DNA from: Thuidium tamariscinum
Taxonomy: Eukaryota > Streptophyta > Bryopsida > Hypnales > Thuidiaceae
DNA: 64,000 nucleotides
Direction: 5' to 3'
NCBI GenBank assembly: GCA_947034885.2
Contig: OX344750.2
Span: 9,458,553-9,522,552 of the forward strand
Shown here piece by piece: positions 1-64,000 of this stretch. Below the pieces are notes generated by a model, which was not told where the DNA came from, searched no databases, and was given only the letters and a program-made list of their open reading frames with translations. The first letter of the stretch is position 1; the number at the start of each line of letters is the position of its first letter. A program made the position numbers and the translations under genes.

Positions 1-298
1 ATTTCTTACTTAAAATCTATTAAAAAGGTCATTAATTAAAATCTTATTTCTAGGATTATACTTAAAATACTCCTTTTTCTTGTAGTGGTAGTTAGAAGCA
101 ACAACATCACTAAAGTGATGTAAGTGTACTAGCAAATCCAAAGATGTAATAGTAGACAACAGAGTAATATTACATTGCACATGCATTATATATATATATA
201 TATATGGATATTTATTTTGATGGATTTTGATTAAAATAATGTTCTACCTATAGTTTGTCAAACTTGATATTTTTTCTTAAATGTCAAGATGTAAATAG

Positions 299-674
299 CA
301 TTAAAGGAGATTTGAAGGCAATAGAGAGCCATTTCAAGGTCATTCCCCTACCTATTCACAACATTATCCAAAAATAGCAAATCAGCCCATAATGGCTGCA
401 TTTTTGAATTTTTGAATGTTTGAATTTTTTCAATCAATTAATATTTTCCAAAAATTCCAAGAAGTATTAAAGAACCTAAAATTTGTTTTTAAAACTATTA
501 TTTTTCAAAAATAAAAATAAAAATATTTATTTTTAAAAATTAAAATTTTAAAAATTACTAATTTTTGATGTAGCAATCTCTTGACCACGCCAAACTATTA
601 ATGTAGCATGTTCCCATAGTCCAAAAATTCAAGAAAATTTGCGGTCTTCTAATGCCTTCAAATTTCTCCTTATG
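299..674. mobile_element. MITE-like element, family M1, copy a
   Basis: About 376 bp bounded by inverted ends, CATTAAAGGAGATTTGAAGG on the left and the complement of CTTCAAATTTCTCCTTATG on the right. The core is very AT-rich and has no coding capacity. Near the right end there is a subterminal hairpin-like block, TTGATGTAGCAATC then TTGACCACGCCAA, which recurs in the other copies at 16.7, 18.2, 50.4 and 51.4 kb. The terminal inverted repeats and short length mark it as a non-autonomous DNA transposon. Superfamily not assigned. Confidence 0.7.
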
Positions 675-3600
675 ATCTTCTTCAAATTTTATTTTCTTAC
701 CCTTAATTAGACAACTTTTAGATCCTAGTTCTTTTATTTTCATACTTGGAGATATTTTCAAAAAAAATTGTATATGTTTGAAGTTGTTTGAACAAAAAGT
801 GAAGTGTGCTTTATCTTTCTATTTGACTTTGAAGGATTAGAACTCCATGCAAAGAAAAATGAAATTCTTTGAGAATTCTCATCTTGTCCTTCTGCAATTC
901 CAAAAATCTATCACTCATTCCATTTGGAGTTTGTATGTGAAAGTTATGCTTGATGGAGTGATGTCAGATTTGGAAGAGATAAGTGAGAAAAATGGTGGAA
1001 AAAAACAAACATTTTTGTAAATATTATTTACATTGATGGATAGTATAAACAAATCAAGGTTACATAGAAGTTTGATATGTGAAGGACTAAAGGTCAACAA
1101 CAAACATTTCTACAATTAATTGAAAATGTCTAAACCAATAGTAGGAAGAGGTATAAATCTAACTGGACAAAGGGCAATACTAAAGCAAGGGCCAAAGAGG
1201 TCCTACCTATGTAAAGACAAAGATGAAAGAGAAATTAGTAGAAAAAAATAAGAGTAGTAGGTAGGAGTAGTAGGTAGAAGCCTAAGTTTATAGAGTTAAA
1301 AGCTATAGGGTTAAAAAAAAAGATGGGGAGAGCCATGGATTTGTATATAAGAATGGAAAATTAGCACCATGCGCTCAAGAGGAAGAGCAATATGGTTAGC
1401 AATGAAGACTATAACCGCATCTATTCCACACTTGCAAATGACAAATTGAAGAGGTGTTAAAACTTTGCATTGAATTGGCAATGCTTTCAAAGAATTGTAG
1501 AAGGAATAGTAGGAATAGTAAAAGAATTTTGAAATCAAATTGGATATCTAAATCCTAGTGTGAAGTTTTTTGAAAGAGAACTAATAGGCTTGCTATAAGA
1601 TAATTCAAATTGGTAACCACAATCCAAAGACAAGTGTAATTTCTTCTAATTTGTCATTGTTATACTTCACTATTTGGTCTAATTACACAATTTGGTACCC
1701 CTAATGGCCACAAGAATTGAAAATCTCCCAAATTAATCCTCTTCATTATTTTAACTTTACTCCAATTGAATTTCTACTCTCAATTCTTTATCCTTCACTT
1801 TTCTTTTTACTTCAATTTTATCCAATTTAGTCTTTGCTTAGATCTCTTGTTCTATCTTCCAAAATCAAACAAATATTTTCTTGATGCTTATAGAAGCAAA
1901 AGCCAAGACAATTGGAATACAAACTTAATAACTTCCCTAATAAAGACTTAATACAACCATTGCAAATACAACTTGAATATATACCTTAATTGTGAAAATA
2001 TCAAAATCTAGATTTGATCTCAAGTAAATTTTGACTTTGACAAAAATGGATACGTTCATTGAGCTTCTAATTAGTAATTTTTAGACCACACCACCAGTGA
2101 TCCTAGAACTAGTTTATAGAATTTAGTGTAATATGCTACCTAGTTTCAGGGATTTAGTGCAATTTGCTACCTTCAAGATAAATAAGCATCAACTTTGGCT
2201 ATCTTGAGAGAAAATGGCATTAAAAAATTTAGAAAAGAAAGGATTTTGCAAGTTGTAAAGGACAATAGGGGGAACTAATACCCATAACTAACTACAGAGA
2301 TGCTAATTCCAATGTAGAGTAAGTAACAAATTGGCTATCAAATTCTATTGGTTGTTGAAATCTTAGCTAAAATTTAATTTTTTCAAGGATTTTTTTTATA
2401 GAGATTTAGCTACTGAAAATTTTTAGTAGCAATGGAACAAAATTTAGCCAGTTTTGTGAACGCTGTACACTACATGTTCTTATTTGGTTTTATACTATAA
2501 ATGACATAATGAAATTTCCAATCATACAATCAAAAAATTTTGAAACTTTTCTTTTAACTATAAGGACAAATATTATTATCCAATTTATTCATCATTTAAT
2601 TTTAGGTAGAGTTAACATCCAATTTAATTTGAAAAAAAATCAAACACAAATAGAAGCATTGAATACTTACCAATTTGAATCTTAAGCACTCAAATTAGAG
2701 ATTCACATTGGAGCATATATGAAACTAAATAGATACCAACTTGGTATACACACACACACACACACTATATATATATAATATATACAATACAATATATATA
2801 TTCAAATTCAATATAAATTCAATTCAATATAAGCAATTATGTAATAAATTCCCACTGAACATCAACATTACTACATGTACTTGATAACAATTCCAACTTG
2901 ACTACACAACATTCCAACACATAACACATGTGCAAACAAAATTCAAAATCATATATTGACAATGAATTGGAATTCAAATCCTATAACTTGATAGACATTT
3001 GATAAAATGCACATTCAAATTATCATAGACAACAATTCACACAATTAGGCAATCACACATAACCAATACACACCCGAAATCTACACAAGAGCTTCATCAT
3101 ATCAACCAAAATAAAAATTACATAACCATTGAGGGTCAAGATGCTCATGCTCATACTATGCAATGAATGAAAAATAACTAGATAGAGAAGGCTCTAGATT
3201 GGCCACAATAAATGACAAATATGAGTAACCAACTTCGCTTATAGTCACTAATGCCTATTTAGATAACTTCTATCCTTTCTATTACATTTAATACCAAATC
3301 AGCAAAGTAATTAGCCCAACTAGGAAAAAAAATTTGAAAATAAAAGCTTTAAAAGGCAAATAACGGATTTATAGGTGTGATGGTGCTCCATCAATCAAAG
3401 ACAACAAGAGTATTAGGTAAAGTTAATTTTTGAACATGAAAAATGCTCCAATAATGTAGGAAGTAAGTAATAGACAATCCTAGATTCTACTCCATTGACA
3501 TTTCCAACTTCTATGCAAAGCAATTGTTGGAGCATTGCAACAAAGGTACCTTAGTGAACTCCAACAGTGATAATAAGGATAGTCCTTGTAGGTACTAGTG

Positions 3601-6600
3601 TAGCAAGTCTTGCAAATGAAGAGTAAAAGTGATCAAGTGGAATAATATGATGTTGTAGAGGCAAACATATTGATCACGATATGATTGCTAACCATTTAAG
3701 TACAAGAACTAGTAGTGGAAGAAAGAAAAGTAGAAGGAGGATCTATATGGCTTATGCCATATAAGATAGCAACGTAATTTTGAAGAAAGCGCAAACGATC
3801 CAAAGTAAGAAAAGTAGTGGTGGGAGGGGACTACAAGTTTGGAAAGTAAAAAAAATTTAAGTGGGGAGCCCTACAATCTTGCCACAAACAACAAACAATT
3901 CAATCATGTCACACAAGCAAGATAAAGCTATTGCATTTAAAATATAATATGTGGTAGCTAGTTCCCTAGAATTGCTAGCGACAATCATAAAAATAGTAGG
4001 AAATTGTAATAGATTCATTTACATTCACTCTAAGCCCTACTTATGCCTAATTTAAGAATAGGAGAGACCTCAAAGAATGTCTTTTGGTATTGATATAATG
4101 TAGCAAGTGGTACCAAACTCTAATGCTTGTAATAGCTAGAGTGCATCATCAATTTAGGCAATTGGTATTACTTCTCTAGTTACTTTTTGAATTGCAATAA
4201 TTCTAGCTAAGGCTTTTAATAGAAATTGACTTCACATCAAGTAATCAAATTATGTGGGCTCTAAAAATGTTTTGAAATGGCATATTCATTCTTTATGGAC
4301 TCTTTTTCTATTAGATTAGTTGTTGAATTTTAGAGTTGCCTACCACGTTACATCAACCATTCCATATAAAATGGGCTATTTTACTTTAATTCTTAGATGC
4401 AAATTTGTTTCAATAGTTAATGGTTCTACTTGTTGTGCGAAGGACCTTGAAGATCAATGAATATAACATTAATTGTAACAACACTAGTAACATGTCCTTG
4501 CAATATTTTCTAATTGATAAATCTCCAATGGTTTGTGGTCAAGTGTAGAGATGCTTTGTCATTTAGGATTGATGAATAATTGTACACATCACACATGGAG
4601 AGGTTTAGACCTACTTCTAGGTAAAAATATAAATGTAATTTCTAAAATTAGATGTTGTATCCAATTATCTACTTCTAAAATGATAACCTTCATTATGCAC
4701 ATGTGTTTTAAGTTTGTTTCCTTTACATGAGTACACTTTCTGTTTTAGTTTTTTTCTCTTGAGAAGTAGTTGATGGATTAGAAATCACTTTGAGTTGGAA
4801 AGAATGACCAAGTTCTATTTGTTCATTTTAATTCTAGAAGCCCATGACATTTCTATTAGATTTCTATTTGGTACAAAATCAATATATAGGTGATTGCAAG
4901 AAACTTGTGTGTTCTTTGTTGCATCAAATTTTTAGTGAATGGTTTTGAATCTTTTTTAAAGATGATTCAAAGATTTGATTATATTTGATTTGTTTATCAA
5001 AATTGAAATTCTAATATATTTCAACAAAATATTCTTTAAAATACATAATCTTCATTTGGATACAAGTAAAAATCAACCCCTAATCATAATTTTGAGTCTT
5101 TTTTATAATCATCAATATAGATGAACAATTTTAGATAATGCCACCTTTTGTAACCAACTTCACCTACTCAAGTTATGGTGGTTTGTACTTTGTACATCAC
5201 ATTACAAATAGACAAGTAATTACATTGAAAAATTCAACATCAATAGTGCATTTAAACATCCTCACAAGATATTGAGTTTGAATCAATACCTATTTAATTT
5301 AGTATCTCAAATTTATAGGTGCCATAAAAGGGAGGTTGGTTTTATAGTGAGAAATTTAGACAAGCTATGAGCAAAGGCTTCATTAGTGAGCCTACTAAAA
5401 TCTCTTTGGGGGGTCTAAAAAAATGTCTTCGAATCCTTAAAGCCCTAAAGCATGATTTCAAGTCATTTTCTACTTTAATTTAAGCAAGCCACCTTCTTAC
5501 TACAATATTTGTTGGATTCTTGTGAAAATTTTAACTAGAGGATTGAAGTGTATTTTCTACTTACATGATGCCTAAAAAACTTTAGACCAATCCAAGTGGT
5601 GTTTAAAAGTTTTACCTCTAAGGCTCTAAATGATGTTTCATTTGAATTATGGACAACTTTGGATAGCCAAAAGAGGTAGTTATAGGCAATTTTATGCAAC
5701 CATGATAGATAGGTCCACTTAGGCTGAAATTTTTTACACCTTCTTATTAACAACAAGCTTATTAACACAATCCAAGTTTTGAAAGGCATACAAGCACATG
5801 GTTTTGACTTACAAGCCTTTGAAATTAAATTCTTCTTCTTTAAGTAATGTTCAAAACTTACAAAGGCCAATTTCAAAGTCTTGTAAATCAAAACTAGTGC
5901 TTTTATGCCTTTCAAATTTTGGAGTGAGGTCAACATGCATGCTTGTTGAGAGTATGTAAAAAAAAAATTCAACCCAAGTGGATCCAATGATGCTAGCATG
6001 TGGGCACAAAGACATGAGCTTATGAGCCTTGAATTTAGATGTAGGCATGCACCTACAACCATTTGAAGGTGTTTATATATAACATATGGATGGGTAATCA
6101 AACTTTACCATAATATGGAAAGAGTCTATATGACTATTATGTAGGTACCAATATTATAGACACCTATAACTATAAAAAGTGTCTATAATATAGACTTTTA
6201 GACTTATAGGCTCATATATTCTATGCTCACATACTACTACTCCTTCAAGTGAACCTATCTTTTATGGTTGCATGAAATTGCTTGTTATTCAAAATAGTGT
6301 CCTTTTGAGGCAATTTTTTTTACCACCATTTGGATTGGTTTAAAGTATTCTAGGCATCAAGCCAATAGTGCAATCCTCTAGTGAAAACTTCACAAGAAAG
6401 CAACAAATATTGCACTAAAAAAGCTTTCCCCAAATTGAAAATGGGCTTCAAATTTGGCTTGAGGACTTTGACAATTAGAAGCATATCAATTTTATTGTAT
6501 GGAGTATTACCATGCTACAAGACCCTAGTAGACAAAATGGAGTTTTGAAATACTTCTATAGAATAGCTTGATTCATGAGTGTATAGAAATGAAAAGTCAT

Positions 6601-7796
6601 TGACAAGTGACAATGGTCAAGTCACTTAACTCACTTGTAAGTGGGTATAAATGGACTATGAGTGTTGTCAAATATCCCTTTGGGAGGGTTGATAACGAAT
6701 GCATTTGTATTGGACAGATGTAGGGAATTTATTTAGAGATGATTAGTTTGAACTTTTCTCTTCATAGGGCTCTTGCGTTTGTGGTTTTAATGTCAATGTG
6801 ATATTTTTCTTTGAATTGGTTTTCAAGGAATGAAATGGTCCCATATGTATTAATCCCTAATGACCCAAGTGACTATTCTTAGTCACTACCCCTCTTTTTT
6901 GAGCTTTTTGTTTTCAAATTTTGATTCAAAAATGCTTGTAGAAAATAGATATTGTTATGTTTCCAAAAGCATCAGTTTCATTAAATTCTAAGTTAAACTC
7001 TACCTTCAAATTTTTTTAAAGTTGAGTAATAAAGTGTAGTTTACAATTCATTTTTGGGGGTTTGGTTTGGGTATGGATTGAAAAAGTCATGCAACCAACA
7101 CAATTGTTAACCACCTCAAAAAGTTTAGATCCACCTCTAAAGGGGGGATCCAAAGACCTCAAGGAGAAGACATGTGTTGCATTTTTTTTTTCTCACAAAC
7201 ACTACTCTCATTTTCAACGACACCACTCGCTATTGCAAGGTCCACCATGAATTGAAAAATACAAAAAATGTTGTGAAATTGTACATGAGCATTTGCAACT
7301 CTTTGATCTTTCATTGAGTTTAGAAGGTAATCATTTCAAGACATTCTCACTAAGAAATGCTCCTTCCAAGTACACTGCCTTATTTCTTGTTTCCATCAAT
7401 CCTATTAGAACTTCAAACTTCAATATCTACTAAACTATGTAGTCAAATGATTTGAAATTTTTTGAGTTTCTTAATCTCTATGTGAACTTGAAGACCCTAT
7501 TGTTAAATGCTATCCGATTTCAAGAAAAATGGAGCAAACAATTTTCTCGAGAAATTCTTAGTAGTTTGGGCCCATAATTTGAAACTACACTCCATCTTGG
7601 GTCATTGAGCATAGGCACATTTTAGTTTTGAAGCACAACTTCTCCAGCATAAATTGCAATAAACTGTGAAGTTTTTTTGCAACGAAACTTCTAAATTGAA
7701 AGAAAATCTTGGATGAAAGTACCAAGTTGTTGGTGAAAACAAAAGTATGGACATGTGATCTGTGCATAATTTTCTATCCAGTAAGTGGATGAATGT
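675..7796. other. AT-rich intergenic desert
   Basis: No reading frame here has a recognisable product or splice-supported structure. Small features seen: a (CA)n tract next to (TA)n at about 2,749-2,780, and a block at 2,095-2,170 that reappears inverted near 36,325-36,400 (shared words such as AAACTAGTT and TAGCA-TTGCACTAAAT). A terminal motif GGTGATTGCAAGAAAC at 4,889 matches other repeats at 35.7, 61.2 and 62.1 kb. The longest open frame (5,535-6,101, minus) looks like a chance frame in low-complexity DNA. Confidence 0.6.
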
Positions 7797-7798
7797 CA

Positions 7799-7980
7799 TA
7801 ACCAGCTCTGATTGTGTGCATTGGCCTGGTCAAACGTGTTTCATCCACGAGCAAGATAATTTGATCATAATCACACAATATTCATCCATGAAGGCTAAAA
7901 TCACGAGACTTTTCATCCATGGACAGAACTGGTTACGTCATGTAACCTTCGAGGGTTTGAAGGTTACCTAGTCCGTAAAG
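7799..7980 (+). repeat. Compound inverted-repeat element R1, copy 1
   Basis: Starts with TAACCAGCTCTG and carries the inverted partner CAGAACTGGTTA about 125 bp later. A second smaller inverted repeat follows at once (GTAACCTTC with GAAGGTTAC, 7,942-7,967). A second copy lies at 13,696-13,895 in the same orientation, and a diverged copy of the 3' part lies at 55,240-55,300. The body carries the octamer TTTCATCC or close variants three times. Two adjacent inverted repeats in a short non-coding unit suggest a foldback or MITE-like element. No target duplication was identified. Confidence 0.65.
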
Positions 7981-8156
7981 CACTCACGGGAAGTGCGCCA
8001 TTCATTTCCCGAGAGGATTGCGGAGCGTAATGCTCCACTGGCGATGGGTTCTTCCCGTAACTGGGGATTATGTGTTCTTCATCGAACTTGCACTCTCATC
8101 CCGTGATTTCATCCAATTGCTCGTGCTTTACGCCGAACAATGACCGCTCGTCGTCG

Positions 8157-8230
8157 GGGATTACTGAAATTAAAGTGCCTCCTCGTCGGGCTCCGCCCTC
8201 CTTGTCGGCACTTTAATTTCAGTAATCCCC
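8157..8230. repeat. Perfect 24-bp-arm hairpin H1
   Basis: The arms beginning GGGGATTACTGAAATT (8,156-8,179) and ending TTTCAGTAATCCCC (8,207-8,230) are perfect complements over 24 bp. They enclose a GC-rich loop of 27 bases (CCTCGTCGGGCTCCGCCCTC within it). The loop and the sequence after the right arm (CTCCTCCTCGGGCATTG) are related to those of hairpin H2 at 10,741-10,803, while the arms differ. Confidence 0.75.
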
Positions 8231-10740
8231 TCCTCCTCGGGCATTGCCCTATACATAATTCAGAGCACCACTTGAAAAAATTTATATCGCCACTTTGGCA
8301 TTTCATAGAAAACGAATGAACCCACCCCACCCCACCCCCAAAAAAAACCTTCCCCCAAAACCCTGGCTGGCTCCCCACTGAGTCAGTTCAGTTCAGTTCC
8401 TCCGAATCTGAGTGGCAACTTACTGAAGTCTGCAGCCCCAGCCAGCCAGGACTCCCAGGAGTCGGTTCCTTCGGCGTTCATTGCTGCAGCTAGCTGTGCA
8501 CGCCGGCACTGCCCTGCGTTGTCGGTGTCAGAGCTATCGACACAATCAGTCCCTCCGTCCCTTCAGTCGACGTCGCGCTTCCTGTTGGCCTGCTTTTCGC
8601 AATGAAATGAAGTTAAATGAGACGCGCTTGCAGGCGGACCTGGCCCCGCCTGCCTGCCTCGCCTGCCAGCGGCATTCATGATGGCCACCGGCCCAGCCCA
8701 GCCCATCAGTCAGGCTTCAGGCATCAGGGACAGGGCCGCCAACTCAACTTCACTTCCCCTCCAGGATTGCTGCAGACACCACGGACGGAAAGCGCATTCC
8801 ACCGACATCGCACCCATCTGTTGCCAACCAACAATTGGGGCTTCGGACTAGAGAACGGGCAGGCAGCTTTCGACGCGTTCTGCAATGCAAGGCAAGACAT
8901 GGAGTTATGCGTGTGGTAGAATGTGCAGGGAGCTACCTGCTCTTAAGCGTTAAAAGCAAGCCTCACCACCTCTAGAATCAACACAACAATCGGCAAACTC
9001 AGTGGAAACAACTTCTCACCACCTTGTAGGAGATTCTACATCCTAAATTAAACGATAATGGCTAAATAAACCCGGCCTACTTTCATTGATGGATGGTATC
9101 CTATGAGAGAGCATCTTCATTGTTTGTCTTCTAGAAGAGAGCTAGTGGGTGTGGGGGTGTGCGTGGGGGTGGGGTGGGGCTTTATTTGGACCCCCACTTA
9201 CTACAAACTTGCTGTCGTCCAATTCCATAGTAGGTTCCTTGATAACCATGTTGCAAGTGTACAACCTACAATTGTGGAGTATATTGTGCCTCAGCATTTC
9301 ATGTGTTGTCAATAGTTTGGGCTTTTGATTGATGATCCTATGAGAATTGATCTCTACCATTTCTACATAAACAAGGTAGTTTGGGCTTTTATTTTAAAAC
9401 ATAACTCCCACAAAACTTGCTATCACTCAATTCAATGGTGAGCTCTTCAAAAACCATATTACAACCTAGAATCACAGATTACATTATGCCTAGGCATTTA
9501 TTCTTGGTTGGACATATGAATTAATAAAAGGCATCTCATATTCTTGTGATCCTTTCTTAGTATTAGTGTTTGTATTGTATGAATCCATTCACAAGCTTGC
9601 AATTCTTGAGGCTCCATAGATTTGAAGGCATCTCTATGAACACTCTGTAGGATGATGCTAAGGTGTAAAGTTGGTATGAATGAGTAGAGAGGGAAGGAGG
9701 CTTCTAGTCTTACTTGGCTAATCATGATCTTGAGTATCATGTAGCTCCTTGGCTTCATCAATTTTGGAGAAAAATGATGGAGATGCTTTGAAGTAAAGGG
9801 AAAAAACAATTGATACTAAAAGAAAGACTTGATATTTTATTTTCGTTTGTTCAAAGAGACCTTCAAGAAGATTGTATTTGAGAAAAAACAAGCTACTATT
9901 TGTAAGTATCTCTATCCAAATAAATGTATTACTTTTCTTTTCATACAATCTTTAGGATAATTTTTTGTTTAATTATTATATCAAAATCTCTATGTAACAA
10001 TTTTAGGATGCTATTCCCTCTACATGTTCATATTTTGCAATTCTACTAGGCATAAGAAATGAATTCTTAAGAATGATGGACCCTAATAAGCTACTATTGC
10101 TTTTTGACACATGTGTAGTGTCATTTGCCTACTTACATAATTTTTGAACTTTCATATGGATTGCACATCATTTTTGAAAATTCTTTTATAGAATACTTGC
10201 TAGTCTACATGAAGACCATATATTCCAAAATTGAACTCTACAATTCTTAAGGATGAGTACTCATGCAATAGTATCCCAACCTCTATTAGCACAAATGTGA
10301 AATATTTTTAAAAGTAAATGTATTTAATTTAGAATATGATGATTTTTTGAATATTAAGTTTTAAATGGTCATATCCACTGTTACTATGAACATCAATTGC
10401 ATTGAATCATGATTCTCAAAGTTGTGCTTAAAAAACATTCTTATACTTAAGGTTTGCAATAAAATAGTACATACATTCATGCAATCATCCTAATGCGGAT
10501 ATAGGCCATTTCAGAAAATCCTTAGTCATCATGTAAATCACTCCCAGTAAATCATCCGTTCATTTTCTAGGAAAATTTTCTACGACACAATCAGCAATAA
10601 TGCCTGATTATGTGGTTTGCCCATATAATTGAGCATTATAGATTCTTCATCCAACTTTGTTTTTTCATCCCAAGTGTTTTATCCAACTTCAATTGTCTTG
10701 CTCAAACATGATTTATGTCAGGCAATGTCCCTTCTCATCA
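8231..10740. other. Non-coding stretch, GC-rich to about 8,950
   Basis: 8,240-8,950 is CpG- and GC-rich, unlike the surrounding DNA, and contains several plus-strand open frames (8,481-8,681; 8,617-8,919). None has a family signature or clear splice junctions, so I do not call genes; it could be an old promoter or 5' region, or a captured fragment. From about 9,000 on the sequence returns to AT-rich intergenic DNA with nothing recognisable. Confidence 0.5.
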
Positions 10741-10803
10741 GGCATTTTGTGATATAAAGTACCTCCTTGTCACGCTCCTTGACCCTTTATATCACAAAAT
10801 GCC
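10741..10803. repeat. Perfect 19-bp-arm hairpin H2
   Basis: GGCATTTTGTGATATAAAG (10,741-10,759) pairs perfectly with CTTTATATCACAAAATGCC (10,785-10,803) around a 25-base loop that contains CCTCCTTGTCACGCTCC. Loop and right flank (CTCCTCCTGGAGCATTG) resemble those of H1, so the two are probably copies of one element whose arms have diverged while staying perfectly paired. Confidence 0.75.
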
Positions 10804-11359
10804 CTCCTCCTGGAGCATTGAGCATCAACAATCCCTTGTTGGAGGCCACGAATCTTCAACCATTAGGGTTAAGGCAGTTTAACAATATGCAGAACCACGG
10901 TTCATTGATTTTAGTTGAAGTTACCTCTTCTTCGTCTTTGGTTCAATACTTCTTAAGATGTTCCCGGCTGAAATGCTGGTGTTAAAGACGAAATTCTCAA
11001 AGCATGGAACAGAAGCGCTCGGAATTGGTTGATCCCAAATCAAAACTCACGAAACCCACCTCGCAGAATGTGATACAGCCAGGAATTTCTCAACGGAACC
11101 ATAACATTGAAGCAATGCAAAAGAGTAAGCTTTACATCAGCAAGAAAATAAGTACATTCTACATCACTTACAAAACTCTACAGTGTCGCAACAGCTAATC
11201 TGCCAAGGTGGTGCGAAATTGAAGGACATGCCACCTTCTACACAGATCGAGCTCCCTGGGAAGCAGCTAATCGGCGCACATAGTTTGCGCAAGCCTGTTT
11301 CAAAAAGGGCGTGCAATCAGTGGAGGATTTTAATTTGCAGATAGCCAATTATGTAGGGA

Positions 11360-12933
11360 TCAAAAACCACAAGACTCTATATGAGTGCTGTTGTAGACAC
11401 TGCACTTCTTGACGTTCGGGTAACAATTGGCTATGAAGTCACAGCTACAAGCCACCACGTTGCCTTGCATACATGTCACGCCCACATTATCTTCACACTC
11501 TTGCTCAGCACGGCATACTGCATCACGGAAAAAACAAAATTTGAGCCCAGTTTTTCATTGGAAGTAAATTGTTCCATACTGAATTAAATAACAGCAAGGT
11601 TAGGATAGCTATAGCGAAATAGGACTACGGAGAAGCCATAAGATCAAAGGGTTCAAATAAGTATTCGTAAGAGCGCAACACGTCTCTCTGCACCACGAGT
11701 TTTGTATAAAATTAGGAAGTGAGCACAAGGCCCAGAACTGCTCTAATTCGTGGATCTTCGAGAGGATCATTTCCTTAGTCTACGCAAACTGTGTCTACAT
11801 TAATCCACATCTAGTGATACGCAAAAGAAACAAAGAATACTGGGCGTCTCGCTTCTGCTGACGAATGGCGAGTTGCACTCTCGGTTTAAGAACATACTCG
11901 ACCAGCTTTTAGAAAGATGTACACATATTCGTTTTAAGAAAAACCTCAGTTCGTAATGCGCATGGAAACCTTTGTTACAATCTGATGAACAAAGAGATTG
12001 TCACTTACAGGCTGACTGATACCCAGTTTTCAATTGAGGCTCTAGCAATCGGCGAGCAACCTGGTGGACATTGGCATCTTGGGAAAGAGCCATCTGGACA
12101 CCCACCATATTCCAAGTACACATCAGTCCCTTCATTCGTGTACGGCATACTGAACCAAACCTGAAATCCACGTGAAATTCTCGCTAGAAAACTGTAAAAA
12201 AGCAGTAAGGTTACCATGTCCGCACCTGATTCATCTGTGCATTGCTTAGGTCCTGAACAAAGGCCCACTTCCGAGCTGCTTCTGCAAATTCAAAGAACTC
12301 TATGTCAAAATGGGAACAAAAAAACAGGTGTACTTCACATCAAAGAAAATCTTGCGCGCAATGTGCGTGCACAACAATGAAAGTACACATCACACGAACT
12401 CAGTCACGCTTTAGGCTCAGTCATGCTCAAATCAGGCTTTAGTCAGAACCTAGAGATATGTGCACCGAGAACGAAACTCCAATTCCAACGTCGGACAGGA
12501 ATTGCAAAAGCCTCTGACTTAGCCCAACAGTAACTCAACCAAGCTCTAAAACCACAACTCAAGCTAATTCACCATCTACAGAAAAAAAACGTCTCTAAAA
12601 CTCCATAGCAAATCACGAGTAGAGCGATTCCATCGACCTATTCTCAACAGATTCTTCATACTTCTACACAGAGTCGTCCTAGCCGTGCAATTACTACTCC
12701 ATCGTCAAACCTAGAGATTCCACAAGCCGTGCCGGACATTCAAACAACTGCTTCCTAGCTAATCCAAAGCTCGCACATCAATTCCTGCTTCTTCAACTCT
12801 CCGATCGAAGCCGAAACTCTCCAGACCAGTACATTACACCATTTCCCGATCCCTGCCCACGGAAGTACTCACCAGTGAACACAAGCAGCAGCAACAAGCA
12901 GCCACAAATATCTCGCGCTTGCCAGTTCGCCAT
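11360..12933 (-). CDS. Small secreted cysteine-rich protein, unknown family
   Basis: Proposed gene with five exons: 12933-12873, 12281-12226, 12160-12009, 11905-11841 and 11517-11360, together 492 nt and 163 residues. All introns are GT-AG (donors GTGAGT, GTGCGG, GTAAGT, GTATTC) and the phases join without a stop. Residues 1-22 form a signal peptide (MANWQARDICG, then a run of leucines), so the product should enter the secretory pathway. The mature part has 13 cysteines, with a CPDGSFPRCQCPPGC cluster at the end of exon 3's first half and a dense C-terminal group (CRAEQEC, CSCDFIANC). I do not recognise the family; a defence or signalling peptide or an apoplastic protein is possible. The 65-base fourth exon is the least certain part; without it the frame breaks. 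No neighbour suggests a pathway. Confidence 0.55.
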
Positions 12934-13690
12934 CGCTGCAAAGCTCTGTCAATTCTCAGTTCCGCAATGACGCAGATCGATCGATCGATCGATCGACAAG
13001 CTCGCCGGCACTCGAAAGTGGTCCTGCACCGAGCTGCAAGACTGCAAGAGTGTGAAGGTGGGTGGCACTGAAACGCTGAGCCTGTGTCAGTTGGATTCCT
13101 TCCTGTGGGGTAGACAGATGTATGGAACTAGCTAGGCTCTCTCTCTACGCCTTGGTGCCCTTTTCTATCACCTGAATCATGTGATTTATCCCTTGCAGTC
13201 GCTGAGTGGGCCGGGGGCCGGAGGCTTCGCTCGCAACGGAATGGCCTGGCGTGGCTGCCAATAATGTAGTGCGTAAGTTAAGCTTGTCTGTCTAGTCCTG
13301 GTTTATCAAGGCGACTGAAGGAGATGGATGGGACCTGCCTGCCTGCCTGCCTGCGCGAGCTTCAGTTGGGTGGAGCGAGCGAGGACGTGGGGCCACCAAT
13401 TCAAATAATGCACCTCTGCCAGCGCGAGCTGGAGCACGCTGTTGGGGATAAAAAAACAAGCCAACTTATTCAGCACTGGGCCGGCTTTGGCTCTGAGCAG
13501 GCGCGGCAGCGGGGTGGGGGGTGCGTGGCATCTAATTGCGTGGGGGGAGGGATTATTGGCGACCCTGCAGCAGTGATCCGGCTCTTTGGATTGGAGTGGA
13601 GGGGCCTCCTCTCTAATGGCACAATGTCCGGGTGGAGGGTTGGGATTGGCTGGAGGAGGATCAAAGGCTTCGGAAGGGAGGAGGTCCGTA
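12934..13690 (-). promoter_or_regulatory. GC-rich upstream region of the cysteine-rich gene
   Basis: The GC content rises upstream of the start codon at 12,933. The stretch contains a (ATCG)n tract at about 12,975-12,997 and a (CCTG)n tract at 13,334-13,353. Open frames on both strands (13,306-13,881) lack any family signature and probably reflect base composition. The position fits a promoter and 5' leader; no TATA element was pinned down. Confidence 0.35.
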
Positions 13691-13695
13691 AGACC

Positions 13696-13895
13696 GTAAC
13701 CAGCTCTGTTTGTGTTCGTCAGTCTGCTCGAACGTGTTTCATCCACGAGCAGGATAATTTGATCATAATCACACAATATTCATCCATGAAGGCAACAATT
13801 ACGAGACTTTTCATCCACGGACAGAGCTGGTTACGTCATGTAACCTTCTCGCCACCTCCCGACGGCTCGAAGGTTACCTAGTCCATAAAGCACCC
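13696..13895 (+). repeat. Compound inverted-repeat element R1, copy 2
   Basis: GTAACCAGCTCTG at the left pairs with CAGAGCTGGTTAC at 13,822-13,834. A second hairpin follows, GTAACCTTCTCG with CGAAGGTTAC (13,840-13,877). It is closely similar to copy 1 at 7,799-7,980 and has the same orientation. This copy has a longer loop in its second hairpin (CCACCTCCCGACGGC). Confidence 0.7.
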
Positions 13896-14089
13896 ATCTA
13901 AGAGCTGGAAGTGAATTTTGGGGAGGTGAAACTTCTTGAATTATCTCAATAAATCTTCCTTGAAAGACAATTGGAATTGAGATCTAACCCAAGTTGTTTC
14001 ATATTTTTTGGAGTTTTGTGGAATTAGTTATGAAATTTTGAAGTTGACATGGCATAGGGCTCTAAAACCACCCACCCCTTCAAATATAC

Positions 14090-14212
14090 CATTAGAAGAG
14101 ATTTGAGGCCTTGAAGAGATTGCAAGTTCCCTCAATTTAGGAATGCAAAAACTACAAAATCACAGGAATCTAATGTGGTTGCCACTATGTCATGTCATTA
14201 ATTTTTTTTTCG
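14090..14212 (+). repeat. Truncated M1 element fragment
   Basis: Begins CATTAGAAGAGATTTGAGG like the left end of family M1 and runs through the TCTAATGTGG and GTCATGTCATTAA block. No matching right terminus was found, so this is a broken copy. Confidence 0.45.
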
Positions 14213-16741
14213 AAATTCTATCGTACACAAAGTAGAATGCCATATAGTGTAGTGCAACGGCTTTGGTTCATGTAAGGTAAGTTTGCCTATTATAAGCAAA
14301 ATGCCATGCAACCCATCACAAACAAAATTGTACTAATGGTACATATACCCCAATCTCAAATGTGCACTGTTAGAATAGTTTTGCCTATGATGCATTGGCT
14401 AGTATTTTGCTTGTCATAGGTAGACTTACTTCATTGCCTCTATAAACAAGAAGGAAAAAAGCATTACACCAACAAAAAGGGATATTATAGTGAATGGGAG
14501 GAAATTTGACCAAGACTATGAATGCTTGAAAAGTTTCATTAATTATAAAATTTAGTGTTTTAGTCCCTTGATATTGTTATTTATCCTATGATGTATTTCA
14601 CTTCTAAATATCATTTACTTGACAATTAGCTAGTATTCATGGTGGATATATATTTAATAGAAAGCAAACTATCTTGGCTGAAATTTAGTTTTTTTGTTCA
14701 AGATTTAGTTGACATTTAGTATCCATGTTGAGATTTAGTATTGGTGACATGGACAATATTGTTTTCATTTAGTATTAGAGTTCATAATTAGTATTTTAAA
14801 TACTAAATTTCACTATTAGCATCATAAGTACATGGATAGAGTAAGGTTCTTGTAGTGTAGTTATGAAGTACAAATGGTGATACCTAAGCATAGACATGGA
14901 TGAATCATTCAAATTTGGATGAAAATATATTTATCCACCAAAAAGAGAGTGATACCAGTCCAAAATCTGTGGCATAGTAAGAATTTCATCCATTACAAAG
15001 TTTATTTCGTCAAATATTCTCAAGAGATTTATCTTTTTTGAAGCAAATCAAATTCCTCTAAGATTTTGAAGTTCATCTCTTTACTCTTAGGCCTAGACTT
15101 TCAAGATTACCCCCTTTGCACTCCAACATCGACAATTTGGACAATGAAGAAAAAAGTTCTAGGTTTTTCTCACTGCATAACTTCTCATTCATCAAAACTT
15201 TTGCATTAAGAGGACATACTATCTAAGTTGATCATAAAGTGTGTGCTATAGGGGACAATGACCAAGAGTTTGAGAAAAACATAGGATGAAATTCCTTGGA
15301 GCATCAAAACTGAGATCCAAAGGAGCTTGGTATCTTGTTTCTTTTCCACTATTCTCAGTTACACTTCCTTCTCACACCCCTTTTCAAACTAGGGTTTCCT
15401 TTACGATTAACTCTATTTTCTCAATGATGAAATTGAGGCAAACAAAATATACTTGCCAAAGATATAAGCAGAAAATATGCAAAAATTCAAGAAAGGATTA
15501 GGGGGCCAAAAAGAGGTAAATTTAAAGAGGTCTTGCCATGGAATCTGGATGGATGATGTGGGAGGGCCTTTGCCTGTTCGGTTGACTCTGAGTGGCGCGT
15601 GTCAACCGTCAATTCGTTGCTCATGCTTCTGCAACATTGAACCTACGTAGCCTTGCAGTCACACCGATTCTGTGACCTGGTCAATCAGAGACTCATCAGC
15701 AGGCAGGGACCTAATATAGTACGCAGTGTTTTATATTAGTTTTGAAAAATATCATTAGCAAATTTATTTTTTTAAACCAAAAAAATTATATATATATATA
15801 TATATATATAATATTAGCACTTATGAATTTTATTTCATGAGCTTTTTATTTAGGCAATGCCCACACACTCATGCTGCCAACCTTCAAACCCGGGGCAACT
15901 CCCATTTATTATGTGTTATTTTACAAAATACTATGACTTAATCACTTATGATTGTGATGATGTATATCTCATTGTAAAGAGGACATTGAAACGGAGCTTT
16001 CAGAGTATGTATTTTGAGTACAAAAATTATTCAGAGTCTAAGGGGACTTTTATAAGTTATTATATGTGAAAAAGCAAAGACTAAAGTGGCTTAGTATGCC
16101 ACACGACCTTGTTGATTATAACTCAGTAAGGTAAGAGGCTCAGAAAGCGAGCATCTAAGCACTGATGTGCCTTTTTCGTGTATCTCCTCATATGGAAATA
16201 TTTTTAGTTCATTTTTCAGTGACAGATAAATAGATGAAGAATCTAACACAAGTCGTTTCATATTTTTTGAAGCATTATTGAATTAGTTATGAATTTTCAA
16301 ACACAGTCTGTTATAGGTCCCTATATGTGATCATAGGCCCTTGAAAACCCATCCATGTATAGTTTGAAAAAAAATCAGTCCTTGTTCTAAAACTAACATT
16401 GCAACATGTGTAAAGTAATTGAAGTGGTTTCTAAAACTGTCCCTTCCAAAATCTGAAATGAATGCTTCATTTAATCATTATTTCAGATTTTTTAATACTT
16501 GTAAGAAGGTAGTTGAACAACAGATTCTAATTTGAATTATATTAGTTGACACCTAGCCCCTTAGGTAAGAATGAACCAACTGTGGTTCTTAAACCATTCA
16601 TTGAAGAAGTTAAAGCAAATCTCATCAAACTCCATGTAATCCAGATTAATCCAGAGTTTTTTTTCCCAAAGTTCACATGTCCGTTTCAGAGCCCCTACAG
16701 GATGGTTGAAAATGCCCGCTCGGTTTTAGAGCCCCCTCCTA
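14213..16741. other. AT-rich intergenic DNA
   Basis: No supported gene. Contains repeated TTTAGTAT words at 14,660-14,800, a GC-richer patch at 15,540-15,710 and a (TA)n tract at about 15,788-15,811. Short open frames (15,286-15,501; 15,857-16,069) show no domain or splice support. Confidence 0.5.
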
Positions 16742-17034
16742 TATAAGAGGATTTATGGGCCTCCAGAAGACTGTTTCAAGGTCGTTTCTTAAAATTATTC
16801 CCACTACTACAAACCAGCGACTGCTGGTCTGAATTTTAGAATTTCGAATTATTTTTTTTTTAAATTCCAAAATTTTCAGAATGTATTAAAAAAATATTTA
16901 ATAATTACTTAATAAATATTATTTGACGTGGAAGTCGGCCAACCACATCAACACATTGATGTGTCAATGTTCCCACAACATTCCCAACATTTAGGAACTC
17001 ATAGTCTTCTAAAATAGCTAGAAATCCTCTTATG
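16742..17034. mobile_element. MITE-like element, family M1, copy b
   Basis: Left end TATAAGAGGATTTATGGGCC and right end GCTAGAAATCCTCTTATG are inverted repeats of each other. The subterminal block ACGTGGAAGTCGGCC then AACCACATCAA matches the hairpin block of the other M1 copies. The core is AT-rich and does not code. Confidence 0.7.
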
Positions 17035-18159
17035 CTCAATTTTCCCAGGGCCTTCAAAATTTGTCAGGGATAAACTTCTTACTCCTTGAATCAACTAAAC
17101 CTTGGTGAACTTCTACATTGAGTAGGGATTTTAAGGAGAGCCATATTAATTAATCGACATTTCGGACTATAGAAATATCTACCTTTGGTGTACATTAATC
17201 CTTATTGGAATCATTCAAGTTTACTAAAATCCAAAAGAATTAATTGGAATTCAAACTCTTGTAGAAAATCTCCTCTTTCTACACAAAATATCAAGAATTA
17301 ATAGTTTCACTTCTATCAGATACTGAAATATATTTTGTCATCCATAAGGCACTAAACACTTGGGTATGCAACTACCATATTATATGGCCTTGATTATAAT
17401 CACTTTTAATGAATTTTAATCTATTCTCAAAGTATATAATTTGCTTTAATGTAGGAAATTCTTGTAGCTCTTTTAACAAGGAATTCAAAAATGTAATTAT
17501 ATATATGAAATGAATATTCTTTGAGGATAATAATGGCATAAAAAAACTAATAAGATGAGTTTTTTTAATACATGTATAATAGGCTACCCAAATTTGGGGC
17601 TTTTTAATTAAAATAATAATTTTAATTGGAGAAGATTTTTTATATGGATTTTAAAAAACTATGTATAGGTGTTTCAATTCTTCATATATATTATGAGTTG
17701 TTTTTTCTAAAATGTATTTAAAGAAACATTTTCTACATATAATTTTCTTTTTAATTTGGCTTTCACCTAACTTTTTGGTCTTTTTAATTTGATATAATGT
17801 TAACAAAAGCCATCCTTTAAGCCATCTTATTGCTAATGAACCCATGCATAAAATATAAGAATTTTGTACCTGGGACTAAATGTCTATGTTGAAGTATATA
17901 TGCTAATAGTTATTGAAATGTGGGGACTATACATTATGTTTCAAACATCCACAATTTTGCACAATAAATCTTTTAAATCTTTTGGGTCTCCTTAAAATCC
18001 CTATTTAATGTAGAAGATCATGGTATTTCAAGGCCAAAACTACTTCAAATATTGTTTATCAATAAATTAGGAGGGTCTTTTTTATATAATAGATCCTCCC
18101 TAAATTGATATTCTATAAACTAAGAAACCTCTCTACACTAATAGGATTGGGTAGTTACT
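17035..18159. other. AT-rich intergenic DNA
   Basis: Nothing recognisable: no open frame with family features and no clear repeats other than homopolymer runs. Confidence 0.5.
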
Positions 18160-18420
18160 TACTAGAGGAGATTTGAAGCCTTTGGAAGACTACAAGTTCC
18201 CAAACTATAAGAATGCAAGAATCTGATGTGGTCGAGAAGGTGCCACATCATTAAAAAAAATTGAATTTTCATTTTTGACTTTTTTGGCATTTTAGGACCA
18301 ATTTTTCATTTTTCATTTTGTTCATTTATTTATTTAAAATAACTGCTAGCCTAACAATAGCTAGTAGTTTTGGGAAAAAACTTGAAACGGCTCTCTAGAG
18401 GCCTTAAATCTCCCCTAATG
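18160..18420. mobile_element. MITE-like element, family M1, copy c (inverted)
   Basis: Left terminus ACTAGAGGAGATTTGAAGCC, right terminus GGCCTTAAATCTCCCCTAATG. The TGATGTGGTCGAG then GGTGCCACATCA hairpin lies at the left here, so this copy is reversed relative to copies a, b, d and e. Confidence 0.65.
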
Positions 18421-18806
18421 TGGCTTTGGGAGTATAATAAATGGTAGCTCTAGATGAAATTACTATGATTTTTGGAAGTGAAAAAGTTGTTCAGACTATT
18501 AGCCAATGTCTAAATTCTTCTAATTCCAATCACAAACTAAGTACTTTCCTGCTCACTACTTTGGAACATGTGATGACCTTTTTGAGCCCAACCTTGAAAT
18601 GGAGGAAAAAACACATTCCAAGATTATGTTGAAAATATCTTTTAAATATCTTTGTTTGTTTTTTTGTTTTTTTTAAAACAAATGAAATGCAATTTCATTG
18701 CTAAATATCTTTGGTTTGAAATAGCTGCACTCTAGACGTTGGCTATGGGTGGTCCCACCCAACTTAAATAGGCTCATTCAGTGCGGCTGAGGTTCTTTGT
18801 ATTTCA

Positions 18807-19628
18807 CTATAAATCAAATAATAAATCAACTAAAGAAAGAGCACTTACTTTAAAAGTGTATAACTCATCTCCTGACAAATGGATAATAGTCTTCCAGGTC
18901 GGCTGATCATGGTCTGCAGTTTGAGCTTTTTGGTCTGAATTTTGACTTTGCCATTTAATAATCTCCAAAGTCAGAGTTGTCCAGTAATAACAAGCATCTA
19001 TCTCCACGGACGTTAAGCCCCATGACCTGGGACTCTGGGAGCCAGAACAATCACCTGATAATAAATAAAAACAAACTATGATAAAATATCCGTTTCCATT
19101 ACTGTAGTGTGAAACGAAACAAAATAAAACCATTATGATATCAAAGAGTTTATATTTATAACTACCGACCCCCCACCAGTGTATTTTTTAAGTTTTTCCC
19201 TTGATAGCGCGACTGGCACCCTGGAATGCAGCCAAGTAAGGAAAAAATGGATAGAATCATCCGAATTAATATTCTCATCCAAAATTTATCTATTATAAGG
19301 CACTTTCATCCAAATACTGGCTATCACTAGTATTTTTTTGGTAAGACTCTGTCGATTTCATCCATGTTTTTGCCCATTTTTTACAATGTAAGAGTAGCCA
19401 ACCCCCCAACAAGGTAGTTTTTGGCGACAATTTGCCAATAAAAAATTCACTGCCCCCCACTCATGGCTCCCAAGCCCGAACACCAAGTAAGCTTATAGTA
19501 AAATGTTTTTCATTTGTTTCAGAAATAGAAGAAAGAAAAGAAGTAAATTAAGTAAACTTGCCTGACAGAGTGAGGACCACTGCAACACTGACAGCTCTCT
19601 GGCTGATGTCGCATTATTGATTCATCAT
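18807..19628 (-). pseudogene. Decayed secreted-protein gene fragment
   Basis: Two exon-like segments on the minus strand join in phase: 19628-19562, ending CTGTCAG before a GC-type donor (GCAAGT), and 19054-18849, preceded by an acceptor (TATCAG) and followed by a good donor (GTAAGT). The first encodes a hydrophobic AVSVAVVLTLSG segment that looks like a signal peptide, and the second has open coding of about 68 residues (SWGLTSVEIDACYYWTTLTL and onwards). The in-frame start ATGATGAATCAATAA has a stop at codon 5, and no convincing exon follows; if the last donor is unused, the frame ends at 18,807. The family is not recognised. It is probably a broken gene or a fragment carried by a mobile element. 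Confidence 0.35.
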
Positions 19629-19814
19629 GGAAACGGAAATAGAACGACCAACTTGAGCTTTGAGGGAGATTTTTATTTTGACACGTTAAAATACACAAGA
19701 AAGATGCGTTATTAGACTTGGGGAGGGCGGCTCACATGAAGCCTACGATGCAGGCTGCTTGCATTTGGACTCACTTCAGAGACAAACTCTGGTTACAATC
19801 TCATGATTTAGCAA

Positions 19815-20190
19815 CTACAGTGGAAACACCCAAAACCGTGCAAATAAGGAATTCAGCATAGTTGGAGGCAGTGTTTTCTAAAAATGACATTTTTCTAGTA
19901 TTAGCGAGTGAAAATCATGAATATTCAAATAAATAAATAAATAAATTCCGATACAGTATGTAATTTCTACAAATTTTCAAAGTGTTGGCTCTCTAAACTT
20001 GTGAAACCGTCCAGTAGGTGCCCCAAAAACTGAACCCTGCGAAAATCAACACTCAGCTAACTAGATTCTCCTCTATGTCAACTAATTATAATTACACATG
20101 TGGCAAACACATTAAAGAAAGTCTATTGACACAATTGGGTGAATCTATGGTCCATTCCAAGGAACATGCACAGGAATGGGTGTTTTGCCG
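19815..20190. mobile_element. MITE-like element, family M3, copy 1
   Basis: Starts AGTGGAAACACCCAAAACC and ends with the inverted counterpart GGAATGGGTGTTTTGCC. It is similar along its full length, in inverted orientation, to 33,525-33,910 (shared words include ATTCAGCATAGTTGGAGG, CTAGTATTA, AAAATCATGAATATTC, CTGAACCCTGC and CACTCAGC). No coding capacity. The second copy disrupts another element, which supports transposition. Confidence 0.7.
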
Positions 20191-20211
20191 TTAGGTTTGG
20201 GCCGGTAGTTA

Positions 20212-20556
20212 GAGCCGGTTTCCATTAGCAAGCTAGACGTCCAACTCCTAGAGGACAGGTTGGACGGGGTTGGAGCAAAAAACATATTTATTGCCCTCCA
20301 AACTTGCAAGGCTTGAAGTACTTGTAGCAATTTTGTTTACCTAGGGAGGAAAAAGTAGGTACCCTATAGCTGCATGGTCTTATCCACTTGCTGAGAATGG
20401 GGGTCCAGTCCGCCCTCCAGGCCCTCTAGGTTTGCATTTCAACTCTCCCTAACCTGGAGGCTGGAGGGGGACCTGGATGGCCGACTGGAGGTCCAGTTCC
20501 TCCTTCTCGGCAATAGAAAGCGCTTGGACGTCCAGGCACCTAATGGAAACGGGCCC
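20212..20556. mobile_element. MITE-like element with GGGCCCGTTTCCATTAG ends
   Basis: GAGCCGGTTTCCATTAGCAA and then TAGACGTCC at the left are matched in reverse by GGACGTCCAGGCACC and TAATGGAAACGGGCCC at the right. The core is GC-richer (CTGGAGG and CTCCAGG repeats) and does not code. A GGGCCCGTTT-type terminus is common among plant hAT-like MITEs, but no 8-bp target duplication could be read here. Confidence 0.6.
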
Positions 20557-20557
20557 T

Positions 20558-20834
20558 TAAGGTAGGTACACTCCAAATGGCACTTGATCTTAAAGCGCCA
20601 TCTACACTATGCATACATTTCCAAAATCAGTCATGTATTCAGATTGTAGATGGCCATTTCAAAAACAGACTTTGACTGTTAATAACTTTTGCATATGGTA
20701 TCCAAATCCTATGTTCTTTGGTGCATTGGAACATGTTTTCACTCACCAACAAGACTGTATAAACATCTGGACAACATGATGACAGGAACTAGGCACAGTA
20801 AGAATAAGTGGCCATTTTAAGTGTACCCACCTTA
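20558..20834. mobile_element. MITE-like element, family M4, copy 1
   Basis: Left end TAAGGTAGGTACACTCCAAA and right end AAGTGTACCCACCTTA are inverted repeats. Contains CATTTGGAACA-like and GTAGATGGC words. A related element lies inverted at 32,329-32,590. Its right end overlaps the TTAA that begins the next element. Confidence 0.65.
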
Positions 20835-21760
20835 ACCCCTAAAGGACCAAGGCCTTTTTTATGTCAAAAACCTCTCAAAACTGCCATTTTTGTTGCATTC
20901 ATCCAAGAAAACAAAAAATATTTTTTTTAAGAATCTAACCATAGGATCTTGTACTTAACTTGATTGAGATCAAGTGGTAAAAATTTCATGAAGTTTGAGC
21001 ATACAGATTGGAAGATATGAGCATTCAAAGTTGGAAATACAAGTTTTTTTGAACTATGGTTTGCAATTTCAGATGACTTTGACTAGAATTTGTATTAAAA
21101 AATTGCACTATGGACTTTGAATTTATAATTTTTTGTGTTAAGAAATTGAGTTGAGAGTCTAGGAAAAAAATTTCACACAAAAAACACTTGATTTTCATTC
21201 TTTAAAAAATTGTTAAGTAGATGTAGGTCCAAGATTGAAAGAAAAACTAAATGGTTAATAACTCTAAGATGGGATTGAAATACAATAATCCCAATGGTGA
21301 GATTGTTCTAGAAAGTAAACATAACCTTTTCCAACAATTTTTTTTGAAAAATTGTGAAAATTGCATTCAAAAATGAATCCTATAAGTTATTTTTTCAAGA
21401 AATTGTTTAGATTGCCCGAAAAACAAGATTGTCCATAACTTTCTCACTATAAGTCCAAATAGAGTGAATCAAAGCTTCACATGTAGGCAAAAATATATTA
21501 TTTTAGAAAAAAAATTAAAAAATTAAATTTTGACTTTTTGCAAAAAAAAATTTCTGCCCGCCGAATGAAAATTTAGGCTTTTTGTGGTATAACTTTTGCT
21601 CCCGGTCGCCAATTGAAATAAAAATTACATTCCCATGAACCTAATCAGTTTTCCTATCTTATGAGAAATTTTTGAAAATATTCATTAAAAATTGAGGTCT
21701 ACGGAACCTACCCGAACTCCAAATTGTCCCCCAAGGGGACAATGGTCCTTTAGGGGTTAA
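20832..21760 (+). mobile_element. TTAA-bounded element T, full-length copy 1
   Basis: 929 bp from TTAA to TTAA. The inverted ends TTAACCCCTAAAGGACCA and TGGTCCTTTAGGGGTTAA match perfectly over 18 bp including the TTAA. The inside is AT-rich with no transposase frame, so it is non-autonomous. A related element lies at 30,901-31,836 (opposite orientation) and an interrupted copy at 32,938-34,010. TTAA target sites and short ends rich in CCC are characteristic of the piggyBac superfamily; that assignment is inference from structure alone. Confidence 0.75.
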
Positions 21761-21996
21761 GTGAAAAATGAAGCCCCTTCTGCAATTTATTTTGTTTACG
21801 CCTTCTGTTGGTCTTCTTTTGGGTCTTTTGGTTTCCTCCACCCTTCGCCATTGTCCAGTTCTCAAGCTTGGCTGTTTTGTATGTGTGTCTTTTTTTTATA
21901 ATGCGGTGGGTTCTCCCAATTTGATTAAAAATTAATTAATTTTAAATTTAAATTTAAAAAAAGAAAAGAAAATGAAAAGAGCAAGAAGCCGTGTGT

Positions 21997-22535
21997 CCAA
22001 TTTCTGGACAATATACAGATTGAAAATCAGATTCTCATTACAACTTGGATGAAATCCTAATTTTTAGAGATTCTTTATGAAGTTATGGTCCTATTCAAGG
22101 GTTGTTATTAGAGTACATATTTTTCTAAGATTATACTACATAAATGTCGAAGTATGTTAAGTGGTTGACTAAGCCAATATTACATTGATTCTACTTCAAA
22201 CTTGGAATTGCAAAAATGAGGTCATAGAATCAAAGAACACAAAAATTCCCAAAAATCACCATATCAAAAGAACCTCATTTCAAATTCATTTCAACAAAAT
22301 TTACTCAAATAATGACAATAGTTTACATATATTGAATTTTGAAGGGATTTTAAATTTTCACTTTCAAAATTTATAGAAAAATATTAGTGAATCCAACCAT
22401 ATTGATAGAATCTAAAATTAAAACTCTACAACTTTAATTTGTTTCTCAATTTCAAAATATTCTTCTAGGTAGTACTTTATGATGATTTTTCCAAAATCGG
22501 AGATGAGTTTGGACACTTAGGAGTTAAATTGGATA
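21997..22535 (-). repeat. Dispersed repeat R4, inverted copy
   Basis: Shares long similarity in reverse with 24,640-25,223 and 62,495-62,900: words such as TCAAACTTGGAATTGCAAAAA, the AACAAAATTTACT run and the CATATCAAAAGAACCTCATT block. It ends near a GGACACTTAGGAGTTAA sequence, like the TTAA-type ends seen elsewhere. Non-coding. Confidence 0.55.
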
Positions 22536-22599
22536 TATACAAGAATTTTTTTATTAAAAAAATTAAAAATTAAAAATTAAAATTGATTTTCTAAATTAA

Positions 22600-23060
22600 T
22601 TTGTACATAGAAAGCTTTAATTCATTCCATTTTGATTAACTCCTAAATGTCTAAACTATGTCTTTTGGCAACAAATAAATTTTGACCAACTCACCACAAA
22701 TGGAGTGTTGTTGTTTTTCTTCAAAAATTCACACATGTGCCCAAGCAGTAGCTAATTTTCATACCTAATGATTGCATGGTTAAAAAGCTATTGCAAGATA
22801 TGTGATTTGTCATTGCTTAGAGGGCAGCCCACACAACTCAAAAAACTTCTTGAAAATTTACTGTTTTACAAAATAAAAATTTTAAATTGATCCTTTAGAT
22901 TTACAGATACATGGGAAGCTTTGAATCATACCATTGTGATTATATATTGAGATGAAAGTTATGAGAATTTTGGGTTTGCAAGTAGGTATGGAGTCTTTAT
23001 AGACAATTTTGTTATTTCGAATAGATCACTTCAAAAATTCATAAAAATTAAAATTTTAAT
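22600..23060 (+). repeat. Repeat related to the inside of element T
   Basis: The stretch with CAAGCAGTAGCTAATTTTCA, TGCATGGTTAAAAAGCTAT and GAGGGCAGCCCACAC matches 31,000-31,130 inside TTAA element copy 2 (GAGGAGTAGCTTTAAGG, ACATGGTTAAAAAGTTATGG, GGTGGGCAGTCCG). It is a fragment or relative of that element. Confidence 0.5.
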
Positions 23061-23388
23061 TGGAAAATCATAATTCCTCTTGGGTTTAATTTGTGAAACA
23101 TGTGCACACTTTTGAAAAACACATGCCCCTCTTGGAAGTTGGAACTGGCCCCAAGATATTTAGAGTGCAAATCACGGGTGTTAATGGACTTGTTTACCTT
23201 ATATCATCAGGAACTTCACAGCATGTGAATATGGTGCCATGATGGTGCATTGAAATGCATTCAAGTAAATTTGGTGCCAACCCCCATACCAACTGAGTAA
23301 AGAGAAAATGGCACCTATATTGTCAAAATGCAACCTTCGGTGTCAAAATAGCACCAAAACAGTCTGGCCCAACTTTACTGATGATGTA

Positions 23389-23556
23389 CTAGCACAGACC
23401 TATTGTAGTGTAGCATTGATTGAGCTTATGAGAAAATGGATAGGATGAAATATATTTTGGATGAAAATGTGACTGGTTTTGTGACATTGGGTGGTGACCA
23501 TCTGTACTTAATATAATAGATGTGCAACAAGGTGTCATAGACTGGGATTCAATGTA
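23389..23556 (+). repeat. Dispersed repeat R2, copy 1
   Basis: Matches 49,702-49,890 in the same orientation: CTAGCACAGACCT, then GTAGCATTGATTGA, GGATGAAA units, GTGACCATCT and ACTTAATATAATAGAT. A short relative of the 3' part lies near 26,575-26,625. Non-coding; carries GGATGAAA motifs like R1. Confidence 0.6.
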
Positions 23557-23979
23557 CCTCACTCCTGACCTTGTTTGATTATGGTGATCAGTAGGGATGG
23601 GGCAATAATAAGGCTCCACAACTGATTGAATGAAACAGATAGCGGAACACAACTCAGTATGTTTTTGTTTTTTTTATTGTTTTTCTTGTTTTGTTTTGTT
23701 GGAACAAATGAAACGGACAACTGAGTATGGTGAAATCAGACTCATTGAACACTGAACTGATGATTATGATGGAGATATGGGTGTCTCTAAATGTTGCCCT
23801 TGTACCAGACCTGCAGACGAATTTCTGCTCTAACTTAACCATTCCCCACCCAGACAGGTACATTTTTTGTCCGCTGAAAAAACAAGGGAAGCATGAAAAT
23901 AAACCCAAGGTCAAACCTTGTACCAATGCAGTCCACCAAAATCTGATTAAGAAATCATGTTCATCACACCTCCGAGGTA

Positions 23980-24377
23980 AGAGCATCCCCACGGCCACTC
24001 AAAATTCGGCGCAAACTGGGTAAATAGCCGGGCCCGGTCGAAGAAATTGCCCCATGGCACACTCGGCAAAGCCAAAAATAAGGCCTGCCCGGCCAAATTT
24101 GAGAATGGCATGGCCAAGTGCTGGGTGTGTGGCCGGGTTCGGTGTTCAATTATTTTAGATTTCATTCCTGTATTCGAGGTACTTTTGGAGTTTAGAAGAA
24201 TTGATTCTCGACGTCAACCATGAGGTGGCACCTCGAAGTCCGAAATAACTTGCTTCCCCGCCTCGTTGGCCGTATTGGGGTGGGGTAAATTTTTTTAGCC
24301 GGGCCTAGGCTTCCTTAATGGCTCAGCAAGTGGTCCCTAGCCGAGCCATTTGCTCGAGCCAGGAGTGGGGATGCTCT
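23980..24377. mobile_element. MITE-like element with AGAGCATCCCCAC ends
   Basis: 398 bp with terminal AGAGCATCCCCAC and its complement GTGGGGATGCTCT. The core is GC-rich (CCGGGCC, GGCCGGG blocks) and has no gene; open frames on both strands are compositional. GAGCATCCCCA-type ends are common in plant genomes among non-autonomous elements, so the type is familiar even though the superfamily is not shown here. Confidence 0.7.
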
Positions 24378-24639
24378 AACAAGCAATCCAAACGGGGAGT
24401 TCAACTTTTTCTGTAGAAATTGGCTCCGCTGAGGAAACTCATCCTCACTCTTGGAGAACCAAGTTTCTAATTTATGTCATCTTTGTTTTTATTAACAACC
24501 CTAGAAGGACGAAGAAGACCTCTGTGATCAAATAGTATATTGTGAATTTAGTGGTATTTGATTATCATTGACCAAATACTTTTTAATAGAGAATAAATTA
24601 GTGATCATGGTAGTACCTAAATAACAATGTATCATGATT

Positions 24640-25223
24640 CATATATTAACCATGAAGTATTGAGACTCATCTCCAAAATTGATGATTTCAACAAAATCTT
24701 TACAAAGATCTATTTGGAAGCATATGTTGGTTTTGAGATGCAAATAAAAGTTGTAGAGTTTGAGTTTTAGATTCTATCCATACGGTTAGATTTGCCAATG
24801 TTGTCACCAATATTTTTCTATGAATTCTAAAAGGGAAAATACAAAATTTGTTCTAAATTCGATTACAAGCAAAATATTGTCATTTTTTGAGTAAATTTTG
24901 TTGAAAAGTATTTGAAATGAAGTTATCTTGATATGGTCATTTTTTTGGAATTTTTATGTTCTTTGATTCTATGCCCACATTTTTGCAATTCCAAGTTTGA
25001 ACTAGAGTCAACCCAAGTCAACTACTTGACATACTTCCACATTTGTAATTTTAGAAAAATAAGTGCTCTAGTAATACCAAATCCAACTATTAAATAGGAC
25101 CACAACTTCATAAAATATCTTTAAAAATAAGGATGACTTTCATCTAAGCTATAATGAAAAAGAGATCTAAATTTTAATTAGTACATCATCCAAAAATTGG
25201 ATGTCAGAGTGCTCTAGGGTTAA
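24640..25223 (+). repeat. Dispersed repeat R4, copy ending in TTAA
   Basis: Similar to 62,495-62,900 and, inverted, to 21,997-22,535. The right end reads GTCAGAGTGCTCTAGGGTTAA, close to GTCAGAACGCTTCAGGGTTAA at 63,286-63,306 and GTCGGAGCACTTCAGGGTTAA at 39,670-39,690. These are probably ends of a second group of TTAA-bounded elements. A further TTAA end (GGTCTTTTAAGGGTTAA) lies at about 25,277-25,293. Confidence 0.55.
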
Positions 25224-25293
25224 ATCGTAATCAAAGAGTTATATGGTTAAATGCAAATCATGTAGAGGGACCCCAACGGTCTTTTAAGGGTTA

Positions 25294-28250
25294 ATACCTT
25301 TTATTGTGGAAGTAATTCATATTGTTGTGGAATGAGTAGGCCTTGGACCTAAAAATACAAGAATTATAGTTCTTCAATAGAAGAGATGTTCATGGGTGCA
25401 AAATTATTGTACAAGCAAACATTGTTATCAACGACCATAATTTTGAACATCACTTGCAATTGAGGGACACTTATTGCAAAGATAATCTTTGAAATATTCA
25501 GAATTCAACATTAATCTATTAAGAATCTAATGAATGATTTTCATGGTATTCATAAATTTGTAGAAATAAAGAATGCACCTATTCATTGTAGAATTTGATC
25601 ATTTTGTATTGATTTCCTTGATGATAGGGTTGGATCCTTCTAAAGTTAATTATAAAGTGCCTTCAGATGGAGGATCAATTGTATGTAATCAAAAAATAAT
25701 TATTACACACAAACACATTCATCTTTTTTTTGCGTTGTTTGATGATTCAAGTTATTCAATAGAGTAAATTTAGGATCCTCATGAACCTACACAACTCCAA
25801 AAAATATCATCACAACCAATTATAGTGACATCTCAAAAATTAATTAAATTGATTCAATTTGCAAAATGAAACCAAAATGTCCTAATAGAAGCACGGTTTT
25901 AACATCCAAAATCCTTGGCGACAAAGAGCAAAAAAATTGAAACTTCTTGGGGGCAAAAGGATGTAAATGTTAACAAAATCAACAAATATAAAATAAATAA
26001 AAAGTCACAACTTAGGATATATTGTCTCATAAGTGAAAAGAAGTCAAGGTCAAAGTTGAATTCATTTGAATATTTTTTTTCCACAACATTTAAAAAAAAT
26101 AGAATTTATTATTTATTATATAAACTATTATTCTAGATAGATTGTTCTATAATTGATAAATTCACTTTAATACACTATTTTTTAAGAATCTTATCATTTA
26201 GTCTTTACAAGATTAAACAAAGTCAGATTTTAGTCATAGTACATGATTAGAAAGAGCATATTTTTCAATTATTATAATCTTAATCTTAAGCAACCTTGAA
26301 AACTCTCTCTTCTAAAGGTCTCTAACACCAATTAGAAAATTGAAAAGATATTAAAATTTTTAAGTATATATTGTTGTTGTACATGTCAAAATGGAAATGC
26401 ACTTAGAGAATATTAGACAAACTCTAATATATATAAAAATAAGGGAATGTCTATATGATGAATCATAAGAAATTAATGGTATTGTATTCTAGATTTTCAT
26501 AATAAATATCACATGAAATAATTGAATGATATCACTCTAGAATATGACTATGATGGATATTGTGATAGGAGTTGTAAGAAGGGTTGTGACACTTTGAACT
26601 TAATACAATAGATGTAATATATATCTAGACACACACAAGTCTTAGATTCCAATTTCTTCATTCAAAGTGTAGTGTTTTTTTGTTTTTTTCTAATTTGCAT
26701 TTCCAACAATTTTCAAGAAAAAAAATAGAATCCAATATTTTAGGCTAACAAAGCATTTGATGAAGCACCACCTTTGACCACTCATTCAAAGTTGAGGCAC
26801 TAGTAATCGATCATTCAAGTAATTTTAAAGTAGATTCTATGCATGATGAGGTGGTGGAAATTTTTCCCATGAAGAAAGATAGTGAATATGGAGATTCTAA
26901 TATTTTCAAAATTATTACTCCAAAAATTGTAATAATTGTGAATTTGGGGAGCCAAAAGTACTTTCGATCAATAGCCAATGTCTAGGGTCTTCTAATTTTG
27001 ATCATTCAAGAATTACTATCCTTCTCACTACTTCCTACTCTTTCACTTATAGATTCAAGACATGTGTCATAACCATATTAGTCTCAACCTTGAAAAGAAC
27101 TTAGTTTCGATTTTGACATTAATTTGTTGCATACCAAACCTTGTTACTTTTGACATTGTTGTTCATTTGGCTGAAGGAAGACACAAATAAGTTACAAGGG
27201 TTGCTATTTTGTAAACTTAGAAGTGTGAGCCTATGAACCTGAAAAAATACAACATTTGGAATCACTCATTTGCTTTTTGTTCATTCATTTTCAAATTATG
27301 GCACCTAGAATGAAACTAAACAAAATATAAACACAAACTTAAGAATTACAATATATCCTTGCCACATCCTTTAGTCACTACAGATATTTCGATTGATGAA
27401 TTGATTTTTTAACTCATTATCCACCAAAAACACATTATTAGAGTTCGAAAGCAAAACATACAACTTCTCATTGTTGCTCCTCAGAGGAATATTCATGTCC
27501 TTCACATTTCTCTGGTACTTTTGTGAACTATATGCACAATTGCAATGGTAATCTAAAACCCATTTCAGCTCCAATTTAACTTCCTGTACTATTTTATAAC
27601 TTCCAAGAACACCCAACCCAATTCCACCCTTTTCAGCTCCAATTTAACTTCCTGTACTACACAAGGATGCAATGAGTGTGAAATTGGGCCCCAACAGTAG
27701 GATGCCATTTGGGGTATATTTTCTTTACCATTCATAGCTCCAGCCCAAAGAACAGGGTGAAAAAAATGCACATTCCCACTCAAATAGGCGAACAGCAACG
27801 CTACAAAAATGCACCATGAGCTAAGAATGCAAGATGTTTGCAACTTGCACAAAGAAATCATTTGCATGCTTCTGAAAACACATTTTCAAATCATCGAACC
27901 TGAAAGGGTTCGCAAGCAATAGTTTCCGCAAACCCATCACCAAGTCCTATACAATCAGATTTCCAAATGACGTTGACATCAAGATGGTGTATTTGAAACC
28001 AACGCACTTCCAGGCTCTTGCAAATCCATCACACTGATGCCATCTAACCGTTCGACCAATGTTGCTCAACAGTTGTCAAGAAAATTCATTTGTCATCCAG
28101 CCCTGAACCCCGCTGGCATCCTCTCAATCCTTCCATTGACGATGCACATCTGTGTCGTAAGATCAAGCTCTGTACAAAATTTCTAGGTGAAGTAACCTAG
28201 AGGCGCTGATCAACAACAAAGATAAGCAATGAGAAGAATACTCTACCCCT
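25294..28250. other. AT-rich intergenic DNA
   Basis: No supported gene. A 29-bp word, TTTCAGCTCCAATTTAACTT and onwards, occurs twice 68 bp apart (from 27,563 and 27,631). Minus-strand open frames at 27,371-27,867 have a hydrophobic segment but no family match or convincing splice sites, so they are not called. 27,900-28,250 may include the 3' untranslated part of the dUTPase gene. Confidence 0.45.
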
Positions 28251-30298
28251 TCAACTTTCCACGACAAGCGAAACTCCGGTGGAACCGAATCCACCTTCGC
28301 CACGGACTGTGGCGTCCAAATCGTCCACTTCCACAACATCGGGAGTGATGATGAGCTCCAAAATGAGCTGCGCAATCCGGTCTCCGGCTTTGATTTCAAA
28401 ATCAGAGTCTGCGTGGTTGAAGAGGATGACACCAACTGGACCACGGTAATCGGCATCGATCACCCCAGCGCCAACATCAATCGAGTTCTTCCATGCCAAA
28501 CCTGAGCGGGGAGCTGCACATCGAGCACGGTCAGGTCAGGTTGGGCACAGCCTTGATCTCGACGAGTCAAAAATAAATCCCAACTTCATTGTGAATTACC
28601 TCATTCTTTGGTAAACCTTAAAATGAATGACCAAGGAATCGGGGTTTTGAAACGGTCATTTCGATTGACCATATTGTGAAAAATACTACGCAAATTTACA
28701 TCATCAGAGTCGGTGAAGATTAGCAAACGTGTTGGTCAGAAAATAAAATAAAAAGAGGACAAGCGGAGCGTCAATGTGACCTACTCAAACCTCCTAGAAA
28801 CGCGAGCGCAATTTGGACTACTTGCTCCTTTGCGGGGTAATCTGGAGAAACAGCTAATGTATTTCGCTGCACCACTAGCCTCAGCAAGATGTGAGCACAA
28901 GCAGAAAATGTCATAAGAAAGATTAAAAGAAAACTCACCAACGCGAGCGTATGTGCCTTCAGGAATGGCAATGGACAAGTCAGTCTTTACGAGCGCTTTA
29001 CCCCGGGCCGGCACAACAGCATCATAAGCACTGCGAGAATAGCAACCAATCTACCATCAATGTCAAAGGCTCTCCAAAAGAAAACCGTCGAAGCCACAGC
29101 AAATAGCACTCCAGAGCCAAACCCTAACTTATTGCAAACGAAGTCCTCTTACACTCGAACTTGCTGCACAAATTCTACAAACTAGGTCTGGTGTAAATCT
29201 AAGTGTCCAGACGGCATCTAAAGAAATGTCAGTTTCATGAATTTGTTTCCAATTCAAGAAATTGATGCTATCACTTAATTGGAGCTGTAAAGCTAATTTC
29301 TTTTGACGTTCTGGAAGCATAAATTAGGGTTAACGCTGAGACTTATGCCTAGGCACGATGGACCCAAGACGAATAGCAGTAATGAGACCACCGTGCTAGC
29401 TTTTCAGCTCAGCTACAACTGTCCAACTAGCTACACACACAAAAGCTTTGCAGAGCGGAAACATGCACGGCTCACATCCTTGGCTCATGACGCTACTTCA
29501 GAAGCGTGTCAAGAAAGCTGAAGAGCATAAATGGTTATGGCAATGTAGAAGAGTGCGCTGAAGACGCAAGCATACGTGAGGAGCTAGAATTATTCTTACG
29601 ATTTGAACCAGAAGAAACCTGAACCTTAAACCCTAAAAACCCTAAGCCTAGTTCAATTAGCTTGTACGGTGTCCTCATGAACAAATCGCTTCCAAGATTT
29701 TGACAAATTTGAACAGTCCTTAGATCAAGAATTGAAGATGTCACACATAAAATGAATTTAAATACAACCAAGAAGGAAATGCAACTTTAAGGATGAGGTT
29801 ACTATGAATACGACTTGGAGGAGAGATACGGTTGAGTCGTGACTTGTAACTGGTATAAGACCTGGCAGCTATTTAGCATAACCCACTTAGTTGCCTATGA
29901 AAGAACATCGGCGACTAAAGTCTTCCGTTACACAACACGTACTCATGTTCATAGATGATCAAGTGGCTACGATTATTTATTTTCCGTCGTCGATATGCTT
30001 TTGAAATTTGGACAGTAGGTAAGTGACTACCAAATTGTAAGATTTTTCGCAGAATATGAAAAGAGACAAAAATTAGTGAAGGATGCGGTTTTGTAAATCT
30101 TTCAACTTCATCACAAGAGATGGGTGTTACAAACCTGGACAGATCGTAACCAGCTGCGAGAGCAGAACCCCGCGAGGGCACGACAGCATTCTCCGACAGC
30201 TTCTTGATCCTCAACGCCTGCGACGCAAGGACTACTTTGCCATTGGTGATGTGCCCGTTACTGTTGTCCAGCTTCGGGATTTTAGCTTGGGGTTCCAT
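28251..30298 (-). CDS. DUT: Deoxyuridine 5'-triphosphate nucleotidohydrolase (dUTPase)
   Basis: Hydrolyses dUTP to dUMP and pyrophosphate, keeping uracil out of DNA and supplying dUMP for dTTP synthesis; the family acts as a homotrimer. Three exons: 30298-30135, 29030-28939 and 28513-28251 (519 nt, 172 residues, the usual plant size). All introns are GT-AG and in phase. All five trimeric dUTPase motifs are present: AAGYDL at 48-53, PRSGLA at 87-92, the GVIDADYRG block at 102-110 with the catalytic aspartate of DVGAGVID before it, GDRIAQLI at 129-136 and [10 protein letters not shown] at 156-165. Motif 2 continues WKNS where VKHG-type residues are more usual. The start at 30,298 ([10 protein letters not shown]) gives a cytosolic or nuclear form. 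An in-frame ATG at 30,385 would add 29 residues (see findings). Intron 1 is about 1.1 kb. Confidence 0.95.
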
Positions 30299-30560
30299 AG
30301 CGATAGAAGCAGGAGCAAGGCTCGAGAGGTGGAATGGCACGATGGCGGGGGTGACTGGGAAGGAGAGGACGTTGATCCGCAACATGAAGATCTGCGACTC
30401 GACAATGAGGAAGGATGGCGAACTGAGAGTAACGGCACTATCGTGGCGCCAACGATCTCTCAGATTTGGAGGGAGAAACTGGCGGGAACACACGCAGTAG
30501 GCCAATATTATATTACGGCCCACTAGTGACCCTATTTCAAAAAACACTGAAATCAACCAA
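30299..30560 (-). promoter_or_regulatory. Upstream region of the dUTPase gene
   Basis: The reading frame of the dUTPase start stays open upstream, with an in-frame ATG at 30,385 and another at 30,556. The base composition is balanced, then drops to AT-rich intergenic DNA at about 30,540. Presumed 5' leader and promoter; no TATA element assigned. Confidence 0.4.
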
Positions 30561-30900
30561 TAGGATTGTAGATATCTTTCTAAAAATAAATGACAAAATT
30601 TGACGGAAATTATTCTTCAAAATTTTGAATTTTTAAAAATATTTGTATTCTTATGATCTAGAAACTTTTGTATTTTGAAAAATATTTGTATTCTTATGAT
30701 CTAATGAATTTACCTTGCTATTAGGGTGTATCTATTTTGAGAGATGGTCCAATTTATCTCTTTGAAGACATGCCTATTTTGGGGGTACTTACATGATAGT
30801 TTTGGGATGCCAAAAAATTCAATTTTCTTGTTTTGAAATGGCCTAAAGGATTGTAAATTGAGCTAGCTCGAAATTGTGCTTAAATAGATATAAAGAGGTC

Positions 30901-31836
30901 TTAACTCCTAAAGGACCAAACTGTATTTTTTGACAACATAGCAATTTCGGGAAGCTTACTATGAATGGAGTTTGTTTGTTTTTTCTTAGAAATTTTCACA
31001 ACATGTGCCCGAGGAGTAGCTTTAAGGCCCAACAATTTTCATAGCTTTTGATTACATGGTTAAAAAGTTATGGCATGATATGTCACTTTCTTTGCTCGGT
31101 GGGCAGTCCGGGCAAAAAAAACATTTTAAAAATGATTTTCTTAAGTTTTTTTTTTGAAATTGGTTTATTAGATTTTTATCTAAGTGGAAAGCTTTGAATC
31201 TTTTCATTTCAATCAATGAGTCAAAAGTTATGAGAGTTTTAGTTTGGGATACCTTGTGGCTAGTTATAGAATCTCTACACTACAAAAAAAAAGTTTGGAA
31301 TCCTTTATTTAATGTAGTTTTTAATATTTTTGAAAAAAAATAGGTAGGTATAGATTTTTTATTACAACATTTTAACTATTGGAATTGGCATTTTTCAATT
31401 CCATAAATTAATTGTTTGTAATTTTGTATTTTAGCTCATTTTCTACTTTTTTCTACTCACTATTTTTTTCTATATGTTGTACAATTCCAAATGATTTGAA
31501 ATTTTTTGAGCATCTAGACAACTTGCCTTTAAGTATGAATTCAAAGAGTTGAAATCAATTAGAACTTTTTTTCTTACAAATGTGACCTTTTGAAGTGAAG
31601 CTGCCTGAATTTTCATAGTGGTAAAAAAAGGCTTTTTGTAGCTTCAAACACTAAAACCTTGCAACCTACATGGCGGAAAATTCTGAAATTTTTTCCTCAT
31701 CCTTTTATAGAATCTTACTACAAGATCTAACAGTTATATGTGTCAAAAAAAAATTCTAAATTTTGGTACATGTATTAGAAATGGCAGTTTTAGAGTGGTT
31801 TTAGTGAAAACATAGTCATGGTCCTTTAGGGGCTAA
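30901..31836 (-). mobile_element. TTAA-bounded element T, copy 2
   Basis: 936 bp with ends TTAACTCCTAAAGGACCA and TGGTCCTTTAGGGGCTAA; the right TTAA has mutated to CTAA. The right half, read in reverse, resembles the start of copy 1 (ACTCTAAAACTGCCATTT, AGATCTTGTA). The left half resembles 22,600-23,060. No coding capacity. A mosaic of the family. Confidence 0.65.
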
Positions 31837-31915
31837 TGAATATTTAGAAATTTGTCTTTATCGGTTACAATTAAATCTACCATACGACCTTCATTGATTA
31901 CAAATATGGATTTTG

Positions 31916-32144
31916 ACACTAGAAGAAATCCCTGTTAATTTCAGAGCAGCATGTCAGGTAGATTGTGTTGAGGCCGCGTTGCTGAAAACGCGGAAAAAAC
32001 ACAAAAAAACACAAAAAAACGCATTTTCTGTGTTTTTCTGCGTTCTTAAGGTTTTCCTGCGTTTTCAGCAACGCAGTCTCAACACAATCTACCTGACGTA
32101 CTACGTTGAAATTAATAGGGATTTCAGTGTTTTTCTTCTAGTGT
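31916..32144. mobile_element. Palindromic foldback element with ACACTAGAAGAAA ends
   Basis: The two halves are near-perfect complements. ACACTAGAAGAAA and CTGTTAATTTC at the left mirror the right end; the block GTCAGGTAGATTGTGTTGAG, then GCGTTGCTGAAAACGC, mirrors GCGTTTTCAGCAACGC and CTCAACACAATCTACCTGA. The loop holds ACAAAAAA repeats. The whole unit could fold into one long stem, as foldback MITEs and small-RNA precursors do. Ends starting CACTA recall the CACTA superfamily, but no 3-bp target duplication is visible. Confidence 0.7.
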
Positions 32145-32328
32145 AACATTAAAAAAGATGATTTTGGCTTTTGAAACAAACTAAAAAATTAAGTTATTTA
32201 AGTTTGACTTTGATTTTTTTTTAAATCTTTGACCAAAGTTCACTAAAAGTGAAACTACACTTGAAAAATAAATATTAGTTTAATTGGGTAAAATCCTACA
32301 TTTTTTTGGACCAACCGATTGTCTTGTA

Positions 32329-32590
32329 TAAGGTAGGTACACCCCAAAACATCACTTATTGGTATTGTATTATGTTCAAATTTTCATATAGTCTTGTTGG
32401 CAAGTGAAAGTACATTCCAACACACCAAAGAATACAACATTTGGATACAATCTAAATTTTTTATTAAAGGTCAAAGTCTATTTGTGAAAGTGCCATCTGC
32501 AGTCACTGCACACAACTAATTTTAGAAATATCCATACATTGTAGATGGCATTTTAAGGTCAAGTGCTTTTTTGGATGTATCTTTGTTATA
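32329..32590. mobile_element. MITE-like element, family M4, copy 2 (inverted, diverged)
   Basis: Starts TAAGGTAGGTACACCCC, like copy 1 at 20,558. It shares in reverse the CACCAAAGAATACAACATTTGG, TTGTTGGCAAGTGAAA and TGTAGATGGCATTTTAAG blocks. The right terminus is degraded. Non-coding. Confidence 0.55.
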
Positions 32591-32937
32591 TTCTCTGCCA
32601 GGCCTTAAGAAAATAAATAATATTTTTTTCCCTCTAAAATGATCAGGTTTTTTCCTAAAATTTTGAACTTGATTTAAAAATTCTAAATTTCAACCAGCTA
32701 CATTGTACCTACATGCTAGTACTCCTTGTCATTGATTGAGACATTTACAGTTAAGTAATTTGAAGTTAAGTGTACAAGCTTTAAGACATAGAATGACATA
32801 GAATTTTTGTTTATACTTTGACGTTCTACATTTCTTTACAAATCTATGAAAACTTCAAATTTTTTAAGCCTTTTTGGTATATGACATACAAATTCAAAGA
32901 ACTTGCAATTAAATCATTAAGGATCATTTAAGGTCCT

Positions 32938-34010
32938 TTCTTTTCTGGCCAAAAAACACTCAAAATTGCCATATCTATTGCCAAGAGTAAAAAATTTGAA
33001 AATTATTATTTTTGAACACCTAATTTTAGGACATTACACTTAACTAGCATGAGAATGTGCAGGATAAATTTCAGAAATTTTGACTGTAGAGATTGCAAGA
33101 TATCTATGTTTAAAATAAAGAAAACCATTTTTTTTGGTACATTGCTGAAGTAGATTATTTGACTCTTTCAACCTTCTTAACTTAGATTTTTTGCACTAGT
33201 GAGTTGTGAGCTTAAAATCTTTACAGTGGGAAATTGATTTGAAAGTCTAGGGAAAAAAATGATTTAAGAAAAAAAATTGTTAAGTAGAAATAGATTCAAG
33301 ATATAAGGAAAATCTAAATTATTAATATCTCTAAAATGGAATTAAAAGACAATAATCCTAATAGTGAGATTGTTCAAGCAAGCAAAATAAACCATGTGAA
33401 ACTTTCTTTCTTTTTTAAATTGTAAAAATTGCATTTAGAAATGAATCGTGCAAGTTATTTTTTGGAGAAGATGCTTGATTACTTGGACTGCCCAAAAAAC
33501 AAGATGGTCTATAACTGTCATATAAGGGAGAAACACCCATTCCCGTCCATGTATTTTGCAGTGGACTGTAGAATCACTCAAATATGTCCCTTTTAGTGCA
33601 GTTAATGTATTTGCCACATAAGTGATTGTAATTTTCTAACACAATTGAGGGACATATAAGAAAATCTAGTTGGCTGAGTGCTGATTTTTGCAGGGTTCAG
33701 TTTTGGGTGCACCTATTGCACACTTTTAGTGGTCTAGGGAGCCATCACTTCAAAAAAACATAGAAATTACATACAATGTCCAAAAATTCTATTTCTTTTT
33801 TTGAATATTCATGATTTTCACTCGTTAATACTAGAAAAATATCAATTTTACAAAAATCTCCCTCCAACTATGCTGAATTTTTTATTTGGACGTTTTGGTG
33901 CTTCCACCGTAATGTACTCAAATGAAATGAATCAAAGCTTTCCATGTAGACAAAAATATAATCTATTAGAAAAAGCATTTTCAGCTTACACCAACCAGAA
34001 AAATTGAGTA
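32938..34010 (+). mobile_element. TTAA-type element T, copy 3, interrupted
   Basis: Follows copy 1 (20,850-21,480) closely: ACACTCAAAATTGCCAT, TTGTTAAGTAGAAATAGATTC and CAATAATCCTAATAGTGAGA blocks. Similarity stops at about 33,520, where an M3 element is inserted, and resumes at about 33,915 (GAATCAAAGCTTTCCATGT). The left end is degenerate (TTAAGGTCCTTTC) and the right end is not recognisable, so this is an old copy. The right limit given is approximate. Confidence 0.55.
33525..33910. mobile_element. MITE-like element, family M3, copy 2, nested in element T
   Basis: Inverted relative to 19,815-20,190. Its ends GGGAGAAACACCCATTCCCG and the complement of TTGGTGCTTCCACC are related inverted repeats. 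It sits exactly where similarity between T copies 1 and 3 is broken, so it inserted after copy 3. Non-coding. Confidence 0.65.
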
Positions 34011-37000
34011 AAAATTTGAAATGCTTTCATTCAAAAAACCATACCATGATTCAATGGACAAAGTCCAAAAGTATGTATATAAAAGTTGTAGAGTACAATA
34101 CAATACACATCATTATGGAACTTTAAAGAAAATATTAATTGTGATTTGAAAAAAAAACTAATTTCAAACTTAGTCATGTCTAAAACTTGTTTTCATTGAC
34201 CACAAATTCAAACTACTTTATCTTTTGTCAGTTTTTTCTTACAACTCCAATAAAACTTTTTGTATGTTGATATGTTGGTATGCATCATTTCAGATTTCTA
34301 ATGCAAAAATTGAAGGAAGATTTTGTTTTATAATATTTAAAATATCAACAATTTGACAAACATACAAATGTTGTTGGTTTTCACAATATTTGAGGGATAA
34401 GGGGTGGAATTGAGAGCATGAGATTGTATTAGACATTGTATAAAGACTATACATTGCAATATGGATTGCATTGTTCCATTTTAATGCCCTTGCATCTAAA
34501 ATATTTGTTAAATGGGACAATGCATTCAATTTATATTTTACAATGATATGATACATTTTTAGGTGTATTTTTTTTTAATAAATTCTTGAGTTCATAATTC
34601 ATATGCTTGTAAAAAAAATCTACATTCTTTTGTTTTCATTTGTCAATATCATTAGAAAACTATCAATTTGTTAGTCATTCTTTATTCTTTAATCATCATT
34701 GTGGGCAAGTATTACATTTGATAAATGAGAAGTTAGTTGGTTGTGTAGTTGCAAGTTTGCCCTCATTTTTTGTAGTATATAGCAATAGAAAATGTATATG
34801 AATTATTTCAATTTCTTCAAAATTAACTCAATAGGTAGGATTGAATTTCAAATATATGACACCTATATGGTTTTGGTGTTTTTTAGTAATATTGTGTATT
34901 TTTTTTAAGAGTTATATTTTTAGATTTAGTAGACCAAATCTTCTAATAGATATACAACTTCATATAAGAGGGATTTCCAAAAACATGTTCCTAGTGTGTT
35001 TTGTACAGTCTTACATTCAGGGTATTTTTGTATTGAGTTAAAAATTCTTCTTTAGTTCTAGCTTTGATCTCCCTTTTTTTTGCTCTTTGGTTAGTAACAA
35101 AAATCACTTTTAAAATTAAAATAAAAATTTCATTTTAAAATTTTCAAAATAGAAATGTCAAAGTCTTATTTATAAGCATACATTATAGCTTGTGGCTCAA
35201 AATAGTACTTCAAAGTACATAGAAGACTCAATAGTATTAGTGGGGGCCCATAGCACCTTCAATTTGCCAATGTAGACTATTTTTATGGCAAATTAAGTAT
35301 TGCCATCCATCCTTGCTATCCAATGATGAGTATCATGTGTTGTTACACTAGTAGATATGAAATTCAATGGACCATCTACATTTCATGTTCCAAGCAACCT
35401 TTTTTTTTCTAGCACTGTGTGGCCAGATTGCACCATTTCAAATAAATGTCTTTTTCTCACCAAATAAAAGTAATCTTTTTTAGCCAGAAAATTTCCAAAT
35501 CTCTTTAAAATATGGATGAAGTTGCCAAATTTGAATGAAAAAGTGTATGAATATGACGGAAAAGTGTTTTTAAGCCCAAAAGATGGATGAATGTTGAAAT
35601 ACAATGCTTCACCAAATTTGAAGTGATTGCCATCTTGGCACTTTCTCAAAAAGTAAAAAAAAAGTGTTGGTTCCAAGTCCCAAATAGATGACTCATAGTA
35701 CAAAAAGTACTAAATGATTGAAAATTTTTTAAAATGAAATAAATGGTAAAAGTATTTCTTGCAATCACCAATATGTTGGATAAAAGAAAGAAGTTTTTTA
35801 GTCTTTATTATTTCTTGAATATCTTCATGAATATCTTCATTCTAATGATGCTACCCAAACATATATAAGTTGATATTTGTATTGATGACTTTTAATCCCT
35901 TAAGGCCCAACAACTTTTTGATAATGGAGGTTTTCAATTCATTGTTCAACTATGATGTTTTCTTGCACATAGATGTACTTGAAAATTTTGATTTTAATTA
36001 TACAAAAATAAAGACTACTTTTCTAGTATGCATCAACAATTCCAAAACTAGCTAAAATAAACTAAGTTTCTACTTAGAAATCCTTGGGCTAAAAGTCCAT
36101 TATAAAAGGCCTTTAATAGAGAGGTTTTAGCCAAAATTACAACAGACAATGAAATTTTTTAGCCAATATACAACTTCCTCCACATTAGAATCAACATCTA
36201 TTTAGTCAAATTTGTATTATAGTACTCCAAATAATCCTTCACAACTTGAAAAATAATTTTTTTTTGTATTTTTCTTAAACTACTTACTTTCAAAGTAGCT
36301 AAAATTGATGCGTATTTGTCTTGATGGTAGCATGTTGCACTAAATTCCATAAACTAGTTTTGGCATCGCTTGTGTGCATGAAATTAATTGTGGAAAATAT
36401 TGATTGCTAGATTTTTAGATTAAAATAATTGAGGATGATCAACTTTACAGGCATAAAATACAAGTTTTGGAGAAGAAAAATAAAAAGAAGTTGATTAATG
36501 CTTATTTACCGTCCAAAAAATTGTATTGGAAACTAAAAGAAAATGTTGTATTCTTTAATTTCAAAATATGAGTAATAAAAATTCTCTCAAATTTATACAC
36601 ATTTTCAAATAGAGCAAGTGGAGAGTCAAATTTGACCAAATTAGATCCTACAAAATTAAAAGAATAATGTGTGTATTAAATTTTGAAACTTAACAATTGA
36701 TATCATTAGCATATTATTTAGAACATCTTCAAAAAATTTGGAATCATTTTTATTTTTATTATTTTGTGCTCTTCATCATATTAGATTGAAATACATATTT
36801 GAATTTTTTTGTCTTGGTTGAATTTTTTTGTATAGAATAAACACTAAAAACGTCTAAAGAATTTTTTTTTCTATCTTTACAATTTCTTTCATTAAAAAAT
36901 TATTATATTTCCTCCCTTTTACTTTTAGTATATATTTCCTAAATAAATTTTAAAGTACTTTTCACGTAGAAATTTTGAAAATTGGAAAATGCAACAACTA

Positions 37001-38294
37001 TGTCAACTTGATATTCTACAAGGTACTACTTTATAAAATATTGAGATTTTCTCCACCCTACCAAGAATTTGCCATTGAAAACTTAGAGAGAATACATTAT
37101 ATCCTCTTGGTCCTTGAGCCTGGATTAAATGACAACAAAAAATCATTGTGAGTCTTGATTTATTAAAGAGGTATGAATAGATTTTATGCCTTTGTAATAG
37201 CCTTGATTTATAGATATAGAAAGAAGTCATTAATAACTGTACGTATTATTAAAAAATTAGAGTGTACTTATTGTACTTTTTTTTATATTTGATTAAGAAA
37301 ACCACATCTCAAATTCTAAACCACCTAAATTCCAAATACTACTATTCCCAAAAATGACATTACTACTAAAATTAATTAAATATAGTGAAGCTAGAGTGAT
37401 ACCGATTTTAAAATTAAATGATCAACATCTTCTCTTTATAATCAACACTTTTACTTCTAAATCAATGTTTCTATTTTTACAAGATGGATCTTGAAGCTTA
37501 TACTTTAAAAACATATTTATTACATTCTAACAAAAAATTGTGATAGATGCAACTTAAATTTAGTGATGGTTTTGATCCTCCATTCCTTTCAAGAAATTGA
37601 ATTTTATTCTTAGTATAATAGTATTGAAATAAAAAAATCTAATAATATTATACTTAAAAATAAGAAAAAAAAGTAAAAACTTGAAGGTTATTAAAATTAA
37701 AATGTCAAGGTACACTTTCTAGTATATATGACTTTACATAATGGTTTGATATTCAAAACTCTTTGAAAGCACATTTTTCAATTCTTTGATATATTTTTAT
37801 GACATAAAAGAATCAAATAGTATAGTAATTAATTTCAAATTCAATTTAGTTTTTTTCTATTGAAATCCTTTTGCGGTATTTTGCTTAAATTTGGTTAAAT
37901 CTTTGTTTCCAAAAGAGGCATCAAGGGCTACATGCATCTATGAAGTATAGTTAGTAGAATTGTCTAACTTCTATAGACTCTTCATACATGGTATTTTTCA
38001 ATTCAAAGTTCTAAAAGCAATTGTCTATCTCCATCTTATGCTTCATTCTTAGTAATTTTTATACTTAATTTATTTGAATCTTCTTCTTATATGATTCAAT
38101 TGAATTTCAATGTTGTTGTTTAGGTTTTTGTTTTTTTTGACAAAGTCTTTGATACCAAATTGTTGAAAATTGAGAAGCCATCAAACTCAATTTAATTTAC
38201 TAATTTGCTGTGTTCTTCCACTTAATTTCAAGAACAAAAGCAACAAAATACTTATTTGAAGGAAAAGTTGTGATCCTACATCACCATCTCAAAC
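34011..38294. other. AT-rich intergenic DNA before the GMC oxidoreductase gene
   Basis: No supported coding sequence; every open frame is short and low in complexity. Fragments seen: TTTCTTGCAATCACC at 35,757 (R5 terminal motif), a TTAA-type end TAATCCCTTAAGGCCC at 35,893 and a copy of the 2.1-kb repeat at 36,325-36,400. The last few hundred bases should include the promoter of the gene starting at 38,295. Confidence 0.5.
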
Positions 38295-41200
38295 ATGGCA
38301 AAACATTGGAGACTACTATTGTTCTTGAGCTTGTTGCAAGCAATGACCATGTGCAGCTTCTCTGATAAGATTTATGATGGTAAGTTGAAACTTCATAATG
38401 CCAAGTTCAATGCCCTACTTTAATGTACTTATCATACACTTCAAAATTCACACAAACACAGCTATCAATTTAATTTGTTTACATAAAAATATACAAACCC
38501 CATATATCCTATTAATCCATTAAGGACCAGGTCGATGATTGCATACGAACATCTAGCTAGAAATGACATGTTTTCATCAGCAGCTGAAGTAACTACTAAC
38601 AAAAACCTATCATTTTCATCCAAGTCATCAACTAATCATCAACCTGGTCCTTAGTGGGTTAAGTTTAAAATTCAACAATTGAATTTGCTTACTATGAATC
38701 GTTTGTTTACATGTGAATCAGACCCAAATTATTCATTTGTGCGAAACGCAACGGAAGCCCTACTTCATGGTTTCAAAGCATATGATTACATCATTGTGGG
38801 AGGAGGAACTACAGGAATTCCATTGGCAACAACTCTCTCCCAAAATTTCTCGGTCCTACTCTTGGAACGAGGAGGCTCCCCATATGGGGATCCTCTCGTG
38901 GAAAATCTCGAAGGCTTCTACCCCAACTTGCAAATTGATACGCCCACTTCAACATCACAATCCTTTGTTTCGGAGGACGGAGTGCCCAACAACCGAGCTC
39001 ACGTCCTTGGTGGTGGGAGTGCCATTAATGCGGGTTTTTTTACAAAGCCCGAATATGAATTCGTCAAGAAAGCTGGTTGGAATCCAACTCTGGTGAATTC
39101 TTCTTTCAATTGGGTTGCAAATAAAGTGGCTCAATTTCCAAACTTGCAAGTTTTCCAAGTGAGTTTCTTTTCTCTTGAAACTTATTTACCATGACATTTG
39201 AGTTATTTGTAAAGTACACTAAACCGGGGCTTAAGCCCATGAGTTTTGTGAAAAAGCCAGTTGAGTTAAAAAAATGTCGAAATAAAAGTGGGTATGAAAC
39301 TTATTTTTCCATCAAAATGGTGCTTAATAAAGTTTGGGCTCCACTTTTGAAGTCGTGTGACATAAGTATCTTGCAAAAAAGTTTGACGCTTCAACTATAG
39401 TTGATTCTCAACTTCAAGAAAAGTCATGCCCAAAGTAGGGGGGACTTTACAAATAATTCAATTAACCTTGAAACGCCTCAATCCTTTTTTGAATTTTCGG
39501 GCATTTTCGCTTATATCTTTGTATAGATATATCATTTACCAAAATTTAATGAAATTGGTCATTACGAAAGGTTGTCTTTTCTAGATTCAAGTGTTACATT
39601 TGATAAATGAGAAGTTGATTGGATGAAATAGTACCTTAAAGCCCTATGTTCTTTGTCTAGAATATGGACGTCGGAGCACTTCAGGGTTAATCAATTGATA
39701 GCAAGTGTTTGCCAACGAGGTTTATGTAGATAAAGACAGTTTATTCACTAATGTGGAGAGTAAAATTTGGGAGAGAGAGTTTTTGCAATTATTTAAAAAG
39801 GCTTTTTTTTATTGCACATATTGGTTTTGAGACACTGTTTGAACATGTGATTCTAGTTCAATTATTTTCTCTAAATGACTGGTTTTTTGAATTTTTAGCA
39901 TATGACAATTGTAGAATATTTTTATTTTTATTATTTTAAAAAAAGGCCATTTACCTTGTTGTATAATTTGATGTATTATCAATTTTAGTGAGTTTCTTTT
40001 TACTGATTTTGAGGTTAATTTTGACAATGAGATCATTGATTTTTTTTACAACCATAGATTTGGTAGTAAGTTTTATAGTAGTTTCAAGTATTAATGTATT
40101 TTTCTTTCTCTTATGTTGATTTTGACATATTAGATGGCAGCAAGAGATGCATTGTTGGAAGCTGGTGTTACCCCAAATAATGGTATGACATATAAACATT
40201 TGATTGGCACCAAGGTTGGTGGATCATTGTTTGATGAAAATGGTCACCGTCACTCTGCAGCTGACCTTCTCTCGTATGCCAATCCAAGCAACCTTGATGT
40301 CTTTATTTGGGCTACTGTCCAAAATATTATCTTCAATGGTAAGTTGTAAAACTTTACCAATCACTTCCTTATGATTCTTTTAATTATTTACAAGTACAGG
40401 AATATCTTACTTATTTTACTAGTCATGCTTTATAGGCTACGTAATAGCAAAGGTTATTTGTAGGTTATAAATAACGATTGCAAATAAAGACCTGCCAAGC
40501 TGAGTTTGGATTATTCTTCATGACCTATCTACTTTTGCCATTATCTAGTATAATTTCAATTTAAAAAAGTGTGAGTTGATTGATCTCCTTGAACTCTCAA
40601 TATATTAACATAAAACACTATAAGTTGGAGCAACTAGTTTGTTACATTTATCTAGTATTGCAATAGTCTTTGTATTGTTAATGCCATTGTGCACATATCA
40701 ACTATTAAGGTTCATTGTCAAAACTTAGGATTTATCAATAGTGATTGACTCTCCTTTGCCAAATACAATTTGCCATGACATTGGAACTTGTCATCATTGA
40801 GATTTGTTGAACAAATACTACATGACTAATCACATTGTCTATCAATGCATCATAGGATCAACATTACATCCAAATTGTAAGGCAATAGGTGTGTTATTCA
40901 AAGATTTGAATGGTAATAGCCATTCAATGTTCTTGAATAATGAAAGGAGCGAGGTAATTCTTTCAGCAGGGGCAATCGGTAGCCCTCAATTACTCATGTT
41001 GAGTGGAATTGGACCTAAAGATCACCTTATTCAATTCAACATTACTACCATTTATGATAATCCATTTGTGGGCAACCACATGGCAGACAACCCTACCAAC
41101 TCTTTATCAGTGCTTACTAATGAAGAAGTAGAAGTATCATTGATCGAGGTGGTAGGCATCACCAAATTTGGTAGCTACATTGAGATTGCTAGTGGCATAG

Positions 41201-42416
41201 CCCAGGTAAATGGTCATACCTGTTCAACCTTTTTCTTTCAAAATTTTTCTTTAGATTAGAAGAATATCCTAGTACTACAAGGTGACATTTTTGACTTAAT
41301 TTAGATGCAATTTCATTGAAATTGGATTATATTTCATATAAATTTAGATTAGTTGATTTGGATTTAATCTTAGACTCAATGCAAAGTCATCACCTAGGAT
41401 GGGTGGTTTATTTTTGATGTTAGATCTTAATTCAATTATTTACATTTGTATTAATATTAGTCTTTTGTATAATTTTTAAGCAAGAGGCTCAATTGTCTAA
41501 ATCCAAATTCTTGACAACAATGTATAGGTATTGCTAAAAGTTGCCCAAGAAACAAATAAGAATGTTGAAAAAAATTCCAAGCTAAGCATAAGCCATTCGA
41601 ATGCACAAATTATGCAAGAAAAAATTCTTTTTGCTATTCTCTCTGTTCCACCTCAGTTTCAAGCAGAAGCAGCATGGAGCGGCAATATTTTGCACAAGAT
41701 ATGGGGGCCTCATTCTCGGGGATACTTAAAGCTCAATAGCTTGGATGTAAATGAGACTCCAAAAGTGCAATTTAACTACTTCAAAGACCCATATGACTTG
41801 GTCACATGTGAAAAAGGCATCCGCACAATTTTAAACACCATCAATGCAACATCTCTTTTGTCTTTGCAATACACAAATGACTCTATTCCAGAACATTTGC
41901 GCCTTATTAAAGACACGATTGAAAGTACATGGCCACAAAGAGACTTTGGAAACACTACTCAAGACTCAATTAATATTCAACAATGGTGTAAGGATAGTGT
42001 GCAAACAATATGGCATTACCATGGTGGATGTTTGGTTGGACTTGTTGTTAATCAAGATTATCGAGTCTTAGGAGTGGAATCCCTTCGAGTCATCGATGGA
42101 TCTACATTTTGGCGTTCACCTGGTACTAATCCACAAGCAACATTAATGATGTTGGGAAGGTATGGATCCCCCTAATACCACACTTCCAATCTTATTTATT
42201 GTTGGTCATGAATATTATCTAATGTACACACTACAACAAAGCATCAATTCCCTTGATTTCCACCTTTCTATTTCAAATTCCATCGCATATAACATGTTTT
42301 CTTAAGTATTTGAAGTCATAAATGATTAAGTTTCATATACTCATAATTTTCTTGGCTATTACTATGGCAGGTACATGGTGTGCAAATTCTCAAAGAAAGA
42401 CTTGGTTACAAAATAA
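38295..42416 (+). CDS. HOTHEAD-like GMC family FAD oxidoreductase, slipped last exon
   Basis: GMC (glucose-methanol-choline) family flavoenzyme of the plant HOTHEAD / mandelonitrile-lyase-like group, which includes enzymes of cuticle omega-hydroxy acid oxidation and hydroxynitrile lyases. Six exons: 38295-38379, 38722-39158, 40134-40338, 40856-41205, 41528-42159 and 42371-42416 (1,755 nt, 584 residues, close to HOTHEAD). Exon 1 is a signal peptide ([17 protein letters not shown]), so the protein is likely secreted. Visible: the FAD-binding GGGTTG at 55-60, LLLERGG at about 74-80, the GGGSAIN block, the active-site WHYHGG at 521-526 and GTNPQAT at 558-564. The last exon seems to have lost one base after ATG: the frame encodes [14 protein letters not shown] instead of a family-like tail. 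Two TTAA-bounded elements lie in introns 1 and 2. Substrate not predictable. Confidence 0.9.
38512..38662. mobile_element. 151-bp TTAA-bounded element in GMC intron 1
   Basis: TTAATCCATTAAGGACCAGGT at the left is mirrored by ACCTGGTCCTTAGTGGGTTAA at the right, both ending in TTAA. The centre (CATTTTCATCC, AGCAGCTGAAG) does not code. Same TTAA and GGACC design as element T but much shorter. It lies wholly inside intron 1 and leaves the splice sites intact. Confidence 0.65.
39462..39690. mobile_element. 229-bp TTAA-bounded element in GMC intron 2
   Basis: Left end TTAACCTTGAAACGCCTCAA; right end GTCGGAGCACTTCAGGGTTAA, an imperfect inverted match. The right end matches those at 25,223 and 63,306, so it belongs to the second TTAA group. 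It lies inside the roughly 1-kb intron between exons 2 and 3. Confidence 0.6.
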
Positions 42417-43419
42417 ATCCTTGATTGAATTCCAAGAAGAATTAGAGAAGTAACTTCTATAAATTCTCATAATTACCACTTATATTTTTGACTAGATGAT
42501 TTGTAGATCAAAAAATAGAGAGAAATTCCAACCACTTCTGGTGATTGGTATACTTGGGGACTTTAAACGATGGTGTACATGGCTTGTTGGCAATTAAGTA
42601 CTCAAGAGGATTCTTATGATTTCAGTTTTCAGCATGACTTTCAAAGTGTGTTTTCAAAGGTGTGGTTTCAAATTAGCCTTTTAGGAATAATTTTAATTAC
42701 AATTGGTAAAGGCTTGAGCATGTTGGCAACTTTTGAATATAAAGAATAAAAAAACATTTTTGGTTTAAGAACCACGATTCCATTTCTTAATTAAATTTTT
42801 TGGGGGTAATCTTTCAATTATCAGATCTGAAATCATCATAACTAAGAAGTGCACTTTAGATGTAAGCCTTCGAGCTTAAAATACCAACTTACCCACAGAA
42901 ATTGCTTCTATAAAACCAAACAGTAACTCACAGCGAATATTACAATGACAATGACACTGACCCGCAAAGAAGCGAAGGTGAAGTGCAAGGGACTATTTTG
43001 GAAGATTTCAAACACTTATTATACAAGTCCCACATACCTGTACTTAAAACAGTAACAGATGGAAATAAATGACAGACAATTGACAAAAATCAACTGCCAT
43101 TGACCCGGAATGGCACCAGAAAAGGGAACTACAGCGAAAAGACCTTTCTCCCTTGCCTTCCAATAATGCGAACTCCTTTGGCTCTCTACACATAATGCGT
43201 GCGGAATGTAACTTAACTCCTAGCTATAGAAAATTCTCTTCTCACTAACATGGCTCATCTAACGAGCCAGATAAATGCTGTCTTTCATTACGACCTATCT
43301 CACCAAGACCCTAACAAGTATATGACCGTATGCAGTGGCACGGTCCAAAACCAATGATTTGAGGAGGTACCACGTTACGTAGACCAGAGGGAACTGTATT
43401 TAATAATAAACAAAACACT
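42417..43419. other. Intergenic region between convergent genes
   Basis: The GMC gene ends at 42,416 and the clathrin assembly gene ends at 43,420 on the other strand, so both 3' untranslated regions and terminators must lie here. Composition rises in GC from about 42,840. No other gene seen. Confidence 0.5.
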
Positions 43420-46400
43420 TCAAAGCAACCCCGGGTTCCCAAATGGATTCTGATACGCAGGAGGAGGTGCCGGCAGAGCCAATTGACCAGGTACTGGCGC
43501 CGGCTGAGGAGACCCATATGGATATTGACCACCCCCCTGTCCTGCATATGGGTTTCCAAAAGGATTAGGATTACCAGGAGTCCCTCCCATCATGTGCTGT
43601 TGGTGCTGCTGCTGCATCAAAAGAGCTTGCTGCTGTTGCTGCATCATAGCCATTTGCACATTAGCCGTAGGTGCATACTGTCCAGAAGCCAGGAACGGGT
43701 CCATATGTTGGGGGGGCATCCCTGGACCTTGGAAGGGGTTAGGAGCAGGAGCATTCATTCCCATGTTGTAACTGTTCGGAACTGCTCCGTTCGGTCCACG
43801 CTTTTGTAGCGCGTCATCGTACAAGCTGTCGAGTGTCAACTTATCGAAACCCCCAGCCTGTCGGAGTTTTTTCAAGAATTGCACCGTTAGACAGACCTTT
43901 GTGACAAATAAAATCCAACACCAACCAATAGTGAGACTGTTCCTGCACAATTGAAATGATCCTTACCTACACCATGTAGAATATTTAGATACGTTGCAAT
44001 AACATTACGTGATATGAGATGATTCTTCACAATATACAAACCAAAATATAAGATTAAAAATGTCGTAAGTTCTATCGTAAAGTGAATTTTGGTTTTGCAG
44101 AAATGAATCCAGCACTCACAAGTTTGCTATGGTTTGCAGCAGCAGCCGCGGAATCTGTAGGATTCGTGACTAGGGCAAGCTCCCAACCAGATGGATCATT
44201 GATATCGAAAGTGGGCCCATTCCCATTTGCACTTTGACCTGCAGACACACGAGAATGGAATCGAAAGCCAAGCTTACATCAGACTGAGGAGCCCTTCACA
44301 TTTCGAGGTCGGACCGGAAATTAGCATGATTCTAAATGAATCTGATCTAAAAGAATATACGCAGATCTCACTGAGTGCAAATGGACCTTACGAACCAGAA
44401 TCTGCAAAGAATGCGTGAGATAACTTCTAATAACAATTAAAAAATTTAACTTACCCTCGGGAACAATTGCTAGAGCCAGAGCGTTGGCATCTTCCAAGGC
44501 TGAAGCATTTGGTAAATCAGCGTCTAATCCCTGTGAATCAAATGCAAAGAAATAAGTCAGATACTCTTTTAGAAAGTATTTTCCTTAAATGGAGAACATG
44601 ATCTCTTCAAACAGATGTCTAAACTAGTTACAAGTTCCAAAACATCAAAACATCATGAAACGAAAGACTCGACCATACTTGATATATTTCACAAAACATC
44701 TATTCGCTAAGCAATGAAAAAGTCCTGTATTTAACTTTCAGAATAAAATTAATAAAACACGCAAAAACGAAATGCAGGAGAAAACTCTAGAATATTCTGA
44801 GCAAGAACCATTCAAAAAATGTGAATGGAACATAAAAATTACCAGAAGATCTCCAACGGGTTCAACGACAGCAGGCGCAGGAGGCGGTGGCAACTCTTCG
44901 GGAACAGGAAGCTGAGCCTTGGTGGAATCCTCGTACTCTTCTTCCTTGTAGGAAGGAGCTGAATCCAACGGTGGACGTGGTGGACTTCCATCTTCATATT
45001 CCTATTCATGTGAGGAAGAGAGTGTCAAATCATGTACAACAGAGCATGGCATGCTCAGTGAGTACACAATATTTTCCCAGAACAAAGAGTCACACCTGAG
45101 AGTTCAGGTTCAGACTAACCAGCTTCGGAACAATAATCTTGTCTAGAAACAGCACTCACCGGCTCATTTTTCAACATCAACGTGGCTCCTGCACGAGGGG
45201 CTTCTTTTACGTAATCCTCCATTGTCGTAAGGAAAGATTGAGGAGGCTGGAGCATGAAATGAAGGTAAAAGTCATTACTTAGATAGAGAATAGAGTGTGA
45301 TGAATAATGAATTAGTAAACCATTTAATTTAACAAAATGGACAATAAACATTTATCTTGTTGACTTAAAAATGAACAAAGAATGGTCTGTAACAAAGTTC
45401 ATTACAGCCAGAAGTTCATGCAAACTACCTGCTCAAGAGTGGGGAACTGGAAACTGCGAGCAAGGTCCAACCCCTTGCACACCTCGTAGAAATCCGACAA
45501 TCTTTCAGCCTGCAGCATAGATAAGGTGGATACAGTTGAAATCTCCATGAGATACCGAAATAGTTAAAAGTACATGTTGTCGGATTCATTGTTCCGAAAT
45601 CTAAGAACATGCTTAAAGCATATATTAGCAAACACATAGTGCACGACAACACCAAGTCAGAAGCTCAACCAAAATGATGAACATGATCCTCACCTGTTGT
45701 CCAGCTCTCTTATAAATCTCAAGTGCCTTAATTGCATCATGTCGCTGCATTTCAAAAAACTGCATTCCCACAGACCGAAAATAAGGGACAATTCTAAATG
45801 GAACAGATCACAACTCAAAATTCCACGAACGAGCGCACCTGATAACACTCACCTTGTCAACAAGATTGATAATTCCATCATTGATCGCACGATACAGCTT
45901 GAAGCTCTCCTTCAGTACCTGCCCATCAAGTACACCTATTGTATGAAATTCAAGCTTTGAGAAGAGCACGTAGAATACATTACTAGGGTAACAAGGTGCA
46001 AATTTAGGAGAGAATGTAGATCTAGGAGCACACCCGGTGCTGTGTAGGGTGGTCCCTGTTGGAGCACCGGGTGCACGAGAAGAAGTAGCGAGAAAACGGA
46101 GAAGGTGATATGGCAGGGTGCAGACACTAGAAGCTGTCTGTAGTAGGAATCACTGAACTTAGTGCCACCCTAAAGAACTCTGGGTGTCCCCTCAATAAGC
46201 ATTCCTTCCCAAAATTGGGTGCCTGAAAATAAGAAGTAGAAGGGATCACAAGTACGCACCAGACCGAGAGCAGCCTGAATAACATAGTTGCCTGCAGCAG
46301 CTCCCTCCGGCTGCAAATGTAACAACAAATGAATTATTATTTCCTGACACGAAATCAGTCATTCAAATTTCTGGGCAGCAGAAAGAAACATGCATCATAT

Positions 46401-49020
46401 TTCTTCGTGAACAACTAGTCCAGGATCCAGATTAGGGAAAAATTCTGGATGAAAGCGTTGACCGGAATTAATATGTTACCAAACAGTTCAATCTGCAAAG
46501 AAATCAATTGCACAGATAATCACCTGACAACCCATGAGCCGGTAAAGGAGCTGTTGAAGAGCAGGCAAATGCTCCAATAATTCTACCGTGTCTAACTCCC
46601 TTGTCCTACTATGCCCCTGCAAGAGTACAGCAACCTTAGTCAACGGAAAACAGAACGTATAGACTAGTAGCTTGGACAGAAACATCATGGATCGCAGGCA
46701 ATTTAACGTATCACAACGATAGAAGGAACATACAACTCTACGAAGAGGTCTATCCAAGACTTACTGTTGGACGTTCGGACTCCACATCGTACTTCAGAAC
46801 GCGAAAGCATTCAAGGCGCTCCTCAAGGAATAGTGCATATGTGCGTACCCATGCTGAGTAATCCCAAGCTGAAGGTAATCAAAGCAACAAAACAATGACC
46901 TTAGAGGGAACACCATCAAACACCACCACACGTCCAATGTTTGAGCCGATTACACCAAATGAGCAACATGCATGGACTTCCAAATAGCAAAGAAGATAAG
47001 CACAAAACAAAATTAATACGAGTAATAATAATAAAATAGTAAAACTGATTTCTGAATTCTTAACAAGAATGCTCTAGATGAATCAATAGCGGACAGCGTT
47101 AGTCAGCAAATGATACGATAGAGAGACTATTACCATGAGGACTTGAATCATCCTTAAAATTGGAAAGATTGAGGATGTGACCCCTGTTACGACCGTAGTT
47201 AATCAGCTCTTCACGAAAAGTCGGATCCCCTTCCCTTAAAGTCCGGTGAATAACCATCATGGCTTTCAGTGCGACCTATCACACAAAACAAACCCCATCT
47301 CAGTGATCACGGATCTGCAATACATGTCTAATATGTCCAACTAGACACTTGGTAGAATACGGCTGATACACTAGAAGCTTACGCACTACTTAATGACCAG
47401 GGTTTAAGCGCTTGCTTAACACAAAAAATTGTACCCGTATCATTTCTTACGAGAATGCAGGGATAGGTTCCAAATGTATTGATTCAACGTCATAGGATAG
47501 TGTTCAACATAATTGACGAAGTCTCTTTTCTAGTAAAATCGAAAAAGTCTTCGGCCGGCTCAGAGAAATTCTTATCCAGAGGAAGTAAGAAAAGATGAAG
47601 AAAACTAATCATCAGTATTCTACTTCAAATGAGGGGGAGTTAACGTACCCCTAATTCAACTCTGTTATATTGAGCATCTATATGTCAAGTGATTTAGTCA
47701 AACTATTATCTGACCCGTTCTCGACTGCTTCTCGCCAGCAATGGTCAATTCAAGGGTACTCCTCAAATTTTCCAGGAGACTAATCCGACCAAAGCACGTG
47801 AACAAAGAGGCAAATGTAACAAAATCAGCATTAGCGATATTAAGAACACACGGTTGTTCGAATTTTCTCTTAGACATTACCGTCCAGTTATGAGTCTTGG
47901 CAATTCGTCTGGCAAGAGCATGAATGCAGTATGCCACGTCTGCTCGAGGTCTTGATGCAGAAGTAGCCGAGAAGATCACTGCTCATAACAGACGAGAGCA
48001 AAATCAGACTCATCTAGCTACAAATAAAGAAACATAAATCCAGCAGCAACTGAACAGAACAGACATAGCATAGACCAATGTGTAAGGAGACTCACTTCGC
48101 ACATGCTTCTCTTTCGGGGGACACTCCACATGATTCGTTGCTTTCACAACTGCGATATCAAGTTCCTGCAAGTTTCGGCGAAGTCAGGGCGTCAGAAACT
48201 TTCTACAAACAAACAATCAGATCCAATTACCCGAATTCTTCACGAAAAAACTGTATCAAAAACAACGCTTCTAACGAGATAGGTCTTGCAATCCTGCCTT
48301 TCTGATCCTCAGCTGGATACTGACATTCCATTCAGGATCTCACTCGCGAGACTCTATTATCAGACATTGTTTCCACTCTCTTCTAAGATCAAGAGTGGTC
48401 TATTCAGACACACGAAAACTAACTCGTCTCGGTAATAACGAACACGGTGTTTCTCTTCATTCATATATCCTGAGACGATAGGGCAGAGGAAATGAAGAGC
48501 ATCGAACATTTACAATCCTAGCTCAATCCCTTCCATTCTCACAGTAAAATGTTCGATGTGGCGAACTAAAACTAAAACACTCGCCATACGGGTCTTAAAA
48601 TCATATTCCGAATATACAACGACGCACTCCCCAACCTAACACCCCCTTCCCCCAAGACCACACTCTCTCCGCATGCACGCTGCGACAAATACTCCCCGAA
48701 ACAATAGGGCAGGAGATAAGAAGCGCATCAAACATTTACAATCCTAGCTCAATCCCTCCGATTTCCACAGAAAAATGTCCCGACACAAGCTGCCAAGCCC
48801 ATCCTCCAGTCATTAAGTCAGATTCCGACTACACCTGGCAACCTAACCCCAGGACCACCCCCCCGCTCCGCACGCACGCACGCTGCCATACAACAAAACC
48901 AAAATAATCCAAGCGTAACGCATCGTCTACCTTGTACGTGCTGTTAACCTTGGCGAGACCAACTTTCGTGGAATCCTTGATCGCACCAAGAGCCTTGCGA
49001 AGGCTCTGCTGCGACGCCAT
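43420..49020 (-). CDS. ANTH-domain clathrin assembly protein (AP180/CALM-like)
   Basis: Endocytic adaptor that binds PI(4,5)P2 at the plasma membrane and recruits clathrin and EH-domain partners; resembles plant PICALM/CAP proteins such as Arabidopsis At2g25430. Fifteen exons, 3' to 5' limits: 49020-48931, 48165-48096, 47978-47881, 47275-47134, 46868-46765, 46616-46524, 46310-46260, 45918-45853, 45759-45694, 45509-45429, 45246-45160, 45001-44843, 44530-44455, 44238-44120, 43857-43420; 1,740 nt, 579 residues. All phases agree. The ANTH domain spans about 31-310, with the phosphoinositide motif K(X)9KXKH at 38-51 (starting KATNHVE). The disordered tail has a proline-rich acidic stretch, a WELALV motif, NPF motifs at 474, 532 and 571, DPF at 487 and a glutamine-rich run at about 506-521. 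The tail is somewhat shorter than in Arabidopsis. Intron 1 contains a tandem duplication. Confidence 0.95.
48471..48890. repeat. Tandem duplication inside clathrin assembly gene intron 1
   Basis: Two units of about 220 bp (48,471-48,690 and 48,697-48,890) share ATAGGGCAG, then AACATTTACAATCCTAGCTC with AATCCC, CAACCTAAC, GACCAC and CACGCTGC in the same order. The second unit is diverged. It lies wholly inside intron 1, so the coding sequence is unaffected. Confidence 0.65.
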
Positions 49021-49701
49021 CCTGGCTTGCAATCCTTAAGAACCGCAAACCACACCTCCCGGCCGTGATGCAACCACGCTACGACCGCGCCTCGATCTCC
49101 GCTTTCGCCACCGTCCCGCCCGCGCCTGGCTCTCCCTTCGTCTCGCACCTCCCGTCGGTCTTCCAAACCCGATCCCCGCCCTCCACCAGACACTTCACAT
49201 CCCTAAGCCCCCGCGGATCCTACGGCCCGGAGAGACGACGACGACCAAAGGGAGCTAAGCTTTGCATCCGCCGTGGCTATGGCGGACCGAGCTCCAGAAG
49301 CGCTGCAACAAGAGCGCCACAGCCAAACAGGGCCGAAGCTTCGTCCAATTATTATACGGCTCCAGGAATTGAATAAGACGAAGCTCGGGAGCTTCTCTAA
49401 CGTCTTCTCGCACCCCCCAAGCCCCAACCCAAGGCTTCCAGAAGCGTTGGCCGGGGGACGGGGCGGGGATTCGATCCCGTGATCGATCTAGCTGGCCGGC
49501 TCGATCGGACTCCAGGTTCGGTCCGGACCCAGCGTCTAGGTCCGTCAAACAAGGCTGGCGACCAAGTTCCGGGGTGGAGGGGCGTTGCTGCACGGGCTCA
49601 ACTTATGTCGGTCCCTGCATTTGATGAACCCTCATCCTCGTGTGAAAAAGTATACCCTAACCACTGTAGTATATCCTGTTGCACAATTCCTCTACAAAGG
49701 A
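49021..49701 (-). promoter_or_regulatory. GC-rich upstream region of the clathrin assembly gene
   Basis: The 600 bp above the start codon are GC- and CpG-rich, in contrast with the AT-rich DNA beyond about 49,630. Overlapping long open frames on both strands (49,065-49,736) have no family signature and are a by-product of composition. Presumed 5' leader and promoter. The GGATCC and CGATCGATC words are not assigned a role. Confidence 0.45.
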
Positions 49702-49890
49702 CTAGCACAGACCTGTTGCAGCGTAACATTGATTGAACTTAGGAGAAAATGGATTGGATGAAAAATGGTTTGGATGAAATACACTTTGGATGAAAATGTG
49801 ATTGTTTTTGTGAAAATGGGTTGTGAGAGGGGTTGTGACCATCTCTACTTAATATAATAGATATGTCCCCTTTGACATGGATTACAATTT
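49702..49890 (+). repeat. Dispersed repeat R2, copy 2
   Basis: Starts CTAGCACAGACCTG and follows copy 1 (23,389-23,556). From 49,745 to about 50,010 it continues with some eight GGATGAAA-like units, so the repeat or its neighbour is longer here. Confidence 0.6.
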
Positions 49891-50367
49891 TGTACTAACA
49901 AATGGTTCATGTCAATGGATGAGAATGTGACCATCCATTGGAATGAAAATGAGTCATCATGAATTTTGGATGAATATGTCAATGGATGAAAATGTGTGTC
50001 TATTGGGATGAAAATATAATGAAATTTTATGATGTCTTGCATTGTATATAATAGACTTGAAGGAAAATTAAAGATCAATGTTTCAAACTATGATTTTGTA
50101 CAAAAGACAAATGTAGATTTTGTATTATATGGATTAGTATAGGTGGTACTATGAGCTTTTGAAAAAACTATCTAGAAACAAATAATCAATTAAAAATTTA
50201 CAATAAATAATGCGCTACAAAAAAATTTGAGCATAAGAAATTTTCTTAGAAATTATGTTAAATAATAAATTGATTGAAATTGTAAAAAATTTACATTATT
50301 AATGTAATTATTTTTTCAAAATTATAAATAAAATAATATAGACTTGACCAATATTTCCAACTTGAAG

Positions 50368-50528
50368 CATTAGATGAAATTTGAGGGCATTACAGGGCCG
50401 TTTCGAGTCTGTTCCCGAAACGGCTCCCAATGCCGCAGATCCCTGTCAGGCCAACTTTTATCGAAAAAAAAAAAAAAAAAAAAAATTGGGTCTTGAAATA
50501 TGAAAATAAGTCCCAAAAAAAAATTTGA

Positions 50529-50572
<44 letters not shown>

Positions 50573-50678
50573 CGTGGCAGTGTCCCGACCACGTAGGATT
50601 CGGGTTCACAAGGCAGAAACTGCGTTCCCGCAGTCCAGGAACTCGCAGTCTCCTAATGCCCTCAAATTTCTTCTAATG
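50368..50678. mobile_element. MITE-like element, family M1, copy d
   Basis: Ends CATTAGATGAAATTTGAGGGC and CCCTCAAATTTCTTCTAATG. Copies d and e keep the GC-rich subterminal sequence best: CCGTTTCGAG, TGTTCCCGAAACGGC at the left and CACGTAGGATTCGGG, GGAACTCGCAGTCTCC at the right. The core is a poly-A run of about 21 followed by (TA)n. The hairpin TACGTGGCAG with CGACCACGTAGG is intact. Confidence 0.75.
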
Positions 50679-51373
50679 GTGATTTGATCAATGAATTATA
50701 TCTCCAAAAAAATTCTACAATTTCAATGATGATTAAGCACAATGCATAATGTGAAAATATGTGCAAGACAAAGATTTCTTTGTATATAAAAAGTATTTTG
50801 TCAATTTGTGTGATCCTAATAGATTGCTCCAAATCCTAATCTATCTTTCAAACCTTGGCTAAGAATGATATAGAAATCCTTCTTTTAGAATGTAGAAATA
50901 TACATCTCATTGAAAATTATATATTAATAATAGAATTATTTTTAATTGCAAAAAATTGTATAAAAATCTTCAGTAGACATTGGCAAGTTTTTCATCTTAG
51001 TTTATTTGAGGTATAATGCAAAAGTTATGGTCAAAATCCATAGAGATTGAAGATACAACCTTCATGCACAAATTTATCTTGTAACCTCATTTTCTTTTAC
51101 CATTACAAATTTCAATACAATTATCATGGATTACATTGAAATTTGATCACATCATGTATTTTGGCTTAACTTTTTAATTGTAATATTTTACAATGTGTCT
51201 AAAACTAAAATATAGACTGAGTCTCTAATTAAATGTATTTGATACTATATTGTTTTTATTTTTAAAAAAAACAATTTCATTCACATGTCTAAGTAAATCT
51301 AAGGAAAGGGATTAAGTAAATATATGTAATAAAATACTTTTAAAATATTGAATTCAAATGTTGAACTTTGTAT

Positions 51374-51687
51374 CATAAGAGGATTTTTCAGGGCTTCAGG
51401 AGACCGTTTCAGCCCTGTTCCTCTGTCTGCGAACGTGTCAGATAAAATAATAATAAAATAATAATAAAATAATAAAATAATTTTTTAATATTAAAAATTA
51501 TTTTAAAAATTTTAAAATAATAATAAATTTATTTTTTTTCAAAAAAAATTATTAAAAAATTAATTAAATATGATTATCTGATGTGGCAGTCTCTTGGCCA
51601 CATCAGATCGCCTCAGTGGCAGCGTTCAGAGAGTTCCCACGGCCTGAGAACTCACGGTCTTCCAGAGTAGCTGAAAATCCTCTTATG
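51374..51687. mobile_element. MITE-like element, family M1, copy e
   Basis: CATAAGAGGATTTTTCAGGG at the left mirrors GCTGAAAATCCTCTTATG at the right. Inside the termini GGAGACCGTTTCAG mirrors the CACGGTCTTCC region. The hairpin ATCTGATGTGGC with GGCCACATCAGAT (51,577-51,608) is nearly perfect. Core of AATA repeats. Confidence 0.75.
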
Positions 51688-53031
51688 TTAAGGGTGATAT
51701 AAATTTCTACATTGGAATACTATGAGAATTTATACATTTTCACCTTACATGGATTGTACAATGTGTGAGTTTGAGGTACCATATCCTTTGCACTTGTTTA
51801 TCTTCCATTTGTTAATAGCATCATATACCTAAATTCATTATTTGATAATTGTGCCCCCCTACTTTGACATTATTTCAAACAAATATTCATAGCCTTGGCA
51901 AAAATGGTGAGCCCAATTAAAGACCAAAGGTACTCCAAATTTCCAGAAAAATAAAGATAAGTTACAAATTGCAGTTCAAAAGATTGTTTTGATGATGAAT
52001 TCCAAGCCAAAGATGCAATCTCTTATCTATAAACCACATCTACATAATTTTGATCTACCATTGTTCTAATTAATATTTTACAAATGAAATTGGAAACCCA
52101 AAATTAAAAATTCCTTCTAGGATTGATTGTAGATGGAAGGTTATCTAGTGATATTCATAAGAATATTTTTTTATTGTTTAAGATATCAAATCCTAATTAT
52201 AAAAGAAATTCTATGATTGTATTTTACTTATTTTATGAAAGCATTTGTGAATGAGCCATTTTTCAAACTAAAAAACTCGGATTTGCTAAAAACATATTTG
52301 GGCTCATTAAATTGTAGAATTTTTGTAAAAAAAATTTCAAAATCTTTATTATATAATCTATACCATATAAATGATAGAAAAACAATATAAACATCTAAAA
52401 CAAATTTGATGGATGAATAAAGCAAGTGCACATGAGTATAAAATATAATTGCATCCATTGACTATTCAAAATTTGGACTCTTAATTCTAAATGAGGGAAA
52501 GACTAATCTTTCTTCTAAAATAGCAAGATAGACATCTTGAATTTTTCTATAGTGCATTTTCTTTGAAAGAAAAATTGAAGCTTCATCAAACTAATTTTTG
52601 TTTGTCATCTTTTTGAGTTTGAACAAGTAGTTATGAATTTTACACGAAAAAAGTATGGCCTAGAAATTTATTCTAAAATCACATTAACTTCTAAAGTTTA
52701 ACAATCTTTGTATTACAAAATTAAATGTTCAACTAAGTGATGTGATAGTTTTTTCTTAGGGGTGCTTTTAGAGTAAGGGTAGTTCAAAACACTTTTAGCC
52801 TCAAGTCTTTTGTCCCTCTATAATCCTAGGGAAGAAGAATATCCCTTCACATGATAACTAGTAGAGGTTTTTAGATAAAGATATTATTCAATTTGTTTGC
52901 TTTGGATTTGATGTTTGCTTTTAATATATTTTTGAAAATATTTTATATAGATTCAATTAAGTCTAGGGAGAGCTTCCATGTTAGAAAAGAAAAGGGACAT
53001 GTGTTCAAAGAATGTACAGTTTTAGTTTAAA
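51688..53031. other. AT-rich intergenic DNA
   Basis: No gene seen. A block at about 52,880-53,025 (TTTGTTTGCTTTGG then TTAGAAAAGAAAAGGGACAT) is a diverged relative of the tandem repeat at 53,544-53,760. Confidence 0.45.
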
Positions 53032-53488
53032 ACTAGCGGTTGGTGCTTGCTATGCTATGCAATCATCATTAAAATTTAAAAAATTGATATTATGAAAGCT
53101 CAAATCTCACAAAAGCACTAAATCATAGAAGCACAAAGAAGCATTAAGCCAAGAAAACCAATGGATTTGCTACCTCTATTATATCTTCTTGTGGATCCTC
53201 TTTAATATCACCTTCATTGCAACAACTACATTATTTTTATAATATCACTCTTTGTAAAAAGTGATATTACAAAAGTGATTGCAAATTGCTACTCCTTTTT
53301 TGTAATATCACATTGTGTGACAATAAGATTTTTATGTATTCATGATTGAAAACATTCTTATAAAATACTTAAAATAATTATTTCAAGGACCTATTGAAAT
53401 CAATATCATGCATTCTATTCAAATAAATAAATTTTTTATTAATATGTGATACAGTGAATGCATAGCATACCAAGCACCAGCCCCTAGT
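53032..53488. mobile_element. 457-bp element with ACTAG-GG-TGGTGCTTG ends
   Basis: ACTAGCGGTTGGTGCTTGC then TATGCTATGCA at the left is inverted at the right as TGCATAGCATACC, AAGCACCAGCCCCTAGT. The inside contains TAATATCAC repeats that can pair (53,235-53,320). No coding frame. Roughly 30-bp terminal inverted repeats identify a non-autonomous DNA element. Confidence 0.65.
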
Positions 53489-53543
53489 ATTAATGGTAGC
53501 ATTTGTGACATTAGAGAGGGAGTTATGATTTTAGTAGTATAAT

Positions 53544-53760
53544 AATATTAGTTTTGCTTGCTCTAGACTTGACTTTTCTATTTAAATATTTTGTCGAGAT
53601 TGTTTTGTCCTTATGTAGAATCAATTATGTCAAGAAAAGAAAGGTTAGTTTAAGATAATATTAGTTTTGCTTGCTCTAGACTTGACTTTGTTATTTAAAT
53701 ATTTTGTCGAGATTGTTTTGTCCTTATGTAGAACCAATTATGTCAAGAAAAGAAAGGGAC
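53544..53760 (+). repeat. Two-copy 113-bp tandem repeat
   Basis: AATATTAGTTTTGCTTGCTC and the following hundred bases occur at 53,544 and again at 53,657 with very few differences (for example CTTTTCTATT against CTTTGTTATT), so the duplication is recent. Non-coding. Confidence 0.8.
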
Positions 53761-55128
53761 ATACATGTCTCCAAGGAATTAAGAGTTTTAGCTGAAGATA
53801 TTTTTAGCTTTGTTTGTTCTAGATTAATCCCTAAATGTGCAAGGCACCAAATTCTTGTGTCAATAATACTTTGAAATTAAATATAATCTAATTTAGTTGC
53901 TATTTTTAGTAGTTTGTATTTTTGAAAAAACAATTTTGAAAACGAATGATTATAATTTTTGTATTCAAGATTTTGTGCAAGGGTGTCCATTGCAAATCTT
54001 GATTTTTTGTGTTGACAAGTCTTTGAAATGAGCCTCAAGTACACTAGATCTTGGAAGAAAAATCACATTAGAAATTCACTTAAAAAGCTACATAGTAGAT
54101 TTTGAAAAGTCATAAATTGATTGGAGTTTTGCATGTTATACCTTTTAATTTCATGTTTTTTTAGGTGATGAATTCTTTAGATTTGACTTGTGAAACAAAG
54201 ACTAAAACACTTCAAATCATGTTCACAATTTTAACACCTTCATGATTAAATATTATAATTTTTCAGTTTATGAAATTAATGAAAATAATTGATAAAATTT
54301 ATCAAATTATTTGTCCTTTTGTTCAATTTAGAGCACATTTGGAGAAGCTCGAAAAGGCCTTAGGCATTTAGGAGTTTGAATATCTTTTTTCTTAAAGCAC
54401 TTTCACATTAGGAAGGAGAAAGACTTGGCATTGCAAATGGGATTAGTTACCCTATATCATTATTGTGGGTACTTAGTGTCCAGTTGCATGACTTCAACTA
54501 AAACTAGAAAATAATTTTTTTTCATCCAATTTATATATTTTGAAGGTATTTGGATATATTTTCAATGACTTCTATTGCAAAGCCCTTCATTATAATTTTA
54601 TTGACTTTTTTAAGGAAGAAGATGCTCAATCCACACATCACTCTTGTAATTAGATCATTTCTTGTTCTTTACTCTTGATGAGAATTTGAGCCATAAAAGT
54701 GGAATTGTATGAATTTAGATCCTACTAATGAAATGAAGCTTATCCATTGCACTTTCTACTCTAATTAGAAAATTTGAAAAAAAAATCTTAGATTCCAATA
54801 TTCTATAGCAATATAAACTTTGGTTCTATAACCATGGTTTGTTGATTTTCTGATTTTAAAATAACATGGTAATTTTGATATATACCATGATGTTGTACAA
54901 TATATTATGCATCTAATATAGTGAAAATTTCATATTTGTTACATGAATTTTCTTCGTTTTTTCTTAAGAAATTCCCAGAAATTTCAAAATTTTGTGAAAA
55001 TGGTTGAATTTTTTTACAACTTGTAGTAGACATGTGATTTCATTTTTGAAAAATAAATGCAAATTTTTTCAACATAACCGGTTGTTGACTTTTGAATGCT
55101 AACATGGCTCTATGCCATGGGCTACCCA

Positions 55129-55152
55129 TCACCATCACCATCACCATCACAA
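55129..55152 (+). repeat. (CATCAC)n microsatellite
   Basis: Four units of a six-base repeat, CATCACCATCACCATCACCA and on. It is short, and no gene context is visible. Confidence 0.7.
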
Positions 55153-55239
55153 GTTGCAACTTATAACCTTCTTTCTTTTGAACTTGCTTCCTACACCCTT
55201 GAATCATGAAGATCAAAGGTTGTGATTGAAAAGTGAACA

Positions 55240-55300
55240 ATTGGTTATGTCCAATAACCTTCTCATTGCTACCACGGCTTGAAGGTTATCTAATACATAT
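55240..55300 (+). repeat. R1-related hairpin fragment
   Basis: GGTTATGTCCAATAACCTTC, then GGCTTGAAGGTTATCTAAT, corresponds to the 3' part of R1 (GGTTACGTCATGTAACCTTC and GAAGGTTACCTAGTCC). This is a third, diverged copy that keeps the small hairpin. Confidence 0.55.
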
Positions 55301-55329
55301 CTAGTTGGAAAAAAGGCAGCAAATAGAGT

Positions 55330-55521
55330 CATAACATTTAGTAGCATTGGTTGGCACTGCCTTTAGAGGGTGTGGAAATATTCAACACTCCAACAATGTT
55401 TTATAGTAACTACTGAAGGAAGTGGACAAGTAGAAGATGGAGAGGCTCATGGGGTGTCGAATATGCCACACCCTTCATTGTAGAAGGAAGGCAGTGCCAC
55501 AACATACTACTGAATGTTATG
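55330..55521. mobile_element. 192-bp inverted-repeat element
   Basis: CATAACATTTAGTAGCATTG followed by GTTGGCACTGCC at the left; GGCAGTGCCACAACATACTA followed by CTGAATGTTATG at the right. Inner AGGGTGTGG and GGTGTGGCATATTCGACACC words extend the pairing, so the element folds back over most of its length. Non-coding. Confidence 0.65.
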
Positions 55522-55601
55522 GTAATGGACAATGAGGTTAGAACTGAATGGTCATGGGCGTGTCCTTATAGAATGTACTATACACTCCCTTCACAACCAT
55601 T

Positions 55602-56611
55602 TTTATTTTTATTTTTATTTTTATTTCAGACAAAAATGCAAGGAATAACTGATGGCGAGGCATGAATAACCGAGGAATAATAGAGAGCTTCAGATATTTC
55701 ATTATTTGCTTGGCTCAATTTCTTTTTGAGCACTGCTCCAGTGCTCATGGCTGAGGCAGGCTGAGGTGGTGAGACCGTACACACGGTCAGACCCGTCAAC
55801 TACCGGAACTGATTGACGGACGGACCCGTCTGTCCCCGTCTTGAGTTTCATCCATACAACGAACAGAAAAGGTCCCCGGATTGAACAGAAGTCAGTCCGT
55901 CGTCCCAAGCCCCAAGGCATTGAATTCAAATGATGAGACCCTACCGAAACTAGGCCACCTCTAGACCACCTAGACTGTCACAGTGTTCTTCAGCATTTGT
56001 ATTTTGCCTTTTCCCTCCTTCTGCTTGCGCCCCTTCCCGAGGCGCAACACTACTACTCACATGACACACAATGCACTGTCTCCTGCCCCAGCAGCCTAAG
56101 CTTAGTTTTTTGTTTTGGCGCTTCGGTTTCGCAAAGCGACAGGAATGAATCAATCTCTTGAGCGCCGGATTCTCCACCCCTTCTGGTCTCTCTGTGAAGG
56201 TCGCTATTTAGGGTTTGAGCGGGATGATGGTACAGGGGCGAGGAGGGATGGGACGTAGGGTTTTGGTTGTGTGAGGGTGCGTTGCAATGCGGGGTTGATT
56301 AGAAGAAGAAGTTGTTTTGTGGCCGTCGCTAGTGTTTGCAATCGATGGAGTAGATTTTGAGGGGTGGAAATTGGTGTTTTAGTTGGTTTGGAAGCGTTTG
56401 AGGGAGAATGGGAACGCGGCAATCTGGTCTTGATGGAAACAGGGCGCAGCTCGATTAGCTGGCGGTTGAATTGGCTGTGCGTTGCTGTTTATTTTTTTAA
56501 GCTTTGGGGATTGTTTTGAATTTTAGTTTTTTTTCCCCCTTCAAAAACGTTTAGAGCAGAGTGGTGTTTTTGTGATGTGGGAGTTTTTTTAGCAGAGTGT
56601 AATCACACGGC
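55602..56611 (+). promoter_or_regulatory. Upstream region of the LIN37 gene
   Basis: After a (TTTTTA)n tract near 55,602 the DNA becomes GC-richer up to the start codon at 56,612, as at the other genes here. Open frames on the minus strand (55,702-56,422) have no family signature. The T-rich stretch just before the start (about 56,490-56,600) suits a 5' leader. Transcription start unknown. Confidence 0.4.
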
Positions 56612-59558
56612 ATGGCGACAACGCGAGGGCCTGTATCCACCGAAGTGGATTCTCCTCTCGCTCAGTCTGGCGTCCCTGCACCAAGCAAGCTCCTCTCTGA
56701 TGGGCAAGGATTTCGTCCTTTGGGACTAGCAACCGCAACGCCGAGGCCGGCTGCTGTTGATACAACATTGTCTCTGGGACCAGCTCGTGTGACTAGTCAA
56801 GCTCACAATCACGTTCCTCATCTACTTTCGCCTTTGCAACATCTTGGTGGCCATTTGCCTGGTTCACATTCGGTGACATTGCCAGCTCATCTCTCTTCTC
56901 CACACTTATCTGCTCAGCGGCCTCAGCAGCTTATTGCAGGGGGAGCCCCTCGCCAGCATCCTCACCATCCTGTGCAGATAGTGTCCGCTGGTCTTGGATC
57001 GAAAGTTTCACGTTCCCAAGTGGAGATTCGGAGACGGGAGGGACCTATGGAGATAAGCCGAGCTCATCCGATTGTGACCAGGCCTGTGGCCAACCATGGG
57101 AACATGGGGCAACCAGTGCAAGGGAGTCCAGTAGGTAATCAGCTAGGAAAGCCGCAGGGTTTGATGCTGCATCATCGGCCTCAAGGAACTAGTCCCCAGG
57201 ACAAAGTTGTGCATATTCAGAAGCCAACAGTTGCAGCAGCAGGAGCACAGCGGCAAGTAATTCAAAGGGCGCACACGCGGACTGCCAGTTGGCCAGCTCC
57301 CTTGGGACAACAGCACACGCCCGGCACTCCCTCGCGGATGTTCCACCCTCATCCTGTCCTCAATTCGCAAGCGAGGTCGTCTCCGCAGGAGCAAACTCGC
57401 CAGCATCCGGTTTTGCCTCAACAGTTTTCGCAACAAACGCAATTGCGTGATCTAGGGCCTGTCGGAATCAAGTCCCTGCCTGTAAGTAATGTCCACACTC
57501 TCTCTTTCTTAGAGCTTTGGAGTAACAATGTTCCAATTTTACAGTGAAATAACATTTAGGGAGTGATGGTTAAGTCATGATAACTCCTATACATTCTGTG
57601 AATAGATATCAGTTTCAAGGTACATGAAAGTGAGAAATTATGCTTTTCTGTTGAAAGGTTTAATTTGAAAGGTATTTTTTGAACTCCTTTACGCTGACAA
57701 ACACATGATGCACTGTAAGTCTTGTGCTTTACTTTATTTATGAAAACTAAAACGTTGTTCCAAACTTGGGAATACAAAACTTTCTAGAATTACAGTGACC
57801 ATATCACTTACACTTACACAAGTAACAATTAGGCAGTTCAGATAGTGTATCTAAGATGCAGGATCAACTGATGGATTTAATGCCGTTTCAGGTTGTGATG
57901 AGCTAGGCAGGCTCCTCTTTTGTGAAACTCTCTCCAGCTGTATGGTCTCTTTGAGCTAGTTGTCATTGTCCTTGCAACTGCTTTCGATTGAATATTCTAG
58001 TTTTCCATGCAGATGTATCCAGCATTGCGGACTCCAGTTTCTGGAAATCATACAAGTAACCATAATGATAGTTCTTTCAGGTACGAGATTACCTCGTCCC
58101 TAGACTGGTCACCTTGTTGTGCACAATGACATTCGTTGGAGAATTTGTAGGAGTTTGGGGTCCTCTTGCAAAGAAGTTGTGCTTGTTTTTTGAACAATCT
58201 AGTTTTAAGTCATTCAAGATTGGGTTGCATAGTTTGGCATCATATGCAACACGCTGAGGTTTTAGGATTTTCATCAAAGATGGTCACTTTTTGTTTCCCT
58301 TTTCTGGATCTTGCTCAAATTTCGTTTTTGAAATGCATGAATTCAGTTCTTATTAGCACCTTTTTATTCGCAGGGAGAGGCTTTCCGACAGGCAAATTGT
58401 TGTGCACATAGGCGATCGAAAAGTAAGTACCTACTTTGGACCTGGATTGTTTGAAAAACAATTTTGTTGGATCTTGCTATTCTTATATACCTTTATTTGC
58501 CTTATTGACGTTCTTTTACGAGGCCCATCTTGACATTATTAATGGCAGACTCCCTAATGATAGCTTTTTGCATTTCTGTACAGGTGCGGTTGGTATCTGA
58601 ATTAGATTCTTCATCTCTATACTCTTTGTGCCGCCGTTGGATGAGGAACGACATTCCGCGCCCAGATAGGGTATGTAACTTTTGATGTTTGTACAAAGAG
58701 ATCAACAATCTTACTCTTGCTTAGAATTCTGCAATATAGACTGTTCTTGAGATGTGGCGTAAATGATGAACTCCCTGCTTCCAAGAAGATATACAAAGAT
58801 TAAGTGTGAATTATTTGTACTTTCCGTTGAACTACTTATAATTATCTTTTGTATGATTGTTTCTAACTTACGGTGCACCTGTCATTCCGTTCTCTACAAT
58901 GCTTCGCGCACATTACTATGATAGTATCTGAAAGATCTTTTTGATTTGCAGACAGTGGTGCGTGAAGTGATGAACATACCTCTGCCAAGACCTCTGTCTG
59001 TTGCAGAGGTAGAGAATGCTGGAGACTATGCGCTCGACAATGGCACCAGAAGTGATAATGATCAGTGTCAACCTGAGGTGTGCACATTCGTTCATTCAAC
59101 ACTTCTATGTGATTTTAAATTAGTTTCTGGGATCGTTATTTTTTTCAACGTAATGAGATATCCTTTAAGCTCAAAACGCTGCTTTTGTTATACGAGATAT
59201 TTCACAGATTTTTGCGGTAGAAATTGTACTAACCAATGGGTGCACCGATTTGTTGTTCTATGTGCCAGATTGAGAAACCTGTTGATTCTATGACCGACGA
59301 TGAATTACTGCTGTCCCACGTCCAGCGTTTCAAAACGGTTCGAAAAAGGTGTACTTTCAAGCATGACCATACACGCTTTATTCAATGTTTTATTCAGATA
59401 GAAGTTAAGACGTGTTAGTCTGGATAATTTCTTCGTTTCCTCTTGTGTACTGATATCAGGCTCAAATTTGCTGCAGATCAAAAGAAGAACGAATACGCAA
59501 TATCGCTAGATTCAAGCCTCGACTCGCTTTGCTGCTGCCTGGCAACGAGTCAGGTTGA
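56612..59558 (+). CDS. LIN37: LIN37-like subunit of the MuvB/DREAM complex
   Basis: LIN37 is a core MuvB subunit; with LIN9, LIN52, LIN53/RBBP4 and LIN54 it forms the DREAM complex that represses cell-cycle genes in quiescence. Seven exons: 56612-57481, 58013-58080, 58374-58422, 58584-58670, 58952-59077, 59269-59348 and 59477-59558 (1,362 nt, 453 residues), with GT-AG introns in phase. Exon 1 (290 residues) is a low-complexity Pro/His/Gln/Ser-rich tail. The conserved part is C-terminal: a strand-like QIVVHIGDRKVRLVSELDS segment at about 320-338, then LYSLCRRWMRND at 341-352, matching the animal pattern of LYPICRAWMRN; a VVREVMNIPLPRP stretch; and a basic helix HVQRFKTVRKR (417-427) followed by RIRNIARFKPRLALLLP, like the animal RWKRIRQRW region. 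A second acceptor at 59,460 would change the last 26 residues. The N-terminal tail is longer than in animal LIN37. Confidence 0.85.
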
Positions 59559-62494
59559 TTTGAGTAGTGTTGTATATGAGTCTTAGAGAAACCTTTTAAG
59601 GCAGCTGGATGCAATCCCAGCAGTCAAGTTGGAAAGCTCACTCTTCTCTGGCTGACATTTTTTGCGTAAAAATGTGTACTTTAGCGATTTGTTAAACAGT
59701 TCAGTAGAAATTGTCAGCCGCCTTAAATTTGGAATATAGTATTGAGGTGGACTGTGGGTGCCCACTGTTTTTTTCCCCCGGTGGGAACTCAACACAATCA
59801 GATAATGTGCAGGTGAAGACTGCGATTCCTCACCAAGCATTCAAACGACGTTTTCTAAAAAGAGATCGATTTTGCAGTTGTGGAATCTGTCCCACTGTCC
59901 ACAATTAGTTGTTTCGTGGAGGGTGTCGGCAACAGATGAGAATCCCTGCTGTTCAATCATAAGATTGCTTTCAAATGCATTAACCCTAAACGATGCAACA
60001 ATGCCACCTAAGAGCGTGTACTCAACCTCAATATTCTTTGCTCTGTATGTCATATTTTTTCACCTAATGATTGGAAATTAATCTGTTATATATTCCACGG
60101 ATGAAATAACATATTCAACAAGTTCAAAAAAATTCTAAATATTTGGTTGAGATTTGAAATTGTTGTGAATCTTTGCAAAAGTAAAAATTCTCCTTCAAAA
60201 TATACCCAAAACATCTACAAGTTGTGCAATTGCTATGAGGTGAATGAGCCCATGTTATGCCAACTACAAGTTGTGCCATTGCTATGAAGTGAATGAGTCC
60301 AAGTTTTGCCAATTCTATGATGTAAAACACTTACAAAATCACCCATTATAATCTTACATCAATGCATGGCAAACTTTATCTAATAAATGACATTAGAACT
60401 TCATTTGGTAGGTTAATGATCAAAATCAATGCTTTGGGTGATTAGTGATTGTTTTAAGAACTTCCATTTTTTTACATTGAAGAGGGGTTTTAAAGGGACC
60501 ATTGAATTCTCTAACTTGATGGTTTTCACATCCCTTATTTTTTAGAAATTAAAAATAATAATTTTATATTTAAAATTAGTTTTAAGAAATTTTATGATTT
60601 TTTTGGGAGATCTTAAAAATTAATTAAATTTTTTTTTTTAAATGACTAATGTATACACCTTTAAGATGAAGGTACTTAGGGAAGGAATTGCATAGATAAA
60701 TTTTCTAGATAGGAAAACTAGAAAAGTGCTAAGTCTCAAGAAAATAAATACCTTGATGTTTTAATTAGGTAAAAATAGTAAAAATAAATAAATATACAAA
60801 ATCAAAATTGACGATTTGTAACAACTTTATAGAGATGGTCATTTACCAAGAAATTACTAAAATAATATTTTATATATTTCAAAATGCAAGTAGAAAGAAG
60901 CTCACTTTGTAGACTTCCATACCACTTAAAGGTAACTATTTTTAAAATTCCTTTCCTTGAGAGCTACAAGTCTATTAGAAGACCATTTCATCAAAATTTC
61001 AGCTCAAAATTTGTTTTATTTTATTTTAAATAATACTAAAAAACTCTAAATTGGCAAGTGTGACATTGAATTGGGGTCTATTTTGGGATAGTAAAATATT
61101 TTTGAAAACTACAAAAAAATTAGGAAAGGGGTATGGTAGTCATGAGTACCTTCAGTATAAATCTTGAATCATTTGTACCCAAAACATAGAAGTTATGGCC
61201 AAAAAGAAAATCAACACACAAGATGTGATACAAAATAGGACAAGTGTTTCTTGCAATCACCCTTAAGAGTCCCTAAATTTAATGACCTAAAGCTAAAATT
61301 TTCATGGTACATTTTCATAGTAGAAATGCATATTCCTACCAAAGAAAATCTAAAAATATATTATTTTATGTCCTTCACATGTGGGTGATTGGAAGAAACA
61401 CTTGTCCTTCTTTTTATCCCCTTGACTTCCTACATGTATTTTTTTGCTCATAACTTTTTCATATTTTGTCCTATAGTCTTGAAATTTGGAATGAAGGTGT
61501 ATAAAAAAGTTTTGGATGTTGAGTAATTTTTTCAATTTTTTCAAAATTAGTTTACTATTTTTAAATTTCCCCCAATTGGATGTCAACCTTGGCCATTTGG
61601 GGGGGGGGGGGGGGGTAGTCCTATTTTGACCCAAAAATTCAAATTAGAAGCCACAAATTAGATAAGTTGGAGGTTTACTAACATTACAAGGTTTTACGAT
61701 GAGTTTTTATGAAAATAACAACATGTTTGTTGCACATATGGGGTCAAAGTGACCTTCTTTTGCGTAAAGACTATGAAGAGGGAAATTTTTTCTTAAAGGA
61801 ATTCTTTTTATTGCATTGTGAGCACAATCTTGTCAGAAAAAGGATTCTTTTTAAATAATTTTTTGAATTTTTTTGAATAACCAAAAATGAAAATGTCCAC
61901 AACCCCCTTTTTTGCTATTTTCTACTACTAGTGGCCTTAGTAGTATTTTATAGCAGTCTGTAGGATTGCATAGTATTAGTCAACAGTTTAGATTTGCAGG
62001 CACTTGAATTTGATGGTTAAGATTTGTAGGCACAATGCTAATGCATTATAGTGCCAGTATTGCACAATATTGCTAGTCTTGTAGCCAAAAATTGCGTTTT
62101 TGAACCAAAAACGTGAAGTATTTCTTACAATCACCCATGTGTGCAATCAACACTCCCATTGCTGGCAATTTTTGAACATTGATGATGGTGCCAAGATTTT
62201 TTTTTTGTGCGATATCATTACCATCAACTCTTCCCAAATGGCCAATTTTAAAAAAAAAATTAAATAGTTTTTTCTATTTTTTACAAATTAAAATGTAAGT
62301 AAACCCATTTTCATGAGATTTTTGCACTTTTCTAATTCTCCTACTTAGAGAATTTTCCTAAGCATTTCCTTCACTGGGTATCTTCTTCTTTAAGGTATGT
62401 ACACTGGACATATTTTTCATGTTTTTTTAAAATTGTTTTTCTAATTAAATAGTACTCCTGGAAAAAAAAGTGTCCAATTCCAAAACGCTACAAG
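59559..62494. other. Intergenic DNA after LIN37
   Basis: The first few hundred bases probably hold the LIN37 3' untranslated region. Then comes AT-rich DNA with a two-copy tandem repeat at 60,215-60,312 and R5 terminal motifs at 61,248, 61,388 (inverted) and 62,113. There is a run of 17 G at 61,599-61,615. No coding sequence is supported. Confidence 0.5.
60215..60312 (+). repeat. Two-copy 49-bp tandem repeat
   Basis: CTACAAGTTGTGCAATTGCT with the following bases repeats at 60,264 as CTACAAGTTGTGCCATTGCT, each copy ending TG(T)TATGCCAA or TTTTGCCAA. Few differences, so recent. Non-coding. Confidence 0.7.
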
Positions 62495-63306
62495 AAATAG
62501 ACAATGTTTCTTGCAATGACTCTACAGTTAGATTTACCAACGCTATGACCAATGTTTTTCTATAAATTTGAAAGAGGAACTCAAAACTCCTTCTAAATTC
62601 AATTGCAAGCAAAATATTGTCATTTTTAAAGTAAATTTTGTTGAAATGGTAAGGATTTGAAATGAGGTTCTCTTGACATGGTGTTTTTGGGGAATTTTTC
62701 TGATCTTTAACTTGATGACCTTTGTTTTTTTTGCAATTCCAAGTTTGAACTAGAGTCATTACAATTTTTGCTAAATCAACCTCTTGACAAACTTCCACAT
62801 TTGTAATTTAAAAAAATATGTACTCTAGTAACACCAAATCTAACCCTTGGATAGAACAACATCATAAAGTATCTTTAAAAATCAAGATGATTTTCATCCA
62901 ATTTGTAATGAGGAAAAAATTTGATTTTCATTCTATAAGGTAGAAGGCTCTTAAATGAAGCGGGTTCTAAAATGGTGCCCTATCTTAAATGTACAGTACT
63001 TGTACATGTTACTTTTTCATAACCTTCAGCAGTGTACTGATAGTGTACATTTTAGCTAGGCACCATTTTAGAACCCTATGTCCTTTCAATTTCAAAATTT
63101 GATAACTAATTCAAAAAAGCTCAGAAAAATATGAAACGACTTGAGTTAAATGTCAATTCTACTTATCTTTCAAGGAAAATTTACTGAAAAATATTTCTAG
63201 AAGTTTTACCTCCCTGAAATTCTGATTCAGCCCTTAGATGGTCCATTATAGGACCTCTTACCTTACATCATCAAGAAATTGGACTGTCAGAACGCTTCAG
63301 GGTTAA
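62495..63306 (+). repeat. R4 copy with TTAA right end, carrying a nested hairpin element
   Basis: 62,500-62,900 follows 24,720-25,160 (shared TTAAAGTAAATTTTGTTGAA-like and CAAGTTTGAACTAGAGTCA blocks). The right end GGACTGTCAGAACGCTTCAG, then GGTTAA at 63,301-63,306, matches 25,203-25,223. Between them lies a 115-bp inverted-repeat element at 62,962-63,076. The left limit is uncertain. Confidence 0.5.
62962..63076. mobile_element. 115-bp foldback element
   Basis: GGGTTCTAAAATGGTGCC at the left is exactly mirrored by GGCACCATTTTAGAACCC at the right. Inside, AATGTACAGTAC and GTGTACATT also pair. It interrupts R4. Non-coding. Confidence 0.7.
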
Positions 63307-63316
63307 AAAAACGGTG

Positions 63317-63532
63317 TTAGTAGTTTCCAGTGAAGCCCACTCTACTGTACTGCGGTCCAGCTCCTGAGGAGAATACTGTATTGACCTTGAAAGGAGGCGC
63401 CACCAACTTACGTAGAATCTGTATCCGTACGGTCAGATCCCCAAGTTGGAATTCAAAATGTTTTTTGTCAAAGTCGTGGTCAACTTCTATGAAATCCATC
63501 AATCCCTTCATGATTTCATGGGCATCAGCCAT
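63317..63532 (-). CDS. Partial gene, unknown product
   Basis: An open exon of normal composition in an otherwise AT-rich region. From an ATG at 63,532 it encodes MADAHEIMKGLMDFIEVDHD, then a lysine- and phenylalanine-rich stretch with FEFQLGDLTVRIQIL, rich in helix-forming residues. It either runs to a stop at 63,317 (71 residues) or is spliced at a good donor (C|GTAAGT, exon end 63,412) into exons I could not find. An acceptor-like TGCAG lies just upstream (63,544-63,548), so the true start may be in an earlier exon near 63,620-63,930. Not recognised. The mixed composition and preserved splice signals favour a real gene, but the evidence is thin. Confidence 0.35.
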   Translation of the reverse strand: MADAHEIMKGLMDFIEVDHDFDKKHFEFQLGDLTVRIQILRKLVAPPFKVNTVFSSGAGPQYSRVGFTGNY

Positions 63533-63579
63533 CCTCTCCAATCTGCACGCTCCACATGCATGTAGTTTCTATCCATTAA

Positions 63580-64000
63580 TTAAAGCTTTCAGTGTCTTCC
63601 ATCCGGCCATGGCTTTGAAACCTTGCCCTCAGGCTCACAAGTAGCTCGCGAGCTAGGGTCGCGCCCGAGTCCATTGTCGTCGGGACACCTTTTGACCGAC
63701 TTTTCTCGCAGACATCGGAATGGGTTTCGTTGCCTATCATTCACCAAGTCAAATGAAAGGCACAATTGAAAGAATCCAAAAGGAGACGATCCCCACACCT
63801 GCAGTGACACTATCTGGCTGTTTCTTTGCTCCCAGTACGGATCGACAGACTTTGGATGATCAGGTCGAGGAATCCCAGCCCATCGATCTCACGAGTTCCC
63901 AACAATGGAGATTTCTTGACTGACTGAATTTCCAGCTCTACCTTCTGATTTCATTAACTTCAATTATCTATATCGTTAAATTGGAGCCTGGTTATACTTT
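63580..64000. other. GC-balanced region at window end
   Basis: Balanced composition, probably the 5' part or promoter of the minus-strand gene at 63,317-63,532. Open frames exist on both strands (63,589-63,810 minus; 63,720-63,923 plus), neither with family features. A possible donor TT|GTGAGC lies on the minus strand near 63,635. The evidence does not decide. Confidence 0.3.

Follow-up and report, generated by a model that had tools for sequence, protein, structure and literature searches.

Comparison of the ends of a 929-bp element, A1, with transposase-bearing DNA elsewhere in the same genome makes it very probable that A1 belongs to the piggyBac superfamily as a non-autonomous element. 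Members of this superfamily insert at TTAA and have C-rich tips; they are known mainly from animals and are used as a laboratory tool. A1 lies in the window, by which we mean the whole stretch of 64,000 nucleotides analysed (C2:9458553-9522552), within a genome of 363 Mb in 19 contigs, and searches of that genome supported the piggyBac reading that a first-pass annotation of the window had put forward. The LEAFY domain PF01698, which to our knowledge is confined to plants, gave six matches in the genome (the best at 1.6e-27) and none in the 14 control genomes; these matches, together with the GMC oxidoreductase domains in the window, indicate a plant genome.

A1 and related elements in the window

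As the first-pass annotation had stated, A1 is bounded by TTAA and has perfect inverted ends: it reads TTAA, CCCCTAAAGGACCA, an interior, TGGTCCTTTAGGGG and TTAA, and its terminal inverted repeat (TIR) is perfect over 14 bp. The tips begin with 5'-CC, CCCCTAAAGGACCA being present at both ends, as in the TIRs of piggyBac elements, and the left end is the counterpart of the 3' end of a transposase-bearing relative described below. Nothing recognisable was encoded in A1, and tblastn with two of the genome's piggyBac transposases found no match in the window at E 0.001, in agreement with the earlier statement that a transposase is absent from it. The positions of A1 and of related elements are given in Table 1.

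Table 1. Positions of A1, its ends and other TTAA-type elements in the window
Feature	Position	Strand	Remarks
A1, probable non-autonomous piggyBac element	20832..21760	+	929 bp including both TTAA
A1 left TTAA	20832..20835	.	common to the end of adjoining element B
A1 right TTAA	21757..21760	.	
A1 left terminal inverted repeat CCCCTAAAGGACCA	20836..20849	+	
A1 right terminal inverted repeat CCCCTAAAGGACCA	21743..21756	-	
A2, element of a related subfamily	30901..31836	-	55% to A1; 75-77% to L028 and L017; right flank CTAA
A3, old A-type copy	32930..33974	+	insert at about 33523-33911; ends degenerate
A4, fragment related to A2 and L004	22542..22998	-	TIR-like start TTAACTCCTAAATGTCTAAACTATG at 22636
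Probable TTAA-bounded copy, another subfamily	24646..25294	+	end CCCTTAAAAGACCG; ends presumptive
151-bp TTAA-bounded element	38512..38662	.	ends TCCATTAAGGACCAGGT / CCCACTAAGGACCAGGT
229-bp TTAA-bounded element near a GMC gene	39462..39690	.	ends CCTTGAAACGCC / CCCTGAAGTGCT

The second copy named in the first-pass annotation, A2, proved to be real, but its right flank differs from TTAA; the 244 bp inward from its right end aligned at 66% with the 3' end of a locus, L067, that matches the transposase domain PF13843. For the old interrupted copy, A3, homology was found at 32930-33525 and 33919-33974 with an insert of about 390 bp between them, but the left end was degenerate, and a right end could not be recognised. 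The insert (33523-33911) is one of two copies of a repeat; the other, at 19816-20193, is inverted relative to it and 75.5% identical. The short relatives of 151 and 229 bp were present, but their placement in GMC introns was not established; GMC Pfam matches were found only in the two downstream ORFs (40801-41259 and 41528-42175), and the ORF at 38655-39194 gave no GMC Pfam match at E 0.001. The ends of the 229-bp element resemble the end CCCTGAAACGCC of a full-length family of 5,096 bp described below. A4 is additional to the copies named earlier, and the probable copy at 24646-25294 has an inverted relative (21996-22527); a third copy lies at approximately 62523-62937. A-type DNA, defined by homology to 14 library elements, made up 2,979 of the 64,000 bases.

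Several other repeats were seen. Element B (20557-20835), whose end supplies the TTAA where A1 sits, is a high-copy repeat with inverted ends AGGTAGGTACAC and with TA flanks in its other copies, looking like a MITE of the Tc1/mariner type; B has a TTAA-bounded look in the window, but in view of those TA flanks we left it out of the piggyBac set. The window also holds a fold-back repeat at 31925-32125, with 96-nt arms that are 81% complementary and 9 nt apart, an element at 23981-24378 with ends AGAGCATCCCCAC and GGGGATGCTCT that presumably resembles known plant MITEs, and, at 53542-53757, a 103-bp unit in tandem duplication (97% identical).

Within the window alone, the case from paired TTAA sites was modest. 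A scan for TTAA pairs no more than 4 kb apart, with ends matching at 12 or more of 14 positions and containing at least 5 G+C, found 2 pairs, and none in each of 20 first-order Markov resamplings; when 11 further palindromic tetramers were scanned in the same way, 2 pairs were found for AATT and 1 each for ATAT and TGCA. With the threshold lowered to 11 of 14, TTAA gave 4 pairs compared with 0-3 in the resamplings. Because AATT equalled the TTAA count, we regard this as a weak test.

Ends and insertion sites across the genome

The TTAA-end signal in the genome as a whole was very strong. Counted as exact matches only, the A1 end with its TTAA, TTAACCCCTAAAGGACCA, occurred 2,294 + 2,194 = 4,488 times (reversed control, 0) and CCCCTAAAGGACCA without the TTAA requirement 2,564 + 2,464 = 5,028 times (reversed control, 1). 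TTAA therefore directly preceded 89% of the exact CCCCTAAAGGACCA ends, which answers the earlier proposal that TTAA-flanked copies be collected from the whole genome. A wider core of the end, TTAACCCCTAAA, occurred 9,906 + 9,840 = 19,746 times, with 68 + 43 = 111 for its reversed control.

We collected 24 end pairs from the window and from fetched loci, aligned the 22 that were under 1.5 kb, and set aside two long ones. TTAA was present at 57 of 61 sampled ends, which is not an independent count because the loci were picked mostly for exact TTAA-bearing ends. The aligned copies formed several subfamilies with common ends, identities between subfamilies falling to 44-81%. Five of the other sampled copies were 95-97% identical to A1, and within the A1 cluster six of eight sampled copies lay 1.1-2.6% from the consensus, the other two lying at 7.8 and 9.3%. 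Loci L022 and L023 matched each other over more than 9 kb (99%), and L020 matched L022 over 3.2 kb (97%); as the flanks of these three are alike on both sides, we conclude that they spread by larger duplications and not by independent insertions. Two loci with TIR pairs at 7.2 and 6.9 kb (L025 and L026, respectively) were considered as full-length elements and rejected, as neither a closed ORF of 120 aa nor a transposase was found in them.

A1 itself gave no usable empty site because its left flank is repeat B: matches to that flank mostly ended at the shared TTAA, and, with the right part of B, 39 of 41 rows (best 40 of 3,763 candidates scored) were other copies of B, 88-95% identical. When the flanks of the A-type element at L007 were joined, 38 of 40 scored matches ran uninterrupted across the junction at 73-75% identity, and the other two were the element's own flanks; in three relatives of its host repeat that were read directly, the site was present once, diverged from TTAA.

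Transposases, full-length elements and their link to A1

The first-pass annotation had suggested a search for a PF13843 transposase with matching ends. The genome contained at least 116 PF13843 matches (116 scored of 659 first-look candidates, all over the cut-off; best E 5.7e-80); there were none in the 14 control genomes. Among the 116 matches listed, 74 had no in-frame stop and 42 had stops. The transposases at six fetched loci were 33-62% identical to one another. No convincing TIR pair was found within the fetched stretch at the first six PF13843 loci, because the elements extend beyond it, and the boundaries of a full-length family were set instead by comparing four near-identical copies.

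These four copies, at L029, L035, L036 and L037, have an identity of at least 99.9% along some 5 kb and occupy four different TTAA sites; they are four of the 11 listed matches with a frame of 1,023 aa, and L029 has an ATG-started ORF of 1,009 aa. A full-length member of the family measures 5,096 bp and has the ends CCCTGAAACGCCGG and CCCCTAAACGCCGG, both of which were present in L035 and L036; for L029 and L037 one end only lay inside the fetched stretch. The L036 copy abuts the TTAA end of an A2-type element that is itself complete (74% identity over 961 columns). At L029:51-1456 there are repeat units ending in GGTTAGAAGC, two neighbouring units being followed by piggyBac-type TTAA ends and a third running on without one. 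The flanks of the L035 copy had a 98% identical paralog without the element at C1:16425447, so the empty-site comparison proposed in the first-pass annotation could be made for a sister family of A1. Where L035 has TTAA-element-TTAA, the paralog, read directly in the letters, has GACTGGTGA-TGAA-CACCTAAAAATG, that is, a single four-base site, but one that reads TGAA. As the empty site is TGAA instead of TTAA, one substitution must be assumed; with that assumption, the insertion would have added the element and four bases. This site speaks to insertion rather than to excision.

A second full-length element was assembled from the adjoining loci L071 and L033 (C7:1354927-1360069; 5,143 bp), with TTAA-CCCCTAAATGCCC at its 5' end, in L071, and TTAA-CCCCTAAGTTCCC at its 3' end. 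Within L033 a single contiguous stretch contains both the transposase frame (756 aa from TTG, 1537-3807; PF13843 at 2e-79) and the TTAA end at 5067. In a PDB search, entry 6x67, which we take to be the piggyBac transposase of Trichoplusia ni, aligned with L033 at 8.8e-33. Counted along the alignment, D268, D346 and D447 of 6x67, presumably its catalytic residues, fall on aspartates in L033, the one transposase in which conservation was read residue by residue. In the PDB search the piggyBat entry 9c0f aligned with L030 at 2.4e-31 and with L033 at 1.9e-22. One scan of viral contigs with the L033 transposase core found no relative.

Both ends of A1 resembled the ends of the L071+L033 element. 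From TTAA inward, 252 bp of the 3' end aligned with the left end of A1 at 70% (E 1.5e-27), and 76 bp of the 5' end aligned with the right end of A1 at 75% (E 4e-8); this 5' end and the matching end of A1 both have a CCCCT-GGGGG-type palindrome close to the tip. Further matches to A1 came from an end at L069, 2.4 kb from another PF13843 match (300 bp, 72%, E 4e-38), which itself aligned with the L033 3' end over 539 bp at 72%, and from an end at L040 (121 bp, 70%, E 3e-6). Since both A1 ends match the L071+L033 element in the right order, we take both to be ends of a piggyBac element, and these terminal matches to a PF13843-bearing element argue that A1 is a non-autonomous piggyBac element.

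One element, then, shares both terminal regions of A1, but the exact end was not found: sequence 3' of the transposase was inspected for 33 of the 116 listed matches, additional L029-family copies not being counted again, and none of these 33 loci had an exact CCCCTAAAGGACCA end. The closest was CCCCTAAAGGCCC at L069, and the PF13843 match to which it would belong has two in-frame stops. A TTAA-CCC end lay 3' of the transposase at 28 of the 33 loci, L068 being doubtful, although at most loci this end may belong to an abutting short element; no such end was found for L030, L047/L061, L054, L056 and L066. At E 1e-5 the interior of A1 matched none of L033, L071 and L069, so A1 is not a plain internal deletion of those copies, and given the difference in G+C between a 5,096-bp element (L035:1289-6384; 51%) and an A-type element (L010:4244-5174; 30%), simple internal deletion of the 5,096-bp family does not appear to account for A-type elements either. 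The exact parent of A1 would carry CCCCTAAAGGACC at both ends with an intact PF13843 transposase between them.

Alternative explanations, known systems and significance

TTAA, whose duplication at both ends characterises piggyBac, preceded 4,488 of 5,028 ends and was present at four sites of one full-length family, and a paralogous empty site had a single 4-mer, TGAA. We propose that full-length elements elsewhere in the genome would supply a transposase which binds the A1 ends and cuts at the C-rich tips, and that the cut element would have inserted at TTAA, duplicating four bases. We infer that A1 may be mobilised in trans by the genome's PF13843 transposases, and that elements would be lost by seamless excision.

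TTAA contains TA, so one copy cannot separate a TA from a TTAA duplication, and as TTAA is a palindrome, duplication of TA inside an obligatory TTAA would yield the same sequence; with TA-flanked repeat B directly adjoining it, A1 might be read as a Tc1/mariner-type (Stowaway-like) element with ends ACCCC...GGGGT. We consider this highly improbable, since 89% of 5,028 ends retain the outer T and A, whereas roughly a third would be expected at a free outer base (an estimate for this A+T-rich genome), and the matching transposases are of the PF13843 type. The same conservation, with a four-base TTAA at both ends of A1, does not fit PIF/Harbinger, which makes a 3-bp TWA duplication. Sola3 elements also have TTAA as target but use a Sola-type transposase; the matching ends that were found sit at PF13843 loci. 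Non-autonomous elements of Kolobok type duplicate TTAA as well and are described from a chlorophyte and rhodophytes in the accessible part of PMC9587614, but the same part gives their termini as 5'-RR, in contrast to 5'-CC here, and the transposases with the terminal DNA of A1 are PF13843, leaving Kolobok scarcely credible.

A more serious question is whether the family, although genuinely derived from piggyBac, spread long ago and is now inert, some copies being passengers of larger duplications. The >9-kb stretch of L022 and L023, the 3.2-kb stretch of L020 and L022, the low identities between subfamilies and the stops in 42 of 116 transposase matches agree with such a history; the closeness of six of eight A1-cluster copies to their consensus, and of the four full-length copies at different sites to one another, one with an ATG-started frame, does not, and we think a fossil family unlikely. 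As to whether the piggyBac elements constitute a native, still mobile plant system, with several transposase lineages, near-identical copies and about twenty thousand movable ends, the balance is about even.

The elements resemble T. ni piggyBac in having a PF13843-type transposase with three aligned aspartates, and in their TTAA target and C-rich tips. They differ from it in their plant host, in transposase frames (756, 845 and 1,009 aa) that have a long N-terminal part ahead of the domain, and in length, two elements measuring 5,096 and 5,143 bp. PiggyBat was alignable but of low sequence identity, and the cysteine-rich tail of the plant proteins did not align with it significantly. The superfamily is already known and labelled in plants. 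Reviews, in the parts accessible, name piggyBac among plant elements without detail (PMC10813416, PMC10794571, PMC10004981), and the last includes PiggyBac among the seven MITE superfamilies that it names for angiosperms; in contrast to those MITEs, the assignment made here is based on terminal DNA that A1 has in common with a transposase-bearing element in its own genome, and near-identity is seen among some of the full-length copies. For the fern Ceratopteris, the part of PMC6890710 available gives 1,230 PiggyBac-labelled fragments totalling 122 kb (0.00%), compared with 19,746 exact TTAACCCCTAAA ends in 363 Mb here. Among the titles listed in searches of the open-access literature, none was on a native full-length piggyBac in a land plant, which is weak evidence of absence; in the parts accessible, the two 'piggybac' matches of PMC10619864 are the word piggybacking, and the word does not occur in PMC9985172 or PMC11704416. 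What is unexpected in a plant is that the elements are so abundant, that the transposases fall into so many lineages and that full-length copies are nearly identical.

PiggyBac has been brought into plants as a tool on account of its precise excision; a review of that use (PMC10905368) states, in the accessible part, that a footprint is left by every DNA transposon found in plants. If the elements described here are indeed a mobile native system, they would excise without a footprint, in contrast to the DNA transposons so far described from plants, and would provide plants with an endogenous means of delivering and removing genes precisely. The genome also offers transposases that are native to a plant. 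Its piggyBac genes, open and near-identical, and its roughly twenty thousand ends of piggyBac type make native seamless excision in plants directly testable, and there is a case for asking how piggyBac entered and expanded in this lineage.
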